In this document: in pieces, positions 1 to 64,000 of the stretch
Numbering within the stretch: the stretch's first letter is position 1
Layout of the letters: each line of letters opens with the position of its first letter
Source: Verrucomicrobia bacterium S94
GTDB lineage: Bacteria > Verrucomicrobiota > Kiritimatiellia > Kiritimatiellales > Pontiellaceae
Length of the DNA: 64,000 nucleotides
Reading direction: 5' to 3'
Assembly: GCA_004299845.1 (NCBI GenBank)
Contig: CP036201.1
Span: 4,030,001-4,094,000, forward strand
Program-made: the position numbers and the translations under genes
Notes under the pieces: generated by a model
The model's database searches: none
Told to the model about the DNA's origin: nothing
The model's input: only the letters and a program-made list of their open reading frames with translations

Positions 1-1
1 G

Positions 2-1618
2 GGAAAGCCCATTGATTCGCTGGATATTGCCGAGGCCCCCGCGCTTCAGCTGCGGATGATGAACCACTGGGACCGGCTTGATGGCCGTATTGAACGAGGC
101 TATGCAGGACGCTCGTTGTGGCAGTGGGATGAACTGCCCGATACGTTAAGCCCCCGTTATTCAGACTATGCCCGTGCCTGTGCCTCGATCGGGATCAACG
201 CAGCGGCCGTCAATAACGTTAACGCCGACCCGCTTATCCTTTCAGAAGAATATCTCGAAAAAGTCGCCGCACTGGCAGATCTTTGGCGGCCGTATGGTGT
301 GCGGATGTACCTGAGTGTAAACTTTGCTTCGCCCTTGGCGCTGGACGGATTGAAGACGGCCGATCCGCTGGATAAGAACGTTATTGCGTGGTGGAAAAGC
401 AAGGCTGATGAAATCTACAAGCGTATTCCCGATTTCGGAGGTTTTGTGGTTAAAGCGGATTCTGAGGGACAACCCGGCCCGAAAACCTACGGACGTTCCC
501 ATGCCGAAGGGGCAAACATGCTGGCCGATGCGCTGGCTCCGCATAACGGTATCGTGCTGTGGCGCGCTTTTATTTACGACACCGAGGTGGATCCGGATCG
601 TACGAAACGGGCTTATCTTGAGTTTACCCGGCTTGATGGCCGGTTCCGCCCGAATGTCTCGGTTCAGGTAAAAAACGGCACCTTGGACTTCCAACCTCGC
701 GAACCGTTCCATCCGCTGTTCGGCGGGCTGAAAAAGACATCGGTTATTGCAGAAATCCAGGCGTCTCAGGAATATCTCGGGCAGGCAAAACATCTCGTCT
801 ATCACGGACCTATATGGAAAGAGTTTTTGGATTCCGATACATATGCCAAAGGAAAAGGATCAACGGTTTCCAAGGTTTTAGCCGGTGAAGTATATCCGAA
901 CCGCATAACCGGACTGGTATCTGTCACCAACCCCGGACTGGATCCTAACTGGTGCGGGCACCACTTTTCTCAGGCAAACTGGTTTGCTTTCGGCCGTTTG
1001 GCCTGGAACCCCGATTTAACGGCGGAAGCCATTGCGGACGAATGGATCCGTATGACGTTTACGAATGACGATAACGCTGTTTCCGCGATTCGCGATATGA
1101 TGATGGGGTCGTATGAAACCTTTGTCCGATATTCTATGCCCCTCGGACTGAACGGGTTGATCGGCGGCGATCATTACGCTCCGGAGCCCTGGCACAAACA
1201 GGGCGGCATGCCGGCATGGTCGGCGGACTATTATCACAATGCATCCACCGCAGGCATCGGCTATGACCGCACCCGCAGAGGAAATCATGCGGTTGATCAA
1301 TACCATCGGCCGGTCAGTGATCTGTTTAACGACCCGGAAACCTGCCCTGAAAAGTTTCTGCTCTGGTTCCATTACCTGCCATGGGATTACACCATGAAAT
1401 CTGGCAGAACATTATGGGAAGAGCTGCAGTCAACGTATCAGCAAGGAGCTGCAGAAGCTGCTGAAATGCAGAAAGTATGGCAATCGCTGAAAGGAAAGAT
1501 TGACGCACGCAGACATAAAGAAGTGGCCGATCGGCTGGCTGTTCAGGTAGCCGATTCGGCAAAATGGAGAGATAAGGTCTTAGCCTACTTCGGCCGGTTT
1601 GCGGAGCAGGATAAATAA
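2..1618 (+). CDS. GH67 alpha-glucuronidase, 5'-truncated by window edge
   Basis: The open frame runs in from the window edge, so only the C-terminal 538 or so residues of a family whose members are usually near 700 are present. GH67 enzymes remove 4-O-methyl-glucuronic acid from xylo-oligosaccharide ends. The ERGYAGRS block near the start and the acid-catalyst motif VKADSEGQPGP (Glu at 464-466) are GH67 hallmarks. The two base carboxylates of the family match Asp at 686-688 (LDFQPREPF) and Glu at 752-754 (AEIQASQEYLG). It lies 11 bp upstream of the beta-helix xylosidase-like gene, which fits xylan side-chain removal. An internal ATG at 56 is not the true start because the homology continues upstream of it. 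Confidence 0.93.
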   Translation, partial: GKPIDSLDIAEAPALQLRMMNHWDRLDGRIERGYAGRSLWQWDELPDTLSPRYSDYARACASIGINAAAVNNVNADPLILSEEYLEKVAALADLWRPYGVRMYLSVNFASPLALDGLKTADPLDKNVIAWWKSKADEIYKRIPDFGGFVVKADSEGQPGPKTYGRSHAEGANMLADALAPHNGIVLWRAFIYDTEVDPDRTKRAYLEFTRLDGRFRPNVSVQVKNGTLDFQPREPFHPLFGGLKKTSVIAEIQASQEYLGQAKHLVYHGPIWKEFLDSDTYAKGKGSTVSKVLAGEVYPNRITGLVSVTNPGLDPNWCGHHFSQANWFAFGRLAWNPDLTAEAIADEWIRMTFTNDDNAVSAIRDMMMGSYETFVRYSMPLGLNGLIGGDHYAPEPWHKQGGMPAWSADYYHNASTAGIGYDRTRRGNHAVDQYHRPVSDLFNDPETCPEKFLLWFHYLPWDYTMKSGRTLWEELQSTYQQGAAEAAEMQKVWQSLKGKIDARRHKEVADRLAVQVADSAKWRDKVLAYFGRFAEQDK

Positions 1619-1629
1619 TACGGTATACG

Positions 1630-3906
1630 ATGAAAATAAGAAACAGACTTAGAACCGCCTTCACCCTTGCTGTTTGCACAACGGCGACCTTTGCTGCGGA
1701 ATACCACGTCTCTGTAAAAGGGAATGACGCCAACGCCGGATCAATGAGCAAACCTTTCAGAACGATCTCTAAGGGGGCCGAAGCGGCGATGCCGGGAGAT
1801 ACGATTATTGTCCATGATGGCATCTATCGAGAAGAGATTAATCCTCCGCGCGGAGGAACATCAGATAAAAAGCGTATTGTTTATCGTGCAGCAGAAGGTG
1901 AAAAGGTGATCATCAAAGGGTCTGAGATTGCCAGGGGGTGGACGCATGTGGAAGGCGATGTCTGGAAATGGGTCTGCAAGAATCCGGATTCCTTTTTTGG
2001 CTCCCACAACCCCTTCCGCACGCAGATCTGTGGCGATTGGTACATGCATTGCGGGCGATTGACGCATACGGCTCAAGTGTATCTGAACGGAAGTCCGCTC
2101 ACTGAAGCCGCAAACCTGGATGAGGTCATGAAAGGAGCAGGCAGCAAGCCGCTCTGGTTCACCAACGACAACCGTCGGCCTGAAGATCATGCAGGGTCAT
2201 CGGTAGATCTATTGGATATCACCTTTAACGGTAAAGGGGCCGGCTGCATTTCAGCGGCTTCATTTAGCGATTCGCAAGGTGTGAGAACGAAAACCCGGAA
2301 AGGGCAGACGTTCATCCAGCAGGCCAAAAGCGGAAGCTGGGTTACTTTTGAAAACGTTAATATGGGAAAAGATACCACGCAGGTTACGTTCAGCGGCTTA
2401 TCGGACACCATGGGACTTCAGGTTGAAATCCGGCTCGACGGACCGGAAGGGAAACTGCTGGGCATATGCCCTGTAGGCTACACCGGCGATACGTGGGAGC
2501 TCAAATGGAAGACGTTCTCCGCCGGCCTTAAACGTGTGAGCGGAATACAGACGCTCTGTCTGGTATTTAAAGATCTTCCCGCACCGGAACCCAATGCGAA
2601 AGAACTCATTATCTGGGCGCAGTTTAAGGATGTGAACCCTAACGAGGAGCTCGTGGAAATCAACGCCCGTGAAACTGTTTTTTATCCCCGGAAGCCCGGC
2701 ATCAACTATATTACCGTTTCGGGATTCACGATGGAACATGCAAGTCCCAACTGGGCTCCGCCGACCGCGGAGCAGGTCGGTCTCATTGGAACCCATTGGA
2801 GCAAAGGCTGGATTATTGAAAACAACACGATCCGCCATTCGTCATGTACCGGTGTGACACTGGGGAAATACGGGGATGAGTATGACAACACCTCGGCGGA
2901 TAGCGCTGAGGGATATGTTGCAACGATTGAACGCGCTGCTGCAAACGGTTGGACGAAAGAAAATATTGGGTCGCATATTGTGCGCAATAACACGATCCAT
3001 AGCTGCGGAGCTGCAGGCATCTGCGGCAGCCTTGGAGCCATCTTCAGCGAGATCTCAGGAAATCATATCTACGACATCAATATCGATAAACCATGGTCCG
3101 GATATGAAATGGCCGGTATTAAATTTCATGCCCCCATTGACATGCTGATTAAGGATAATTGCATCCACCGGACCTCGCGAGGCATCTGGCTCGATTGGAT
3201 GACGCAGGGGACACGGATCACAGGAAATCTTCTCTATGATAACGGACGTCAGGACCTTTACATGGAGGTAAATCACGGTCCCTATATCGTGGACAACAAT
3301 ATCTTCGCAACAGAAAATCCGTGGAGCACGCTTAAGGACCGGTCGCAAGGCGGGGCATATGTACATAACCTATTTCTCAATATCATCGACGCAAAACCGG
3401 ACGGTCGGCAAACGCCCTATCATGAAGCGCATTCCACCAAAATACTTGGCTTAAGCAAAATTTATGGAGGCGACAGCCGTTTTTACAACAACCTGATCGG
3501 GGGTAGAGGTCTTGTTGATTACAACCGAATGGAGCAGCCGTGCACTGCGCAGGGCAATGTCTATCTTGCCGGTGCAGAACCTCTGGCAGACGAAAAGGAT
3601 CCAGTGATTGTATCCGAAGACGAAGCCGAATGGAGTCTTTTTACAGCGGATGATGCGGTTTTGCTGAAGGTAAAACTTCCGGCGAGGGTGCATGATGAGA
3701 ACAGGACGTTCGTCACGACAGCGCTATTGGGAAAAACGGAGGTGTCCGGGGCATGGTTTGAGCATCCGGACGGCACTCCGCTGACCATCAATACCGACTA
3801 TTTCGGGAATAAAAGGGTGTCTGAAAATCCCGGTGCAGGGCCGGTTCCCATGCAGGGATCCTGTGAAATGACCTTCCGGGTTTGGCCGAAAAACAAGGCG
3901 CGTTAG
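1630..3906 (+). CDS. Secreted GH120-like beta-xylosidase (right-handed beta-helix) with inserted CBM6-like module
   Basis: A 758-residue protein with an N-terminal signal peptide ending around FAAE and a parallel beta-helix opening (YHVSVKGNDANAG, KPFRTISKGAEAA, HDGIYREEI). GH120 xylosidases have this fold and two catalytic carboxylates about two dozen residues apart. Here Asp522 in WLDW and Glu546 in YMEVNHG sit in matching motifs. Roughly residues 195-330 interrupt the helix with a jelly-roll-like stretch (GSWVTFENVNMG, LCLVFKD) resembling a CBM6/CBM36 module. The gene follows the GH67 by 11 bp, suggesting an operon for glucuronoxylan fragments. GH120 is assigned from motif memory; another beta-helix family is possible. 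Confidence 0.7.
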   Translation: MKIRNRLRTAFTLAVCTTATFAAEYHVSVKGNDANAGSMSKPFRTISKGAEAAMPGDTIIVHDGIYREEINPPRGGTSDKKRIVYRAAEGEKVIIKGSEIARGWTHVEGDVWKWVCKNPDSFFGSHNPFRTQICGDWYMHCGRLTHTAQVYLNGSPLTEAANLDEVMKGAGSKPLWFTNDNRRPEDHAGSSVDLLDITFNGKGAGCISAASFSDSQGVRTKTRKGQTFIQQAKSGSWVTFENVNMGKDTTQVTFSGLSDTMGLQVEIRLDGPEGKLLGICPVGYTGDTWELKWKTFSAGLKRVSGIQTLCLVFKDLPAPEPNAKELIIWAQFKDVNPNEELVEINARETVFYPRKPGINYITVSGFTMEHASPNWAPPTAEQVGLIGTHWSKGWIIENNTIRHSSCTGVTLGKYGDEYDNTSADSAEGYVATIERAAANGWTKENIGSHIVRNNTIHSCGAAGICGSLGAIFSEISGNHIYDINIDKPWSGYEMAGIKFHAPIDMLIKDNCIHRTSRGIWLDWMTQGTRITGNLLYDNGRQDLYMEVNHGPYIVDNNIFATENPWSTLKDRSQGGAYVHNLFLNIIDAKPDGRQTPYHEAHSTKILGLSKIYGGDSRFYNNLIGGRGLVDYNRMEQPCTAQGNVYLAGAEPLADEKDPVIVSEDEAEWSLFTADDAVLLKVKLPARVHDENRTFVTTALLGKTEVSGAWFEHPDGTPLTINTDYFGNKRVSENPGAGPVPMQGSCEMTFRVWPKNKAR

Positions 3907-3948
3907 TCCACCGCAAATACATTTATCATCAGGAGCAATACCATAATA

Positions 3949-4095
3949 AATCGTAATTTAATCCGGAGGCGAGGACTCTGTGGAATTGCACTGTCTGTTC
4001 CGGATGCGCGGGCCGAGCCGCTTTTTGAATATCGCGCCACGCACCGTCTGACTCCCGTGTTTAATTATGAAGATGATTTCAGACCTGATTTTTAA
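3949..4095 (+). pseudogene. C-terminal coding remnant of unidentified gene
   Basis: This frame opens after a stop near 3946 and ends at a TAA at 4093-4095. Its translation ends with LSVPDARAEPLF, EYRATHRLTPVFNYEDDF and a short tail, which looks like genuine protein, but it has no start codon or ribosome binding site. Together with the GH95 remnant just downstream it suggests a decayed gene stretch between two intact enzyme genes. I cannot name the family. Confidence 0.3.
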
Positions 4096-4345
4096 GCCCG
4101 ATGTCTATTCTTTTTTATTGCCTCCGGCTAAGACAATGAATCTTAAACGTATGCAGATTCCGATAGACACACCTGAGTTAATAGAAGCTGCGAAGCAGTC
4201 GTTTCGTTTCCGAGGTGATCTGGCAACGGGCTGGAGTATGGTCTGGAAAACCGCGCTATGGGCTCGTTTAAAAAATGGAGATCATGCCTGTAAAATTAGG
4301 AGCAGTTTGCTGTTTCCGCTGGACAAGGCGGAAAAAGGGCGGTGA
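4067..4345 (+). pseudogene. Remnant of a GH95 alpha-fucosidase/galactosidase gene
   Basis: Within this 92-codon frame, 4166-4300 encodes DTPELIEAAKQSFRFRGD followed by ATGWSMVWKTALWARLKNGDHACKI. The second block is the conserved stretch of the C-terminal half of the GH95 toroid, where families usually read TGWS-AWK-WARL-DGD-AYK. Nothing before or after it in any frame continues the family, so about 90% of the gene is missing. The intact GH95 at 17698-20089 has a different sequence in this region, so the remnant derives from another paralogue. It lies in a 586-bp gap between enzyme genes. Confidence 0.6.
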
Positions 4346-4492
4346 AAAGGTTTCCCATCTGCATGATTCCCGCTGATTCGGGGGGGGCTTTGAAATTTTG
4401 TTACAGAAACGATGATGAAGCAGGTTCCATGCTAAGCCTCTGTTATGGGACCGCTTCACACATGAATCACCGAAACCGGAATAGGAAATGGA

Positions 4493-6358
4493 ATGAATAA
4501 GTTGCTGTTAATTATGTCGTCGCTCATTTCTGCCGTGTTGGCTGATGTTACTTTTCAAGAGGTTCCCATGCCGAATCCTTCTCCTGGATTTGTCTGGGAA
4601 TCTCCGAAACCGTTTCCTGAAAACTGTCCGTTCGAGCAGTCGTCAATGGCGAACCGGATCTATTTTACCGGCAGACACAGCAGTTACTGGATGGGTGATA
4701 CGGTCTATCCTTCATGGGCCTCCGATGGAAACCTTTATACTCCGTGGACGGATGGGGTAACCGATGGGGTGTCGTGTAATTCGTATGCGGCTAAAGGGGC
4801 CGGGGCCCGGACGGGTCATGCCGTGTTGAAAGGTGATGATCCATTGTCGCTGGAAATTAAAAATACATCGCCGCCCAAGCCGGCCAGCGCCCTTCCTTAT
4901 TGCGGACGCTATCCGGCGGGCTCACTTGTGCATGATGGTATCTGGTATTACGGCACGTACTGTCTCGGACCCCGGGCCGGATATTACCATAATAAATTTA
5001 CTTATAATTGGCCCAACCTCGGTCCCATGCCCGGTTTTCAAATCTCTTATGATCTCGGGAAAACATGGGTTGACTCCCCTCATACACCAACCCGGCCTCT
5101 TTTCCCTGAACCCGGGAAAGCCTATGGAGCTGTTAAAATGGGGGCGCCGCACTTTGTTGATTTCGGGAAAAACATGGAACATTCGCCCGATGGGAAAGCG
5201 TATCTGATTGCAATGGGGGCGGAGGATAATGATCCGATGCCGCGTCCTTGCATCACGAAGGGTGAGTTGGGGAAATCGTATAAATCAGCAGCGTGTTCTG
5301 ATGAACCCCTTGTTTCGGATCACGACATTGATTGGATGGAAGAGCACTATGCACATGCGAATCTGAGCTGGATCTCCGCCGACCAGATTTATCTGGCCCG
5401 CGTGACACCATCCCCGGAAACGATCAACAATGAAGCCGCTTATGAATATTTTGGCGGACATGACCAACAGGGGAATCCTGTTTGGACGGATGATTTTGAG
5501 CAGATCAGACCGCTGATCGAATGGAATAACCATATGGGCTGTGTCACGGTCACGTATGTTCCTCATCTGAAAAAATATCTGATGTGTGTGACCGACGGCT
5601 GGCCGACCGTCGCCAAAATGGATTCCTACATTCTCGAAGCAGATGTGCTTACGGGGCCGTGGCGAATCGTCACGTATATGGAAGATTTTGGTGAGCAGGC
5701 TTACTTTCTGAATTTCCCGACTAAATTTATTAAAGAGGATGGCACGTTTTGGCTCTGCTATTCCGCCAATTTCAGTCCCGATTGGAATGGGGTGAAACTG
5801 GAGTTTAAACCGTATGGCGGACGTTACGGATTATGTCTGCACGAAATGCGGTTTCTCGCTGAGGACGAAAAAGATCCGGATGAACCCGATCCATATTCAA
5901 TGGATCTTGTAACAGGGAATATTGCTCGCTTTGCGACCGTTCAGGTCAGTTCGCTTCAAAAGAAAAAGGGCCGGCGAGGTCCAACGAAAGAGGGTCTGGT
6001 CGATGGCATAGTCGACGGTTATCCGAATAATATTGAAACGGAATGGGTCAGTGAAAAGGAACAGGCAGGTGCTTGGGTCCGGCTTGAATGGGAAACTGAA
6101 AAGAGGATTGACCGTATCATTCTCGCTGACCGACCGAATGAACATGATCAGGTTCTTTCGGGTACGCTCAGTTTCAGTGACGGATCTTCAATTGATGTCA
6201 GCCGGCCGCTGCCGAACGATGCGAAGAATGGCGTACAGGTCTGTTTTCCCGCCAAAACGATCCAATGGGTTCAGTTTGAAATCACCCGTATCAAAGAGCG
6301 CAGCAGATACATTGGCCTTTCTGAGATGGCTGTTTTTGAGGCTCAACCGGAGGAATAA
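4493..6358 (+). CDS. Secreted beta-propeller glycosidase-like protein with C-terminal discoidin-like domain
   Basis: A 621-residue protein with a signal peptide cleaved near VLAD. Residues about 40-470 contain propeller-like blades rich in aromatic and Asp/His motifs (FTGRHSSYWMGD, LVHDGIWYYGTYCLG, FQISYDLGKTW, EWNNHMGCVTVTYVP). These resemble GH43/GH117-type or DUF4185-like folds, but I cannot fix a family. The last 140 residues (from NIARFATVQVSS; TEWVSEKEQAGAWVRLEW; RIILADRP) form an F5/8 type C or DUF7402-like carbohydrate-binding domain. The start is supported by AGGAAATGG just upstream. Its place between GH67/GH120 and PL8 genes suggests a role in the same polysaccharide pathway. Confidence 0.65.
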   Translation: MNKLLLIMSSLISAVLADVTFQEVPMPNPSPGFVWESPKPFPENCPFEQSSMANRIYFTGRHSSYWMGDTVYPSWASDGNLYTPWTDGVTDGVSCNSYAAKGAGARTGHAVLKGDDPLSLEIKNTSPPKPASALPYCGRYPAGSLVHDGIWYYGTYCLGPRAGYYHNKFTYNWPNLGPMPGFQISYDLGKTWVDSPHTPTRPLFPEPGKAYGAVKMGAPHFVDFGKNMEHSPDGKAYLIAMGAEDNDPMPRPCITKGELGKSYKSAACSDEPLVSDHDIDWMEEHYAHANLSWISADQIYLARVTPSPETINNEAAYEYFGGHDQQGNPVWTDDFEQIRPLIEWNNHMGCVTVTYVPHLKKYLMCVTDGWPTVAKMDSYILEADVLTGPWRIVTYMEDFGEQAYFLNFPTKFIKEDGTFWLCYSANFSPDWNGVKLEFKPYGGRYGLCLHEMRFLAEDEKDPDEPDPYSMDLVTGNIARFATVQVSSLQKKKGRRGPTKEGLVDGIVDGYPNNIETEWVSEKEQAGAWVRLEWETEKRIDRIILADRPNEHDQVLSGTLSFSDGSSIDVSRPLPNDAKNGVQVCFPAKTIQWVQFEITRIKERSRYIGLSEMAVFEAQPEE

Positions 6359-6467
6359 ACCGTATTTCAGAAACGGGGTGTTCATATTTGAACAATTGTT
6401 CATATTCCGATGTTCTGGAATCGTACGGGACTCTGGGTGGAGTAATTATGACGGACTGGAGGTATTG

Positions 6468-7771
6468 ATGACCAAACGAGTTGCATTCCTATTGGCCGGA
6501 ACAGTCCTTGTGTCGACGGTTTTGGCCGGTTTAACGGAAATGGTGGTGCCGGTTGACTGGAACCGGTTTCCGGGGACAGCCCAGCCGAGCCCCGAATTCG
6601 AACTGAGTTCGAGGCTGGTTGCAAATGCTGCCCGCCATTCGCAGCATTGGGCGGAGGTGACGTATGAAACGCAGGCCGGACGTTATCTGATTAAGAATGA
6701 AAACAAGGAGCACACCATCCGCCCGGCCACGAGTGCGGCCTATGGACTGGCTGTGGCGCTTTGTACCGGTACTGTCAGCGGAGAGGAAGCGCTGGAAATT
6801 ACGCTGAAACTGATCCGCGGTGCGGCATCGATCCATAAGGCCAACGGCGGAAAGTGGGGCGATCACTGGCAGTCATCGCTTTGGGCTGCGCAACTGGGGC
6901 GTGCGGCCTGGATGCTGTGGGATGAGCTGGATATGGAAACCCGGGAGCAGGTGGCCCGGCTGGTTGTGCACGAAGCCGGCCGGAACTTCAGGGTGCGTTA
7001 CTGGAACGGAAAAGGGGGGATTCCAAGGCCGAGGAAAATTCGTGGGATTCAATGATCCTGCAGGTGGCTGTGGCGATGATGCCGAAACATCCGGATGCAG
7101 GGGAGTGGAAAAGAAAATGCAGTGCACTGCTGGTTGGTTCCTACTGCCGTCCGTCCGATATGAAGCGGACGGATGTCACGCTCGATGGAAAAACGCCGGC
7201 AGAATGGCTGGATGGATATAATATCCGCGAGGACGGTATCGTCATAAATCATAATCTGATCCACAATGATTATATGGCTTCCATTGCTCATTTACAGATG
7301 CAGGGGTTTATGGTCTTTCCGCTCGCCGGACAGCCGGTCCCGGAGTCGATTGATTTCAACTTTCCAATGATTTACCGCACGCTGGCGACAAAAGAATTTG
7401 TGTCGCCGCCGTTCAAAGAGCCCGGCGGAACGATGTTTATTCCGGGAAGTCCGGAGCAGTATTATCCGAAGGGCACGGACTGGTCGAAATACCGCTATGC
7501 CTGTTTTTACGGTATGGATGCGTTGTTTGATGTGCTCGGTTACGACGCAGGTCTCGGGGAAAAGGCTTCGGAATGGCGGAGGCTGCGCGGGGAGCGTATG
7601 CTGGAAATGCAGTTGCGGCATGCCGACGGGCGTCTGTATGCGCCGGGGGAATACGACACCTACAAAGGTGTAGAACAGATGGTGTTCTGGATGATGGCGG
7701 ATGCACATCTGCTGCAATGGTTGAGCGATCATGGTGTCTGCTTTGACCGGAAAAACCGGCTGGAGGAATAG
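6468..7771 (+). CDS. Secreted (alpha/alpha)-toroid-like protein of the carbohydrate locus, frameshifted
   Basis: The start at 6468 follows GGAGGTATTG and gives a signal peptide ending at VLAG. The first frame (to 7055) and the second (from about 7020) join into one 434-residue protein if one G is added to the run of six at 7014-7019, giving NGKGGDSKAEENSWDS. Trp-rich helical motifs (GKWGDHWQSSLWAAQLGRAAW) and NHNLIHNDYMASIAHLQM recall alpha/alpha toroid lyases and hydrolases such as the PL8 or heparinase-like folds. I do not recognise a named family. It is two codons from the PL8 gene, so it is probably co-expressed and acts on the same substrate. Confidence 0.6.
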
Positions 7772-7772
7772 G

Positions 7773-9695
7773 ATGAATGGTGCTGTTTTCGGGATGCTGA
7801 TGGCGATGGCAACGGTGGTGACGGCGGATGAAACGCTGATTCGTCGGCAGTTTACGGCATATTATGTGCAGACCTCGGCAAGTGAGCCAGCCGCGAAAAA
7901 ATATATGCAGGACCTGCGCGCGGACGGCACATGGGCGGATGTTGATTATACCAGTAAACGGCGCGGAAACTGGCCGACACGCCGTCATCTGACCCGGCTG
8001 GAGAATATGGCCGCGGTTTATGCTGATCCCGGTGCCGCGCTTTTCCGCTCATCGGAACTTCGCGATGCGATTGTTTCCGGACTGAATAATTGGGTGGAAC
8101 AGGACTATCGCAATCCGAACTGGTGGCAGGGCCGAATCGGGGTGCCGAAATCTATGGCGACGACTCTGATGCTGCTGGGGGACGGCTTACCGGATGATGT
8201 GCTGAAAAGGGCGCGGCCGATTCTGTTGCGGAGTAAAATGGGGATGACCGGGCAGAATAAGGTATGGTGCGCGGGCAACAATGTGATGATCGGTCTGCTG
8301 TATGATGAGCCGGATCGGATTGCAAAAGCGGTGGCGGAAATCTGGTCGGAACTGCGCGTTTCGACGGAGGCGGGCATTCAGCCTGACTGGAGTTTTCACC
8401 AGCATGGACCCCAGCAGCAGTTCGGGAACTACGGGGCTTCGTTTGCCGGAGATATGATCAAATGGGCCTCCATTCTGCGGGGAACGGATTATGCTTTAAG
8501 CGGGGATAAACTGGAGATTCTGCGGAACTATATATTGGATGGCGTTTCCTGGATCATCTGGAACGGACGGATGGACCTGAGCGGCTGCGGGCGGCAGATC
8601 GATCAGGGGGCGCAAGGGGCAAAAGGCCGCGAAACGCTGCGCCAGCTGAAGGTCATGCCTTCAATCGATCCTGAATGTTCCGATAAATATAAAGCGGTTT
8701 TGAACCGGGCAGGATTTAATCCGTTCTGGCGCTCCGAAATGGCCGTGCAGCGCAGGCCGGACTGGTATGCTTCGGTCAAAATGAGTTCAACGCGGGTGAT
8801 CGGAGCGGAAACCTGTAACTCGGAAAACATGCAGGGGTTGCATCTGGGCGACGGTATGCTGCTGGTTTATCGCGATGGCGGTGAGTATGAAGACATCGCT
8901 CCGGTTTGGGATTGGAAGCGTTTGCCGGGTACTACGTGCGATCAGGGTATGGATGATCTAATGCCTAAAGGAGCTTCTGGCAGCTATGGCGGTTCTGATT
9001 TTTCGGGGGTTCTTGGAACCGGTGAAACCGGTATGGCTGCAATGGTGTATAAACGAAAAAATCTTGTTGCCCGGAAGTCATATTTTTTCTTCAGAGATCA
9101 GGTGGTTTGTCTGGGGGCGGGAATTTCCGGAGAAACCGACGGAGATGTTTATACTGCGGTTGAGCAGTCTTGGCTGAACGCTCCGGTAGTGCGGGAGGGC
9201 CGTATGATACGGCATGGCGTTGCCGTCTATGAGGTGCTGGATGGAGATGCCGAGGTTGCGTATGGAACGGTGGATGGAAACTGGGAGCCCAGTTTTACCA
9301 CGCGCGGGGACCGTCCGGTTTCGGGGGATGTTTTCAGTGTATGGATCAATCATGGAACATCACCGAAGCAGGCCGCTTATGTTTACAGGATTTTGCCAAC
9401 CGGGGCGGTGGATCATGCTGAAGAGATTGCGGTGGTGGAAAATACAGAAAAGGTGCAGGCGGTTATGTGCGGCCGTTCGGCCTGTGCGGTATTTTATGCA
9501 GCCGGAAAAGTGCGGCTGGGTAACAGAACCGTAGAAGTGAACGGGCCCTGTCTGCTGATGTTCTCTGATGCCGGAATGAAGGTTGCTGATCCGACGCATT
9601 CGCTTCAGTCTCTGGAGATTAAGATGAATGGTAGGACGATTGAAGTGAAGCTGCCGCAGGGAAAACAGCGGGGAATGCCGGTGGAGGTGCAGTGA
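7773..9695 (+). CDS. Polysaccharide lyase family 8 (chondroitin/hyaluronan/xanthan lyase type)
   Basis: ATG at 7773 follows GGAGGAATAGG and gives a 640-residue protein with a short signal peptide (to VVTAD). NWWQGRIGVPKSM and SFHQHGPQQQFGNYG are PL8 hallmarks. His211 and Tyr220 are nine residues apart, as are the catalytic His and Tyr of Pedobacter chondroitin AC lyase. Asn in WCAGNNVMI and Arg in GCGRQI complete the usual set. PL8 enzymes cleave uronic-acid-containing chains by beta-elimination. The product would suit the GH105 hydrolase downstream. The protein is shorter than many PL8 members (about 700-1000). The substrate cannot be read from the sequence. Confidence 0.85.
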   Translation: MNGAVFGMLMAMATVVTADETLIRRQFTAYYVQTSASEPAAKKYMQDLRADGTWADVDYTSKRRGNWPTRRHLTRLENMAAVYADPGAALFRSSELRDAIVSGLNNWVEQDYRNPNWWQGRIGVPKSMATTLMLLGDGLPDDVLKRARPILLRSKMGMTGQNKVWCAGNNVMIGLLYDEPDRIAKAVAEIWSELRVSTEAGIQPDWSFHQHGPQQQFGNYGASFAGDMIKWASILRGTDYALSGDKLEILRNYILDGVSWIIWNGRMDLSGCGRQIDQGAQGAKGRETLRQLKVMPSIDPECSDKYKAVLNRAGFNPFWRSEMAVQRRPDWYASVKMSSTRVIGAETCNSENMQGLHLGDGMLLVYRDGGEYEDIAPVWDWKRLPGTTCDQGMDDLMPKGASGSYGGSDFSGVLGTGETGMAAMVYKRKNLVARKSYFFFRDQVVCLGAGISGETDGDVYTAVEQSWLNAPVVREGRMIRHGVAVYEVLDGDAEVAYGTVDGNWEPSFTTRGDRPVSGDVFSVWINHGTSPKQAAYVYRILPTGAVDHAEEIAVVENTEKVQAVMCGRSACAVFYAAGKVRLGNRTVEVNGPCLLMFSDAGMKVADPTHSLQSLEIKMNGRTIEVKLPQGKQRGMPVEVQ

Positions 9696-9696
9696 T

Positions 9697-10770
9697 ATGC
9701 GTATGTTTTGGATGGGGCTGTCTGTTGTGTTGTTATGGTCGGGCCGGGTTCCGGGAAAAACGGAGACTGAATATCCGATTGAGAAAAAGATGCCGGTTGA
9801 GGCGGTGATCACCTATCCGGATTCCAATCCGCTTCGTGAGGCGCTTTTGCCGGTTCCGGAAACCGCGGTGTTCCGGATGGAGGGCTGGTGTCTGTGGGAC
9901 CCCTCGGTCATTAAGGTCGGCGATACCTACCATCTGTTCTGTTCCCGCTGGCCGAAAGCGGATGATCATTCTTTCAATTCAGGGTGGATGCGGAGTCATG
10001 TGATCCGGGCAACGTCGAAGAACCTGTTCGGTCCGTATGAGTTTCAGGAAGTGGTACTGCACCCGAAGGATCATCCGTGGGCAACGCGCGGGATTCATAA
10101 CCCGAAAATTACGAAAGTAGGTGATCGCTTTCTGCTCTATCATCTGGGCATTCCGAAATGGTCCACGGGGTTCGCCTATGCCGATGCCATCGAAGGGCCC
10201 TGGGAGCCGTTGCCGCAACCGGTGCTGAAGGCCAACAATCCGGCTCTGCTCGTTCGTGAAGACGGTTCGGCCTACATGGTTTCGAAACATAAACCGAAAC
10301 CGACGAAGGATGGAAAGTGGGATGCCTGCATGAAAGCGCATGTGGCCGATCAGGTGAATGGTCCGTATAAAACCTTCGGTGAAGGCCGTAACCGGCTGCC
10401 TTATGATTTTGAACTGGAGGACCCGACCATCTGGTGGGCGAACAATCAGTACAATGTCATCTGTACCGACTGGGAGGGCAAAGTGACCGGCATTCAGAAA
10501 CCGGTTGTTTATTACACCTCCAAAGACGGTATTCATTATGAACTTTATTCTGATATTCCGGTCTGGACGCAGACCGAACCGATTCTACTGGAGGATGGAA
10601 CGCAGCTCGAAGCCAGCCGGATTGAACGCCCGCAGGTATATATCAATGAAAAAGGCGAACTGGAGGCTCTGTTGGTTGCTGTGGGAATTGAAGAGCGGAG
10701 TCATGACTATATTGTGATCCGTCCGGTGGATCATTTTGTGCCAACGAATGGAGTGAAAAGTGAAAATTGA
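9697..10770 (+). CDS. Five-bladed beta-propeller glycoside hydrolase-like protein (GH43/GH117-like)
   Basis: A 357-residue secreted protein whose ATG is one base after the PL8 stop, so the two are probably translationally coupled. WCLWDPSVIKVGDTYHLFCSRWP carries the Asp of blade 1 typical of GH43/GH32/GH117 propellers. HPWATRGIHNPKI, KANNPALLVREDGSAYM and FELEDPTIWW follow as further blades, with candidate catalytic Asp/Glu in the last. Such enzymes release terminal sugars or anhydrosugars. The exact family and substrate are uncertain. Confidence 0.65.
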   Translation: MRMFWMGLSVVLLWSGRVPGKTETEYPIEKKMPVEAVITYPDSNPLREALLPVPETAVFRMEGWCLWDPSVIKVGDTYHLFCSRWPKADDHSFNSGWMRSHVIRATSKNLFGPYEFQEVVLHPKDHPWATRGIHNPKITKVGDRFLLYHLGIPKWSTGFAYADAIEGPWEPLPQPVLKANNPALLVREDGSAYMVSKHKPKPTKDGKWDACMKAHVADQVNGPYKTFGEGRNRLPYDFELEDPTIWWANNQYNVICTDWEGKVTGIQKPVVYYTSKDGIHYELYSDIPVWTQTEPILLEDGTQLEASRIERPQVYINEKGELEALLVAVGIEERSHDYIVIRPVDHFVPTNGVKSEN

Positions 10771-11152
10771 ACATTTTGCCTATCAGGTGGAAGATGCCAC
10801 TGCTGTTGCAAACTGGTATAGCGAACAGCTGGGATTTTCGGTGAGACGCGGGTCGGAAAAACCGTTCCCGGTGTATTTTCTGGCCGATGCTTCCGGTGAT
10901 GTTATGATTGAAATCTACAGTAATCCGGCGGTTCAGACTCCGGATTATGCCTCAATGGATCCGTTGATTCTGCACATGGCGTTTGTCTGTGATGATATTC
11001 CTGAAACCATTCAGCGGCTGGAAGCGGCGGGGGCCACGCGGGTTTCCGGCCCTGACGAAACCCCGGCGGGTGATGTGCTGGCCATGCTGCGCGATCCGTG
11101 GGGACTGGCGATTCAGTTGTGCCATCGGGCTGTGTCCATGATTCAGGTTTAG
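10760..11152 (+). CDS. VOC/glyoxalase-superfamily protein
   Basis: GTG start at 10760, preceded by GGAG, overlapping the propeller gene by 11 nt. The 130-residue product has one beta-alpha-beta-beta-beta repeat pair of the vicinal oxygen chelate fold: KIEHFAYQVEDATAVANWY at the start, a central LHMAFVCDDIPETIQRLE, and DPWGLAIQL at the end. His in the first strand and Glu in VMIEIYS are candidate metal ligands. VOC proteins range from glyoxalases to epimerases and resistance proteins. Its place in a sugar locus suggests handling of a sugar-derived aldehyde or keto acid, but that is inference. Confidence 0.8.
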   Translation: MKIEHFAYQVEDATAVANWYSEQLGFSVRRGSEKPFPVYFLADASGDVMIEIYSNPAVQTPDYASMDPLILHMAFVCDDIPETIQRLEAAGATRVSGPDETPAGDVLAMLRDPWGLAIQLCHRAVSMIQV

Positions 11153-11172
11153 AGAGAACCAAAAAAACAGCG

Positions 11173-12530
11173 ATGTTTGAAACTCCGCAGGCGTTACTGG
11201 AGAATCTGCTGGCCCCAATGGTGTCGGTACAGATTTTTTCGGCTATACTGATTTATTTCACGATTGTCCGGAGGCGTATTGCAGCGGATTATAAATTATA
11301 TGTCTGTTTTCTGGTGACCTTTATCCTGTTTCTGATCGGTCGGATTCTTCAGGGGTTTTCGGTTTTTTTTCATTTTATTCCGTTCTGTTTGTCCGGATGG
11401 GGCTGTTGTTTGGTGTTGGAATTCCATCGTTGCTGGTTGCCGCGGCGGTTCAGTCGGGGATGAACCGGTCGAAGGCGTTGTATGTCTGGCCCTATGCCGT
11501 CGGTGCTGTGATTTCCCTGGCTTATATTGCTTTTGCCGATGCGGGGATGCAGGAGTTGGTGGTTACAAAAGAAATGCTGGCGTGGCTTCCGTTCCGGATT
11601 ACAGTCCGTGCTGCACATAAAGTTCAGATTGCCGGTGCGGTGATTATGCTGGTTCTGCCTTGCGGGGCGCTTCTTCTCAGAGAGCTTAAAAATCAGCGTA
11701 ATCCTAATCTTCTGGCCTTCCTGGCGGGGGCTTTTCTTTTCGGTATCTTTTTTGTGGTGGGAACGGTGCGCCCGAAAAGCTACGGGATTTATTATGTCGG
11801 GTCGATTTTCAGCGGGTTGTGCTGGAGCTGGGCGGTTTTCCGGGATATCCGAGATATGAAGGGCCGAATGACGCTTCTGAAGGAAGAGCTGCAGTTTCAG
11901 ATTCAGTCCGGGCGGGGAGAGCGGAATTCGGAAATTGAGCGTTTGCTGGGAAATCTTGAGGAACTTTCGCAGGGAAATCTGGGGGTCTATAAAATGCGCA
12001 TTCGCGAAATCCTCAGTATGTTGACCGATGCCACGATAGAAGCTGGCGGGGATGCGGAGGTTTTGGTTCAGCGGAATGCCGAACGCAGTAGTGCGATTGA
12101 AACGAGTATGGATCCGGATGCAATCCGTGAAATGGTTCGTGCGGAGGCGGTGGAGCTTTCGACGCTGATTGCTGAAATTCCGGAGCAGAAGAGCACCAAG
12201 CTCGTCGAACAGGCTGTGGCGTATCTGAAAAACCGCTTCAGCGAAGATGTGAGCGTGGATAAAATGGCAGAGTCACTGGGCATCAGTCGTTCGCACCTTA
12301 TGCGCGAGTTCAAAAAAGGGACCGGGAAAACGATCAACCAATATCTGACCGCATTGCGGATCGGGCAGGCCGGAAAGCTGTTGGCGACCGCTTCGGTGAC
12401 CGATACCGCCTTTGCGGTGGGCTATAATAATTCCAACTATTTCAGCACCGTTTTCAAGAAGCAGACCGGGCTCAGTCCGCTTGAATTCCAGAAAACGCTC
12501 AAAAAAAGATCTGCCGGATCTGAGCTTTAA
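11173..12530 (+). CDS. Membrane-anchored AraC-family transcriptional regulator, frameshifted
   Basis: ATG at 11173 begins a protein that runs to about 11370 in one frame and continues to 12530 in another. Adding one T to the run of eight at 11363-11370 restores a 452-residue protein (QGFSVFFSFYSVLFVRMG). The first 240 or so residues contain six or seven hydrophobic segments. A charged, coiled-coil-like linker follows (KEELQFQIQ; EIERLLGNLEEL), then a C-terminal AraC double helix-turn-helix (SVDKMAESLGISRSHLMREF; DTAFAVGYNNSNYFSTVFKK). It probably senses a signal at or across the membrane and controls the flanking carbohydrate genes. Confidence 0.8.
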
Positions 12531-12688
12531 AAGCCGAAAACATTAGGTTTTTTGAACAGAGCACTTTTTTAGAGGTCCGTTCGGCACAAAACTGAAGGCG
12601 TAAAATCGGTACTCGGGTTATTTCTTCTTCTTTCCGCCCGCAATCTGGTTGCGGGGAATTTTGAACGGGGTAGAAAAGGAATGGATCG

Positions 12689-13816
12689 ATGCAGAAAAGT
12701 GTATGTTTAATTGCAGGACTGTTGGTCGTAGGCCATGTTGTTTTCGCAGAGGCGAAAGAGGTGGATTCTTTCAGTAAACCGGTCATTAAAATCACTATGG
12801 AAAAGGTGGCTGACTGGCAATACACCCATGAATTTGACGGAAGAAATCTGGCGAAAAAAGGGGATCAGCGCTACCTCCATTGGATTTACGGTCCGTATGT
12901 AAATGGTCTGGTTGCTGCAGGGCGGGCGACGGACGACCGGGTTTTTACGCGGCTTGCGGAATCGATCGGGAAACGCGCCGGCTGGGGTGCTCTTCAGTGG
13001 GGCTGGGTAGCCAATCATCACGCCACGCTTCAGTCCTGGATTGAGCTCTATGAACAGGATCCGGACCCGGTTAAAATTGCCGAAACGGTGAAATCGCTGG
13101 ATTTTTATATTGAAAAAAACGCCGGTGCAGACGACGACATGCGGTTCGTTAAAAAGAATGAATATAAATGGTCGTGGTGTGATGCGCTTTATATGTCGCC
13201 ACCGGCCTTCGCACGGTTGGCGAAGGTGACCGGCGACGATAAATATCTCGAATTTCTGCACAAATGGTGGTGGATTGCGTCGGATTTTTATTACAGCCCG
13301 GAGCATCAGCTCTATTTCCGCGATCAAAGTTTTTTCACCAAAAAAGCACCAAACGGACAGCCGGTATTCTGGTGCCGTGGTAATGGCTGGGTGATTGGCG
13401 GACTCGTCCGTGTTCTCCAGTATCTGGAAGCGAACGATCCCATGCGGCCGAAGTATGAAGCACAGCTGAAGGCCATGCTGGGTAAGTTGAAAGAAATCCA
13501 GTGCAACGACGGCTTGTGGCATGGAAGTTTACTTGATCCGATGTCGCCGGATCAGCCGGACACCAGCGGCAGCGGTTTTATTCTGTATGGATTTGCCTAT
13601 GCGGTGAATGAAGGGTTGATTTCAAAGGCCGAGTATATGCCGGTGATTGAAAAAGCCTGGCCGGCACTGCTTTCTCACGTCAGTCCGGAAGGGGAATTTA
13701 TCGGGGTTCAGCCGGTAGGAGACAGCCCGAGAGGATTTGATCCGGACTATTCAATTCCGTATGGCACCGGCGCATTCCTGCTGGCAGCAGGTGAAGTGTA
13801 TAAAATGGAGCGCTAA
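12689..13816 (+). CDS. GH105 unsaturated glucuronyl/rhamnogalacturonyl hydrolase
   Basis: A 375-residue protein with signal peptide (to VVFAE) and ribosome binding site AAAGGA. The (alpha/alpha)6 family motifs WCDALYMSPPAF (catalytic Asp) and WCRGNGWVIGGLVRVLQYL are clear, with DTSGSGFILYGFAYAVN near the C-terminus. GH105 enzymes hydrate the 4,5-unsaturated uronic acid left at the non-reducing end by a polysaccharide lyase. The PL8 and BNR-4 lyase-like genes nearby would supply that substrate. The length is typical of the family. Confidence 0.9.
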   Translation: MQKSVCLIAGLLVVGHVVFAEAKEVDSFSKPVIKITMEKVADWQYTHEFDGRNLAKKGDQRYLHWIYGPYVNGLVAAGRATDDRVFTRLAESIGKRAGWGALQWGWVANHHATLQSWIELYEQDPDPVKIAETVKSLDFYIEKNAGADDDMRFVKKNEYKWSWCDALYMSPPAFARLAKVTGDDKYLEFLHKWWWIASDFYYSPEHQLYFRDQSFFTKKAPNGQPVFWCRGNGWVIGGLVRVLQYLEANDPMRPKYEAQLKAMLGKLKEIQCNDGLWHGSLLDPMSPDQPDTSGSGFILYGFAYAVNEGLISKAEYMPVIEKAWPALLSHVSPEGEFIGVQPVGDSPRGFDPDYSIPYGTGAFLLAAGEVYKMER

Positions 13817-13887
13817 GGTGATGCTGAAGGTCTACAGATCGCCTGCCGAAGCTGACCATGTCCGATGGTTTCAACTGGAGAAAAATA

Positions 13888-15255
13888 ATGTTTAAAAAGA
13901 TGATGATGTCTATACTCGTGATCGGTTCGGTTTCCGCTGTAAGCACTCTGGCGGGAAAAAAAGCGGACCCCATTGCAAATTATGACCGTACAGCAGACCG
14001 GCATGCATTCACTGTTTTCATGGAAAACGGTGGATGGTGCTGGTTTCAGGATCCGCGTGCTGTTTTACAGGGCGATTATCTGGTGATTGGCGGGGTATCG
14101 GGGAACGGTTCCGGTGCAGCTTTAATCGGGTCGTATGACCTGAAAAGTAAAAAAGTGCTCGGTTCATTTGTTGCCAAAGACCGGTTCAATCGGGATGACC
14201 ATAATTCACCGGCGTTTTATGCCCGTCCGGACGGATCGCTGCTGGCGGTGTATGCGCGGCATGGCTGGGAAAAGTTTCACTATTTCCGGATTTCAACATC
14301 GCCCGATTTTACGCAGTGGGGGCCGGAGCAACGGATTCAGCATGCAGATTTCCTGACGGACAAAAAAGATAAGGTTACCTACATGAACCTTTACAACATG
14401 AGTGCCGAGGGAAAGCTGTATAACTTTTATCGGGGTATGGAATATAATCCGACGTTTTGCACATCAACCGATCAGGGGCTGAGCTGGAGTGAGGACACAC
14501 ATTTTATCCAGAGTGAAGTTGATGGGCGTAACCGGCCGTATGCCCGTTATGCCGGTAACGGAAAGGATACGGTATACGTCAGTTTTACCGATGGCCATCC
14601 GCACGTCTTTGGCAACAATCTCTATTATGCCGAATTTCGTGGCGGGTCATTTTATCGCGCAGATGGCACGTTGATTAAATCATTAAAAACCGACGGCCCG
14701 TTACGCCCGAGCGAGGCCGAGCTGATTTATCACGGGAGTAATGTAAAAGTGAAACAGTCTACGAATGCCGCCTGGACCAGCTCGATGGTTTTTGATGCAG
14801 AAGGGTATCCGCATATCGGATATACAGTACATCTTTCGGCAAGCGATCTGCGCTATCGGATTGCATCGTGGGACGGCACCCAATGGCATGACCGGGAAGT
14901 GGCCTTTGGCGGGAAATGTCTCTACAGGAGCCAGACCAGCTATACCGGGTTGATTACACTCGATCCGAAAGATCCTTCGTATGTAGTGATCTCAACGGAT
15001 GTGGATCCGAATAGCGGAGTCGATCGCGGTGGTAAGCACGAGATTTATCGTGCCGGAGTGGCGTTGGCTGATAACACGCAGACGATTGAGTGGGAAGCGG
15101 TCACGAAAAATTCGCCGGTCCGGAATATTCGGCCGATTATTCTGAACGACGGAACCCGCCGGGTCGTGCTTTGGAACCGGGGCGACTATCAGAGCTATAC
15201 CGACTATGACCTCGATACGGTCGGCTATGAAGAAAAACTGTCGATTGAACGGTAA
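13888..15255 (+). CDS. BNR-4 repeat protein, ulvan lyase-like (PL24/PL25 type)
   Basis: The ATG at 13888 follows GGAGAAAAATA and gives 455 residues with a signal peptide ending at TLAG. A seven-bladed propeller of BNR-4 type is indicated by WCWFQDPRAV, the His-containing DDHNSPAFYARPDGSLL, YMNLYNMSAEGKLYNFYRG and SFTDGHPHVFGNNLYYAEF. The PL24 and PL25 ulvan lyases share these His-rich motifs and cut next to uronic acids by beta-elimination. The family contains non-lyase members too. The next gene lies 17 bp downstream, so the two are probably in one operon. Confidence 0.7.
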   Translation: MFKKMMMSILVIGSVSAVSTLAGKKADPIANYDRTADRHAFTVFMENGGWCWFQDPRAVLQGDYLVIGGVSGNGSGAALIGSYDLKSKKVLGSFVAKDRFNRDDHNSPAFYARPDGSLLAVYARHGWEKFHYFRISTSPDFTQWGPEQRIQHADFLTDKKDKVTYMNLYNMSAEGKLYNFYRGMEYNPTFCTSTDQGLSWSEDTHFIQSEVDGRNRPYARYAGNGKDTVYVSFTDGHPHVFGNNLYYAEFRGGSFYRADGTLIKSLKTDGPLRPSEAELIYHGSNVKVKQSTNAAWTSSMVFDAEGYPHIGYTVHLSASDLRYRIASWDGTQWHDREVAFGGKCLYRSQTSYTGLITLDPKDPSYVVISTDVDPNSGVDRGGKHEIYRAGVALADNTQTIEWEAVTKNSPVRNIRPIILNDGTRRVVLWNRGDYQSYTDYDLDTVGYEEKLSIER

Positions 15256-15272
15256 GCTAAGTGGAAGAGAAA

Positions 15273-16100
15273 ATGAAACGGATGTTCATCGGGATATTGG
15301 CACTTTTTTGTATAACCACCCATGCGGGAAAGGGGTTGGCGGTATTTGACAATGGTTTGACCGATGTGAAGTCGGTGGATGCCCAGGCGGAGCTGCTCAA
15401 CAGACTGGGTTATCGCGGGATCTGTTCGCGGCCGTCCAATTGTACTCCGGAGTTGCTGGAGGCTTTTGATCGATCGGGGTTGGAGATCGTCTATAGTTTT
15501 GTGACGCTTAAAGCTGATGTCAGGGATATTCCCGCTTCTGTTGTCCGGCATATCGAGTCGTTGAAGGGCCGGAATACGATCATCTGGTTGGCACTGACCG
15601 GCCGGAATGTTTCGGATGAACAGGCGGTGTCGGTGATTCGAAAGGTCTATGACCTCGCAAAGATGAACGGCCTTGATACCGTGCTTTATCCACATATCGG
15701 TTATCGTACGGATACCATTATTCGAACGGAACATTTACGGAAGCTGGCTGATCGTCCGGATCTCGGAATCAGTTTCAACCTCTGCCATTTTCTTGCGCAG
15801 AACGATCCCGAAAAGCTGGAGGAAACGATCCGGTTTATCGGGCCGAACCTGAATGTGGTGCTGCTCAGCGGAGCAAACCGGATTCCGGTTCCAAAGAACG
15901 ATTGGGGCGAGCTCATTCTGCCGCTGGGGGCTGGAACGTTTGATATGCACCGGGTTTTCCGGGTGCTTGACGAAGTCGGATATGACGGTTCGTTTTGCCT
16001 GCAATGCTACAAAGTGCCTGGTCCCGCGGAAAAGCATCTGCGTCAGTCGATGGATGCATGGAATAAATACGCCGAGGCGTGCGAGGTTAAAGAGCCATGA
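15273..16100 (+). CDS. Exported sugar phosphate isomerase/epimerase-like TIM barrel protein
   Basis: ATG at 15273, preceded by GGAAGAGAAA, is preferred over the GTG at 15261 because it places a signal peptide (FIGILALFCITTHAG) at the N-terminus. The 275-residue product looks like an AP-endonuclease-family-2 barrel: LAVFDNGLTD, LNRLGYRGIC, LYPHIGYRTDT (metal-ligand His), GISFNLCHFLAQND (His), LPLGAGTFDMHRVFRVLDEVGYDGSFCLQCY. These proteins isomerise or epimerise sugars, or remain uncharacterised. A secreted version beside lyases may act on periplasmic uronates. Confidence 0.75.
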   Translation: MKRMFIGILALFCITTHAGKGLAVFDNGLTDVKSVDAQAELLNRLGYRGICSRPSNCTPELLEAFDRSGLEIVYSFVTLKADVRDIPASVVRHIESLKGRNTIIWLALTGRNVSDEQAVSVIRKVYDLAKMNGLDTVLYPHIGYRTDTIIRTEHLRKLADRPDLGISFNLCHFLAQNDPEKLEETIRFIGPNLNVVLLSGANRIPVPKNDWGELILPLGAGTFDMHRVFRVLDEVGYDGSFCLQCYKVPGPAEKHLRQSMDAWNKYAEACEVKEP

Positions 16101-16174
16101 TGAAGAAGGCACCGAAGTCTGCGGGCGGGGCGATGGCAGTCGCCGAAGTTCTGAAGAAGCCTGATGGAAAATAA
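16097..16174 (+). CDS. Possible 25-residue open reading frame overlapping upstream stop (ATGA)
   Basis: An ATGATG overlaps the isomerase TGA by the classic ATGA junction and opens a 25-codon frame ending at 16174 (begins MMKKAPKSAGGAM, ends LKKPDGK). There is no separate ribosome binding site, and I recognise no family. The arrangement would permit translational coupling, but a frame this short can arise by chance. Confidence 0.2.
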   Translation: MMKKAPKSAGGAMAVAEVLKKPDGK

Positions 16175-16259
16175 GAGAGCTCTTAGGGTGGTATCTGCGG
16201 TCGCCTTTAAATGTAAGTCAGAAAAATAAACGAAATCTGTCGTTTGAGGATAATGGGAT

Positions 16260-17672
16260 ATGAAAACAGGAATCATCGTTTTAGCACTCGTCGCCGCCGG
16301 TTTAGTACAGGCCGCCGAAAAACCAAACGTTGTCGTAATTTTGACGGACGATCAGGGGTGGGCGGATATTGGATATAATAATCCGGAACATGTTTACACG
16401 CCCAATCTCGATAAGCTGGCTGAAACCGGCGCGCGGTTTGAAAATCATTATGTGATGCCGCAGTGTACGCCGACGCGCGTGGCCTGTTTTACCGGACGTT
16501 ATCCCGGCCGGTTTGGTCGGGCGCCGCTGAAAGCGACGAACGATCAGTGTTTCCCGGTCGGGACACCCACGCTGGCTACGATGATGAAGTCAGCCGGATA
16601 TAAAACCTATCTGATGGGAAAGTGGCATATGGGGGCAAAGCCGGGCGATGGTCCGAATCAGCACGGCTTTGATTATAGTTATGGTTCTATTCCCGGAGCG
16701 GTGGGAATGTATGACCATCACTACCGGAAAGGCGCATTTTATAAAGCGTGGCACCGGAATGAAGAATTCATTGAAGGGGCTGAAAACGGAACGCATGCCA
16801 CTGATCTGATTGCCGCCGATGCGGTTCGCATTATCCATCAGAAGCATGAACAGCCGTTTTTCATGATGCTCACGTTCCACGCACCGCATACTCCGTTGGA
16901 TGAACGCGGACCGTTTGTTGATCGTCCGACGCAGCTCGATCCGGAGAATCCAAAGCGATGGCTGAATGAAGATGAAATTAAATGGTTCAACGATCCGAAA
17001 GGAAAAATTCAATCGGAACCCGATCCGGAAAAACGGTTGCTGCTGGCGGCGGTCTATCATGTGGATGATGCCATCGGCCGGGTGGTGAATGCGCTCGAAG
17101 AAAACGGCCTGCGTGAAAATACTCTGATTTTGTTTTCGTCTGATAACGGGCCGCAGGGTTCATGGGATGGGCATGCGTATCCGGACGATCTGAAGTTGAC
17201 TCATTATAATCAGCCGGTTCCGATGCGCGGGAAAAAATGCGATGTTTACGAAGGCGGTATTCATGTGCCGGGACTGGCCAACTGGCCCGGACGGATTGAA
17301 CCGAAAACCGTTACCGATCAAGTGCATATCATCGATTGGTTTCCTACTCTTGGAAATCTGATCGGGGTGGACGTTCCTGAAAACCTGGATGGCACGGATT
17401 TAGGTCCCGTACTCTTCGGTGATGACTCCCTGAAAAAGCGCGACCTTTACTGGATCTGGAATCCGGCCACGAACAAATGGGCGCTGCGCTTCGGCGATTG
17501 GAAGATTGTCCGCTATAGCAAAGACGAGCCGAAACAGCCAACGGACTGGCAATTGTTTAACCTGAAACAAGATCCGAAAGAAAAAAACGATATTGCAAAA
17601 ATGCACCCGGAAGTACTTGAGCGGCTGCACGGTTTATTTCTTGAGCAGCGGGCTAAGGATAAGAAACAGTAA
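16260..17672 (+). CDS. S1-family sulfatase (formylglycine-dependent)
   Basis: A 470-residue protein with a signal peptide (to VQAAE). NVVVILTDDQGWADIGY supplies the calcium-binding Asp30-Asp31 pair. Cys69 in CTPTRVACFTGRYP is the Cys-X-Pro-X-Arg site that is matured to formylglycine. KWHMG, DLIAADAVRII, SSDNGPQGSWDGH and VYEGGIHVPG are the other conserved sulfatase blocks. It removes sulfate esters from a sulfated glycan, probably in the periplasm or outside the cell. A separate maturase would be needed and is not in this window. The next gene, GH95, starts 25 bp downstream. Confidence 0.92.
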   Translation: MKTGIIVLALVAAGLVQAAEKPNVVVILTDDQGWADIGYNNPEHVYTPNLDKLAETGARFENHYVMPQCTPTRVACFTGRYPGRFGRAPLKATNDQCFPVGTPTLATMMKSAGYKTYLMGKWHMGAKPGDGPNQHGFDYSYGSIPGAVGMYDHHYRKGAFYKAWHRNEEFIEGAENGTHATDLIAADAVRIIHQKHEQPFFMMLTFHAPHTPLDERGPFVDRPTQLDPENPKRWLNEDEIKWFNDPKGKIQSEPDPEKRLLLAAVYHVDDAIGRVVNALEENGLRENTLILFSSDNGPQGSWDGHAYPDDLKLTHYNQPVPMRGKKCDVYEGGIHVPGLANWPGRIEPKTVTDQVHIIDWFPTLGNLIGVDVPENLDGTDLGPVLFGDDSLKKRDLYWIWNPATNKWALRFGDWKIVRYSKDEPKQPTDWQLFNLKQDPKEKNDIAKMHPEVLERLHGLFLEQRAKDKKQ

Positions 17673-17697
17673 ACGCACGTATATTCAGGAGAATTAT

Positions 17698-20089
17698 ATG
17701 AAATTATTTCGAGCTTTTATTTTGTGTCTGGTGGCGCATCAGGCCTTTGCAGATAAAGCTGTATCGTCTCGCTGGACCATGCATGCGGACACGCCTGCAA
17801 ATAAGTGGGAAGACGCATTTGTTACGGGTAACGGCCGTCACGGTACCATGGTCATGGGCCGACCCGGGAAGGAGATTATTACGTGCGTACACGAAGAACT
17901 GTTTATTTCGGCCTGGGATCGGGACATTGTCGCAGTTGCAGATATCGCCTATTTACTGCCGGAAATACGTGCTTTAATTCGGGAGGGGAAACCTGCCGAT
18001 GCGGCAACACTTGCGGTTAAGGCTGCAGGAAAAGAGTTGGCTCCGAAAGGGGTCACCAATAATGGCTGGCCGGTGGTTCCGCACCCGGCTTTTGATTTAG
18101 AACTGGAGTTTAAGCAGGAGGGAGAGACGCAAAACTATCGCCGGGAATTGAATCTGGAGACCGGCGAGGCGTTTTCCCGCTGGGGCGATGCCGGTCATCA
18201 GGTGGAACAACGCGTTTTTTCTTCGAGAGCTCACAATGTAAATGTGGTGGAGCTGCGGGCGCCGGGCAGTCATAAACTGGATCTTTCGATGCGCCTGATC
18301 GAGCGGCCCGGGCGTATTCGGAAAGATGCTCCGGTTTACCGAAACGTAGAGATGAACGGGGCCTTCAGTTCGATTTCAGCGGAAAGTGCGCCCGGGTGGC
18401 TGTTTTACCATGCGAATTATGCACTCGACAGCGGGGGTTACGATGGTGTTGCCCGAGTGACCCTTGATGGGGGTAGAATGGTGGACGAGGGCAATGGGCT
18501 GCGTATACAGGGCGCAGATCGTGTGCTGATCGTGATTCAGATTGATCCATCGGATGATGGACGTGTGTCTCAGCGGAAAAGGATGCAGGCGGAGCTGCGT
18601 GCCCTGCCGAAGGATTATGCCGGTCTCTTCGCGCCTCATGCGAATCTGCATAGGGAAATGTTCGGGCGGGTTACGCTGGATCTGGGGTGCGGAACAAGAT
18701 GGCAGACGGACTCTATTGAAAAGGTGCTGGCAGACACGCATCAAAACGGGGTGAATGCTCATTTTCTGGAGATGGTCCATGCAATGGGCCGTTATCTCCT
18801 TATATCGACCAGCGGAAAATATCCGGCTCCTTTACAGGGGATCTGGGGGGCGGCTGGCGGCCACGATGGGGCGGAAGTTTTACGACCAATTCCAATGTGA
18901 ATCTTGCGATCTCTTCGTTTGGAATGGGAAATTTTCCGGAGATTGCGGAGGCCTATTATCAGTTTATAGTACGGCAGCTGCCGGGGTGGCGCATTAATGC
19001 AAAGTATCATACCGGATGCCGTGGGATTCTGGCTTCGTTGAATACGGATCCCGAAACCGGATATGAGACGCATTTTACGGTTAGCCATCCGGCGCTCTAC
19101 TGGGTTGGCGGAACGGGCTGGAATATCCGGCCGCTCTACGATTATGCGTTGCTGAGCGGGGATGCGACCTTCATGAAAGAGAAGGTGCTGCCGCTCTATC
19201 AGGAACTCGGCCTCTTTTACGAAGACTATCTGCTGAAGGGGAAGATGGGGTGTACGATATCATTCCCAGTCAATCACCGGAAAATAATCCCGGCGGAAAA
19301 CGCGGTGCTCGATTAACGGAAAACAGCACGTTCAGCGTGGCTGTGGCCCGTGAAACGTTTGCCATTTTACTGGAGCTGGGCGAGCAGTTTGATCTGCCCG
19401 CTGAAGAGATGGCGAAGTGGAAAGAGATTCATGATCACCTTCCGGCATATCGGATCAATAAGGACGGGGCTTTGGCCGAGTGGATTCCCGAGCAATACCA
19501 GGACAATTATGCGCACCGTCATAACTCTCATCTCTATCCTGTATATCCGGGAATGGAGCTGGTGGGGCCGAATGTGAATCCCGAGCTGGATCAGGCGGTC
19601 CGTGTTGCCTTGGATAAACGGTTTAAGTATGACACCTCTTCAGCACATGGGTTAATGCATGCTGCACTGATGGCCTCCCGCCTGCATGATGTGGAAAAAG
19701 TACGTGTAAATCTGCATCGGTTTGCAACAAGGAATTATCTTTCCAACGGATTTGTTACCTCTCATGACCCGAATCATAAGGTCTACAATCTCGATGCCGC
19801 ATTGAGTCTCCCGCGCTTATTGATGGAGATGCTGGTCTTTTCGCGTCCTGGATATGTTGACTTCATGCCGGGGTGGCCCGCTGATTATCCGGATGGTTCC
19901 GTGCAGGGGATCCTTGTTCGGGGCGGGCATAAAATTGATATCTCCTGGTCCGGCGGAAAACTGGAATCGGCCGTTTTGTATGCGGGTTTTGATGGAAAAT
20001 GCACGGTGCGCTATGGCGACATTTCCCGGGATCTAAAATTAGAAGCCGGTCAGGCATACCGAATCGGTCCCGCGCTGCAGTCGCTTTAA
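17698..20089 (+). CDS. GH95 alpha-L-fucosidase/alpha-L-galactosidase family protein, two frameshifts
   Basis: The start at 17698 follows AGGAGAATTAT and gives a signal peptide. Three frames join into one protein of about 797 residues, the usual GH95 size. One G added to the run at 18845-18850 yields LQGIWGGGWRPRWGG then FTTNSNVNLAISS. One G added at 19247-19250 yields KMGVYDIIPSQSPENNPGG. Other GH95 blocks are WEDAFVTGNGRHGTMVMG at the start, HRHNSHLYPVYPG, SAHGLMHAALMASRL and FMPGWPADYPDGSVQGILVRGG. The usual TGWSLAWK motif is replaced by DTSSAHGLMHAALMA, so substrate preference may differ from typical fucosidases. It is the last gene of the plus-strand carbohydrate run. Confidence 0.85.
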
Positions 20090-20417
20090 GTTACGGATGA
20101 ATGTTGACCGGCATTCCGCCGTGGCGGAAAAAAGTCCATGAAAAAGAAACCGCTTCCACCATAAAAATCAGCGAGTGTCCTGTGCGGGAAGATCATGCAC
20201 TCATCGGAAATTTCGCCGGAGAAAACGTCGTGCCCGAAAGTATTTTGCAATATGTCGGGAGGAAATCCACCCGGCGCAGTCCGCTGAGGGGATTGCGGTT
20301 TGACTGTGTTGTAGCCTGGGACGGTGCACAGATCCGGATTCGTATGAACCGGAGGGCGCGTGCGGGGGAGTGGATTTCTGCATCGATGAATTGTGGCAGA
20401 GAATATATCTCCGCATT
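20090..20417. other. Gap between GH95 and the sensor kinase gene
   Basis: About 330 bp lie between two convergent genes. A short perfect inverted repeat (TTCCGCC-GT-GGCGGAA, 20116-20131) is followed by A-rich sequence on the plus strand, not a T run, so it is a poor terminator match. An open frame from 20101 crosses into the antisense of the kinase and resembles nothing I know. I see no supported gene here. Confidence 0.4.
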
Positions 20418-21863
20418 TCAACAGTTTGCGCGTTCTTCCGCAAGGGGCAGAAGAATGGTAAAGACGGCCCCGTTGCTGTTATGTCCCTGAATGGTTCCGC
20501 GGTGGGCTTCCACAAGGCTTTTAACAATCGACAGGCCGAGGCCGGCGCCGCCCTGTTCGCGGGACCGCGATTTATCGGCGCGGTAAAAGCGTTCAAAAAC
20601 ATGGGGGAGAGAATCAGGCGGTATACCGTCTCCCTCGTCAGAAACCGTTATGACGGCGTGGTCGCCACTTTGCGTTAACATCACGTGTATGGGACAGCCT
20701 GTGGGATTGTGCTGAATGGCATTGCGTATCAGATTCATGAGTATCTGCTGGATACGGGTTTCATCCACATCGGCGTTCAGCGCGCTTTCCGGGGTCTGCA
20801 GGTCGATGGGGTGAAGATCGGAGAGCCGAGCGGCATCTTCAACGGCCTGGGCAATAACGGGATTGAGGGGCTGCACGGTTTTATTCAGGGGGGCTTCTTT
20901 TCCATCAATGCGGGTCAGATCAAGCAGGCTGTCGGCCATGGATTTCATCCGTATCCCGGCCCGCTGGCAGGCTTTCAGAATCGATTGATATTCATCAGGA
21001 GTGCGCACTTTTTTCAGCCCGGCCTGGGTTTGGGCGAGTACGACCGCAATCGGGGTGCGCAGTTCGTGCGAGGCATCGGCGGAAAACCGTTTCTGGTTTT
21101 CAATGGCGTCGTCGAGATGATCGAAGGAGCGGTTCAGGGTGCCGGCCAGACTCTCCAGTTCTTCCGGCGCATCGGCCAGTTTAATTCGACGGCTGTGCGC
21201 TCCTGCTGAAATTTCTTCTGCGGTCCGGCTGATTTCCAGGATCGGTTTCAATGCCCGGCTGATGATGTAACGGCCACCGCTGTATCCGAGCAGAAAAATG
21301 CTGCAGCCGATGAGGATCAGGTATCCGCGCAGATACCGGAGCTGATGTCGGACTTCTGCCAGAGGTCGGCCGATCACTACGAGGGCACCGGAGGGATGGC
21401 GGGTAATCAGTTCGCGTGCGTTCTGATGGGTGATGTAGATCCGGTCGCTGTTCTGCTGAGCATAGAAAGCGTATTGAACATTCGGAATACTGCCGATCTG
21501 GTGGGTTGGATGGCCTTCAGGATCCCATACAGCCAGATAAAGGTTTTTATCCTGCAGCTGATCCGGATCGGGCGCAGCTTTATCCTCCGGGGAGACCGCT
21601 TCTCTTGTCGGCCGGTCAAACTGTGTTTCACGATCCGGCGGCGGGCGGTCGATAGGGCTTTGAAAATCTGGTCTCCGCTTGTCTGGCGGGGCGACGGCAG
21701 GAAGGATTTCAATCAGGGATTCCTGCAGTTCCGTGTCGATCCGGCCGATTGCCGATTTGCGCTGCAGATGATAGTGCAGAGACAATAACGTGATCAGCAC
21801 TGCGGCGAGCAGCAGCATATTCCACATGATCAGCATCCAGCGGATGGAACGGTGGGCTTTCAT
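20418..21863 (-). CDS. Sensor histidine kinase (OmpR-partner type)
   Basis: A 481-residue inner-membrane kinase. Transmembrane segments are near residues 9-29 and 178-195. The periplasmic part between them is unusually rich in Pro, Asp and Arg (DRPPPDRETQFDRP). A HAMP region and HisKA follow, with His266 in SADASHELRTP. N box (NLIRNAIQHN), G1 (VSDEGDGIPP), F box (FERFYRAD) and G2 (GAGLGLSIV) of the ATPase domain are intact. Its ATG immediately follows the regulator TGA, so the pair is translationally coupled. The charged loop could bind a cation as in PmrB, but the ExxE iron motif itself is not seen. Confidence 0.93.
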   Translation of the reverse strand: MKAHRSIRWMLIMWNMLLLAAVLITLLSLHYHLQRKSAIGRIDTELQESLIEILPAVAPPDKRRPDFQSPIDRPPPDRETQFDRPTREAVSPEDKAAPDPDQLQDKNLYLAVWDPEGHPTHQIGSIPNVQYAFYAQQNSDRIYITHQNARELITRHPSGALVVIGRPLAEVRHQLRYLRGYLILIGCSIFLLGYSGGRYIISRALKPILEISRTAEEISAGAHSRRIKLADAPEELESLAGTLNRSFDHLDDAIENQKRFSADASHELRTPIAVVLAQTQAGLKKVRTPDEYQSILKACQRAGIRMKSMADSLLDLTRIDGKEAPLNKTVQPLNPVIAQAVEDAARLSDLHPIDLQTPESALNADVDETRIQQILMNLIRNAIQHNPTGCPIHVMLTQSGDHAVITVSDEGDGIPPDSLPHVFERFYRADKSRSREQGGAGLGLSIVKSLVEAHRGTIQGHNSNGAVFTILLPLAEERANC

Positions 21864-22517
21864 TCAGGCTCCTATGGTATAGCCGATGCCGCGGCGGGTT
21901 TTGATATATTCACCGCCCAGTTTGCGGCGTGCGTTACAGATATGAACATCCAGCACATTCGAGAGGGAGTCATCATCTTCATTGAAGAGATGTTCATACA
22001 GTTCTGTGCGGCTGACGACGGCGTCGCGATGCATCATGAGATATTGAATCAGGGCGTATTCCAATGCGGTAAGTTTGACGGGAGTGCCTTCGACTGAAAC
22101 GGTTTTTTTGGCAGTATCGATTTTCAGCCCTTGAAACGTGAGGGTGGTCGTGGCTTTTCCGGCGGCGCGGCGGATCAGCGCCCGAAGCCGGGCGGCGAGT
22201 TCATCCATATCGAACGGTTTGACCATAAAATCGTCGGAGCCCAGATCCAATCCTCTGATCCGGTCATCCACAGCACCGCGTGCGGTCAGAATAAGGACCG
22301 GTGTATCTTTAACTTTGCGCAGTTTTTCCATCACTTCCCAGCCGTCCATGCGGGGCATCATGATGTCGAGAATGATGGCGTCATAGTTCCACTCCACCGC
22401 CATATAAAATCCCTCTTCGCCATCTTCCGCCTGGTCGACGGCATAGCCTTCGTCTTTCAGCGACATTGCCAGCGCTTCTCTGAGATCCGTTTCATCTTCC
22501 ACAATCAGCAACTTCAT
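21864..22517 (-). CDS. OmpR/PhoB-family response regulator (PmrA/QseB-like)
   Basis: A 217-residue regulator: receiver domain with phosphoacceptor Asp51 (AIILDIMMPRMDGWEV), Thr in LILTARG and Lys in DDFMVKPFD, then a C-terminal winged helix (LTALEYALIQYLMMHRDAVVSRTELYEHLF; HICNARRKLGGEYIKTRRGIGYTIG). RBS AGGAGACAGCT precedes the ATG. A CTTAAT-N5-CTTAAG direct repeat lies at 22567-22583 in its own promoter. The same repeat precedes three nearby transcription units, implying autoregulation plus control of the EF-hand and ferredoxin/flavoprotein genes. PmrA and QseB recognise this half-site pattern in enterobacteria; the link here is inference from the site and the family. Confidence 0.94.
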   Translation of the reverse strand: MKLLIVEDETDLREALAMSLKDEGYAVDQAEDGEEGFYMAVEWNYDAIILDIMMPRMDGWEVMEKLRKVKDTPVLILTARGAVDDRIRGLDLGSDDFMVKPFDMDELAARLRALIRRAAGKATTTLTFQGLKIDTAKKTVSVEGTPVKLTALEYALIQYLMMHRDAVVSRTELYEHLFNEDDDSLSNVLDVHICNARRKLGGEYIKTRRGIGYTIGA

Positions 22518-22549
22518 AGCTGTCTCCTAACACACACTGTAATGTGGGC

Positions 22550-22583
22550 TTTATAGGCTGGCGAACCTTAAGATCAGATTAAG
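22550..22583 (-). promoter_or_regulatory. Regulator-operon promoter with PmrA/QseB-type box
   Basis: Read on the minus strand: CTTAAT (22583-22578), five bases, CTTAAG (22572-22567), eleven bases, then the -10 hexamer TATAAA (22555-22550). The second half-site lies where a -35 element would be, as in activator-dependent pho-box promoters. The regulator ATG is 33 bp beyond the -10. Confidence 0.75.
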
Positions 22584-22603
22584 TTTCGGGAATGGCACGT
22601 TTT

Positions 22604-22754
22604 ATACCATTTACTAAAACATTCCGGTCTTAACGACAGCGTTATTCCGCGCAGCGACGCAGCGTGCGCGGAGCCATTTATGACTGAATTTCTCTGCGTC
22701 CTCAGCGCCTTTGCGAGGGATCAAATTTATACCGGATAGTTTTAACGTTTGGTA
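22604..22754 (+). repeat. MITE-like palindromic repeat, copy 1
   Basis: About 151 bp bounded by imperfect 25-bp terminal inverted repeats: the left end begins ATACCA, later TAAAAC and TCCGGT. The right end is the reverse complement of ATACCA-N5-TAAAAC-N2-TCCGGT. The core contains TTCTCTGCGTCCTC. Copies 2 (48244) and 3 (51670) are the same element. No open frame is present. Its internal arms are more diverged than those of copy 2. Confidence 0.8.
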
Positions 22755-22795
22755 AAAGGGGGGCTTTTTCGATTCGCCGGCCTGCAGGAGATGCG

Positions 22796-22829
22796 CTTCA
22801 CGTATTCTTAAGGCAGCGGGTGCTATGTT
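22796..22829 (+). promoter_or_regulatory. EF-hand gene promoter with PmrA/QseB-type box
   Basis: CTTCAC (22796-22801), five bases, CTTAAG (22807-22812), eleven bases, then TATGTT (22824-22829) as the -10. The first half-site has one mismatch to CTTAA. The EF-hand gene starts at 22888, giving a leader of roughly 50 nt. Confidence 0.65.
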
Positions 22830-22887
22830 CACATTCAACGATCGCAAAGGCCGTAGAGAACATTTCACCAACAAGAATGGAGAAACT

Positions 22888-23388
22888 ATGAAAACACAAC
22901 TCATCATCGCCGCCGTATTCGCCGCCGTATTCGCCGCCGGAGCCGCTCTGGCGCAACAGCAGGGCGGGCAGGAACGCCGCGAACCTCCGACCGCTGAGCA
23001 GCTGATTGCCCGGCTGGATAAAGATAACGACGGAAAGATATCGAAGACGGAATTCGATGGCCCTGCCGCGCATTTCACGCAGTTCGATGCCAACGGGGAC
23101 GGATACCTGACCACAGACGAACTGCCGTCCGGATCTCCGAATCAGCAGCAGCGTCAGAATGGCGGTCAAGGTATGCAGCAGGGGAATCAGAGCGGACCAC
23201 GCAGCAGCAGTTCCGGTGCGGATTTTGTGACGCGGCTCGATAAAGACGGCGACGGCAAGGTCTCGAGCACTGAATTCGACGGTCCGTCCGATCATTTTAC
23301 GCAGCTGGACAAGGATGGCGATGGTTTCATCAGTTCGTCCGAAGCTCCATCAGGGCCCCCGCAGGGACAGCGCGGCGATCGCCGGTAA
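22888..23388 (+). CDS. Secreted EF-hand protein (four predicted calcium-binding loops)
   Basis: ATG at 22888 follows GGAGAAACT and gives 166 residues with a signal peptide ending ALAQQQ. Four EF-hand loops are visible: DKDNDGKISKTE, DANGDGYLTTDE, DKDGDGKVSSTE and DKDGDGFISSSE, in two pairs separated by a Gln/Gly/Ser-rich linker. Each pair has the pattern loop-FDGP-HFTQ-loop, so the halves arose by internal duplication. The C-terminus is GPPQGQRGDRR. Proteins of this kind bind calcium in the periplasm or outside the cell; the partner is unknown. It is probably under the box at 22796-22829. Confidence 0.88.
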   Translation: MKTQLIIAAVFAAVFAAGAALAQQQGGQERREPPTAEQLIARLDKDNDGKISKTEFDGPAAHFTQFDANGDGYLTTDELPSGSPNQQQRQNGGQGMQQGNQSGPRSSSSGADFVTRLDKDGDGKVSSTEFDGPSDHFTQLDKDGDGFISSSEAPSGPPQGQRGDRR

Positions 23389-23475
23389 TAATCTGTCCGG
23401 CTGTCCGGGAATATCCGCCTCCTCCCAATCCCAGGATACCCCGGGCAGTCGGCTGTTTCCTTCCTCCCGACAATG

Positions 23476-23517
23476 GATCCGGTCATTGGAATTTTCCAGT
23501 GGCCGGATTTTTTTTGG
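23476..23517 (+). terminator. Rho-independent terminator after EF-hand gene
   Basis: TCCGGTCATTGGAA, a TT loop region and TTCCAGTGGCCGGA form a stem, followed by a run of eight T. The arms closely resemble the terminator at 27802-27836, which follows the second EF-hand gene. Confidence 0.8.
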
Positions 23518-23537
23518 GGGGGGAAAGAAAAAACGGA

Positions 23538-23571
23538 CTTAACCTTTCCTTAAGGGTTCTTCCGCTACTCT
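23538..23571 (+). promoter_or_regulatory. Ferredoxin-flavoprotein operon promoter with PmrA/QseB-type box
   Basis: CTTAAC (23538-23543), five bases, CTTAAG (23549-23554), eleven bases, then TACTCT (23566-23571) as a -10. The ferredoxin ATG is at 23612 behind GGAGG. Spacing is identical to the three other sites in the region. Confidence 0.72.
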
Positions 23572-23611
23572 CGGTTTCAACGATTGGAAAATCAACCCGC
23601 GGAGGCTGCTC

Positions 23612-23827
23612 ATGGCAATCGACAGAATAGATGGATGTATCGGGTGCGGAACCTGTGTTACGGCGTGTCCGACCGATGTTTTAAGGCTGAATGAAAAAAC
23701 CGGAAAGGCGGAGATTAAATATCTGCAGGAGTGTCAGGTGTGTTACCTGTGCGCTCAGTACTGTCCGGTGGATGCGATAACGATAACCGATGGAAGAGTG
23801 ATTCCTTCCGTAACGGCATGGGGGTGA
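23612..23827 (+). CDS. Dicluster 4Fe-4S ferredoxin
   Basis: A 71-residue protein with GGAGG ribosome binding site and two 4Fe-4S motifs: CIGCGTCVTACPTD and CQVCYLCAQYCPVDA. It resembles the small iron-sulfur partner found beside AprA- or fumarate-reductase-like flavoproteins. It has no signal peptide, so it is either cytosolic or would have to be co-exported with the Tat-targeted flavoprotein encoded two genes downstream. It is 4 bp from the next gene, so the three form one operon. Confidence 0.92.
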   Translation: MAIDRIDGCIGCGTCVTACPTDVLRLNEKTGKAEIKYLQECQVCYLCAQYCPVDAITITDGRVIPSVTAWG

Positions 23828-23831
23828 ATTC

Positions 23832-24476
23832 ATGAAAAAGACGGTGTTTCTAACGCTTTATTCTGCACTGTTCGCCGGGGTTCCGATGCTGCTGGCCCTG
23901 GGTCAGGATGTGCCGGTGGGGCATACGTATCAGCAGTGGGTGCTCTTTCTGAGTCTGGCCGGTTTCGGGCTTCTGCTGGGGCTCTTCTGGCTTTCCCGGC
24001 TCTACGCCCGCGATGCCGCGCCGATGAAATTTTCCAGCACGATGCGCTGGCATAAATATATCGGTTATGCGGCCGGTCTGTTCATGCTCGTGCATCCGGT
24101 GCTGATGATCGCCCGGCGTTTCATGGTAGAGGAATCCAATCCGCTGGATAATTTTGTGCTGCTGATTACGTCGCCGCTGATGCTTACGGGGATTATTGCC
24201 TGGGTGCTGCTGGTGCTGATTGTTGCTCTGGCCTTTGTCCGTAAACATTTCAAATATCAGACATTCCGCCTCATTCACGGAATTCTTTCCTTTGCTTTTG
24301 CTGTTTTTTCAACCTGGCACGTCATCCGGATCGGACGGCACAGCAATCTGGTGATGTCGGTTTTCTGGATACTTGCGGCCGGAACCGCATGCATCAGCCT
24401 GTTACTGGCTTATTTCCCGGTCCGGAAAACATCACCCGATAAAATCTATGAAGGAGAAACGCATGAACCCGCTTAA
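23832..24476 (+). CDS. Ferric reductase-like transmembrane cytochrome b protein
   Basis: A 214-residue integral membrane protein with about six hydrophobic helices. His residues that could bind two b hemes lie in paired helices: MRWHKYIGYAAGLFMLVHPVLM and FRLIHGILSFAFAVFSTWHVIRIG. This is the ferric-reductase/NOX/MsrQ heme fold without the FAD and NAD domains. It would pass electrons across the inner membrane between a cytosolic donor (perhaps the ferredoxin) and an exported acceptor (the flavoprotein). Its 3' end overlaps the flavoprotein start by 14 nt. Confidence 0.88.
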   Translation: MKKTVFLTLYSALFAGVPMLLALGQDVPVGHTYQQWVLFLSLAGFGLLLGLFWLSRLYARDAAPMKFSSTMRWHKYIGYAAGLFMLVHPVLMIARRFMVEESNPLDNFVLLITSPLMLTGIIAWVLLVLIVALAFVRKHFKYQTFRLIHGILSFAFAVFSTWHVIRIGRHSNLVMSVFWILAAGTACISLLLAYFPVRKTSPDKIYEGETHEPA

Positions 24477-26211
24477 TACCAAGTTTAAACGCCGTGGATT
24501 TCTCGGTGCGGTCGGAGGCGGCTGCGCGGTGATCAGCGCCGCCGCCTATGCCGGCCGGGAGATGCCGGTCGGTAACGAGGGCCGCCCGTCAATGTCGCAT
24601 GGTGGCGGTCCGTCTGTGAAAAAGAAAAATGCAGCCGAAGGCCGGCTGACGCAGGTGACTGCTGATGTGCTGGTGGTCGGCGGCGGTATGGCCGGGGTGT
24701 TTGCCGCGGTGAAGGCGCACGACAGCGGGGCACGGGTGCTGCTGGTAGACAAAGGTTCGGTCGGGCGGTCCGGCCAGACCCCGTTTGCCCGCGGTATTTT
24801 CCGGTTTGATGAACAGGATGGAATGAGCCGGGAGGAATATCTCCGGAAGACTGCCGAGGCCGCGGAATACATGAATAATCCCGCATATACCGGGTTGCTG
24901 CTGGATCAGTCGGCGGCCGTGGTCGATGAACTGAAATCCTGGGGCTTTTTTGAAGAGGCCACCTATACCAAAGCCATGAATAAACCGCTCCGGGAACGGA
25001 AAATCCGGGTTATCGAGCGTGTCATGCTCACACATCTTCTGGAGAAAGACGGCCGGGTGGCCGGAGCGATGGGACTTTACATCGATAAAAATGAGTCCAT
25101 TGCCATCCATGCCAAAAGTGTCATTCTCTGCACCGGAGCCAGCGGCTTCAAACCGACGGGCTGGCAGATCGGAGCCCAGACGGCCGATGGAGATGCCATG
25201 GCCTACCGGATCGGGGCGGAGATCAGCGGCAAGGAGTGGGTGGACGGTCATGGCGGAACCAATTACGGCTTGGAAGGAAAGCCCATGACCACCGGTTCGA
25301 ATACCGAAGAGATCCGCGGCATGCTCGGTGTTGAACAGAATATTGAGGTCGAAAAAAACGGTCCGTCTGCCGGCGGGATGATGGGACCGCCCGGCGGTGG
25401 CCCGCCGCCCGGCGGCCGGGATTCCGGAGAGCGGCGCGGCCCGCCCCCGGACGGGGATAAAATGGCCGGTGGTCCGGGAGGCCCTCCCGGTGGCGGTCAT
25501 GGCGGTCCTCCTCCCGGAGGAAAAGGGGGCAAAGGTCCCATCGTGATCGGCGGGGTTTCGGCGGGTATGTCGAATCATAAAGCGGAAGGGCTGTTCCCGC
25601 AGGATGACCGGTGTTCATCCAATATTCCGGGACTCTATGCCGCCGGAGATTCCCTCTGCTCCATGCAGAACGGCGGTATATACACACAGGTCGGCTCTTC
25701 ACTTGCCGGTTCCGGTGCGCAGGGAGCACTGGCTGGAAAAACCGCGGCCCGTTATGCCGCTTCGGTGCAGGAGGTCAGAGTGACCGATGAGGATCTGAAC
25801 CTGATTCGCAGCGATATATATGCACCCTATCTGCGTGAACGCGGATTTTCCCCGCGCTGGGTGACCCGGACCATGCAGGGGGTGATGATTCCGAATTTTA
25901 TTCTTTATGTAAAAAGCGAAGAACGGCTGCAGGCCGCGCTGACCTATATTGAATATATTCGCGATCACCAGGTGCCGCTGCTGAAAGCGGATGATCTGCA
26001 TGAATTGCGCCTTTGCCATGAAACCGCGAATATGGTGCTCAATGCCGAGATGAAACTGCGTGCTTCGCTGATGCGCAAAGAGAGCCGCGGCAGCCATTAC
26101 CGGGAAGATTATCCGGAGCGTAACGATGACGAATGGCTCTGCTGGATTAAGATCCGTCAGGATAAAGACGGCAATATGGAGACCGTGAAGCATCCGGTTC
26201 CTGCAGTCTGA
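24463..26211 (+). CDS. Tat-exported FAD-dependent fumarate reductase/succinate dehydrogenase-like flavoprotein
   Basis: ATG at 24463 has AAGGAG eight bases upstream and gives 582 residues. The N-terminus carries a twin-arginine signal (KRRGFLGAVGGG). The dinucleotide-binding fold begins ADVLVVGGGMAGVFAAVKA, and the FAD-binding_2 C-terminal block is GLYAAGDSLCSMQNGG with SLAGSGAQGALAGKTAA. Around residues 300-360 a Gly/Pro-rich low-complexity stretch interrupts the domain. The family includes fumarate reductases, AprA-like subunits and other double-bond reductases. No heme or FMN-binding domain is fused, so the heme protein encoded upstream may be its electron donor. The substrate is unknown. 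Confidence 0.88.
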   Translation: MNPLNTKFKRRGFLGAVGGGCAVISAAAYAGREMPVGNEGRPSMSHGGGPSVKKKNAAEGRLTQVTADVLVVGGGMAGVFAAVKAHDSGARVLLVDKGSVGRSGQTPFARGIFRFDEQDGMSREEYLRKTAEAAEYMNNPAYTGLLLDQSAAVVDELKSWGFFEEATYTKAMNKPLRERKIRVIERVMLTHLLEKDGRVAGAMGLYIDKNESIAIHAKSVILCTGASGFKPTGWQIGAQTADGDAMAYRIGAEISGKEWVDGHGGTNYGLEGKPMTTGSNTEEIRGMLGVEQNIEVEKNGPSAGGMMGPPGGGPPPGGRDSGERRGPPPDGDKMAGGPGGPPGGGHGGPPPGGKGGKGPIVIGGVSAGMSNHKAEGLFPQDDRCSSNIPGLYAAGDSLCSMQNGGIYTQVGSSLAGSGAQGALAGKTAARYAASVQEVRVTDEDLNLIRSDIYAPYLRERGFSPRWVTRTMQGVMIPNFILYVKSEERLQAALTYIEYIRDHQVPLLKADDLHELRLCHETANMVLNAEMKLRASLMRKESRGSHYREDYPERNDDEWLCWIKIRQDKDGNMETVKHPVPAV

Positions 26212-26240
26212 TCCATTGCATATCCGTCCGGAATTGCGGA

Positions 26241-26278
26241 TCCGGCTTCTGTGAATGTTCAGAGGCCGGATTTTTTAT
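26241..26278 (+). terminator. Terminator after flavoprotein gene
   Basis: CCGGCTTCTG, an eight-base loop, CAGAGGCCGG and ATTTTTTA. It lies between the flavoprotein and the convergent esterase gene and may serve the plus-strand operon. Confidence 0.75.
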
Positions 26279-27351
26279 TGCGCAGTTTTGTTTCCGCCGT
26301 TTTGAACCTGCTTCAGGACAAACTGCACCATCGCTTCAAAGGGGGCGGAGCGGGAGTCGTAGTCGGCACTGGTGGTCCGGATATAATCAATGTTCAGTTT
26401 ATCCATGGCTTCGGCCAGATGGATGCCGAAGTTTGGATGATGGATGTTTCCGGGCTGTCGGGTCTTTTCCGAGTGGTAGATGAAGACCGGCGGGTCATCC
26501 GCAGTCAGATGATTGATGGGCGAGGCCTCTTTGATCCGTGCATCAAGTTTTTTGTCGATCGGGTCCGTTTCCCAGTTCCAGTCGGCGGGCAGTCCGTAGA
26601 ATAACTTCAGGGCGGAATCATCGAAGGCGATGCCGGGAATAATTTTCTGTATAACACGTGGGTCGTAGGTGGACTGCATACTGAAGGCCAGGGCGCAGGT
26701 GAGGCGGGTGGACTGCTGCTCCACCGGATCTCTGCTTTCCGGATTTTTCAGATCGTCGTGAAACGCGAGCCACTGGGCAATGCCGGATCCGGCCGACCCG
26801 CCGCCGGCCGCGAGTTTTTCGGGATCAATATTCCATTCTGCGGCTTTGGAGCGGAGGAACTGGATTGCCCGGGCGCTGTCGTGCATCTGGGCCGGGAAAG
26901 GGGCGATGCCGGAAAGACGGTAGTTGATCGAGGCCGCGGATACGCCGTTGGAAAGAAAGCCTTCGAGCAGAATCGGATTGATCGTCGATTTATCGCCGCT
27001 TCGGAATCCGCCGCCGTGGATGAAAACGAAAAGCGGCGTGGGCGTATCGGAATCCGCCTGCCAGAAATCGAGCGTCATGGAAGCATGTGCTCCATAGGAA
27101 ACATCGGCAAAGGTCGGGGGGTGTTTCTTCGGCTGTTTCCGCTGACTATTTTTCGGCTGTTTTGGGATCTGACCGCGAGCGGCCCGCAGTTCGGTCAGGG
27201 TTAAAATCCCGTCGTTGTCGGCATCGAGTTCCGGTCGTCTTTCCAGCAGTTTCTTCAGCCGGTCATCATTTGTCGATGTTGGTGCGCTGGGCCGGGCGAA
27301 CCCCGCGGAAACCGTTAGGAAGGCTAAAAACAGAGCGGTTGTTTTTTTCAT
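26275..27351 (-). CDS. Secreted alpha/beta-hydrolase (esterase-like) with N-terminal EF-hand
   Basis: A 358-residue protein with signal peptide (to GFARP). An EF-hand loop follows (ELDADNDGILTLTELRAARG), then a Lys/Pro-rich linker, then a carboxylesterase/lipase-like domain: oxyanion motif FIHGGGFRSGD, nucleophile motif GGGSAGSGIAQWL, and a C-terminal region with candidate acid and His. It is convergent with the flavoprotein operon. It is the third EF-hand protein in 5 kb, although its promoter does not contain the shared direct repeat in this orientation. Confidence 0.85.
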   Translation of the reverse strand: MKKTTALFLAFLTVSAGFARPSAPTSTNDDRLKKLLERRPELDADNDGILTLTELRAARGQIPKQPKNSQRKQPKKHPPTFADVSYGAHASMTLDFWQADSDTPTPLFVFIHGGGFRSGDKSTINPILLEGFLSNGVSAASINYRLSGIAPFPAQMHDSARAIQFLRSKAAEWNIDPEKLAAGGGSAGSGIAQWLAFHDDLKNPESRDPVEQQSTRLTCALAFSMQSTYDPRVIQKIIPGIAFDDSALKLFYGLPADWNWETDPIDKKLDARIKEASPINHLTADDPPVFIYHSEKTRQPGNIHHPNFGIHLAEAMDKLNIDYIRTTSADYDSRSAPFEAMVQFVLKQVQNGGNKTAQ

Positions 27352-27403
27352 GATTTTTACATCCTTTTATTCATCAACGTTATTTCGTCCGTTTTTAGTG
27401 CCG

Positions 27404-27437
27404 CTTAATCTCAACTTAATGCAACCGGTGGTATGTT
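27404..27437 (+). promoter_or_regulatory. EF-hand lipoprotein promoter with PmrA/QseB-type box
   Basis: CTTAAT (27404-27409), five bases, CTTAAT (27415-27420), eleven bases, then TATGTT (27432-27437). The -10 hexamer is identical to that of the first EF-hand gene. The lipoprotein ATG is at 27464. Confidence 0.72.
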
Positions 27438-27463
27438 CGCGGAAAATGTATGGAGAACCTGGT

Positions 27464-27733
27464 ATGATGAAATATTTCAGTTTATTTCTTTTGATGGCAT
27501 TCGCTGCCGGCTGTCAGCAGCGGCCGGGTGGAAGAAAAGGCGGGGGACCGCTGGATGCTTCCGGTGCCGATTTTGTTAAGCGGCTGGATAAGGATGGTGA
27601 CGGAAAGGTTTCCGCACAGGAATTTGATGGCCCGGAAGATCATTTTTCGCAGTGCGATAAAAATAACGATGGCTATCTTACGGAAGATGAAGCGCCCGGC
27701 GGGCCGCCGGCGCGCGGTGGTGAACGACGCTAG
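27464..27733 (+). CDS. Small EF-hand lipoprotein
   Basis: ATG at 27464 behind GGAGAACCTGGT gives 89 residues. FLLMAFAAGC is a lipobox, so the protein is probably acylated at Cys and held on a membrane. Two EF-hand loops follow, DKDGDGKVSAQE and DKNNDGYLTEDE, joined by FDGPEDHFSQC, the same arrangement as in the EF-hand protein at 22888. The C-terminus GGPPARGGERR is also shared. It is therefore a short paralogue of that protein, with a matching promoter box and terminator. Confidence 0.88.
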   Translation: MMKYFSLFLLMAFAAGCQQRPGGRKGGGPLDASGADFVKRLDKDGDGKVSAQEFDGPEDHFSQCDKNNDGYLTEDEAPGGPPARGGERR

Positions 27734-27801
27734 GATTTGTTCCCCGGACAGGATCCGGAACGTTACCGTATTCTTTTCCAACAACGCCCCCTCCCATAGC
27801 T

Positions 27802-27840
27802 GTTCCGGCCACTGGAATTTTTTCAGTGGCCGGAACTTTT
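27802..27840 (+). terminator. Terminator after EF-hand lipoprotein
   Basis: GTTCCGGCCACTG, a GAATTTTTT loop and CAGTGGCCGGAAC form a perfect stem followed by TTTT. Its similarity to the terminator at 23476-23517 supports duplication of the whole transcription unit. Confidence 0.82.
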
Positions 27841-27913
27841 CATGTTGGTGATTGCTCTTCCAATAGTGGAAAAAGGGGGTATCGTAGTACGCACTTTTCA
27901 ATCAGGAGAGCAT

Positions 27914-28693
27914 ATGGAAATTTTGAGGAATAAGACGGCGTTCATCTGCGATATGGACGGGGTGATTTATCATGGGAAGAACCTGCTTCCCGGTGTTACG
28001 GAATTTGTGAACTGGCTGAAGGCAGAGCATAAAAAGTTTCTGTTTCTGACCAATAACAGTGCACTGACGCTGCGCGAACTGAGCGAAAAACTGGGGCGTA
28101 TGGGACTGGATGTGGATGAGTCGCATTTTTATTCCAGTGCCCGGGCAACGGCGGCTTTTCTGGCCAGTCAGAAGCCGAAAGGCACGGCCTATGTGATCGG
28201 TGATGCCGGGATCATCAATGCGCTTTACGATGAAGGTTATTCCATTAATGACACCAATCCGGATTATGTGGTGGTGAGCGAAGGCGATAATTATGATTAT
28301 GCCCGCATCTGTAAAGCCACCCGGCTGGTGAACGAAGGGGCCAAACTGATCGGCACCAATCCGGATCTCACCGGTCCGGTAGAGGGCGGAGTGCTGATTC
28401 CTTCGACCGGGGCCCTGCTGGCACCGATTGAACTGGCCACGGGAAGCAAGGCTTATTATGTGGGAAAACCGAATCCGCTGATGATGCGCAATGCGCTGAA
28501 AAAACTGGAATGCCGGCGCGAAGAGACGGTGATTGTCGGGGATCGCATGGATACCGATATCATTGCCGGTATCGAAGCGGAGATTGCCACCTGTCTGGTG
28601 TTGAGCGGTGTCAGTTCGCGCGAAAGTGTAACTCAGTTTGCATACTGTCCGGATTATATTCTCAACGGTGTCGGTGATATTGTGCCGTCGTAA
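27914..28693 (+). CDS. HAD-IIA family sugar-phosphatase (NagD-like)
   Basis: ATG at 27914 is preceded by AGGAGAGCAT and gives 259 residues, typical of NagD-type phosphatases. Motif I is FICDMDGVIYHG (Asp nucleophile and general acid), motif II FLTNNSALT, the cap domain lies in the middle, and KPNPLMMRNAL with VIVGDRMDTDIIAG form motifs III and IV. These cytosolic enzymes dephosphorylate nucleotide or sugar monophosphates. It is flanked by convergent genes and appears to be a single-gene unit. Confidence 0.9.
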   Translation: MEILRNKTAFICDMDGVIYHGKNLLPGVTEFVNWLKAEHKKFLFLTNNSALTLRELSEKLGRMGLDVDESHFYSSARATAAFLASQKPKGTAYVIGDAGIINALYDEGYSINDTNPDYVVVSEGDNYDYARICKATRLVNEGAKLIGTNPDLTGPVEGGVLIPSTGALLAPIELATGSKAYYVGKPNPLMMRNALKKLECRREETVIVGDRMDTDIIAGIEAEIATCLVLSGVSSRESVTQFAYCPDYILNGVGDIVPS

Positions 28694-28711
28694 TGCCGCG
28701 CCTGTTTCGTT

Positions 28712-29994
28712 TCACTCTTCCCAGTGCGGCTGCACACAGGCAGGCTCATCGGTGGGTGAACACAGGGCATTCAGCGCATCTTTTATAACCGGGGTATTCT
28801 GATAGGTCTGCAGCAGGGGGGCGCATTCGGCAGTGAGTGCGTCGTCTTTGAATTTCAATCGGGATTCCCGGCCCATGGAGGCGAGATAGGAACGGGAAAG
28901 CCGGTCGAGGTCGTCGAGCCCCTGTACATACAGTCTGTTTTGTTCATCCTGATCCAGCTTCTCAAAAAGCGGGTCCAGTTTTGCACGTTGCAGCACATTA
29001 AGCGGAAAGGTGTTCTTCAGTTCGCGGATCCAGAAGTAAGCGCGGTACGGATGCGAATCTTTAAATGTATCAATCCAGTTGATCATGGAATAAATAAACC
29101 GGTTCATCTCCTTGCGGCTGTGATGGGGATCCCTTTCAAGGTAGCGGGCCTCCAGCAGCGCCATGGCATCGTGCAGCATCCAGGGCGGAGCGCTTTTGTG
29201 GCCCTCGCCGTGAAACCAATGAACAGCTTTCCCGCCGATCTGTTTGCGTGCCCAGGCACTGGTATAGCGGTTGAAATCGCTTCCGCCGGTAATGATGACA
29301 GTATCGCATGAAGGCGGCTCCAGCCTTGGGGAATGTAGGTGCTCATAGGAATCAGGCCGCAGGCCTTCCACGTATTCTGATTATAATAACTCACCGATGC
29401 TCCCGCTGAAAATCCAGCGAAATAGAGCCGTCGCCGATCCACCGGCGCGGTATTCAGCAGCGTCTGAACCATGCTGTCGCAGATTTTTCGGTTCACATCG
29501 ACTGAATTATAATAATCCGGTTCAACAGCCACGGCCACGATCCAGCCCGTCACCTCAGCACCGTTGATAAGTTCGCGGATGTTCAGCAGTTTTCCACCCG
29601 TCGGACCGGTGTACAGCATCAGCGGAGCGGAACGGATATCGGCCAGTGATTTCGGAACATACAGATAAAAGCTCGAGCCGTCGATCGCCTCCAGCGGTCC
29701 CAGAATTTCTCCCCGTCTGTAGGCTGCGCTCTCCACTTTTCCGGTATTCGTGCCGAGTGCCTTCCGGCTTTCCTCCTTAAATAAGTAGTCCTGATCTTCA
29801 GTCGATAATCTGGCGATAGGGACGATGTACTTCTGCAGCTCTTTGCTGAGCAGTACAACCGTATCATTATTCCGGACTGAGGCGTATTGTGCATACAGTG
29901 TTTGTGATCCATCCCGGGACCGCCATTCGCGCATCTCCCCGGCCAGGCCGTGGAGTGAGAGCAGCAGAATGGTCGGCAGAAATAGCGGTTTCAT
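28712..29994 (-). CDS. Secreted alpha/beta-hydrolase-like protein with N-terminal SHD1-type domain, frameshifted
   Basis: Two overlapping minus-strand frames join near 29318-29325 with one added base (STYIPQGWEPPSCDTVIITGG), giving about 427 residues. After a signal peptide, residues about 20-75 (EMREWRSRDGSQTLYAQY, KELQKYIVPIARLSTEDQDYL) match the SHD1-type domain common in PVC secreted proteins. The rest has a hydrolase-like core: FYLYVPKSL, LMLYTGPTGG, and the nucleophile-elbow motif FAGFSAGASVSYY. WFHGEGHKSAPPWML offers a C-terminal His. The substrate is unknown. The downstream SHD1-like gene at 30020 is on the same strand and lies just upstream in transcription. Confidence 0.7.
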
Positions 29995-30019
29995 AATTCA
30001 GCACTCCTGTGCCCTGAGT

Positions 30020-30751
30020 TCAATTATCGATGAAAACCTCTTTGACGATTTGAACACCATTAAGTTTCGGGCCGTGAAACTGAAGCCGAATGCCGGTTAC
30101 ATTCTGTTTGCCGGTTTTGCGCGGGACTTCGTTGGTATAGGTATATCCGACTCCGCTCGTTATCCGCACCGGTTCCGGGGAGTATACCATTTTATAGGTT
30201 TCGGCGGCCTTGACCGGCTGTGTTTTGAAATCCCTGCGACCGCCGGCGTGGATCCGTCCGATAAAAATTTTACCGGGCACGTTGATGGTGTCCTGCCCGC
30301 CGGTATCATAATTATCCAGCACCCGGAGCACCTCGTATTTCATCGCCACCTTTTCATAATCGAGCGGCGTTTTATTCTGAATGGATATGTCATACCAGAC
30401 ATGGTCGTTCCGGTCGGTCCGTTTGGCCGATACATAGAGCCGGTCGTTGGACAAAAACCATTTCGCCGCGATCCATTCCTTCAGATAAGCGCGATCTTCA
30501 TCCGAAAAGTGTTTGGGGCTGATCCAGCTTGTCCGGCCCGCTTCGTTTTCAACCCGGAACTGCTTCCGCTGCTCATTCCAGTCCAGCACCTTCAGGGAAA
30601 TCGTTTTCTGATCCGAAAGCGTGAACTCCCGGGACGTATGCAGCTGCGAAAAATCCTCCGCGACTGATCGAATTGCCGGCAGTCCCGTCAATGCCATCAG
30701 CATACAGGGAAAAAGAATCCGTCTTTTGTAATGAACAGCCTTCATCATCAT
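30020..30751 (-). CDS. Exported SHD1-like domain protein of unknown function
   Basis: Any of three consecutive ATG codons (30751, 30748, 30745) could start this protein of about 243 residues; no good ribosome binding site decides. A signal-like hydrophobic stretch is followed by HTSREFTLSDQKTISLKV, SWISPKHFSDEDRAYLKEW, which resembles the SHD1-type domain. The C-terminal 150 residues look like a beta-sandwich (HVWYDISIQNKTPLDYEKVAM; VIGRIHAGGRRDFKT-like) and I do not recognise it. It lies 25 bp upstream of the SHD1-hydrolase gene and is probably co-transcribed. Confidence 0.6.
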   Translation of the reverse strand: MMMKAVHYKRRILFPCMLMALTGLPAIRSVAEDFSQLHTSREFTLSDQKTISLKVLDWNEQRKQFRVENEAGRTSWISPKHFSDEDRAYLKEWIAAKWFLSNDRLYVSAKRTDRNDHVWYDISIQNKTPLDYEKVAMKYEVLRVLDNYDTGGQDTINVPGKIFIGRIHAGGRRDFKTQPVKAAETYKMVYSPEPVRITSGVGYTYTNEVPRKTGKQNVTGIRLQFHGPKLNGVQIVKEVFIDN

Positions 30752-31032
30752 TGCAACCACACGCCAACACAGGTTTATCGTTTTTCAGAACGAATCATAA
30801 TACATTGCAGTTTAGCTGTATAGGCCTGATCTGATCCTCTAAAACCGAACCGTTTCAGTGGATCAGGTTACATTCTGTCTATTCTCGGCTATCAGGTGTT
30901 GGATAAGAAATCCGCCGCATTCTTTACTCAACACAGTAATAAAACGATGTCTGATCTGTAAGGGGAAATTCGGAGTGACCTAGGGGAAGGCGGTACGCCT
31001 TCGGTACAGACTTTGATGCGGCGGCCGGCGGA

Positions 31033-31551
31033 TCATGCGCACGGAGGTGGAAGCTTCAGTTCCATGATGTAGTCATCCATATAGAATCCGGAGCCGATAT
31101 CTTTTTTGACTTCATCGGTTGCGATGAATCCCTTGCGTCGATACCAGGCGATGCTTTCACTGTTGCCTCGGTTGACCGTCAGCCAAACCGCCTGTGCGCC
31201 GGTTTCTGATGCCCGCTTTTGGGTCTGCTCCAGCAGGGCGGTGCCCAGACCGGTGCCGCGTGTTGCGTTTTTAACATAGATTTTGCTCAGCATCAGTTTG
31301 CCCTCCGGCTTATTCGGAATAAGGGCAAGGTAGCCGCACGGTTCATCGTCGGTCCGTGCAAGATAATATTCCGTCCCCGCTGCAATCTGCGCTGAAATCG
31401 TCTCAATACTCTGGAATTTCCCGAGCATATAATCCACCTGCGCCTGACCAATCAGGGGCACAAAATACTCATTCCAGATCTCCTTCGCCAGTGCCGCCGT
31501 TTCGGCGATAGAAGACCGGTCGGTTACCGGATCAATAGTTGTTTTTTTCAT
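31033..31551 (-). CDS. GNAT-family N-acetyltransferase
   Basis: A 172-residue protein with the acetyl-CoA-binding core: LMLSKIYVKNATRGTGLGTALLEQTQ (motif A, including the R-G-T-G-L-G loop) and WLTVNRGNSESIAWYRRKGF (motif B). GNAT enzymes acetylate small amines or protein N-termini; the acceptor cannot be predicted. It is transcribed in the same direction as the beta-barrel gene upstream, 94 bp apart. Confidence 0.88.
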   Translation of the reverse strand: MKKTTIDPVTDRSSIAETAALAKEIWNEYFVPLIGQAQVDYMLGKFQSIETISAQIAAGTEYYLARTDDEPCGYLALIPNKPEGKLMLSKIYVKNATRGTGLGTALLEQTQKRASETGAQAVWLTVNRGNSESIAWYRRKGFIATDEVKKDIGSGFYMDDYIMELKLPPPCA

Positions 31552-31645
31552 GATGGTGCATTCTACAGGAGCCGGCCAAGGGAATAAGCGTTGTTTTAAA
31601 AACAGGACGTTACTCCCTGCCGGATTCCGCTTATCAGCGTATTCT

Positions 31646-32272
31646 CTACATGGTGAACGTCAGGCTGATGTCACCGGTGATGTCTTCTCCGTCGATGGTG
31701 TACGAAAAACCGGCTCCACCAAGCAGCTGTTCGGTGAACCAATAGCCCAGCGTAGCCGATAATGTTACATCATCATCGTTGTCTATAGTCGTATAATCTA
31801 CGCTGCCTCTGAAGAGCACCGCTTCGGTGGCTTCGATTTCAACACCACCGCCCACATCGAAACTCGCATCCGTTTCATGCTCCTCAAAACCGGCAACTTC
31901 AATTTCCGTTCGTACGGCTCCGGCTCCGACATTGAGGAAGGGATTGATCTTTTCGCCGGGGAGAAAATGATAAACCAGATATGCTCCGCCTGAAAAAACC
32001 GAAACATCCGCATCCAGGCCCAGAAAATCTCCATCAGCCCAAAGATATCCACCGGTAAGATTAAGATCAACATGCTCATGCAGCACGATATTTCCGGAGC
32101 CCTGGACGCCCTTTCCGGTTCCAAAGACGTCATCCAGAAAATCGTTCCCGAATTGAATGATGCCGAACGAACCACCGATGTAGTTCTTACCCAGTAATGT
32201 TTCGGCATCCGCAACCTGAACAGCTACAGCAAGAGCGAGTACTGCGCAGGGGATTATACGGGTTATCTTCAT
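31646..32272 (-). CDS. Small outer-membrane beta-barrel protein
   Basis: The second of two ATGs (32272) is better spaced from AAGGAGAG. The 208-residue product has a signal peptide (to ADAET) and alternating amphipathic strands with many Gly and aromatic girdle residues (YIGGSFGIIQFG, FLNVGAGAVRTEIEV, LGYWFTEQLLGGAGFSY). It ends DISLTFTM, close to the C-terminal beta-signal of outer membrane proteins. It resembles the OmpW/OmpA-like eight-stranded barrels. The function is unknown. Confidence 0.75.
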   Translation of the reverse strand: MKITRIIPCAVLALAVAVQVADAETLLGKNYIGGSFGIIQFGNDFLDDVFGTGKGVQGSGNIVLHEHVDLNLTGGYLWADGDFLGLDADVSVFSGGAYLVYHFLPGEKINPFLNVGAGAVRTEIEVAGFEEHETDASFDVGGGVEIEATEAVLFRGSVDYTTIDNDDDVTLSATLGYWFTEQLLGGAGFSYTIDGEDITGDISLTFTM

Positions 32273-32275
32273 CAT

Positions 32276-32721
32276 CTCTCCTTGTTCCTTTATATCTTTT
32301 CCTGGTTTTATGCGCTACACAGCGAAAGGTCATATTCTGAAATTATTAAACGTTAAAGGGGGGTGATTAAAGGAATAAATGCGGACCAAACTATAGAGGA
32401 GATATACGGGATGCGTTCTGCCGGCCGATCAACCCGGTTGTTTTTTTATACGTAACGGACCTTTTTTCCACATTGTAGGCCCGATGCCCCATCGGGCGCA
32501 TGTACGCAGAGCTATTCCGCCGGACGACGGGGAGGGAAGTCCGGCCCGGTCAAAGGCTTCGCGTTTTTTTGCCAAAGTAGTCGGAAAATTAATCTCCCGC
32601 AGAGCCGCGGAGTCCGCAGTAAAGCACCGGAATTTGAGCGGAGCTGTGGTGCTGACTTGAAGGGATAGGGGCGCGGGGAATACGTAAATCCGAGGAGCGA
32701 CCCTTTTGATGGATAGTATTT
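32276..32721. other. Non-coding gap with a strong hairpin
   Basis: About 445 bp without a supported gene. It contains the hairpin GCCCGATG-CCCC-ATCGGGC (32479-32497). A fragment CTCCCGCAGAGCCGCGGAGTCCGCAG (around 32600) resembles the core of the MITE-like repeats, but lacks their terminal ATACCA/TCCGGT blocks. I see no clear promoter. Confidence 0.4.
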
Positions 32722-34797
32722 CTATTGATAAAACCAGAATCCATAGGATATGTGATCACCGCTTAAGTAAATCTCGGCAGTTTCTTTTTTGAGGTAGTTT
32801 GCTGGAATATGAAAGGCTATTTCGCTAAAGCCTTTTTCTTGAAGCTGAACTGGGGGGCATAGGATTTTTTTACCATTCACGAACAAATGTAACATCAGCT
32901 CTGTATTTAGTTCTGTTTTTCTATTTTGAAGGGCACTGGCTCCAAATAGCACAGTGCCCGAGGCGGACCGTCCTGTTCGTAGAATCATGGTAATAGGTTT
33001 ATCTGGATTTACATTCTGAATAGTAAACGATTCTGCACCGTAGATGGTACGTCCGTTTTCTGAATATACTTGACCATTTAGGTCATCTGTTTTTGCAACA
33101 AGAGGGAATGACGTATTTTTAAGTCTTGATATTAATCGGTAGTGATGAGCACTTTCGTGAGGTCCGTAGCCTACATCTAGCTGATCAATAAGTTGGAGGT
33201 TGTTCATGGAGTTCAGTGCAATTCGAGGTTTTAATCCATTTTCAATGGTTTCCCATTTAGCTTTATAGATGCCTAAAGCCTGATCGGTAGTCAGTGCGGT
33301 ATCTGTATCTTGCAAGACCAATTCGCCTATAAAGGGTAAAATCCATGAGTTGCTAGAAAGAAATGCTTTTGAAGTTATCCAGTATTCAAAGCGTAATTCC
33401 GGTTTGTGTTTAAGTAGGTCGATAAGTTTTAATGTATCTTTTATGTTCGCATCAAAAAAATCTGGAGAAGTGATGCCGTAGGGATTGAATATTTTATGTT
33501 TCGGAACAAAGTAATTGAGTCCTGCTCCTCTGGTAAAACAGAAGTTTGCTGTAGAGGGAAACTCATTATTGATTGTTCTGATGAAATCCAGTTCCTGCTG
33601 AATGTATACAGCATTTCGATAGGTATCACTTGCTACGTAAGCAAGAGATAGTGGTTGGTATAAAATGAGTATACAGGCTGAGAGCAATTTTAAATAGGGG
33701 GTATGCAGTCGTTCTGATATTTCATTCCAGCCAATGGAAATATAAATGATCCAGAACGGCATGATCCATCCTAGGTATCGGTCATTAGAAATTCCTTGAA
33801 ACTGACTGGAGGCAATGAGGAGAAGGGAGCCAAGGACGGAGAGTCCAAGCCAGCATTCATAGACGACCATTTTTTTTTCTCGAGCATAAAGCAGTATCCC
33901 GCTTAAGCCCAATACACCTGATATAACAGGAAGAAGGTAAAATTGCCGAAAGCTTTCCTGAAGACCGCCAAAAAAACCTTTCAGGAGCGATAGAAAATCA
34001 GTCAATGTAAGAATTAATGCTCCATCTACAGGATATCTATTAAAATATCCTTTGTTTGCAACGGACATGAATTGAAAATATCCGGTAGTTTTAAAATTAA
34101 TAAACAAGGTCGTACCGAATATGAGGAAGCCAATCATGCCAAATAGAAAATACCGTTTGGCATTTAAAGAAAATCCTTTTTGTTTTAAATGAAAATTTCT
34201 GAAAAGAATTTCGCCTACTCCAATCATTATGAATGCGATGGAGAAGATCATGCCCTCCGGACGTGTGGCGGCACATGCCATAATAAGTATCGCCGAAATG
34301 ACCTGTTGCCGATAAAGCAGTGATGCAAAGAGTCCCAGTGTAAGCAACATCAACAATCCGATATCTGTTTGCCGAAGGACAGCCGATGCTATATGTCCAC
34401 TCAATACAGTCAGTCCCATGGTGAGCGGAAGAACCTCCGGTGCCATTTTTTTGATAATCAACCAGATGCAAGTGATGATGCTTAAATAAAAAACGGCATT
34501 CAGAATAAAAGTTGCTGTGTGAAAAAAAGTACCAGTTGCTCCCAATCGATAAATCAAGGAAAGTAAAAATATATAAAGGTGTGTTGTGCTCCCAGAGGAG
34601 GGCGAATCACCTGGAGAATAAATGTATGGGTTTCCCGTTGCCATATTTCGGGCATATTGCAAATAGATAGCTTGATCAGGTTCAGCTAAGGCCAAGGTTC
34701 CATCGCCTGCGGTAACTAGTAATATGTAAGTGCCTGCGATAATTAGTAGAGATAGGCTTAGGGATAAGATCAGAATTTGTTTTGGGAATAAACGCAT
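32722..34797 (-). CDS. Large polytopic membrane protein, GT-C glycosyltransferase-like
   Basis: A 691-residue protein with 10 or more hydrophobic segments in the first 430 residues and a soluble C-terminal part. LALAEPDQAIYLQYARNMA in the first periplasmic loop has the acidic motif expected of GT-C enzymes, which use lipid-linked sugars. YSPGDSPSSGSTTHLYIF and ATRPEGMIFSIAF are further recognisable blocks. The C-terminal 150 residues look like a beta-sandwich. The gene is visibly richer in A and T than its neighbours, which suggests horizontal acquisition. Being next to the pilin gene it could glycosylate pilin, but that is inference. Confidence 0.65.
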   Translation of the reverse strand: MRLFPKQILILSLSLSLLIIAGTYILLVTAGDGTLALAEPDQAIYLQYARNMATGNPYIYSPGDSPSSGSTTHLYIFLLSLIYRLGATGTFFHTATFILNAVFYLSIITCIWLIIKKMAPEVLPLTMGLTVLSGHIASAVLRQTDIGLLMLLTLGLFASLLYRQQVISAILIMACAATRPEGMIFSIAFIMIGVGEILFRNFHLKQKGFSLNAKRYFLFGMIGFLIFGTTLFINFKTTGYFQFMSVANKGYFNRYPVDGALILTLTDFLSLLKGFFGGLQESFRQFYLLPVISGVLGLSGILLYAREKKMVVYECWLGLSVLGSLLLIASSQFQGISNDRYLGWIMPFWIIYISIGWNEISERLHTPYLKLLSACILILYQPLSLAYVASDTYRNAVYIQQELDFIRTINNEFPSTANFCFTRGAGLNYFVPKHKIFNPYGITSPDFFDANIKDTLKLIDLLKHKPELRFEYWITSKAFLSSNSWILPFIGELVLQDTDTALTTDQALGIYKAKWETIENGLKPRIALNSMNNLQLIDQLDVGYGPHESAHHYRLISRLKNTSFPLVAKTDDLNGQVYSENGRTIYGAESFTIQNVNPDKPITMILRTGRSASGTVLFGASALQNRKTELNTELMLHLFVNGKKILCPPVQLQEKGFSEIAFHIPANYLKKETAEIYLSGDHISYGFWFYQ

Positions 34798-34856
34798 TGA
34801 GAAAAACTAAAATATGATATTATTCGAGAATAGATTAAAATTAGACTTGTGAATAT

Positions 34857-34887
34857 AAAAAAACCTCGGCATGAGGCCGAGGTTTCA
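34857..34887 (-). terminator. Terminator of pilin gene
   Basis: Minus strand reads AAACCTCGGCCTCATGCCGAGGTTTTTTT: a near-perfect stem closed by a T run. It lies just downstream of the pilin stop. Confidence 0.88.
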
Positions 34888-34910
34888 TCAATACATATTA
34901 ATCACGCAGA

Positions 34911-35282
<372 letters not shown>

Positions 35283-35373
35283 GTTTATTTTCTCCATTTT
35301 CATGATTCAACATTTTTAATTTCAGGTGTCTGAGTTGAGCTCTCCTCATTTTCCGTGTCAGACGAAATCTATA

Positions 35374-35391
35374 TAGCGATTCGCGTGCCAA
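35374..35391 (-). promoter_or_regulatory. Sigma-54 promoter of the pilin gene
   Basis: On the minus strand TTGGCACGCGAATCGCTA has GG (35389-35388) and GC (35377-35376) ten bases apart, the obligatory -24/-12 spacing. It matches TGGCACG-N4-TTGC except for one base. It lies about 92 bp upstream of the pilin ATG. An NtrC-type activator is encoded 0.9 kb away. Confidence 0.8.
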
Positions 35392-35654
35392 TTTTGTTTC
35401 GCTCCAAGGAGCGGGGTGGGCTGTCCGGCGGATTGAATAGGTTAAAAAGCCTTTAAATAAAGGGTGATCTGTTAAAGCGGAAAGAAACGGAATAATTTTC
35501 TATGCATATATTGATGGCTGATGCGATTCTGAAAAATGAGCAGATATCCGGACGGAATCCGGTTTGCAGACGCTGGAAAGAGGTGGACTGAAAGGGCGCG
35601 GAATTTTAAGTGGTCTTCACCGGAGCAATCGGAGATAAGGTTGGCACGAAGGTA

Positions 35655-36023
35655 ATACCAAACGTTAAAACTATCCGGTATAAATTTGATCTCTCGCAGA
35701 GGCGCTGAGGACGCAGAGAAATTCAGTCATAACCCGCTCCGCGTTCTTGTAGGTTTCTCCCGACATCATGTGAGCTTTTTCCCCTTTCGAGAATGGGAAC
35801 CATTACTCGTCGGAGAAAGGGGAGGAAAAAAGCGCCTCAGTTAAGTAAGCTGAGGAGCACCAGGGAACCGCCGGGCTTTTGACGGAAAGCTCGGCGGGGT
35901 TTCGGAAGAGATCATTCTGCGTCCAGAACCTGCCGGAGGCAGCGTTCATCGCAGAGCAGGGATCCTCCGAAGCTGCTCTCTGCGCGGGATCCAATTTATA
36001 CCGGATCGTTTTAACGTTTGGTA
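35655..36023. repeat. Composite inverted-repeat element related to the MITE-like family
   Basis: Both ends are the right-hand terminus of the family in opposite orientation: ATACCA-AACGT-TAAAAC at 35655 and the reverse complement ending at 36023. Between them are stacked hairpins. CTTTTTCCCCTTTC pairs with GAAAGGGGAGGAAAAAAG (35769-35828), CCTCAG with CTGAGG (about 35837-35857), CGCCGGGCTTT with AAAGCTCGGCG (about 35870-35897), and CGCAGAGCAG with CTGCTCTCTGCG (about 35950-35983). No convincing open frame exists. It is about 370 bp, more than twice the length of the other copies. Confidence 0.65.
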
Positions 36024-36223
36024 TAAGACCCGTTGAATGCGGTTCAGTTGCGGGAGGTGCTGCGGAGCCGGTTTGTATCGCAGGCCGCCGGCCTGCCCGT
36101 AGAGCGGATGATCAGCGTTGAATTCCGTGTTGTTCGGGGGAGCATACGGGCTGTCTGCGGTACGGTTGCCGTGTTGCTTCGGCTGCAGAGAAAAAGAAAC
36201 GGGGAAAGGAAGTGTAGGGACAT

Positions 36224-36256
36224 AAAAAAACGCGTTTTCCGGTATGAAAAACGCGT
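36224..36256 (-). terminator. Terminator of the NtrC-family regulator gene
   Basis: Minus strand ACGCGTTTTTC, a short loop, GAAAACGCGT and a run of seven T, directly after the regulator stop. Confidence 0.85.
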
Positions 36257-36281
36257 GGTGTGTGCGGTGAAAGAGGAACGA

Positions 36282-37661
36282 TCAGGCGTCCTGTTCCTCT
36301 TCCGGCAGTTTGCGGTAGAGGGTGGCGAGGCTGATGTCGAGTTCCTTGGCGGCGGCGACTTTATCGCCGCCCATGGTATCGATCACTGTTTTCAGGTATT
36401 CTTTTTCTTTGGCGCGCAGGAAGGCTTTGAGGGATTTTCCTTTTTCAAATTCGCCGGTTGCGGCCGGTTTCCGGGCGGCGGGGTTTTCCTCGTAGGAAAC
36501 AATGAGCTTGGAGGGCAGGGTTTCCTTGGTAATTTTGTTGTCGTGCAGGAAGGTGAGGCAGTGCTGGATCACGTTCTGCAGTTCGCGGACGTTTCCGGGC
36601 CAGCTGTAGCTCTGGAGGATTCCGAGTACGGTACTGTCCATGGTGGGGAACGGTTCTCCGGGTTCCAGTTCCTGGCTGATGAAGTGCTGCGCCAGCGGAA
36701 GTATATCCTCCGGGCGGGTTTTCAGCGGGGGAATATCAATGGAAATGACACTGAGGCGGTAAAAAAGGTCTTCGCGGAAGGTGCCTTCTTTGACCATGCT
36801 TTCCAGGTTGCGGTTCGATGCGGCCAGAATGCGGACATCGACGTCGAATTCTTCGGTTCCGCCCACTTTGCGGATTTTTTTGTTCTGGATGGCGCGGAGC
36901 AGTTTGGACTGCAGGCTGTGGGGGATGGAGTTGATTTCGTCGAGGAACAGGGTGCCTCCGCGGGCGGCTTCGAACAGGCCTTCTTTTTCGGCGTTGGCAC
37001 CGGTGAATGCGCCTTTGGTGTGGCCGAAGAGTTCCGATTCAATCAGGGTTTCGGGCAGTGCGGCACAGTTGACCGGAAGAAACGGACCTTCTGAGCGTGC
37101 GCTGAAACTGTGGACGGCTTCGGCGACCAGCTCTTTGCCGGTTCCGCTTTCTCCGGAGATCATAATGGTGGTTTTGGTGGGGGCCACGCGTTTGATCATT
37201 TCGCACACGTTGATCATCTGTTCACTTTCGGCGACAATGTTGCCGAAGTATTTTTTGGCTTCGATCTGCCCTTCGCCGCCGATCTGCTCGGAAAGCGATT
37301 TCTGGTATTCCAGTGCGCGTTTTACGGTTTCGAGCAGTTCATCGATTTTGAAGGGTTTGGGAATGTAATCGAAGGCGCCTTCCTTCATGGCTTCAACCGC
37401 TGTGGCGACCGTGGCGTAGGCGGTGAGCATAATCGCTCCGACATGAGGCCGGAGCTGACGGGTGCGCTTAAGCAGCTGCATGCCGTCGACCGGTTCCATT
37501 TTTATGTCGGAAATCAGCAGATCGAAATGTTCTGATTTCAGCAGTTTTTCGGCAACCCCGCCGTGTTCGGCAAGCTGTACTTCATATCCTTTGGAAAGAA
37601 GAATTTTGTTCAGCAAGCTGAGAATTGTCGGATCGTCATCCGCAATAAGAATTTTGGCCAT
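36282..37661 (-). CDS. Sigma-54-dependent response regulator (NtrC/PilR type)
   Basis: A 459-residue activator with three domains. The receiver has Asp52 (LLISDIKMEPVDG) and Lys in DYIPKPFKID. The AAA+ domain has Walker A GESGTGKE, the sigma-54 contact loop GAFTGA, Walker B GGTLFLDEINS and the arginine-finger region FREDLFYRLSV. A Fis-type C-terminal helix-turn-helix follows (DKVAAAKELDISLATLYRKL). It sits between the pilin and pilC genes, and the pilin promoter is of sigma-54 type, so it is probably PilR. No partner sensor kinase (PilS) is in the window. Confidence 0.92.
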   Translation of the reverse strand: MAKILIADDDPTILSLLNKILLSKGYEVQLAEHGGVAEKLLKSEHFDLLISDIKMEPVDGMQLLKRTRQLRPHVGAIMLTAYATVATAVEAMKEGAFDYIPKPFKIDELLETVKRALEYQKSLSEQIGGEGQIEAKKYFGNIVAESEQMINVCEMIKRVAPTKTTIMISGESGTGKELVAEAVHSFSARSEGPFLPVNCAALPETLIESELFGHTKGAFTGANAEKEGLFEAARGGTLFLDEINSIPHSLQSKLLRAIQNKKIRKVGGTEEFDVDVRILAASNRNLESMVKEGTFREDLFYRLSVISIDIPPLKTRPEDILPLAQHFISQELEPGEPFPTMDSTVLGILQSYSWPGNVRELQNVIQHCLTFLHDNKITKETLPSKLIVSYEENPAARKPAATGEFEKGKSLKAFLRAKEKEYLKTVIDTMGGDKVAAAKELDISLATLYRKLPEEEQDA

Positions 37662-37765
37662 ACGTACAACCCCTCTCTATGAGTATTCAGTTGTTCTATA
37701 TAACTCTTATTTTCATTGGATGGGCAAGCCTAATGATGAATAGAAGATGTGCTTTTCCGATGAAA

Positions 37766-37807
37766 AAAGAACCGCCGGGCAGTGGCCTGTGCACTGCCCG
37801 GCGGGTT
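37766..37807 (-). terminator. Terminator after pilC
   Basis: CCGCCGGGCAGTG and CACTGCCCGGCGG form a perfect 13-bp stem with a loop of about eight bases. On the minus strand it is followed by TTCTTTTTTC. It closes the pilB-pilC unit. Confidence 0.88.
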
Positions 37808-37833
37808 AGGAGATCTTTCTGCGGGAGGCCGGT

Positions 37834-38925
37834 TTACATTACGACTTCACTCATCTTGAAGATCGGCAGGAACATGGCCACCACTATGGTGCCGATGATG
37901 CCGCCGATGAAAACCATGAGCAGCGGTTCAATCATCGAGGTAAGACCGGCAACCATGGTCTCCACTTCGCTGTCATAAAACTCAGAGACTTTATCCATCA
38001 TTTCGTCCACCTGGCCGGTTTCCTCCCCGGCGGCCAGCATATGAACCAGCATGCGCGGGTAGTATTTATTGGGTTCCAGGGCTGCGGAGAGCGGCTTCCC
38101 TTCTTCGACGGTCTTTTTCGCGGCGAGCAGGGAATCGCCAATGACGCGGTTACCGGTGGCCAGCCCGACGATTTCCAGCGACTCCATAATCTGCACACCG
38201 CTGTGCAGGAGCTGTGAAAAGGTGGAGGCGAAGCGGCTGATGGCCACTTTGGTAGCCAGCTCTCCAAGGATGGGGAAGCGCAGTTTCATTTCGTCGACTT
38301 TATACTGGCCCCGATCGGTTTTATAGTAACTCTTGAAGCCGTAGATGAGTCCGCACAGAACGGCCAGCGCAATATACCAGTAAGTGGTGAGCAGATTGCT
38401 GAAATCCAGCAGTTTCTGTGTGAGCCAGGGAAGGTCTCCGCCGAAATCGGAGAACATTTCCGCAAACACGGGAACCACGAACATGATCAGCGCAACGGAG
38501 AGGCCGATGGCCACCACGATGACGACGCTCGGGTACATCATGGCGGATTTGACCTTGGCCCGCAGTTTGTTGCTGGATTCAAGGAAGTTGGCGACCCGGT
38601 CGCAGACATCCGGAAGAATACCGGCGACTTCGCCGGCCCGCATCATACTGATGTACAGTTCATCGAAAATGCTGGGATAGAAGGTGAGTGCTTCGGAATA
38701 CATAGAACCGCCTTCCACCCGGGCGCGGATGCCCTGAATGACCGGTTTGAAATTTTTATTAGCGGTCTGCTGCTCCATGGCGGAGAGGGTCTGCACCAGC
38801 GGCATGCCGGAGGAAAGCATGGCCGCGACCTGCCGGGTGTAGATGGAGAGTTCCTTGAGTCGAATTTTACGCGCCCCCCGCACAACCGGGAGACTGCCTT
38901 TGGCTTTGTTCGGATTTTTAGGCAT
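37834..38925 (-). CDS. pilC: Type IV pilus inner-membrane platform protein PilC/GspF
   Basis: A 363-residue platform protein with two GspF domains. IYTRQVAAMLSSGMPLVQTLSAME opens the first and FASTFSQLLHSGVQIMESLEIVG the second. LIEP-type ends and three hydrophobic segments (VVIVVAIGLSVALIMFVVPVF; YWYIALAVLCGLIYGF; MVFIGGIIGTIVVAMFLPIF) are present. It forms the membrane base on which the PilB ATPase turns. The gene begins 13 bp after the pilB stop. PilC and GspF cannot be separated on sequence alone; the pilM-pilQ set nearby favours PilC. Confidence 0.9.
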   Translation of the reverse strand: MPKNPNKAKGSLPVVRGARKIRLKELSIYTRQVAAMLSSGMPLVQTLSAMEQQTANKNFKPVIQGIRARVEGGSMYSEALTFYPSIFDELYISMMRAGEVAGILPDVCDRVANFLESSNKLRAKVKSAMMYPSVVIVVAIGLSVALIMFVVPVFAEMFSDFGGDLPWLTQKLLDFSNLLTTYWYIALAVLCGLIYGFKSYYKTDRGQYKVDEMKLRFPILGELATKVAISRFASTFSQLLHSGVQIMESLEIVGLATGNRVIGDSLLAAKKTVEEGKPLSAALEPNKYYPRMLVHMLAAGEETGQVDEMMDKVSEFYDSEVETMVAGLTSMIEPLLMVFIGGIIGTIVVAMFLPIFKMSEVVM

Positions 38926-38938
38926 GATGTATTTTTCC

Positions 38939-40641
38939 TTAGTGTTCGCTTGTTACGCGCATAATTTCTTCAATTGAGGTGAGCCCTTCACGGACGCGGT
39001 CCAGACCGGCCTGGCGCAGGGTGCGCATGCCGTTTTCGATGGCGATCCGTTTAATAGCGTCAGCCTCTGAGTTGGTAAGAATGGTGTTGCGGAGCACATC
39101 GTCGATAAGCAGAATCTCCATGACGCCGCCGCGGCCTTTGTAGCCGATGCTGTTGCATTTCGGGCAGCCGACGCTTTCGTAGAACTGGACATCCTGCATG
39201 GTGGAGGGATCGATGCGGTTGCGCTTAAGGACTTCGGTGGGGATATCTATCGGCTTTTTGCAGGTCGGACAGAGTTTGCGGTACAGACGCTGCGCCTGCG
39301 TCAGCAGGAGCGAAGAGGACAGCATAAACGGTTCGATTCCCATATCCACCAGACGCGCGATGGCGCCGGCGGCATCGTTGGTGTGCAGCGTGCTCAATAC
39401 CATATGACCGGTTAATGCCGCTTCAACGGCGATGGTGGCGGTTTCCCGGTCGCGAATCTCACCCACCATCACTACGTCCGGGTCCTGACGTAGAATAGAG
39501 CGCAGTGCCGAGGCAAAGGTTAATCCCACGGCGGGGTTGATCTGCACCTGGTTAATCCCTTCAAGCTGGTATTCCACCGGGTTTTCTGTGGTGATGATAT
39601 TGGTGCCGGTGTCGTTGAGTTCCTGCAGGGCGGAGTAAAGGGTGGTGGTTTTACCGGAACCCGTCGGACCGGTAACAAGGATCATTCCGTACGGCTGTGC
39701 CAGTGCATATTCAAAGTTTTCGAGTGACAGCTGATCGAGGTTCAGCGCTTCAAGGCTCGGAACAAGAGCGCTTTTGTCGAGAATACGCATTACAATCTTT
39801 TCGCCGTGAACGGTGGGAAGGATGCTCATACGGACGTCGACTTCTTTGCCCAGTGCTTTGATTTTGAAGCGGCCGTCCTGCGGAATCCGGCGTTCGGCGA
39901 TATCGAGCTGCGACATAATTTTCAGACGGGAAATGATCGCATTCTGCAGGTTTTTCGGCGGACTGGAGGATTCATAGAGAACGCCGTCTACACGGTTGCG
40001 CAGGCGAAGCGATTTTTCCATGGGTTCAATGTGGATGTCCGAAGCGCCTTTGCGGAGTGCTTCGATGAGAATCGAATTCACAATACGGATGACCGGTGCT
40101 TCTTCGGCATCGGCAGCCGCATCGTCGAGGTTGCCGCTGTCGAGACCTTCGAGGTCAACCTTAACGGCACCTTCATCGACCATGTCCTTGAGAATGTCAT
40201 CCAGCCCCTGTTCCGGTTTTTTATCGATATTTTCCAGAAGCTTTTCAATTTCATGGTTCAGTGCCACCACCGGGTGAGTTCGCACTGTGTTGAAGCGGTG
40301 ATGGTGTCGCGTCCGACCAGATCAAAGGGATCGGCCATGGCTACGGTGAGGGAATTGCCCGTTCTCGCGAGCGGAACGGCGCGGAGTTCCTGCCAGTTTT
40401 TTTTATCCATCAGATCCAGCAGCTCGTGGTCCAGGGTAAACCGGCTCAGACTGATCGGGCGCAGATCCATATATTCTGCAGTGGCCAGGACCAGATCAGT
40501 TTCTGAAACAACGCCCTGTTTAACCAGCAGCTGCTCGAGCGGTACATTGCAGGTGTGAGCCTCCTGCTCTGCGGCGGCCAGGATATCTGAAGGGATCGGC
40601 CGTAACGCTTTGAGGCAATCTATTATATTTTTTGAATTCAT
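38939..40641 (-). CDS. pilB: Type IV pilus extension ATPase PilB/GspE, frameshifted
   Basis: Two minus-strand frames join at 40272-40274, where one added base gives QCELTPVVALNHEIEKL; the result is about 567 residues, the usual PilB length. The N-terminal MshEN-like domain (PLEQLLVKQGVVSETDLVLATAEYM) is followed by the ATPase: Walker A GPTGSGKTTTLYSAL, Asp box near IITTENPVEYQ, Walker B DPDVVMVGEIRD, and a zinc tetracysteine (CPTCKKP, GCPKCNSIGYKGR). It powers pilus assembly from the cytosol. The chosen ATG at 40641 has only a weak GGGAC upstream. Confidence 0.88.
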
Positions 40642-40865
40642 ATTCTGTCCCGTAATTTTTCCCTGACCGCGACTATATAGCATTAGTCATGCCGACCCGG
40701 AAAAAAGCGGTTTTTCAATCGCTGACGGTTTTCAGGACGGCATATGAAAACGGAAGGGTGGGGCGGCGCTTTTTCGGCGATGCGGTGCGCAGAACGGGGC
40801 GAAATGAACAATCTGGCCTGTATCCTGCTTTTCTGACGGTGGATTTTTTACGGGAGAAGAAGACG

Positions 40866-41708
40866 ATGTCTGAAACATACGAAAACCTGGCGGACAGTAT
40901 TGCGATGCTTGAGCAGATTCTTGAGGTGATGCCTCAGGATGTCGATGCGTTGAAAACGCTGTATAATGCCAGTCTCCAGAGCGGGCAGGTTGATAAGGCT
41001 TTTGATTATCTGGGGCGTCTGGTGGATGTGGCGGCCGGCAATGGCGATTCCGAGCTGTTCTCCTATCTGCAGAGTGAACTTCCCCGTTTTGAAGAGTCGC
41101 ATGCTTCGGAGGCCGCTGCCCAGCAGTCGCGTTTAAAAACGCTGATGGGTGTTCATAAAATCAATGAGGGGATCTCCAGGGACCGGAGGGCGATGGCCGC
41201 TGAGCGTGAACGTTCCCGTGGTGCTGCCGCTGAAAAGGATGTGACTGAGGAGCTGACGCTGGCCTGGCGGCTTTATGAAGAGAATCAGCTTTCGCAGGAT
41301 GAGTATTCAGCCGTTCTGCATGATCTGACTGAGAATTCCCAGCAGGATCTGGAGGTTCCGGCCTCGGTTCTGCATGTGTTGAGTGATCGCGGATTTCTCA
41401 ATATTTCCAGAATTCTGGCCTATATGTCCGAGCGTTCCGGGACGCCGTTTATAAAATTGACCAATTTTGATTTTCAGGAGGATGTTGTTGATCTGCTTCC
41501 GATGTCGTATGCCGTTCGGGACGGAGCCATTGCCTTCGGAACGATAGGGGATTATCTGCAGGTGGCCGTGCTGAATCCATTCAACGGCAAGCTGCTTGAT
41601 CGGATTGAAAAGGAGAGTGGACGGAGGTGTCACTCCTTTCTGGTGGAAGCCGCAGACTATGATCATGCACTGGAGAAGCTGCGCTCGTTTGAAAAAGCGG
41701 CAGTTTAG
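40866..41708 (+). CDS. Stand-alone MshEN/GspE-N-like protein with TPR-like N-terminus
   Basis: ATG at 40866 is preceded by GGGAGAAGAAG and gives 280 residues. The N-terminal 100 residues look like a TPR pair (AMLEQILEVMPQDVDALKTLYNASLQSGQVDKAFDYLGRLV), then a charged linker. The last 130 residues match the N-terminal domain of PilB/GspE ATPases (VLSDRGFLNISRILAYM; LPMSYAVRDGAIAFGTIGDYLQVAVLNPF), which binds c-di-GMP in MshE. There is no ATPase domain. It diverges from pilB and may modulate pilus assembly or compete with PilB. That role is inference. Confidence 0.65.
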   Translation: MSETYENLADSIAMLEQILEVMPQDVDALKTLYNASLQSGQVDKAFDYLGRLVDVAAGNGDSELFSYLQSELPRFEESHASEAAAQQSRLKTLMGVHKINEGISRDRRAMAAERERSRGAAAEKDVTEELTLAWRLYEENQLSQDEYSAVLHDLTENSQQDLEVPASVLHVLSDRGFLNISRILAYMSERSGTPFIKLTNFDFQEDVVDLLPMSYAVRDGAIAFGTIGDYLQVAVLNPFNGKLLDRIEKESGRRCHSFLVEAADYDHALEKLRSFEKAAV

Positions 41709-42223
41709 TTATGCACGTCTACGATGAGGGTGTTGGTTTCGCCTGAAAACTCAACCAGAACATCGTTTTGACGAATTTCAATTATTCGTACTTTTCCGTT
41801 AATAAACTGGCCGGTCTGATACTGGTGGCCGTTTATGATGGCGAATGCTCCTGAGCCGTCCGGCCGCATGCCGTGGCCGGTCAGTTTGAGTTTGGGCCAA
41901 CGTCTGTTCCCATCGGATTTTCCGAAGAATGAAAAACTGTTTTCGCGCTCTGCTTCTGTTGTTTCTTCGGGGGCGTTGGTGTGGGTTGTGAGTGTTTTGA
42001 GAAAAGTTAACGCCTTCCCCGGTTTCAACGGTTTTTCGGCGGCTGCGGTTGCTGTTGATTCGTTTTTCTTTCGGGTGGCATAGTCAATCATCATCACGGC
42101 TGTAAGGATAAGTGCGGACGTCATGAGTATCATGGTGATGATCATCACCGTCGGCTTCACAGGATGTTTCTTTTCAGCAGCCCGTTTGTCGGGTATGGGG
42201 AGTCCGCTGCTCAATTTGCTCAC
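41705..42223 (-). CDS. Membrane-anchored GspB/GspC-like assembly protein
   Basis: A 172-residue protein with one transmembrane segment (VMIITMILMTSALILTAVMM) after a short cytosolic tail, then a periplasmic region ending in a small beta domain (GSGAFAIINGHQYQTGQF, VRIIEIRQNDVLVEFSGE). This resembles the C-terminal domain of GspB/GspC-type subunits that contact the secretin. It is divergent from the pilM operon and its stop overlaps that of the MshEN-like gene. The family is not certain. Confidence 0.6.
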   Translation of the reverse strand: MSKLSSGLPIPDKRAAEKKHPVKPTVMIITMILMTSALILTAVMMIDYATRKKNESTATAAAEKPLKPGKALTFLKTLTTHTNAPEETTEAERENSFSFFGKSDGNRRWPKLKLTGHGMRPDGSGAFAIINGHQYQTGQFINGKVRIIEIRQNDVLVEFSGETNTLIVDVHN

Positions 42224-42422
42224 AATCTGACCTCTGTTGGTTGCCGTTGCTATAAAAATGTAAGGCTTTATATCATTGGTAAATCAGGAAGTTATTAGCA
42301 AGAGGTAAATTGCGGGATGATCATGGTATGGATACTGCTTTCTGTTCTGAGCGTCTGGTTGGGGAGGCCGTGAGCAGAGGTTGTTCAGGCCGCCGGATGA
42401 CAAGTGGAAGGAACCCGTAAAC

Positions 42423-43433
42423 ATGTTGAAAAAAATATTCAGCAAAGACCGTGAAAAATCGCGGTTTTCCGATTTGATCGGAGTTGATTTTTCTTCGACC
42501 GCCACGAAGGTGGTCAGGCTGAAGCAGGGGCAGGAAGGACTCGCGCTGGTCGGTATGGACCTGCTGCCTGCCGTTGAAATTGCAGGGCTGGAGTCTTCGC
42601 GACTTCAGCTTCCTCGAAACCTTACAACGAACTACAGCTGTCTGTCTTATACAGGAAACCGCGCGGTGGTTCGGATCTTCAGTGCGCATATCGACGAACA
42701 GCAGGATCAGCCTGACGAACAGAAGATCCGTGCGCAACTGAATGTGGCCGACGATTTTCGCGTTTCTGCCCGAATGATTAAGCGCGGGCATGGCCGTCAG
42801 GATTCGACGTTTCTGGCGGCGGCTATTCCGGACGCCGATGCCAAGCAGATGCTGGGTATGTTTCCGTCCGGTCCTCCGGCACCGGCTTCGCTGGAAATCT
42901 CCGGTCTGTCTTTTATCAATGCTTTTCTTCACGCGAAAGGGGAACAGTGCCGGGAGACCACCGTGTGTCTTCTGGAAACGGGAGAGACCATCAGCTATTT
43001 TGCATTTTTAACGAATGGGGCTGTTACTCTGGTGGGAAAGCTTCCTTTCGGAGCAAAACAGCTTCGGGCGCAGGTTGCTGAGGATCTGGGGCTGGAAGAA
43101 GAGCTGGCCGCATCCATTCTCGATGATGCCGCCATCAATATTTCATCTTCAGTTGCTGCTGCCATCGGGCCGCAGATGAAACAGCTGTCTATTTCAAAGG
43201 ATTTCATTGAACGGCATCAGGGTAGCCGGATTGCCAGAGTCTACCTTTCCGGCGGGCTGAGTATGCTGGGCAGCTGGGGGGCGGAAGTCGGGAGGCTTCT
43301 TCATACGAATGTCGAAGTATGGGATCCTCTGGAAAATATCACGTTTGATTCCTCACAGATTGACCCTTCCATGCTGGAGCAGTCGACACGGTTTGCCGCG
43401 GCCATCGGAGCCGCTATTGGAGGGATAGAATAA
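42423..43433 (+). CDS. pilM: Pilus assembly protein PilM
   Basis: ATG at 42423 behind GGAAGGA gives 336 residues. The actin-like fold is indicated by LIGVDFSSTATKVVRLKQ at the start, CLLETGETISYFAFL and VYLSGGLSMLGSWGAEVGRLL. It is a cytosolic actin-like protein that binds the PilN N-terminus. It is followed directly by pilN, pilO, a pilP-like gene and pilQ, the usual order. The N-terminal half is diverged compared with proteobacterial PilM. Confidence 0.88.
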   Translation: MLKKIFSKDREKSRFSDLIGVDFSSTATKVVRLKQGQEGLALVGMDLLPAVEIAGLESSRLQLPRNLTTNYSCLSYTGNRAVVRIFSAHIDEQQDQPDEQKIRAQLNVADDFRVSARMIKRGHGRQDSTFLAAAIPDADAKQMLGMFPSGPPAPASLEISGLSFINAFLHAKGEQCRETTVCLLETGETISYFAFLTNGAVTLVGKLPFGAKQLRAQVAEDLGLEEELAASILDDAAINISSSVAAAIGPQMKQLSISKDFIERHQGSRIARVYLSGGLSMLGSWGAEVGRLLHTNVEVWDPLENITFDSSQIDPSMLEQSTRFAAAIGAAIGGIE

Positions 43434-43434
43434 A

Positions 43435-44061
43435 ATGAACTATCCACGTGTAAATCTGATTAAAAAGAGCGAGCAGCGTTATCAGGGCGTTGTCAGCCGT
43501 AATTTTATTCTGTTAGTCGGTATCGGAACGCCGTTGGTGATCATCGCCCTCATTGCAGGGACTCTGTTTGCACAGCATTCAAGTATACAGTCGCAGCTGG
43601 CATCCAGCAGAGCGGTCTGGCAAACATTCGAGCCGCGTGTTGAGGCCTTCCGAAAAGAAAAAACCGGTTTGGAAACTACCGGTAAAATTATGGGGCTTTT
43701 TGAAGGGTGGGAGGAATCCCAGGTTTCTATTGTTAATCTTATGGATGCTGTGCAGGGCTGTGTGCCCGCCAATATTCAGTTTTCCCGGATGTCGATTCTT
43801 TCAGATGTGAAAGGTTCGGTATTCAAGGATGCGGATGAGCTCAAGCTGCATTACAGCCTTACTATAGATGGAGTGGCGGTTGGAGATCAGGCTGAGGGCC
43901 AGGTCCTCCTGCTGCAGCGTCAGCTGCAGGCCAGTCAGCCGGTATTATCGGTCTTTGATTCGCTGAAACTGGCTTCCATGCGGAATAAGCTCAATTCTGA
44001 TAACACTGCCATGAACGAATTCCGTCTCATTGCAACGGCCGGGGAGGGAGTTTCTAAATGA
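43435..44061 (+). CDS. pilN: Pilus assembly protein PilN
   Basis: A 208-residue bitopic protein starting one base after the pilM stop. NYPRVNLIKKSEQRYQG is the PilM-binding N-terminus (the canonical INLLP motif is changed to VNLIK). One transmembrane segment (FILLVGIGTPLVIIALIAGTLF) and a coiled-coil plus ferredoxin-like periplasmic part follow. It overlaps pilO by four bases (ATGA), so translation is coupled. Confidence 0.85.
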   Translation: MNYPRVNLIKKSEQRYQGVVSRNFILLVGIGTPLVIIALIAGTLFAQHSSIQSQLASSRAVWQTFEPRVEAFRKEKTGLETTGKIMGLFEGWEESQVSIVNLMDAVQGCVPANIQFSRMSILSDVKGSVFKDADELKLHYSLTIDGVAVGDQAEGQVLLLQRQLQASQPVLSVFDSLKLASMRNKLNSDNTAMNEFRLIATAGEGVSK

Positions 44062-45779
44062 ATATCGATTTCTCTAACCTGACCAAGGAGCAGAAGCAGT
44101 ATCTTTTTCTGGGTGTGCTCGGAGTCGCCGCAGTGGGGTATGGTCTGTTTTTCGGCATATCCAAAGTGGGTGGTTCACTCTCCGACGCAAAATCAGAACT
44201 TGAAGCGCTGAACACGAAGATTGACAGAGCGGAGCGGGAACTGGGGCACCGCCCCAAAGCGCTTCGTGATTTTGATCAGACCATTACGGTATTGGAAAGC
44301 CATTTGGAAAATCTGCCGCCGGAAGAAAACTATTATTCCTGGGCAACAGAAATTATTTATTCCAGAGGGCGGAGTGCCGGGCTGCTGATTGAATCGGTTG
44401 ATGAGGTCGGTATGGACTCCTCAGCCGTCGAAAAGATGAAAGATCCGGTTTATTTTGAGACCTATTCCCTGCGTATCGTCGCGCAAGGGAGCTATACCGC
44501 AACTAAAGCTTTCATCAGTGACATTGAAAAGAATCATCCACTGGTGCGCTTCACCGGTATTGATATCAGTCGGGGCAGAGATCCGGAAAAGCATGCTGTT
44601 CAGCTGTCTGTCCAATGGCCTCACAGGCTGCAGCGTATAGCTGCTCTCTGGAAAGATCGACGTCGGGAGTCGACTCCGGCGGTGAATGTTGCTCAGGCAC
44701 CCAGGCCTGAGCCGACTCCGGACTCTCCGGCTAAAACTGTTGAGCAAACGGAAGCGAAAGCAGAACGTGCGGTGGCTGCCAATCCTGAGCCGGATTATAC
44801 TCCGCCTGCACCGGCTGTTGCTCAGGCGGCACCGAAGCCTGCACCTGCACCGGTGCCTGAAAAGGTTGAACCGGAAGTGGTGAAACCGGCACCGAAGGAA
44901 GTTGCTGCACCGGCTGTTGCTCAGGCGGCACCGAAGCCTGCACCTGTACCGGCGCCTGAAAAGGTTGAACCGGAAGTGGTGAAACCGGCACCGAAGGAAG
45001 TTGCTGCACCGGCTGTTGTTCGGGCGGCACCGAAGCCTGCACCTGCACCGGCGCCTGAAAAGGTTGAACCGGAAGTGGTGAAACCGGCACCGAAGGAAGT
45101 TGCTGCACCGGCTGTTGCTCGGGCGGCACCGAAGCCTGCACCTGTACCGGCGCCTGAAAAGGTTGAACCGGAAGTGGTGAAACCGGCACCGAAGGAAGTT
45201 GCTGCACCGGCTGTTGCTCAGGCGGCACCGAAGCCTGCACCTGCACCGGCGCCTGAAAAGGTTGAACCGGAAGTGGTGAAACCGGCACCGAAGGAAGTTG
45301 CTGCACCGGTCTCATTACCTGAAGCGGAAAAGGATGAAAAGGATATGGCTGATCTCCTGGCTTCAATAGACCGGACGGAATCCAGTGAGGCAGGGGAGCA
45401 GTCAAAAGAGAAAGCTGCAGTTGATGATCAGATGGGTTCTTTGCTGGCCTCGTTGGCTTCGCATGGTGCCGCGGATTCTGAAGAGGTTCCGGTTGCGGTT
45501 GATCCTGTTTCCGTTTCCAGCGCTCAGGATTTACAGAATTATGTCAACGAGCTTGCAGTTCAGCCGGAAACGGTCGAGGGCGAAGAAGATGCTCAGCAGG
45601 AGAATGTCGTTACTGAGCTGCCGGAGGCTGATGATGCCGATTTGCCCGTTGTTTATGTGTCCAGTGGCAAAAGTGCGAAGATTCTGGAAGATCTTTTAAT
45701 GAAGGATAAGCCCAAAGCCAGTAAAACGCTGGGCTCATTCCTTGATGGCATTGTGGGGGATATCAATGAAAGTCGTTAA
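44058..45779 (+). CDS. pilO: PilO-like pilus assembly protein with large Pro/Ala/Lys repeat extension
   Basis: A 573-residue protein. The first 195 residues are PilO-like: a membrane segment (YLFLGVLGVAAVGYGLFFGI), a coiled coil (LEALNTKIDRAEREL) and a ferredoxin-like domain with WATEIIYSRGRSAGLLIESVDE. From about residue 215 to 420 it continues as a disordered Pro/Ala/Glu/Lys region including five tandem 33-residue repeats. An acidic tail follows. Typical PilO is about 200 residues, so roughly two thirds is extra. It may span the periplasm like TonB. It overlaps the next gene by 14 nt. Confidence 0.8.
   Translation: MNIDFSNLTKEQKQYLFLGVLGVAAVGYGLFFGISKVGGSLSDAKSELEALNTKIDRAERELGHRPKALRDFDQTITVLESHLENLPPEENYYSWATEIIYSRGRSAGLLIESVDEVGMDSSAVEKMKDPVYFETYSLRIVAQGSYTATKAFISDIEKNHPLVRFTGIDISRGRDPEKHAVQLSVQWPHRLQRIAALWKDRRRESTPAVNVAQAPRPEPTPDSPAKTVEQTEAKAERAVAANPEPDYTPPAPAVAQAAPKPAPAPVPEKVEPEVVKPAPKEVAAPAVAQAAPKPAPVPAPEKVEPEVVKPAPKEVAAPAVVRAAPKPAPAPAPEKVEPEVVKPAPKEVAAPAVARAAPKPAPVPAPEKVEPEVVKPAPKEVAAPAVAQAAPKPAPAPAPEKVEPEVVKPAPKEVAAPVSLPEAEKDEKDMADLLASIDRTESSEAGEQSKEKAAVDDQMGSLLASLASHGAADSEEVPVAVDPVSVSSAQDLQNYVNELAVQPETVEGEEDAQQENVVTELPEADDADLPVVYVSSGKSAKILEDLLMKDKPKASKTLGSFLDGIVGDINESR
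44813..45307 (+). repeat. Five tandem 99-bp repeats within pilO
   Basis: Units start at 44813, 44912, 45011, 45110 and 45209 and encode 33 residues each (VAQAAPKPAPAPVPEKV then EPEVVKPAPKEVAAPA, with small changes). Units are nearly identical at the DNA level, which suggests recent expansion by slippage or unequal recombination. The reverse strand is also open across them, giving a spurious frame. Confidence 0.95.
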
Positions 45780-46221
45780 TGAATTCAGGCCATGGAAGCT
45801 TTTCGGCCGCAGATTTATTCCAATAACCGGAATAATAATGATGGGGGTTTCCATCGGAGTTACACAAACCAAAGCAATCAGTGGCACGAATGATGCTCCT
45901 GTCTCGCTGTCTGCATCTGAGCGGGATCCGTTCTGGCCGGTTGGTTATGTGCCGGAACGATTGGTCAAGGCAACAGAAAAACAGAAGGCACCGGTGAAAA
46001 AGGTGCCGACAGGGAAAAAGGATTGGAGCGGGGCAATGAAGAAAGTTGCCATAAACGGAGTGAGCAGCAGGAACGATCAGTACTTTGCCATTGTTAATGG
46101 CGAGCTCAAACGTACTGGGGATACGTTCAGTGTTGAGCATGACGGAACCACCTATACCTGGGCTGTTGCAAGTATCAGGCCGCCGGGTTCGGTTCGACTA
46201 CGCAGAGTATCAGCACTGTAA
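45766..46221 (+). CDS. PilP/GspC-like pilus assembly protein
   Basis: ATG at 45766 lies inside the end of pilO and gives 151 residues. A hydrophobic N-terminal segment (FIPITGIIMMGVSIGVTQ) is followed by SASERDPFWPVGYVP, a Lys/Pro linker and a C-terminal beta domain (KKVAINGVSSRNDQYFAIVNGEL, GTTYTWAVASIRPPGSVRLRRV). The position between pilO and the secretin is that of pilP, and the C-terminal domain is like those that dock on the secretin. It has no lipobox, unlike proteobacterial PilP. Confidence 0.72.
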   Translation: MKVVNEFRPWKLFGRRFIPITGIIMMGVSIGVTQTKAISGTNDAPVSLSASERDPFWPVGYVPERLVKATEKQKAPVKKVPTGKKDWSGAMKKVAINGVSSRNDQYFAIVNGELKRTGDTFSVEHDGTTYTWAVASIRPPGSVRLRRVSAL

Positions 46222-46244
46222 TTTAAAACAGGAAGGTGAAGAAC

Positions 46245-47972
46245 ATGAAAAACTATAAAGCAATGGGTATGGGGAGTGTGTTGGCGGCTGCCGTGATGGC
46301 CGGTTCCTTTTCCTACGCACAGCAACAGGAAAAAGTGGCCGACGAAGATCTGCTGAATATGCTTGAAACAGTAAATACAGCGGAAATGCAGAAGGTCGCC
46401 GAAGTAGATATTGTCGAAGAGGGTCCCGATGTCGATCTCATGGAGGTTCAGGCGGGTGAAACGAATGAGGTCATGGATGCCATGAGCGTCGGCGAAATTA
46501 TGGATGCAGACGCGTCGAGCGAAGGTGAACTGATTTCGGTACGTCTTAATAAAGTGGGTCTTGAAGAAGCCATTAATCTTTTTGCCCAGCTGTCGGGAGC
46601 AAATATTATTGTTCCTGAGCTTACCGAGGCTGCACAGATTTCCGTTAACCTGAAAGATGTAGAATGGCGTCCGGCACTGCAGTCGATTCTCGATACCTAT
46701 AATTATGAACTCTATCAGCGGGTATCGGGTTCCAATGTCTACAGCGTGCGTCGTCGGCCTGCAGGCTCGCCGGAACCTCAGGTGGTTGAAACGTTTCAGC
46801 TGGAATATGCAACCGTTCCGAATGCCGCCAAACTGATTCGTGAACTGTTGCCGAAGGAAGCAAAGATCTCTGAATTTGCCTCGCGCAACATGATGGTGAT
46901 CAAATCCACGGAATCCAGCCTGAGCGAAGTCCGCGCGGTACTTGAAGCCATCGATAAAGTGCGCCAGCAGGTGTACATCGAATCCAAATTCATGGAGCTG
47001 ACTGACGATGCGCAGAAGGATCTGGGGATTAACTGGACCTCTCTGGAATCCTATGGGGCCGGCATTGACGTGGGGTCGGCGGCCTATGGCTATGAGAATG
47101 CAAACGGAACCTCATCGGAAAATCTGTGGAATGATATTACCGGTGGTTCGGCCAGTTTTGCCGGGGACGGCGAATACACGATTCTGACCAGTGTTCTGGA
47201 TGCTGATCAGTTTGCGATGACGCTCAGTGCCTTGGAACAGAATAAAGGAGTGAATATTGTATCCAACCCGAAAATTATCGTGGCCAATGAAGAGCTGGCG
47301 AATATTTCCATTGTCCGGAAAGAACCGAACCTGAAACAGGAACGGGAGCAGCAGCTTAATGATCAGCCGGCTACGACGATTTATACGCTGGATGAAGATA
47401 TGCCGTTTTTTGAATACGGAATTAAGCTGGATGTAACTCCTTCGGTTAATACAAGCAGCAATATCACGGTACAGATCCAGCCGTCACTTACCCGTAAATA
47501 TGCGGATAAAGAGGCGGGCGATAACACCTATCCGATCATTGATGAAAAGACGATTGATACGGTCTTTAATCTTGCCAGTGGACAGACGGCCGCCATTGGC
47601 GGTCTGACGGAAATAACCGAAAGCGAAGAGGAGCACAAGGTGCCGGTGCTGGGAAGCATTCCGGTGCTGGGACGCCTTTTCTCCTGGAAGCAGACCGTTA
47701 CCGGCCAGGATGAAACAGTTATCTTTGTTACGGTCGGTCTGGCTAATACCGAACAGCTTCAGGATGGCATTGATATGCCGGGCGACGCTGAACTGGCTCG
47801 TCGTCAGCTTATTCTGGATGAAAAGAGCCGTAAGCTGCGGGATCATGAGCGCGAATACTTTGAAATCCAGGAGCAGGAAAAGCTGAATGATATGATGAAG
47901 GTTATGGATGCTCAGGAAGCGAAGCGTATTGAACGTCGTATGAAGAAACTGCAAAAGAATGCGGCAAAGTAA
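46245..47972 (+). CDS. pilQ: Type IV pilus / type II secretin (PilQ/GspD)
   Basis: ATG at 46245 with AGGAAGGTGAAG is preferred over the GTG at 46236; it gives 575 residues with a signal peptide (to FSYAQQQ). N-terminal STN/N0 domain (ISVRLNKVGLEEAINLFAQLSGANIIV) and N1 (VVETFQLEYATVPNAAKLIRELL) precede the secretin core (KGVNIVSNPKIIVANEE; ASGQTAAIGGLTE; VPVLGSIPVLGRLF; VIFVTVGLANTEQ). A charged C-terminal helix follows. It forms the outer-membrane ring through which the pilus passes. Last gene of the pilM operon. Confidence 0.92.
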   Translation: MKNYKAMGMGSVLAAAVMAGSFSYAQQQEKVADEDLLNMLETVNTAEMQKVAEVDIVEEGPDVDLMEVQAGETNEVMDAMSVGEIMDADASSEGELISVRLNKVGLEEAINLFAQLSGANIIVPELTEAAQISVNLKDVEWRPALQSILDTYNYELYQRVSGSNVYSVRRRPAGSPEPQVVETFQLEYATVPNAAKLIRELLPKEAKISEFASRNMMVIKSTESSLSEVRAVLEAIDKVRQQVYIESKFMELTDDAQKDLGINWTSLESYGAGIDVGSAAYGYENANGTSSENLWNDITGGSASFAGDGEYTILTSVLDADQFAMTLSALEQNKGVNIVSNPKIIVANEELANISIVRKEPNLKQEREQQLNDQPATTIYTLDEDMPFFEYGIKLDVTPSVNTSSNITVQIQPSLTRKYADKEAGDNTYPIIDEKTIDTVFNLASGQTAAIGGLTEITESEEEHKVPVLGSIPVLGRLFSWKQTVTGQDETVIFVTVGLANTEQLQDGIDMPGDAELARRQLILDEKSRKLRDHEREYFEIQEQEKLNDMMKVMDAQEAKRIERRMKKLQKNAAK

Positions 47973-48243
47973 GGCGTAAAGCCGGACTGATATGCTATTG
48001 CCGGTGGAGGTGAAACAACCGGAAATGCAGTAGACAGTTTGCGGAGATCGCGGAAAAATCTCCCTAACATCCAGTCATCGGGAAAAGGATTCCTCCCGCC
48101 TTTCCCGATGGCTGGAAACTTATAAGAGCCCCCTGTTTTGTCCGGGGCTTTTCAGATTGTTGAACCCCGCCGGAAAGGCGGGGTTAATCTTTTTTCGGAC
48201 TTTGGGAAATGGATTCGATGAATTGTCCGGATCTGAACATATT
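47973..48243. other. Gap after pilQ with serial hairpins
   Basis: The 3' side of pilQ carries a large hairpin (CCAGTCATCGGGAAA ... TTTCCCGATGGCTGG, 48072-48116) without a T run. Two better terminator-like stems follow and are listed separately. There is no open frame that I can support. Confidence 0.5.
48123..48192 (+). terminator. Two tandem terminators closing the pil operon
   Basis: AGCCCC / GGGGCTTTT (about 48126-48151) and AACCCCGCC / GGCGGGGTTAATCTTTTTT (about 48163-48197). Both have GC stems followed by T-rich sequence. Confidence 0.8.
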
Positions 48244-48395
48244 ATACCATTTACTAAAACATTCCGGTCTTAACGACAGCGTTATTCCGCGCAGAGGCGC
48301 AGCGTGCGCGGAGCCGTTTATGACTGAATTTCTCTGCGTCCTCGGCGCCTCTGCGCGGAATCAAATTTATACCGGATAGTTTTAACGTTTGGTAT
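48244..48395 (+). repeat. MITE-like palindromic repeat, copy 2
   Basis: 152 bp with the same ends as copy 1 (ATACCA ... TGGTAT). Internal arms TTCCGCGCAGAGGCGC (48285-48300) and GCGCCTCTGCGCGGAA (48345-48360) are perfect inverted repeats, so the whole element can fold into one long hairpin. Confidence 0.85.
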
Positions 48396-48554
48396 TAGGT
48401 TGAGAGTTGCGCTACTCCTGCTTATCAGACTCGGACCGGGAGGCGGGAGTCTGTTTTGTTTCTGCAATAGAGCTGTTCAATCTCATAAAGGTTGATGTGG
48501 CGATTTGTTCCGCGATGGGTTTGTCAGCTCGCGCTTCAATAGGTTGCGTTCGTA

Positions 48555-48586
48555 ATAAAGCTCCGGCGTGATCGCCGGAGCTTTAT
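48555..48586 (-). terminator. Hairpin terminator between pil locus and coiled-coil gene
   Basis: AAAGCTCCGGCG-TGAT-CGCCGGAGCTTT is a perfect stem-loop with flanking A/T on both sides. It could stop transcription of the minus-strand coiled-coil gene, 55 bp away. Confidence 0.7.
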
Positions 48587-48639
48587 AGCAGTGTGAGACA
48601 TTCCGGATATTGGAACACCTTTGGCGTATTGATTTTAAC

Positions 48640-49212
48640 TTATAGACCGTAGGCGGAGAGATCAATACCCAGAGCGGCCGGGTCGAGGCCGTACCCTTTG
48701 AGTTTTTCGAGGTAGACACCGGCCTTTTCTTTCAGTCCGCTGAACTGATTGGAATATTCCGACAGCTGGGTTTTGAGTTCTTTACTTTTAGTTGAGAATT
48801 TCTCATACCATTTAAGGTCTTTCACCTGCTGGGAATATGCTGTAACTTTGCTCTGGGTATCGGCGAATACGGAAGAATACTGTCCGAGATACGCGGTGAG
48901 TTTGGCAGGATCCATGGTCGCCACTTTGGCCTGAATATCTTTGAGCGGTTTCTGCAGATCGGCGAGCACCTCTTCTTTGGAGACGCTCAGTTTGGCGGCC
49001 TGTTCTTTGATTTTTTCAACGGCTTTGGTCGACAGGGTTTCGGCCTGTTTCGTCACTTCATCGGCTTTGGCAGATGCGGCAGCAGCGGCTTCATTCGCCT
49101 TTTTTTCAATGCCGGAAGTATCCACGGAATAGCTGCCGTCTTCTCCTTTTTTCAGAAAGCCGCTGCTGCAGATAAATGCGGCGGCCATTAAAACGATCCC
49201 TAAGTTTTTCAT
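48640..49212 (-). CDS. Secreted coiled-coil protein of unknown function
   Basis: ATG at 49212 follows GGGAGTATC and gives 190 residues. The N-terminus is a signal sequence (KNLGIVLMAAAFICSSGF). The centre is a long amphipathic helix rich in Ala, Lys and Glu (KKANEAAAAASAKADEVTKQAE; VEKIKEQAAKLS) and the C-terminus contains further helices. It resembles apolipoprotein- or LEA-like helical periplasmic proteins. It starts 60 bp after the MFS gene stop on the same strand. Confidence 0.7.
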   Translation of the reverse strand: MKNLGIVLMAAAFICSSGFLKKGEDGSYSVDTSGIEKKANEAAAAASAKADEVTKQAETLSTKAVEKIKEQAAKLSVSKEEVLADLQKPLKDIQAKVATMDPAKLTAYLGQYSSVFADTQSKVTAYSQQVKDLKWYEKFSTKSKELKTQLSEYSNQFSGLKEKAGVYLEKLKGYGLDPAALGIDLSAYGL

Positions 49213-49271
49213 GATACTCCCTTTCATGGTTGATAATAATTGGAAAAAGCATAGCGGGTTCGCGGGATACG

Positions 49272-50575
49272 TCACCCTTTCTTTTGCGGATTTTTTGCCT
49301 GGATCGCAATGCTGAGCAGGGCCAGCGTTGCCGCAAAACAGGCCAGATTGGCCGGAGCATAATGGCTGCTAAGCCGGAGAACGCCGCCATAAACGGCAGG
49401 GCCCAGAGCGCTGGCGATTACCATAAAGGTCATGCAGAGTCCGCTGATGGCGCCGAGGTGCTCGCGGCCGAAGTAGCGCGGCCAGGTGACACTCATCAGG
49501 ATACCGAACAGGCCGTTGGCGATGCCTCCGCCGAGAATGAGGCAGGCGATGGGCCAGCCGGGGGTGAGCAGAAAAAAGCCGAACAGGTTAATGCCCATGG
49601 CGGCGAGCATGATCATAAGCAGCCAGCGCAGTTCAATGCGGTCGCTCAGCCAGCCGCCGAACAGGGTGACGGCAATGGAAATGCACGCGATCGGCGGAAA
49701 GATGGCAAAGCCCTTTGATCCGTCCATTCCGGCCAGAGAAAAGATGGATTCAACGTGGAATGTATTGGCGGTGATGACCAGTGCCTGCAGCGACAGGGTC
49801 AGGGTGAAGGCCCAGAAGGACAGGGTGCGCCGGGCTTCGGGGAGTGTGAACTGGCGGCGGGGGATTCGCTCTGTTCTCCGGACGTTTGTTTTTGACCATC
49901 GGGAATCAGGCCGAGCGGTTCGGGGGAATCCCGGAAGAAAGTGAGCAGCAGCGGTGAAAAGAAAAGCATCAGCAGCAGTCCGAGCAGCAGCCAGGTGGCG
50001 GCCCAGCCGCGTTCGTTAATCATACCGCTGAAGATGGTGGGGGCATACGAGAAGCTGAAGGCTACTGCCGCGCCGCTGATGCCGCTGGCGAGTCCGCGGT
50101 GATGATCGAACCATTTCATAACCATATTTCGGGATGACATCGTCAGGACACCCTGGCCGCTGAGCCGCAGCGCAAAGAACAGCAGTGAAAGCAGAGCCAC
50201 CAGACCGGTCTGGCCGGGCAGGAGCGGTTCCGCAATCCGGGCCAGCCGTGCGGTCTGACTAAGGGCGAGCAGGACGAGGCCGAGGATCATGCAGGAACCG
50301 AAGCCCATCCAGCGCGCGCCGATACGGTCGAACAGTTTTCCGGACGGAGTGATGAGAAATGAGCTGGCAAAGGTTCCGATGCCGTAGGCGATGGTCAGTT
50401 GAAAACGACCGATTCCCAGATCATGAATTAAAGGTTCGATGAAGGCCGACACGCCGGTGGTCTGTCCGGGAACACTGAGGATGATGCCGATGATACCCCA
50501 GAAAAGAATGGCCCAGCCATAGAAAAACGGGCAGCGCGCGGGGTTGAAGGGAATTTGGTCAAACGTTTTTTTCAT
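49272..50575 (-). CDS. Major facilitator superfamily transporter (OFA-like), frameshifted
   Basis: The frame from ATG 50575 breaks at 49859-49863 (run of five G on the plus strand). Adding one base continues SESPRRQFTLPEARRTLSFWAF into the second frame, giving about 434 residues with 12 hydrophobic segments. FFYGWAILFWGIIGIILSVPGQTTGVS in helix 1 and GKLFDRIGARWMG in loop 2-3 are MFS signatures close to the oxalate/formate antiporter group. GGWLSDRIELRW is the matching loop 8-9. The substrate is unknown, probably an organic acid or sugar acid. Confidence 0.85.
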
Positions 50576-50901
50576 GGGGGGGAAGGATAGGCGCCTGCCG
50601 GAGGAAAGGAAACCTTCCATTGGCTGGAAAAATTGCGGGACGGAACGTGTGTGTGGTTGATGAGTCAGCGTGACTGAAACGGTCTGCAATTTTGGGCTGA
50701 ACGGGGTTGACCCGGCATTGCGATCCTGTATAAATGCCGCCTGTTTTCCCGTAAAACGGAATCCTGACCGAAGGATCTTCGCCGAAAGAACAAATACCGC
50801 ACGGTGCGGGGCGAGCGCCCGGATTCTAAAACTCCGAAGGGCGGCCGGAAAAACCGGCTTAATTTGCAGGGATGCATCGGGAGACGAAAGGAAGATTAAG
50901 C
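50576..50901. other. Divergent intergenic region of MFS gene and rpsD
   Basis: About 325 bp. It carries the rpsD promoter (listed) and a 5' leader of about 160 nt with possible short hairpins (CGCACGGTGCG near 50800; GGCCGGAAAAACCGGC near 50843). It could be a target for S4 autoregulation, but no known leader structure is recognisable. Confidence 0.4.
50707..50734 (+). promoter_or_regulatory. Sigma-70-type promoter for rpsD
   Basis: TTGACC (50707-50712), a 16-bp spacer and TATAAA (50729-50734), about 168 bp upstream of the rpsD ATG. Confidence 0.65.
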
Positions 50902-51504
50902 ATGAAATATACAGGACCGAAAATCAAGAAAGCGCGCCGTCTCGGTATTGCGTTGTCACCGAAATCTGAACGGTATCTCGAACGCCGCCCGAATCCTCCG
51001 GGACAGCACGGCCCGAACCGTCGTCGTGGTAAACAGTCCGACTACGGACGCCAGCTGACGGAAAAACAGCGCCTGCGTTATCAGTACAATCTGAGCGAAA
51101 AGCAGTTGCGTTCGTACTACGAAAAAGCCGCCCGCAAACCGGGCAACACCGGTGAAGTGATGCTGCAGATGCTTGAATGCCGTCTGGATGCGGTGGTTCT
51201 GCGTGCCGGTATGGCTCGTTCCATCTATCAGGCTCGTCAGATGGTTTCCCATGCGCATTTCCGGGTGAACGGTAAAAAAGTGAATATTCCGTCCTACAAC
51301 CTGCGTATCGGCGACAAAGTCACCGTTCGTGAGAAGTCCAAAGATCTGGATGCTTTTGTTCTGGCGCAGCAGGTTGCCAAGACGCCCGAATATGTTACGG
51401 CCAACGATAAAGAGCTCACTGCAGAATTGAATCGTCTGCCTGCTATGGAAGAAGTTCCAGTGACCTGCGAAATCTCGCTGGTCGTGGAATTCTATGCCCG
51501 ATAG
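50902..51504 (+). CDS. rpsD: 30S ribosomal protein S4
   Basis: ATG at 50902 follows AAGGAAGATTAAGC and gives 200 residues, the usual size. YTGPKIKKARRLG and the long N-terminal S4 domain are followed by the S4 RNA-binding motif (LDAVVLRAGMARSIYQARQMVSHAHFRVNGKKVNIPSY). The N-terminal zinc cysteines found in some S4 are absent. It stands alone rather than in the alpha operon with rpsM/rpsK/rpoA. Confidence 0.96.
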   Translation: MKYTGPKIKKARRLGIALSPKSERYLERRPNPPGQHGPNRRRGKQSDYGRQLTEKQRLRYQYNLSEKQLRSYYEKAARKPGNTGEVMLQMLECRLDAVVLRAGMARSIYQARQMVSHAHFRVNGKKVNIPSYNLRIGDKVTVREKSKDLDAFVLAQQVAKTPEYVTANDKELTAELNRLPAMEEVPVTCEISLVVEFYAR

Positions 51505-51526
51505 TCAATCTCTTTCTGGGATTGGA

Positions 51527-51559
51527 AAAAGCCGCTCCTTCATCGGGGCGGTTTTTTTT
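51527..51559 (+). terminator. Terminator of rpsD
   Basis: GCCGCTCC, loop TTCATC, GGGGCGGT and a run of eight T just after the rpsD stop. Confidence 0.85.
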
Positions 51560-51669
51560 GTTTACAGTGTCTGGTCGGTTTCCGGGAGTATGCGTTGGGA
51601 ATGCCCCGATCAGGTATTGGCAGGAGAGGAGCCGCAGTTTTATCGGGTGCGCAGTGTGAGAGGCGAATT

Positions 51670-51804
51670 ATACCATTTACTACAACATTCCGGTCTTAAC
51701 GACAGTGTTATTCCCGCGCGGAGCCGTTTATGACTGAATTTCTCTGCGTCCTCGGCGCCTCTGCGCGGGATCAGATTTATACCGGATAGTTTTAACGTTT
51801 GGTA
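51670..51804 (+). repeat. MITE-like palindromic repeat, copy 3
   Basis: 135 bp with both conserved termini (ATACCA-TTTAC-TACAAC at the left, TTTTAACGTTTGGTA at the right). It lacks about 16 bp of the left internal arm relative to copy 2, so it cannot form the full inner stem. Confidence 0.82.
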
Positions 51805-51824
51805 GTAGGCGAATCGCACTGTTC

Positions 51825-52529
51825 TTATTCCGCCAGCCAGCCGCCGGTGGCCTGGATGGGGTCAAGGGTCCCGTCGCCGGAAACCCAGACGGCGAGGGCG
51901 GAGGCTGTGTTGTTGAGCCTCAGTTCGGCGGTCCAGAGATCATTGGTCCGGGACATGGCGGTCTGATTGAGACCGAGTGCCACAAAAAAGTGTTCGAGGG
52001 TACGGCCTCGGTTTTCACCGGATCGGACCTTTGTAGTCTGTCTGTCGCTGAGCGGTGCCGCCCAGGCTGTGAGCCCGCTGTGTTTCTGTGTCGGTTCAAA
52101 AGTAATCGAGAGTATTCTTCCGGTTAATTCGGCTTTAAGCATTCCGGGGTTTGGTTTTCCGGCTTTCGGGACCGGATGGCGTGTGGCCTTGCCGTTGGTC
52201 ACAAAGCAGGGGGTGTAAACCGTTCGGTCGTTCCACTGTTTGGAATAGTTGCGCTGGCGGTCGGTGAACTCCGGTCTGGAAAAGCGGTCGTTCCAGCCGA
52301 GGTAATTCCAGTAGTCGACGTGAAAGGCCACCGGAACAAAGTCGGTCCAGAGTCCTTTATGGTCGGCAAAACGGTTCAGTTTCTCTTCAGCAGGCGGGCA
52401 GCTGCAGCAGCCTTCCGAGGTATACAGTTCGATCAGGCTTACCCGGTGTTTCGGGCTCTGGAAAATGTGTTCCGCAGTGGTAGTGGTGATGACGCTTAAT
52501 AGGGGAATGATCAAAAACAACGGTTTCAT
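51825..52529 (-). CDS. DUF1223 thioredoxin-like secreted protein
   Basis: ATG at 52529 places a signal sequence (LFLIIPLLSVITTTTAEH) first; the frame itself opens further upstream. The 234-residue protein has the DUF1223 hallmark LIELYTSEGCCSCPPAE with its Cys pair, then VAFHVDYWNYLGWNDRFS and YTPCFVTNG. It is a redox-like fold whose biochemical role is unknown. Convergent with a MITE-like repeat on its 3' side. Confidence 0.85.
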   Translation of the reverse strand: MKPLFLIIPLLSVITTTTAEHIFQSPKHRVSLIELYTSEGCCSCPPAEEKLNRFADHKGLWTDFVPVAFHVDYWNYLGWNDRFSRPEFTDRQRNYSKQWNDRTVYTPCFVTNGKATRHPVPKAGKPNPGMLKAELTGRILSITFEPTQKHSGLTAWAAPLSDRQTTKVRSGENRGRTLEHFFVALGLNQTAMSRTNDLWTAELRLNNTASALAVWVSGDGTLDPIQATGGWLAE

Positions 52530-52618
52530 GCGTACTCCGGGGTTCCTGTCTTTGAACGGTCTTTCGCCGGAATGTTCAAAATGAATATGACTGTGAACCA
52601 AATGGATAAGGATGTCTT

Positions 52619-52664
52619 GAAAACAATAAAACCGCCTTTTTCAAAGCGGTTTTATTGTTTTTCA
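52619..52664. terminator. Bidirectional terminator
   Basis: AACAATAAAACCGC and GCGGTTTTATTGTT form a 14-bp stem, with A and T runs on both outer sides. It lies downstream of the YceI gene stop and upstream of DUF1223. Confidence 0.85.
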
Positions 52665-52685
52665 GAGACGGTCGGTCAGAGGACG

Positions 52686-53249
52686 TTACCGGGTGGCTTC
52701 CATGGAAAGGCTGATTTTCACATCGTCGCCGATAACCGCCGCCGGTGAATTGGTGATGCCGAGATCACGGCGGTTGAGGACGGTTTCGGACTCGATGCCC
52801 ATGCGCTTGTTTCCGTGCGGATCATCCACCGGTCCGTTAACGGTTACCGGCAGCACAACGGTGTGGTCTTGGCCGAGGATGTTGAGGATGCCGGTCACTT
52901 CATAGTTTGAGGCGTCCTGTTTTTTTACGGTTGTACTTTTGAAGGTGATGGTCGGGTATTTTTCCACGTTGAAAAAATCCTCTGCCCGCAGATGATTGTC
53001 CCGTTTTTCGTTGTTGGTATCGATACTGGCCGCCTGAATCGTTCCTTCAATCGCCTTGAGCGTATTGGATTCCAGATCAAAATCCACGGTGCCTTCGAAC
53101 GTATTGAAGGTGCCCTTAGTATTGCTTACCATCATATGTTTGACCGAAAATCCGATTTCAGCGTGGCCTGTATCCAGGGAAAATATTTCTGCATGCGTAC
53201 TCAGCGCGAGAGTTGCTGCTGCGGCCGTCAGAATCAGATATGTTTTCAT
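52686..53249 (-). CDS. YceI-family periplasmic lipocalin-like protein
   Basis: A 187-residue protein with RBS AAGGAGAAAACC and a signal peptide (to STHAE). YceI motifs are intact: FSLDTGHAEIGFSVKHMMVSNTKG at the start, AASIDTNNEKRDNHLRAEDFFNVEKYPTITF, and a C-terminal LNRRDLGI. The fold binds polyisoprenoid or other lipids and is induced by base or oxidative stress in E. coli. The ligand here is unknown. Confidence 0.92.
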   Translation of the reverse strand: MKTYLILTAAAATLALSTHAEIFSLDTGHAEIGFSVKHMMVSNTKGTFNTFEGTVDFDLESNTLKAIEGTIQAASIDTNNEKRDNHLRAEDFFNVEKYPTITFKSTTVKKQDASNYEVTGILNILGQDHTVVLPVTVNGPVDDPHGNKRMGIESETVLNRRDLGITNSPAAVIGDDVKISLSMEATR

Positions 53250-53366
53250 GGTTTTCTCCTTAAGGTTAAGTTCTTAGAATCTATTACACTGGTTTATACG
53301 ACCATCATTTCTGCATTCCGTTAGATTTTAGTGTGCATAGTTTTGAGAGACGGTGGCACGAATGAC

Positions 53367-53395
53367 TTGAGCCGGTACGGAGCAAAGGCTATAAA
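53367..53395 (+). promoter_or_regulatory. Sigma-70-type promoter for pheT
   Basis: TTGAGC (53367-53372), a 17-bp spacer and TATAAA (53390-53395), 33 bp before the pheT ATG. No T-box or leader peptide fits in that space. Confidence 0.7.
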
Positions 53396-53427
53396 TTCCG
53401 CTCATTTTTTCCAATCGGAGCAGTTTT

Positions 53428-55830
53428 ATGAAAGTACCGGTCAGTTGGCTGAAAGAATATGTGGATTTTGAAGATACCGTTGAAGGTTTGTCGGACAGGC
53501 TTACCTTTGCAGGGCTGGAAGTGGAGGCCATTGAAACCATCGGCTCCGATTTCGAAGGCGTGGTGGTCGGTGAAATTCTGAATATCGAGCCGCATCCGGA
53601 TGCCGATAAGCTGCGGCTCTGTACGGTCGATTACGGGGCCGATGAAAATATGCAGGTGGTCTGCGGGGCTCCGAATGTGGAAGTCGGTGGTAAATATCCC
53701 TTTGCACCGGTCGGTACCACGCTGCCCGGCGGTTTCACCCTGAAAAAGGCGAAAATCCGCGGCGTGATTTCCATGGGGATGCTCTGCGCCAGGGATGAGC
53801 TCGGTCTGGGTGAAGATCATTCCGGTCTACTGGTGCTGGATTCCGACCTCAAGCCGGGGACGCCGTTTGTAGAGGTTTGGGGAGAACCGGAAACGGTGAT
53901 TGAGCTTGAAGTGACTCCGAACCGGCCGGATTGGCTGTCTATGATCGGTGTGGCGCGTGAAATGGCCGCTCTTTACGGCACGGAATTGAAACAGCCGGAC
54001 TTCGAAATTTCCGAAACCGAAAATGATGTCAACGAAGAGATTAGCGTTCGTATTGAAGATGAAGCCAAATGTCCGCGTTATACCGCACGTATTCTGAAAG
54101 GTGCGAAAATCGGCCCGTCGCCGACCTGGATGCAGGAACGCCTCGAAGCCGCCGGCATCCGCCCGATCAGTAACGTGGTCGACATCACCAATTATGTAAT
54201 GCTTGAAACCGGGCATCCGCTGCACGCATTTGATGCGGCCACGGTAGCCGGGAAACAGATTGTTGTACGCACGGCCCATGCCGGCGAAACGATGAAAACG
54301 CTGGATGGTCAGGAGCGCGAACTGACCGAAAATATGCTGGTAATCGCTGATGCCGAAAAAGCTTCGGCTGTCGCCGGGGTAATGGGGGGCGAAGATTCTG
54401 AAATTACCGAGGCAACGACGACCATTCTGCTTGAGGCGGCGGCATTTGATACCGCATCGGTTCGTCATACTGCCAAGCAGCTGGGGCTGATTACCGATGC
54501 CTCCTACCGTTTTCAGCGTGGCGTGAATACGGATTCCGTTGAGTTGGCCAGCCGTCGGGCGGCGGCGCTGATGTGTGAACTGGCCGGAGCGAAACTCTGT
54601 TCCGGTGTTGTGGATGTTTATCCGCGGTCGAAGGAAATGATAAAAATTCCGTTCAGTTTCAAGCGCATCGAAAACATGATCGGGGCCGATATTCCTATTG
54701 ATAAGATGCGCGGCATTTTCCAGACTCTGGAAATCGGATTAGAAGAGGATAACGGCGAAACCGCAGTGGCTGTGGTGCCGGGCTTCCGGTTGGATCTGGA
54801 GCGTGAAGTGGATCTGGTGGAGGAAATTGCCCGGATTCACGGCGTCGATAATATTCCGGCGAAAACGCCTTTGGCTAAAGTGGTTCCGGAAGCGGACGAT
54901 TCGCGCGTCCGTGCCGTTGCCGGACTTCGGAATAACCTGCAGGGGCTGGGCGTCAGCGAAATCATGAACTACACGCTGGTGAGTACGCCGCTGCTGGACC
55001 TGTTCGATCCGGATAATAAAGGCGAGCGCGAGGAGCTGCCGCATCCGATTTCGATGGATCAGTCGGTCATGCGCACTTCGCTGATTCCGCAACTGGTGGA
55101 AAGTCTGGGCCGCAACCTTTCTCGTCAGGTGAACGAAGCGTGTTTTTATGAACTGGGCCGCACCTTTAAACGTGTTGAGGGCGTTCCGGTTCAGACCGAA
55201 ACGGTTTCGCTGGGCATGATGGGCCCCGTCGGCCGCAGTCTGCTGAACAAACAGGCGGCCGTTAAGGACGAAGAGATGTACGTCTGGATGAAAGGACTTA
55301 TCGAACAGCTTTTGGCGGCTCAGCATCTAGAAGTGTCATTCGGTGTTCAGGATTTTCCGGAATTTGAAACCGGTAAATCAGTCGCGGTGATGATCAACGG
55401 CGAAGTTGCCGGTAAAATGGGGTTGGTAAATAAAAAAGCGCGTGATGAATGGCGTCTTTCCGGGCCGGTTGCGGCCGCTGAAATTGAGCTGGAAGCCCTG
55501 CTGAAAAATGCATTTAAAATCCGTAAAACGGAGGAACTTGCACCGTTCCCGTCCATGAGCCGCGATATTGCGCTGGTGCTCGATGAAGCGGTTACACACG
55601 AAGAGATTGTAAAACTGATCGGCAAGGCAAACCCGAAGGATCTGGAATCGTTTGTTCTGTTTGATATCTATAAAGGCAAAGGGATTGAAAAAGGTAAAAA
55701 GAGCCTGGCCTATAACTTTGTCTATCGCTCCGCGAAACAGACGCTGACCGATAAAAAAGTGAACAAAGTTCATCAGAAACTGACCGATTTCCTCTGTAAA
55801 CAGCTTGGGGCAAGTTTGAGGGATTCTTAG
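53428..55830 (+). CDS. pheT: Phenylalanine-tRNA ligase beta subunit
   Basis: An 800-residue protein, the normal length. The order is the N-terminal B1 region (KVPVSWLKEYVDFEDTVE), EMAP-type tRNA-binding domain (GVVVGEILNIEPHPDADKLRLC), B3/B4 (RPISNVVDITNYVMLETGHPLHAFD), B5 (IKIPFSFKRIENMIGADI), the catalytic-like core (MDQSVMRTSLIPQLVESL) and the C-terminal ferredoxin-like anticodon-binding domain (PFPSMSRDIALVLDEAVTHEEI). It works as an alpha2beta2 enzyme. The partner pheS is not upstream here, where the YceI gene is instead. Confidence 0.96.
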   Translation: MKVPVSWLKEYVDFEDTVEGLSDRLTFAGLEVEAIETIGSDFEGVVVGEILNIEPHPDADKLRLCTVDYGADENMQVVCGAPNVEVGGKYPFAPVGTTLPGGFTLKKAKIRGVISMGMLCARDELGLGEDHSGLLVLDSDLKPGTPFVEVWGEPETVIELEVTPNRPDWLSMIGVAREMAALYGTELKQPDFEISETENDVNEEISVRIEDEAKCPRYTARILKGAKIGPSPTWMQERLEAAGIRPISNVVDITNYVMLETGHPLHAFDAATVAGKQIVVRTAHAGETMKTLDGQERELTENMLVIADAEKASAVAGVMGGEDSEITEATTTILLEAAAFDTASVRHTAKQLGLITDASYRFQRGVNTDSVELASRRAAALMCELAGAKLCSGVVDVYPRSKEMIKIPFSFKRIENMIGADIPIDKMRGIFQTLEIGLEEDNGETAVAVVPGFRLDLEREVDLVEEIARIHGVDNIPAKTPLAKVVPEADDSRVRAVAGLRNNLQGLGVSEIMNYTLVSTPLLDLFDPDNKGEREELPHPISMDQSVMRTSLIPQLVESLGRNLSRQVNEACFYELGRTFKRVEGVPVQTETVSLGMMGPVGRSLLNKQAAVKDEEMYVWMKGLIEQLLAAQHLEVSFGVQDFPEFETGKSVAVMINGEVAGKMGLVNKKARDEWRLSGPVAAAEIELEALLKNAFKIRKTEELAPFPSMSRDIALVLDEAVTHEEIVKLIGKANPKDLESFVLFDIYKGKGIEKGKKSLAYNFVYRSAKQTLTDKKVNKVHQKLTDFLCKQLGASLRDS

Positions 55831-55889
55831 AGGGGTGTTTATTTCTTTTCTTGTCGTGTTTCTATTTTGATAAAGGTAATAATAGGAAC

Positions 55890-57886
55890 ATGGCATTTAA
55901 ATTCTCAACTTGGATTCTATTGTTTTTTTTTATGAGTGCATCCTTGGCGGGTGCTCAGGTTCCCTCCCGTTTTGCCCGGGATTCTGTTCGAAAAGAGCAG
56001 TTCAGGAACAAGCTGGAGCGAAAAACGGAAAGCCGGCGCAAGGAGATTCAACGCTGGGCTGCGCAAAAGGGGCTTCCTGTCCGATATAAGCAAGGGCATC
56101 AGGTGATTCAGCTTAGAGCCATTTTCAATGGAGAACCTCTATATCTGACGACATTGAATAAAAAAGCGGCCATTTCCTCGGCAACGGATCTGGTTCAGCA
56201 GGTATCTCCGGGTTACGGATTGGACGGCGATGGCATCATCATCGGCATCTGGGACGGGGGATGGGTTCGTGCAAGTCATATTGAATTTGGTTCCCGTGTT
56301 ATCACGAAGGACACGGATTCGGAGTCCACGGAGATAAACTATCATGCCACGCATGTGGGAGGAACGCTCGGGCATCTGGTCAGGATACGGATGCGAAAGG
56401 AATGGCTCCGGCCGCAACCATTTACAGTTATGGTTGGGAGTCGGATTTGTATGAAATGTCCAGTATTGCGGCAAATGCGCCGGGGCAGTCTACAAAAATT
56501 TATGTTTCCAATCATTCCTATGGACTGTTGGAACCGGAAGGCTATTTCGGAGCGTACATGACTGATGTGGATGATCTCGATGGGCTTGTTTACGGTAATG
56601 AATATTATCTGCCCTTTGTTGCGGCAGGAAATGATCAGGATTTGTCTGTTACGGGATATGACACCATTGCCTATTACGGGGTGGCCAAAAATGTAATGAC
56701 CGTAGGGGCGGTAGAAGATGCCGTTTCCGGAGAGGCTCGGGAGATCGCGAATGCGGCCATGACAGACTTCAGTAGTTGGGGACCGGTGGATGACGGCCGC
56801 ATTAAGCCGGATATTGTTGCAAATGGCTATGAACTGAAATCAACCTCTTCTGCATCTGACACAGGCTATTTGCAATGGGGGTGGTCCGGAACAAGTATGG
56901 CTACGCCCAATGCCAGCGGTTCGGCGGCCCTTCTGGTGGAGCTCTATAAAGAATTGTTTTCAGGGGGGGCTATGCGGGCCAGTACCCTCAAAGGGCTGAT
57001 TATTCATACCGCCGATGATCTGGGAAATCCCGGTCCGGATTATAAGTTTGGCTGGGGGCTGATGAATACAAAAGCTGCTGCGGATCTGATTCATGATGTT
57101 GCTTTGGGAAATGTACTTCGGATGCAGGAAGGTACTTTATCTGAAGCGAATCCATCCGATACCTATTCCATTTATTCCACAGGAGCTGAAGCCTTGAAGG
57201 TCACCCTGTGCTGGACGGATCCGGCGGCTAATGAAAATTATGATACTCTTCCCGATCTGGTTCATGATCTGGATCTCAGGGTCAAAGGGGCCAATGGAAC
57301 AACTTACCCGTATAAATTAAACCGGGATATCCCGGAAAACAATGCCTCGCAGGGCGAGAACAATGTGGATAATGTTGAGCAGGTCTATATTGAGTTTCCG
57401 GATGCGGGTTCTTATGCGGTCACGGTGGATTTTGATGGTTTACTTCCCGGTGAATCACAGAATTATTCGTTGCTGATCAGTGGCATCCCGAGCGATTCGG
57501 ATACCGACAGTATTCCGGATTTCTGGGAAATGCAGTATTTCGGCAGTACGACCGGCGCGCTGGCTTCGCAGGATTCCGATGGTGACGGAGCGGATAATCT
57601 GACGGAATATATTTCGGGTTTTGATCCGACGGATCCGGCGTCGGTTTTTGCGATTACAACGCAGGAGGCGGGCCCTAACGGAGGTGCGCCGTTTGTAATT
57701 ACCTGGGATGCTGTGGAGGGGCGCATCTACAATGTGAAACGGTCCCATGATCTGCTGTATGATCCGTTTGCGGAAAATGAAACCCTTTCCGGGGATCTGC
57801 CGTATCCGGCTGACAGTTTTACGGATCTGGTGGAACGTGTGACTTCGCCGGTATTTTATCAGGTGGAAGTTCGGTTGGCCGATTAG
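55890..57886 (+). CDS. Secreted S8 subtilisin-like protease with C-terminal surface domain, frameshifted
   Basis: ATG at 55890 (weak AGGA) gives a signal peptide. The frame breaks at 56370-56372, where one extra G gives GGTLGASGQDTDAKGMAPAAT, matching the paralogue downstream; the repaired length is about 665. The triad is Asp122 (GIWDGG), His152 (NYHATHVGG) and Ser in SGTSMATPNASG at 56894-56896. A jelly-roll P-like domain follows (LKVTLCWTDPAANENY; HVDNVEQV-like block). Then a calcium-binding thrombospondin-3-like segment (SDSDTDSIPDFWE; DSDGDGADNLTEYISGFDPTDPAS) and a short C-terminal domain. It is probably exported to the surface. Confidence 0.88.
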
Positions 57887-57924
57887 CGTTTTTCTTTACT
57901 TTCGGCATAAAAAACGCTACTTTA
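57886..57924 (+). terminator. Possible terminator after first S8 protease
   Basis: TAGCGTTTTT and AAAAAACGCTA form an AT-rich stem with a loop of about 16 bases. The T run downstream is poor, so confidence is low. Confidence 0.4.
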
Positions 57925-57964
57925 TTGAGTGCGTTTCCAGGGATTGGAATATGCACCACCAGTC

Positions 57965-58300
57965 ATGAAAGTTGCGTATATAATTCTGTTGGGTGCCGTT
58001 GCGGCTTCGGCCGCCGGGTTCCGGATGTTGAAGCCCTCTCCGTGGGGAGCGTTTCCTCCGCTCGATATTATAATCTGCGAAAAGCCGATGGCGGGTTTTC
58101 AATCGCTGAAAACACCGGTAATTGAAAAGAAGCGGATTTATACGCCGACAGAGGTCCATTTTTCCGGCCGGCCCAAAGCTGTAATGCATCCGCTTCTGTC
58201 GATGCCGTCCTTGGAAGAGCGTTCGGACGATATGCTGTTTGAGGCGGATGCACTGAGTTTCCTGCCGTTTGATGAGGCGGTGTTGAGTCCATTCGAATAA
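57965..58300 (+). CDS. Small exported protein of unknown function
   Basis: ATG at 57965 gives 111 residues, beginning with a hydrophobic signal-like segment (KVAYIILLGAVAASAAG). The rest is Pro-rich and acidic at the end, with no recognised motif. No clear ribosome binding site. It lies between two paralogous proteases and could be a prodomain-like or chaperone partner, but this cannot be shown. It may also be non-coding. Confidence 0.45.
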   Translation: MKVAYIILLGAVAASAAGFRMLKPSPWGAFPPLDIIICEKPMAGFQSLKTPVIEKKRIYTPTEVHFSGRPKAVMHPLLSMPSLEERSDDMLFEADALSFLPFDEAVLSPFE

Positions 58301-58327
58301 AATCCGCACTATTTTTGCGGATTTGCG
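58300..58327 (+). terminator. Terminator-like hairpin between small ORF and second protease
   Basis: AAATCCGCAC, loop TATTT, TTGCGGATTT. The stem is perfect but there is no long T run after it. Confidence 0.55.
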
Positions 58328-58382
58328 AATTGAGCGGTCTGCCTCAACCCTTTGTCTATTCGGCTGTAATCTCGAATACGGT

Positions 58383-60569
58383 ATGAAAATCGGCAGCTCC
58401 AGACAATCGAACGGTTTCCGGATATTGGAAATCGAAGCCGTTCTCGGCCTTTTGCTAGCCGTTTCCTCAGCGGCGCAGACACACCGCACATTTTCGGAAC
58501 AGCCGGTCCGGCGGATGGTGCGTGCGGATGAAATGAGGCAACAGGCGGTGCAGAGCCGGGCGGTTGCCAAAGTCTGGGCGGAGCGTCGGGGGCTTGAACT
58601 GCGGCATGATGACGGTACCGGGGTTTCTGAAATCATGGCAGTGCGGAACGGACGGCCCTTGATTTTTACCACGCAGAATGAAAATGCGGCGGTTTCCACC
58701 ACTGCCGATCGGGTGCGTAACGAACTGAGAGTGAGCGGAGCGGGGGTTCGAGTCGGCGTTTGGGACGGAGGACTCGTGCTGACCAATCATCAGGAACTGG
58801 CCGGACGGGTAGTCGCCGGTGATGCCGTGGCGGCGCATTACCATGCTTCGCATGTCGGCGGGACCATTGCGGCGACGGGCGTGAAAGCGCAGGCGGAAGG
58901 GATGGCTCCGGCAGTGGAACTTCTTTCCTACGACTGGGACTCAAATACTGCGGAAATGATTTTAAATGCGGCGGCGGAACCGGGTGAAACCAATCGGATT
59001 TATATTTCCAATCATTCCTATGGCATTTCGTCGGGCTGGTTGTCGTATTACTGGACCAATCCCTATACACACCAGTCGGGCTGGCATTGGTGGGGCGATA
59101 TTGAGGGCATAGAGGGCGATCCCTATTTCGGCCAATACGGATACTGGGTCCGCTACTGGGATGAAATCGTGTACGATGCGCCGTATCACCTCATTTTCAA
59201 AGCGGCCGGAAATGAGCGGAATGATAATCCGCAGGACGGGGACCGGGTTTATTATACGCTTGATGACGGCGAAACCTGGACCAATGTAATTTATGATACT
59301 TCGATTCATGTGCCGGGCGATGGAGACGTTAAGGGCGGCTATGACACGATTCCATACTATGGAAATGCCAAGAATATTATGACGGTCGGTGCCGTGTACG
59401 ATGCTGTCGCTGACGGGGAGCGGAATCTGAACCAGGCTGCTCCTGCAGTATTCTCCAGCTGGGGGCCGGCGGACGACGGGCGCATTAAACCGGATATTGT
59501 GGCAAACGGGATGGAGCTGTTTTCATGCAATTCAACTTCAACAAATGCGTATGCCGTCCGTAGCGGAACCAGTATGGCCTGCCCGAATGCATCGGGGTCG
59601 GCGGCGCTGCTGGTTGATTATTACGATGACCTTTTTCCGGGGCAGGCGATGCGGGCGAGTACACTCAAGGCACTGATTATTCACACGGCCGATGATCTGG
59701 GGCGCCCTGGACCGGATTATCAGTTCGGGTGGGGGCTTATGAATGCCCGGCGTGCAGCGGAGCAGATAGACGATCTTTTTGCCGGAAACCGGATTGCCAT
59801 TAAAGAGGAACGGCTCAGTTCCGGGGAGACTGGTGCATTCTGTGTTTTTTCTGACGGTTCCGCACCGCTCAAAGTGACGCTCTGCTGGACGGATCCGCCG
59901 GGCGGGTATTCCGATGCGCTGGATGACCGGACGTCGATGCTGGTGAATGATCTGGATCTGAAAATCATTGCGCCGGACGGAACCGTTCATTATCCGTTCC
60001 GCCTCAGTTATGCGGATCCCGAAGCTCTGCCGGAAACCGACGGGAAGAATCACGTTGATAATGTGGAACAGGTGATCGTCGGATTCCCTGCAACGGGAAC
60101 CTATACCATCGAGGTTTCGCACGACGGTGAGCTGCAGGATGGGGAACAATATTATTCGCTCATCACGAGCGGGGCGGTTTCGGATGCAGATCAGGACGGC
60201 CTGCCCGATGTCTGGGAAAACCGTTTTTTCGAGACGTTTACCGGGGGCGATATCTCGGATGATTCCGATGGTGACGGATTGAATAATCTGGAGGAATATA
60301 TCGCGGGAACGGATCCGACCGATCCGGCTTCGACCTTTTCAATTGTTTCGGTTTATTCGCTGCCGGCCATGAATGAAAATCCGGTAGTGATCGAGTGGGA
60401 TGCACTGCCGGGGCGGGTTTACCGGGTATACTGGACGTATCATCTACGGTATGTTCCGTTTGAGCTGATCTCCGGGGAAATCCGCTGGCCGGTCAACAGC
60501 TATACCGATACCGTTGAGCGAATCGGCGATGCGGCGCTCTACCGGATTGATGTCCGGCTGGATGATTAA
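58383..60569 (+). CDS. Secreted S8 subtilisin-like protease, paralogue of upstream gene
   Basis: ATG at 58383 is chosen to give an export-like segment (AVLGLLLAVSSAAQ), though no ribosome binding site is evident; a TTG at 58323 is an alternative. The 728-residue protein has triad Asp128 (GVWDGG), His154 (HYHASHVGG) and Ser in SGTSMACPNASG, with Asn in AAGNE. It shares the P-like and thrombospondin-3-like segments with the upstream protease (SDADQDGLPDVWE; DSDGDGLNNLEEYIAGTDPTDPAS), so it arose by tandem duplication. An insert near residues 205-250 rich in Trp/Tyr is absent from the other copy. Confidence 0.9.
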   Translation: MKIGSSRQSNGFRILEIEAVLGLLLAVSSAAQTHRTFSEQPVRRMVRADEMRQQAVQSRAVAKVWAERRGLELRHDDGTGVSEIMAVRNGRPLIFTTQNENAAVSTTADRVRNELRVSGAGVRVGVWDGGLVLTNHQELAGRVVAGDAVAAHYHASHVGGTIAATGVKAQAEGMAPAVELLSYDWDSNTAEMILNAAAEPGETNRIYISNHSYGISSGWLSYYWTNPYTHQSGWHWWGDIEGIEGDPYFGQYGYWVRYWDEIVYDAPYHLIFKAAGNERNDNPQDGDRVYYTLDDGETWTNVIYDTSIHVPGDGDVKGGYDTIPYYGNAKNIMTVGAVYDAVADGERNLNQAAPAVFSSWGPADDGRIKPDIVANGMELFSCNSTSTNAYAVRSGTSMACPNASGSAALLVDYYDDLFPGQAMRASTLKALIIHTADDLGRPGPDYQFGWGLMNARRAAEQIDDLFAGNRIAIKEERLSSGETGAFCVFSDGSAPLKVTLCWTDPPGGYSDALDDRTSMLVNDLDLKIIAPDGTVHYPFRLSYADPEALPETDGKNHVDNVEQVIVGFPATGTYTIEVSHDGELQDGEQYYSLITSGAVSDADQDGLPDVWENRFFETFTGGDISDDSDGDGLNNLEEYIAGTDPTDPASTFSIVSVYSLPAMNENPVVIEWDALPGRVYRVYWTYHLRYVPFELISGEIRWPVNSYTDTVERIGDAALYRIDVRLDD

Positions 60570-62572
60570 TGTCCAGAGATCGGAATTTCAACCTGTTCCA
60601 CGGGGCATTCTTCGATCGATTCCAGAAAGAGCCGGCCGTACCACTGTTTCCAGACTCTGGAATCGAGGATGGTGACGGTGCCGTAGTCGTTGCCGCTGCG
60701 GATAAGGCGTCCGACGCCCTGGCGGAATTTCAGTACGGCTTCGGGAAGAGAATATTCTTTAAACGGATTTCCGCCGCGCGATTCAATCGCTTCAAACCGG
60801 GCCTCGATCAGCGGATGGTCGGGAACAGCAAAGGGCAGACGCGTAATAATGACATTGCTGAGTGCCTCGCCCTGTACATCCACGCCCATCCAGAAGCGGT
60901 CGAGGCCGAACAGCACAGCGGCTTCATGATTCCTGAATTTTTCAAGCATGCGTTTCGGGGGCATGCCGGTGCCCTGAACAAGAAATTCATAGCCGTTTTC
61001 TTCAAAACAGAAGCGCAGTTCATCGGCCACTTTCCGCATAAAGCGGGCATTTGTAAAAAGGACAAAGGCGCGGCCGCGGCTTTCGTCTACAAAATATTTA
61101 ATGGCTTCGGCCGCTTTGTCTTCAAAATCGGGTGCGGCCGGAGGCGGCATATTGACGGGAATCTGAATCTGCATCTGGCGGGAATAGTCGAACGGCGATC
61201 CCACCCGGAGTTCTTCACATTCCTGGGCGCCAATACGCTGCCGGAAATATGCGAGACTGTTCCCGACAGCCAGCGTGGCACTCGTCATGACGACGCAAGG
61301 AATTTCCTCGAACAGCATTTCGCGCAGGATGGGGCCGACATCGACCGGAGCGGAATAGAGTACCGGTAAACGGCGGCGTCCCTGGATTTCGGTCCAGTAG
61401 ACGTGCCCCTGCAGGGATTGTTTCAGAAACGATTCAACGGTGTCGCGCAGTTCAAGACCCCGGTTGCGGAGCGATTTAATCTCGGCCTGAAGATCCTCGT
61501 TGTCGGTCGTCTGGGTGACGGTTTTGAGGTGCATGCAGAGATTGGAGATTTTCAGCGGCAGGTCGGTTTCAATCGGCGGCGGTTCAAACACGCGCTGTTG
61601 CGGTTTTTGCGGGCCGAGCTTAAAATGATTTTTTACGGCTTCAAAAAACTGTTCTGCGGATGTGCGCACCTGATCGGCCATGAAGGTGCCTTTGCCGTCT
61701 TTAAGTACGGATAAAATACCGCGACGTTTTTCACTGTGAATGCGGTTGAGCCAGTATTCAATCTGATAGAGTGAGAGTCGGATGCCGAGATGCGAAGAGG
61801 CCACCTGTTCCATCTGATGGGCTTCATCGAAAACCACATATCCGTAAGGCGGCAGCATGGCCGCGCCCTCGGCCCGCAGGGCGAGCTCGGAAAAAAACAG
61901 GGAGTGATTGACGACCAGTACCTGGGCATCGAGCATCTGCTGGCGGGCGTTGATGTAATAGCAGTCTTTGTAAAAGGGGCAGCGTTTGCCTGTACAGTTT
62001 CCGGTTTCGGCGCAGATGGTACCCCAGACTTCATGATCGGGCTGTTCTTCGAGTTCCTGATAGGAGCCGTCGCCGAGCTTGCGGGCCTGGGCAAGCGCAT
62101 GGATTTTATCGAGCTGGGATTCGCGTGTGGCATCAAAAAGGTCGCCGCTGGTCCGTCGGGCGCGCTGGAGCCGGAGCAGACACAGGTAATTGGAGCGCCC
62201 CTTGACCATTACGGCTTTGAAGTCGCGTCCGAGCACCTGTTTCACAAAGGGGATGTCTTTGTGCATCAGCTGTTCCTGGAGAGTGATGGTATAGGTGGCG
62301 ATTACACAGCGGGTTTCGTGTTCGAGTGCGGTGAGAATCTGCGGTACCAGATAGGCGAAACTTTTTCCGACGCCGGTGCCGGCTTCCACGGCAAGGTGGT
62401 GTCCGAAACCACCGGCGTCGGCGATGGCCCGGGCCATTTTCTGCTGCTGAGGGCGGAGTTCAAAGTGAATACGGCCTTCGGTGCAATGCTGTTCCAGCAG
62501 ACCGCCCGGCTCAAAAAAGCGGTCGGTCAGTTTGGCCGCCTGCGGCGTCGGAACTGGATCGATCGAAATCAT
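60566..62572 (-). CDS. DinG/Rad3-like ATP-dependent DNA helicase
   Basis: A 668-residue superfamily 2 helicase. Walker A is VEAGTGVGKSFAYL, motif Ia VIATYTITLQEQL, DEAH box VVFDEAHQME. Four cysteines in YLCLL and CAETGNCTGKRCPFYKDCYY fit the FeS cluster of the XPD/DinG group. Motifs V-VI are LGLDRFWMGVDVQG-like and FRQGVGRLIRSGND. It unwinds DNA or R-loops in repair. Its 3' end overlaps that of the convergent protease by a few bases. The size fits DinG-like proteins of Gram-negative bacteria without the exonuclease domain. Confidence 0.92.
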   Translation of the reverse strand: MISIDPVPTPQAAKLTDRFFEPGGLLEQHCTEGRIHFELRPQQQKMARAIADAGGFGHHLAVEAGTGVGKSFAYLVPQILTALEHETRCVIATYTITLQEQLMHKDIPFVKQVLGRDFKAVMVKGRSNYLCLLRLQRARRTSGDLFDATRESQLDKIHALAQARKLGDGSYQELEEQPDHEVWGTICAETGNCTGKRCPFYKDCYYINARQQMLDAQVLVVNHSLFFSELALRAEGAAMLPPYGYVVFDEAHQMEQVASSHLGIRLSLYQIEYWLNRIHSEKRRGILSVLKDGKGTFMADQVRTSAEQFFEAVKNHFKLGPQKPQQRVFEPPPIETDLPLKISNLCMHLKTVTQTTDNEDLQAEIKSLRNRGLELRDTVESFLKQSLQGHVYWTEIQGRRRLPVLYSAPVDVGPILREMLFEEIPCVVMTSATLAVGNSLAYFRQRIGAQECEELRVGSPFDYSRQMQIQIPVNMPPPAAPDFEDKAAEAIKYFVDESRGRAFVLFTNARFMRKVADELRFCFEENGYEFLVQGTGMPPKRMLEKFRNHEAAVLFGLDRFWMGVDVQGEALSNVIITRLPFAVPDHPLIEARFEAIESRGGNPFKEYSLPEAVLKFRQGVGRLIRSGNDYGTVTILDSRVWKQWYGRLFLESIEECPVEQVEIPISGH

Positions 62573-62698
62573 TGGCGCATCGTATAGGAAGAGGCGCGCG
62601 GAACAAATGCCGTTTAGAGGAATTTATCCGGATTGTTTTTTGTATTTGCAGGAAGCGGTACTTACAGCGATCATGTATTCGGGACTTTCAGGGCGCTG

Positions 62699-63751
62699 TT
62701 ATTGAATCAGCAGGGCCTGTTCACAGAGATAAGCGGTGAGGGCTTTGGTGATTTCGGTGATGTAGGCGTAGGAGATGTAGTCCGGAGAGTCGATGGAATC
62801 GGCATCGGTATGGTAATACGGGTTTTCAATGAAGGTTCCTTCGTCTTCGGGCCAGTATTTCCGGAAATCGTATTCAACCAGATGAACGGCATCGATCCCG
62901 GCATGTTGAAACGGCATATGATCACTCTGATTATATCCAAAAGCCTGGCGGGGAATCAGACCGGTGCTGGTTTCGATGGCGTTTTCGAGGTGTTTTCCGG
63001 TGGACGAACGCCGGAAGTTTTTTCTTCCAATGACCACATAGGGCGGTGTGCCGGCGTTATCGTAGCCGATCGTATCGATACTGATCATACCGGCAATAGC
63101 TGAACGCAGGAAGCAGTTGTCAGCTGTAGTTGACGGATCATCTGTAGTGTATGTTTTCAGGAAGTGCAGAGCGCCGGGCGATCCCTTTTGTCCCGGGCCG
63201 TAGGAGCCTTTTTCTTCGGCATCGAATGCGACAAAAACGATGGTATCCCGGAATTGAGCGTGCTGAATCACGCGAGCGGTTTCAAGCATGGCGGCGACTC
63301 CGCTCCCGTTATCATCTGCGCCGGGACAGCGTGTTACCGATTCGTGAGCCGCATCCACAGTATCATAGTGGGCGCCGATAATGTGAATCCTGTAGCCCGG
63401 GCTGCCGACTTTAATGGCGACGACGTTGGCGCAGTTGGTGTAGACGGCATTGAAGCGGGTGAAGTGGAACGGATCAAGAGAGGCTTTATATCCCATTTCA
63501 CGGAAGGTTGAAAGCAGGTAGTCGCGGGCGGAGTCATGCTGGTAGGCGGGATAACGGACAGAATCCGTATGGGCGAATCCGCGACTGTTGCCGTCTGCGG
63601 TATAAAGATTCCGATGAAAGCAGGTTATTTGTTCGGAGGAAACCGCATTCGGCAGTTCCGGGATCTGTTGCCGCGGACTGGTGCATGCTGTCAGTAGCAG
63701 CGGGAGAAGCGGAAGGGCATGTTTGAGCAGAATTTTTTTCAAGGGTCTCAC
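62699..63751 (-). CDS. M28-family metallopeptidase lipoprotein
   Basis: The GTG at 63751 is preferred over the upstream ATG because it overlaps the preceding stop (GTGA) and puts a lipobox (LPLLLTAC) near the N-terminus. The 350-residue protein has the M28 zinc ligands: IIGAHYDT (His, Asp), GADDNGSGVAAM, FVAFDAEEKG (catalytic Glu and ligand) and, at the end, a His in YYHTDADSID. It is a di-zinc aminopeptidase, probably on the outer or inner membrane. Confidence 0.88.
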   Translation of the reverse strand: MRPLKKILLKHALPLLPLLLTACTSPRQQIPELPNAVSSEQITCFHRNLYTADGNSRGFAHTDSVRYPAYQHDSARDYLLSTFREMGYKASLDPFHFTRFNAVYTNCANVVAIKVGSPGYRIHIIGAHYDTVDAAHESVTRCPGADDNGSGVAAMLETARVIQHAQFRDTIVFVAFDAEEKGSYGPGQKGSPGALHFLKTYTTDDPSTTADNCFLRSAIAGMISIDTIGYDNAGTPPYVVIGRKNFRRSSTGKHLENAIETSTGLIPRQAFGYNQSDHMPFQHAGIDAVHLVEYDFRKYWPEDEGTFIENPYYHTDADSIDSPDYISYAYITEITKALTAYLCEQALLIQ

Positions 63752-64000
63752 TCCGGTTGGCTGGTGACTTTGAAAACCCGGTTTGGATAGGCGTTGAGAT
63801 CGAAGGAAACCGAGTGGGTGGTGATGGTCGGAGTGGAGGGAACGGTGGTTAATACCTTCCATCCATTGGAAACGGTCAGGTTGGTGCTGCCGTAAACATG
63901 GTAAGCAATGCCGGGGCTGCTTTCCCAGTTGAGCGATACGGTGCTTCCGGAAAAAGTCTGCCGCAGTGTGGCCGGGGGAATCACCACGGCCTGATCGACC
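63748..64000 (-). CDS. C-terminal end of a surface protein, truncated by window edge
   Basis: An open frame enters from the right edge and ends with TGA at 63748-63750. Its last 80 residues include SWESSPGIAYHVYG-like and NGWKVLTTVPSTPT blocks, similar to the end domain of the S8 proteases (EWDALPGRVYRVYW). This C-terminal domain is common in secreted PVC proteins. The gene is translationally coupled to the M28 lipoprotein through the GTGA overlap. The rest of the gene is outside the window. Confidence 0.7.
   Translation of the reverse strand, partial: VDQAVVIPPATLRQTFSGSTVSLNWESSPGIAYHVYGSTNLTVSNGWKVLTTVPSTPTITTHSVSFDLNAYPNRVFKVTSQPE

Follow-up and report, generated by a model that had tools for sequence, protein, structure and literature searches.

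The genes at positions 23612-26211 of the window (the whole stretch of 64,000 nucleotides analyzed here) encode a ferredoxin (Fd), a PF01794 membrane protein (TM) and a flavoprotein (FP), and this Fd-TM-FP triad is a real, conserved system. The gene order is more than chance, since six Pontiellaceae genomes and Paracoccus seriniphilus share it. By a narrow balance, we favor the reading in which the three proteins form a dedicated path for electrons across the inner membrane. Fd would reduce the inner-face heme of TM at the strongly basic cytosolic loops of this protein, the electrons would pass from this heme to the outer one, and from there they would be taken up by the exported FP to reduce a small periplasmic substrate other than a fumarate- or acrylate-type acid. 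The complete version of this proposal is advanced tentatively, as possible rather than probable: a cytosolic low-potential Fd would drive a two-heme cytochrome b, which would feed an exported flavoenzyme that resembles APS reductase and acts on a new substrate, independently of quinone and covalent flavin and switched on by extracellular Ca2+ or another metal via a PmrA-like kinase. The triad resembles known electron wires, and no description of its combination of parts (a Tat flavoprotein in a unit with a ferredoxin and a PF01794 cytochrome) was found in the open-access literature.

Gene organization and conservation of the triad

The source genome (G000) is complete, with 4.1 Mb on a single contig, and its close relatives belong to Pontiella (Kiritimatiellota). 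Based on the list of open reading frames and on Pfam and NCBIfam scans, three overlapping or touching genes were assigned:

23612-23827, + strand: dicluster ferredoxin Fd, 71 aa, without signal peptide, C-terminal tail IPSVTAWG
23832-24476, + strand: ferric-reductase-like membrane protein TM, six helices, 214 aa, PF01794 (1.4e-12)
24463-26211, + strand: Tat-signal flavoprotein FP of the FrdA/AprA superfamily, 582 aa

The gap between the end of Fd and the start of the TM gene is 4 nt, and the FP gene, with its ATG at 24463, overlaps the TM gene by 14 nt. The mechanical ORF of FP opens further upstream, at a TTG (24373). An SD-like sequence CGGAGG is located at about 23600, upstream of Fd. Fd contains two complete CxxCxxCxxxCP motifs (2[4Fe-4S]) and matches Fer4 (1.3e-12), and the Pfam domains of FP are FAD_binding_2 (2.2e-23) and Succ_DH_flav_C (4.2e-17). 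An earlier reading made from the letters of the sequence (the sequence-only reading) had described three overlapping or nearly touching genes for a ferredoxin, a membrane heme protein and a flavoprotein, with which coordinates and Pfam domains agree.

The sequence-only reading had depended on the three genes not being rarely found together. The profiles of TM and FP matched the same six of 29 family genomes, always as adjacent genes, with neither of them in the remaining 23, and the genes also occur together in an alphaproteobacterium. Among 388 phylum genomes, TM matches below E 1e-100 are confined to the genus. Two weak TM matches outside the genus were rejected, one being a ferric reductase of the ordinary kind, which has FAD/NAD domains (L051), and the other a broken remnant of a triad TM protein (L052 2585-3019, genome G260).

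The identical gene order was found in Paracoccus seriniphilus, where a plasmid encodes Fd, a protein similar to ferric reductases and an FP with a Tat signal, next to a different two-component system (response regulator and kinase). The Paracoccus TM shares 28% identity with the window TM (E 4e-21) and retains all four heme-type His, despite having no Pfam match at E 0.001. A deletion of 2 residues in Fd is common to the Pontiella and Paracoccus triads. The triad FPs form one clade (support 100/99) in a tree rebuilt without the Cupriavidus protein, since this outgroup had a long branch with which resolution was lost. In P. sulfatireligans F21 (L014, 4205-7767), the exported FP is duplicated in tandem, with one Fd and one TM ahead of both copies.

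Membrane protein

TM scored 48.2 bits against PF01794 (gathering threshold 28) and its relative in L068 44.9 bits, and the TM gene is the sole PF01794 gene in the window genome. No NCBIfam model matched the protein. No FAD or NAD domain was found in the Pfam scan, and its four His follow the pattern of a two-heme cytochrome b, in keeping with the earlier description as a heme membrane protein without FAD/NAD domains. H74/H88 and H149/H163 are invariant in six sequences from two phyla at 27-28% identity, with a spacing of 14 residues within helix 3 and within helix 5. From this arrangement, the pairs H74/H149 and H88/H163 are each expected to hold a heme b, one near each face of the membrane.

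The six hydrophobic helices are predicted to start from a cytosolic N-terminus by the positive-inside rule. The cytosolic loops R56-K75 and R137-R146 are strongly basic, and R56, K66, R72, K75, R137 and R146 are kept in Paracoccus. These loops could receive an acidic ferredoxin, but many membrane proteins have basic inner loops. The AlphaFold model of TM was poor (pLDDT 52) and had no Foldseek match at E<=0.001.

In E. coli, MsrPQ is a periplasmic methionine sulfoxide reductase with the heme membrane subunit MsrQ. MsrPQ and the triad both combine a PF01794 cytochrome b lacking FAD/NAD domains with a Tat-exported reductase, whereas MsrP is a molybdoenzyme and the terminal enzyme of the triad is a FAD_binding_2 protein, accompanied by its own ferredoxin gene. 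The MsrQ-like flavinylated systems likewise use PF01794 as a modular transmembrane conduit to extracytosolic redox proteins, but contain FMN-bind domains and ApbE, in many cases along with NAD(P)H domains, instead of which the triad has a ferredoxin (PMC8238504). Among the eight proteins in and around the operon, no FMN_bind or ApbE domain was found in the Pfam scan. Certain Tat-exported modules also combine a small ferredoxin with a b-type cytochrome; their ferredoxins are tail-anchored and mostly carry their own Tat signal, in contrast to the signal-free Fd of the triad (PMC10924467). The triad would extend the known modular transmembrane cytochromes by a branch that is fed from ferredoxin.

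Tat signal, fold and active site of the flavoprotein

The N-terminus of FP (MNPLNTKFKRRGFLGAVGGGCAVISAAAYA) consists of a twin-Arg followed by a hydrophobic stretch. The twin-Arg motif (KRRGFLG or equivalents) is present in every triad FP, and TatC is encoded in the window genome (185.7 bits). The Tat targeting proposed earlier is consistent with these sequence features, which argue against a cytosolic FP.

The best fold match of FP was the PAPS reductase alpha subunit of Methanothermococcus thermolithotrophicus (8a8o; Z 29.5, rmsd 2.8, 352 aligned), followed by FrdA (Z 27) and AprA; the match is strong, though the structure model of FP is mediocre (mean pLDDT 56). The NCBIfam models aprA for FP (82 bits, cut-off 641.75) and aprB for Fd (31.7 bits, cut-off 135.65) were both missed.

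The active site bears on another possible role of FP, as a reductase of fumarate or caffeate-type acrylates that works in the periplasm and is supplied by an unusual donor. FAD_binding_2, Succ_DH_flav_C and the FrdA fold match would suit such an enzyme, and Pontiella reduces fumarate, a reaction credited there to sdhABC (PMC7356697). H263 and H372 of FP correspond to FrdA H232 and H355. In E. coli FrdA, the substrate and catalytic Arg are R287 and R390, and we take these residue roles to be established. The R390 position is occupied by Gln409 (Q409) in FP, and in the FP family alignment none of the Arg between H263 and H372, where R287 should be, is invariant. With both Arg lacking a counterpart in this way, FP is unlikely to reduce fumarate or acrylates as FrdA does, and all NCBIfam fumarate reductase models were far below their cut-offs for FP. 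As a whole, this alternative is regarded as very improbable. The fumarate-reductase-like function assigned by the sequence-only reading is not upheld, given these positions and the PAPS reductase alpha subunit as nearest structure. Like FP, the fumarate and urocanate reductases FccA and UrdA are exported FAD_binding_2 enzymes that receive their electrons across the membrane. They differ in having the catalytic Arg and domains of the heme c or FMN-bind type, both of which are missing from FP.

A Gly/Pro-rich insertion was found directly ahead of the active-site H372 (about residues 305-360; window 25375-25545). It is kept in character but not in sequence, and is also present in relatives without a signal peptide. 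Judged by sequence, the insertion is a hallmark of the FP family, exported or not.

Flavoprotein-ferredoxin pairs and the electron donor

Adjacent FP-Fd pairs without a TM gene were found outside the triad in L021, L022, L023 and L024, mostly without a signal peptide; the L021 pair is a second copy within a Pontiella genome. AprBA and the Methanothermococcus PAPS reductase are cytosolic FAD-ferredoxin complexes of the alpha2beta2 type (PMC10322725). They share with the triad a FAD-containing alpha subunit of the same superfamily and a 2[4Fe-4S] ferredoxin-like beta subunit (8a8o), but they are cytosolic and have neither the membrane cytochrome nor the Tat signal of the triad. Their beta subunit provides a Trp relay between cluster and FAD, whereas the window Fd has a Gln (CQVC at 41-44). 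This position is Q or M in all close relatives and W only in Cupriavidus (CW.C).

An origin of the triad from a soluble FP-Fd pair is proposed because pairs without TM exist and the FP fold is nearest to the PAPS reductase alpha subunit. In the simplest history, which is drawn from a tree that is not firmly rooted, FP of an AprBA/PAPS-reductase-type pair would have acquired a Tat signal, and a gene for a cytochrome b would have come to lie between those of Fd and FP. The triad would then show how a soluble flavoprotein-ferredoxin pair could become an envelope system.

The same pairs are relevant to an opposite assignment of the donor. The FP-Fd complex could form in the cytosol, with Fd being co-exported as a Tat hitchhiker, while the cytochrome b would anchor the complex and deliver menaquinol electrons, in a manner likened to DMSO reductase or hydrogenase-type assemblies. 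Complexes of FP and Fd without TM would be in line with the pairs in relatives, as in AprBA and the Methanothermococcus PAPS reductase (alpha2beta2; PMC10322725), and the non-cluster Fd residues D22, V23, R25 and Y37 and an aromatic residue at 70 are retained in triads and pairs. Tat hitchhiking, including that of a ferredoxin without a signal, has been documented or inferred elsewhere (PMC10924467). In L020, a Tat-signal FP is followed directly by Fd, with no TM gene nearby and no TM homologue found in its genome; this point is tempered by the state of genome G222 (89% complete, short contig), in which a TM gene could be missing. Two further results argue against co-export. A single Fd gene serves two FPs (L014) or three (L031), two of the Ilyobacter FPs lacking a signal, and the deletion in the triad Fds is unseen in the Fds of the pairs. 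We consider co-export of Fd somewhat unlikely, though a strong competitor of the proposed route.

With regard to the proposed route from cytosolic Fd, RnfB is present in the window genome and suggests a ferredoxin economy. MqnA/MqnD-type genes of the futalosine route are present as well; they indicate that menaquinone is available, a point in favor of co-export, and quinol could be the donor. Since both RnfB and the menaquinone genes are present, the genome does not decide between the donors. One Fd for two FPs in P. sulfatireligans and for three in Ilyobacter fits a shared donor.

The Ilyobacter polytropus locus (L031 1356-9651, on a plasmid) encodes a membrane protein of the NapH/NosR type (FMN-bind, 4Fe-4S), an Fd and three FPs, with TatA-TatC-TatA behind them and a Tat signal on the third FP only. 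The adjacent Tat genes are independent support for export. In addition, the FMN-bind 4Fe-4S protein in place of TM shows that the membrane module can be swapped.

Regulation and EF-hand neighbors

Upstream and downstream of the triad, the following features were identified:

20418-21863, - strand: sensor histidine kinase (HisKA + HATPase_c, HAMP), best NCBIfam match cztS_silS_copS, below cut-off
21864-22517, - strand: OmpR/PhoB-type response regulator, best NCBIfam match PmrA (213.5 bits, cut-off 330), then CztR/SilR/CopR
22568-22583, - strand: PmrA-like box CTTAATCTGATCTTAA upstream of the response regulator, conserved in L017
22796-22811, + strand: imperfect box CTTCACGTATTCTTAA (1 mismatch) upstream of an EF-hand gene, exact in L017 (CTTAACGTATTCTTAA)
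22888-23388, + strand: secreted EF-hand protein with Sec-type signal and four canonical EF-hand loops
23538-23553, + strand: PmrA-like box CTTAACCTTTCCTTAA, 58 nt ahead of the Fd start codon, conserved before Fd in L017, L018 and L019
26275-27351, - strand: BD-FAE-like secreted esterase with an EF-hand-like loop near the N-terminus, divergent from the box at 27404
27404-27419, + strand: PmrA-like box CTTAATCTCAACTTAA, with the esterase on one side and the EF-hand lipoprotein on the other
27464-27733, + strand: EF-hand lipoprotein (MMKYFSLFLLMAFAAGC), assigned from EF-hand families and sequence

The box is a direct repeat of CTTAA with 11 bp spacing (CTTAA-N6-CTTAA). Only four exact sites exist in the 4.1 Mb genome, three of which lie within 4.9 kb, before the response regulator, Fd and the EF-hand lipoprotein. 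The reversed pattern occurs 13 times in the genome, so it is the clustering of the boxes that counts and not their total number. The box-controlled expression proposed by the sequence-only reading gains support from this cluster and from the conservation of the box in L017-L019. An exact box before Fd is absent in L014, L030 and L068, and no substitute short direct repeats were found in these three. Taking the motif evidence together, expression of the triad in the window and the nearest relatives probably depends on a PmrA-like two-component system. The esterase (26275-27351) is a probable regulon neighbor.

Homologues of the secreted EF-hand protein (22888-23388) flank the triad in L018, L019 and L068. 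In L068, which is part of an 8.7 Mb Pontiella genome, a kinase (10965-12548, + strand) and a regulator (10257-10925) are encoded beside the triad, and the periplasmic sensor domain of the kinase contains two EF-hand loops (Pfam EF-hand_5 and EF-hand_1, just above the cut-offs). The box shared with EF-hand genes, the recurrence of these genes and the L068 kinase make the earlier idea of a metal or calcium link better supported than before. The recurring EF-hand proteins suggest extracellular Ca2+ or another metal as the trigger.

When Pontiella ferments, it also reduces sulfur, ferric citrate and AQDS; how and why it does so was unclear to its describers (PMC7356697). The triad occurs in P. sulfatireligans and offers a concrete candidate for an electron outlet of Pontiella, one that can be deleted. 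If metals were the acceptor, the heme protein and FP would act as an assimilatory or dissimilatory reductase of Fe(III) or another metal outside the membrane, with the EF-hand proteins buffering the metal. The PF01794 homology of TM, the reduction of ferric citrate by Pontiella via an unknown route (PMC7356697) and the link of MsrQ-like systems to iron uptake (PMC8238504) would agree with this, as would the nearest matches of the regulator and kinase to PmrA and heavy-metal types, all below cut-off. However, no iron transporter was identified among the neighboring genes examined, the EF-hand loops are of the canonical Ca2+ type, and a small molecule is the likelier substrate of a Rossmann FAD enzyme whose active-site His is conserved. 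A metal reductase is therefore considered improbable compared with the proposed electron route to a small periplasmic substrate.

Secreted proteins with SHD1-like repeats (F.A.DGR.L.AKV) resemble window proteins encoded at 29104-30760 (- strand, without a box). Further PmrA-like boxes are located near genes for such repeat proteins in L018 (2291 and 3215) and L019 (8955 and 10423).
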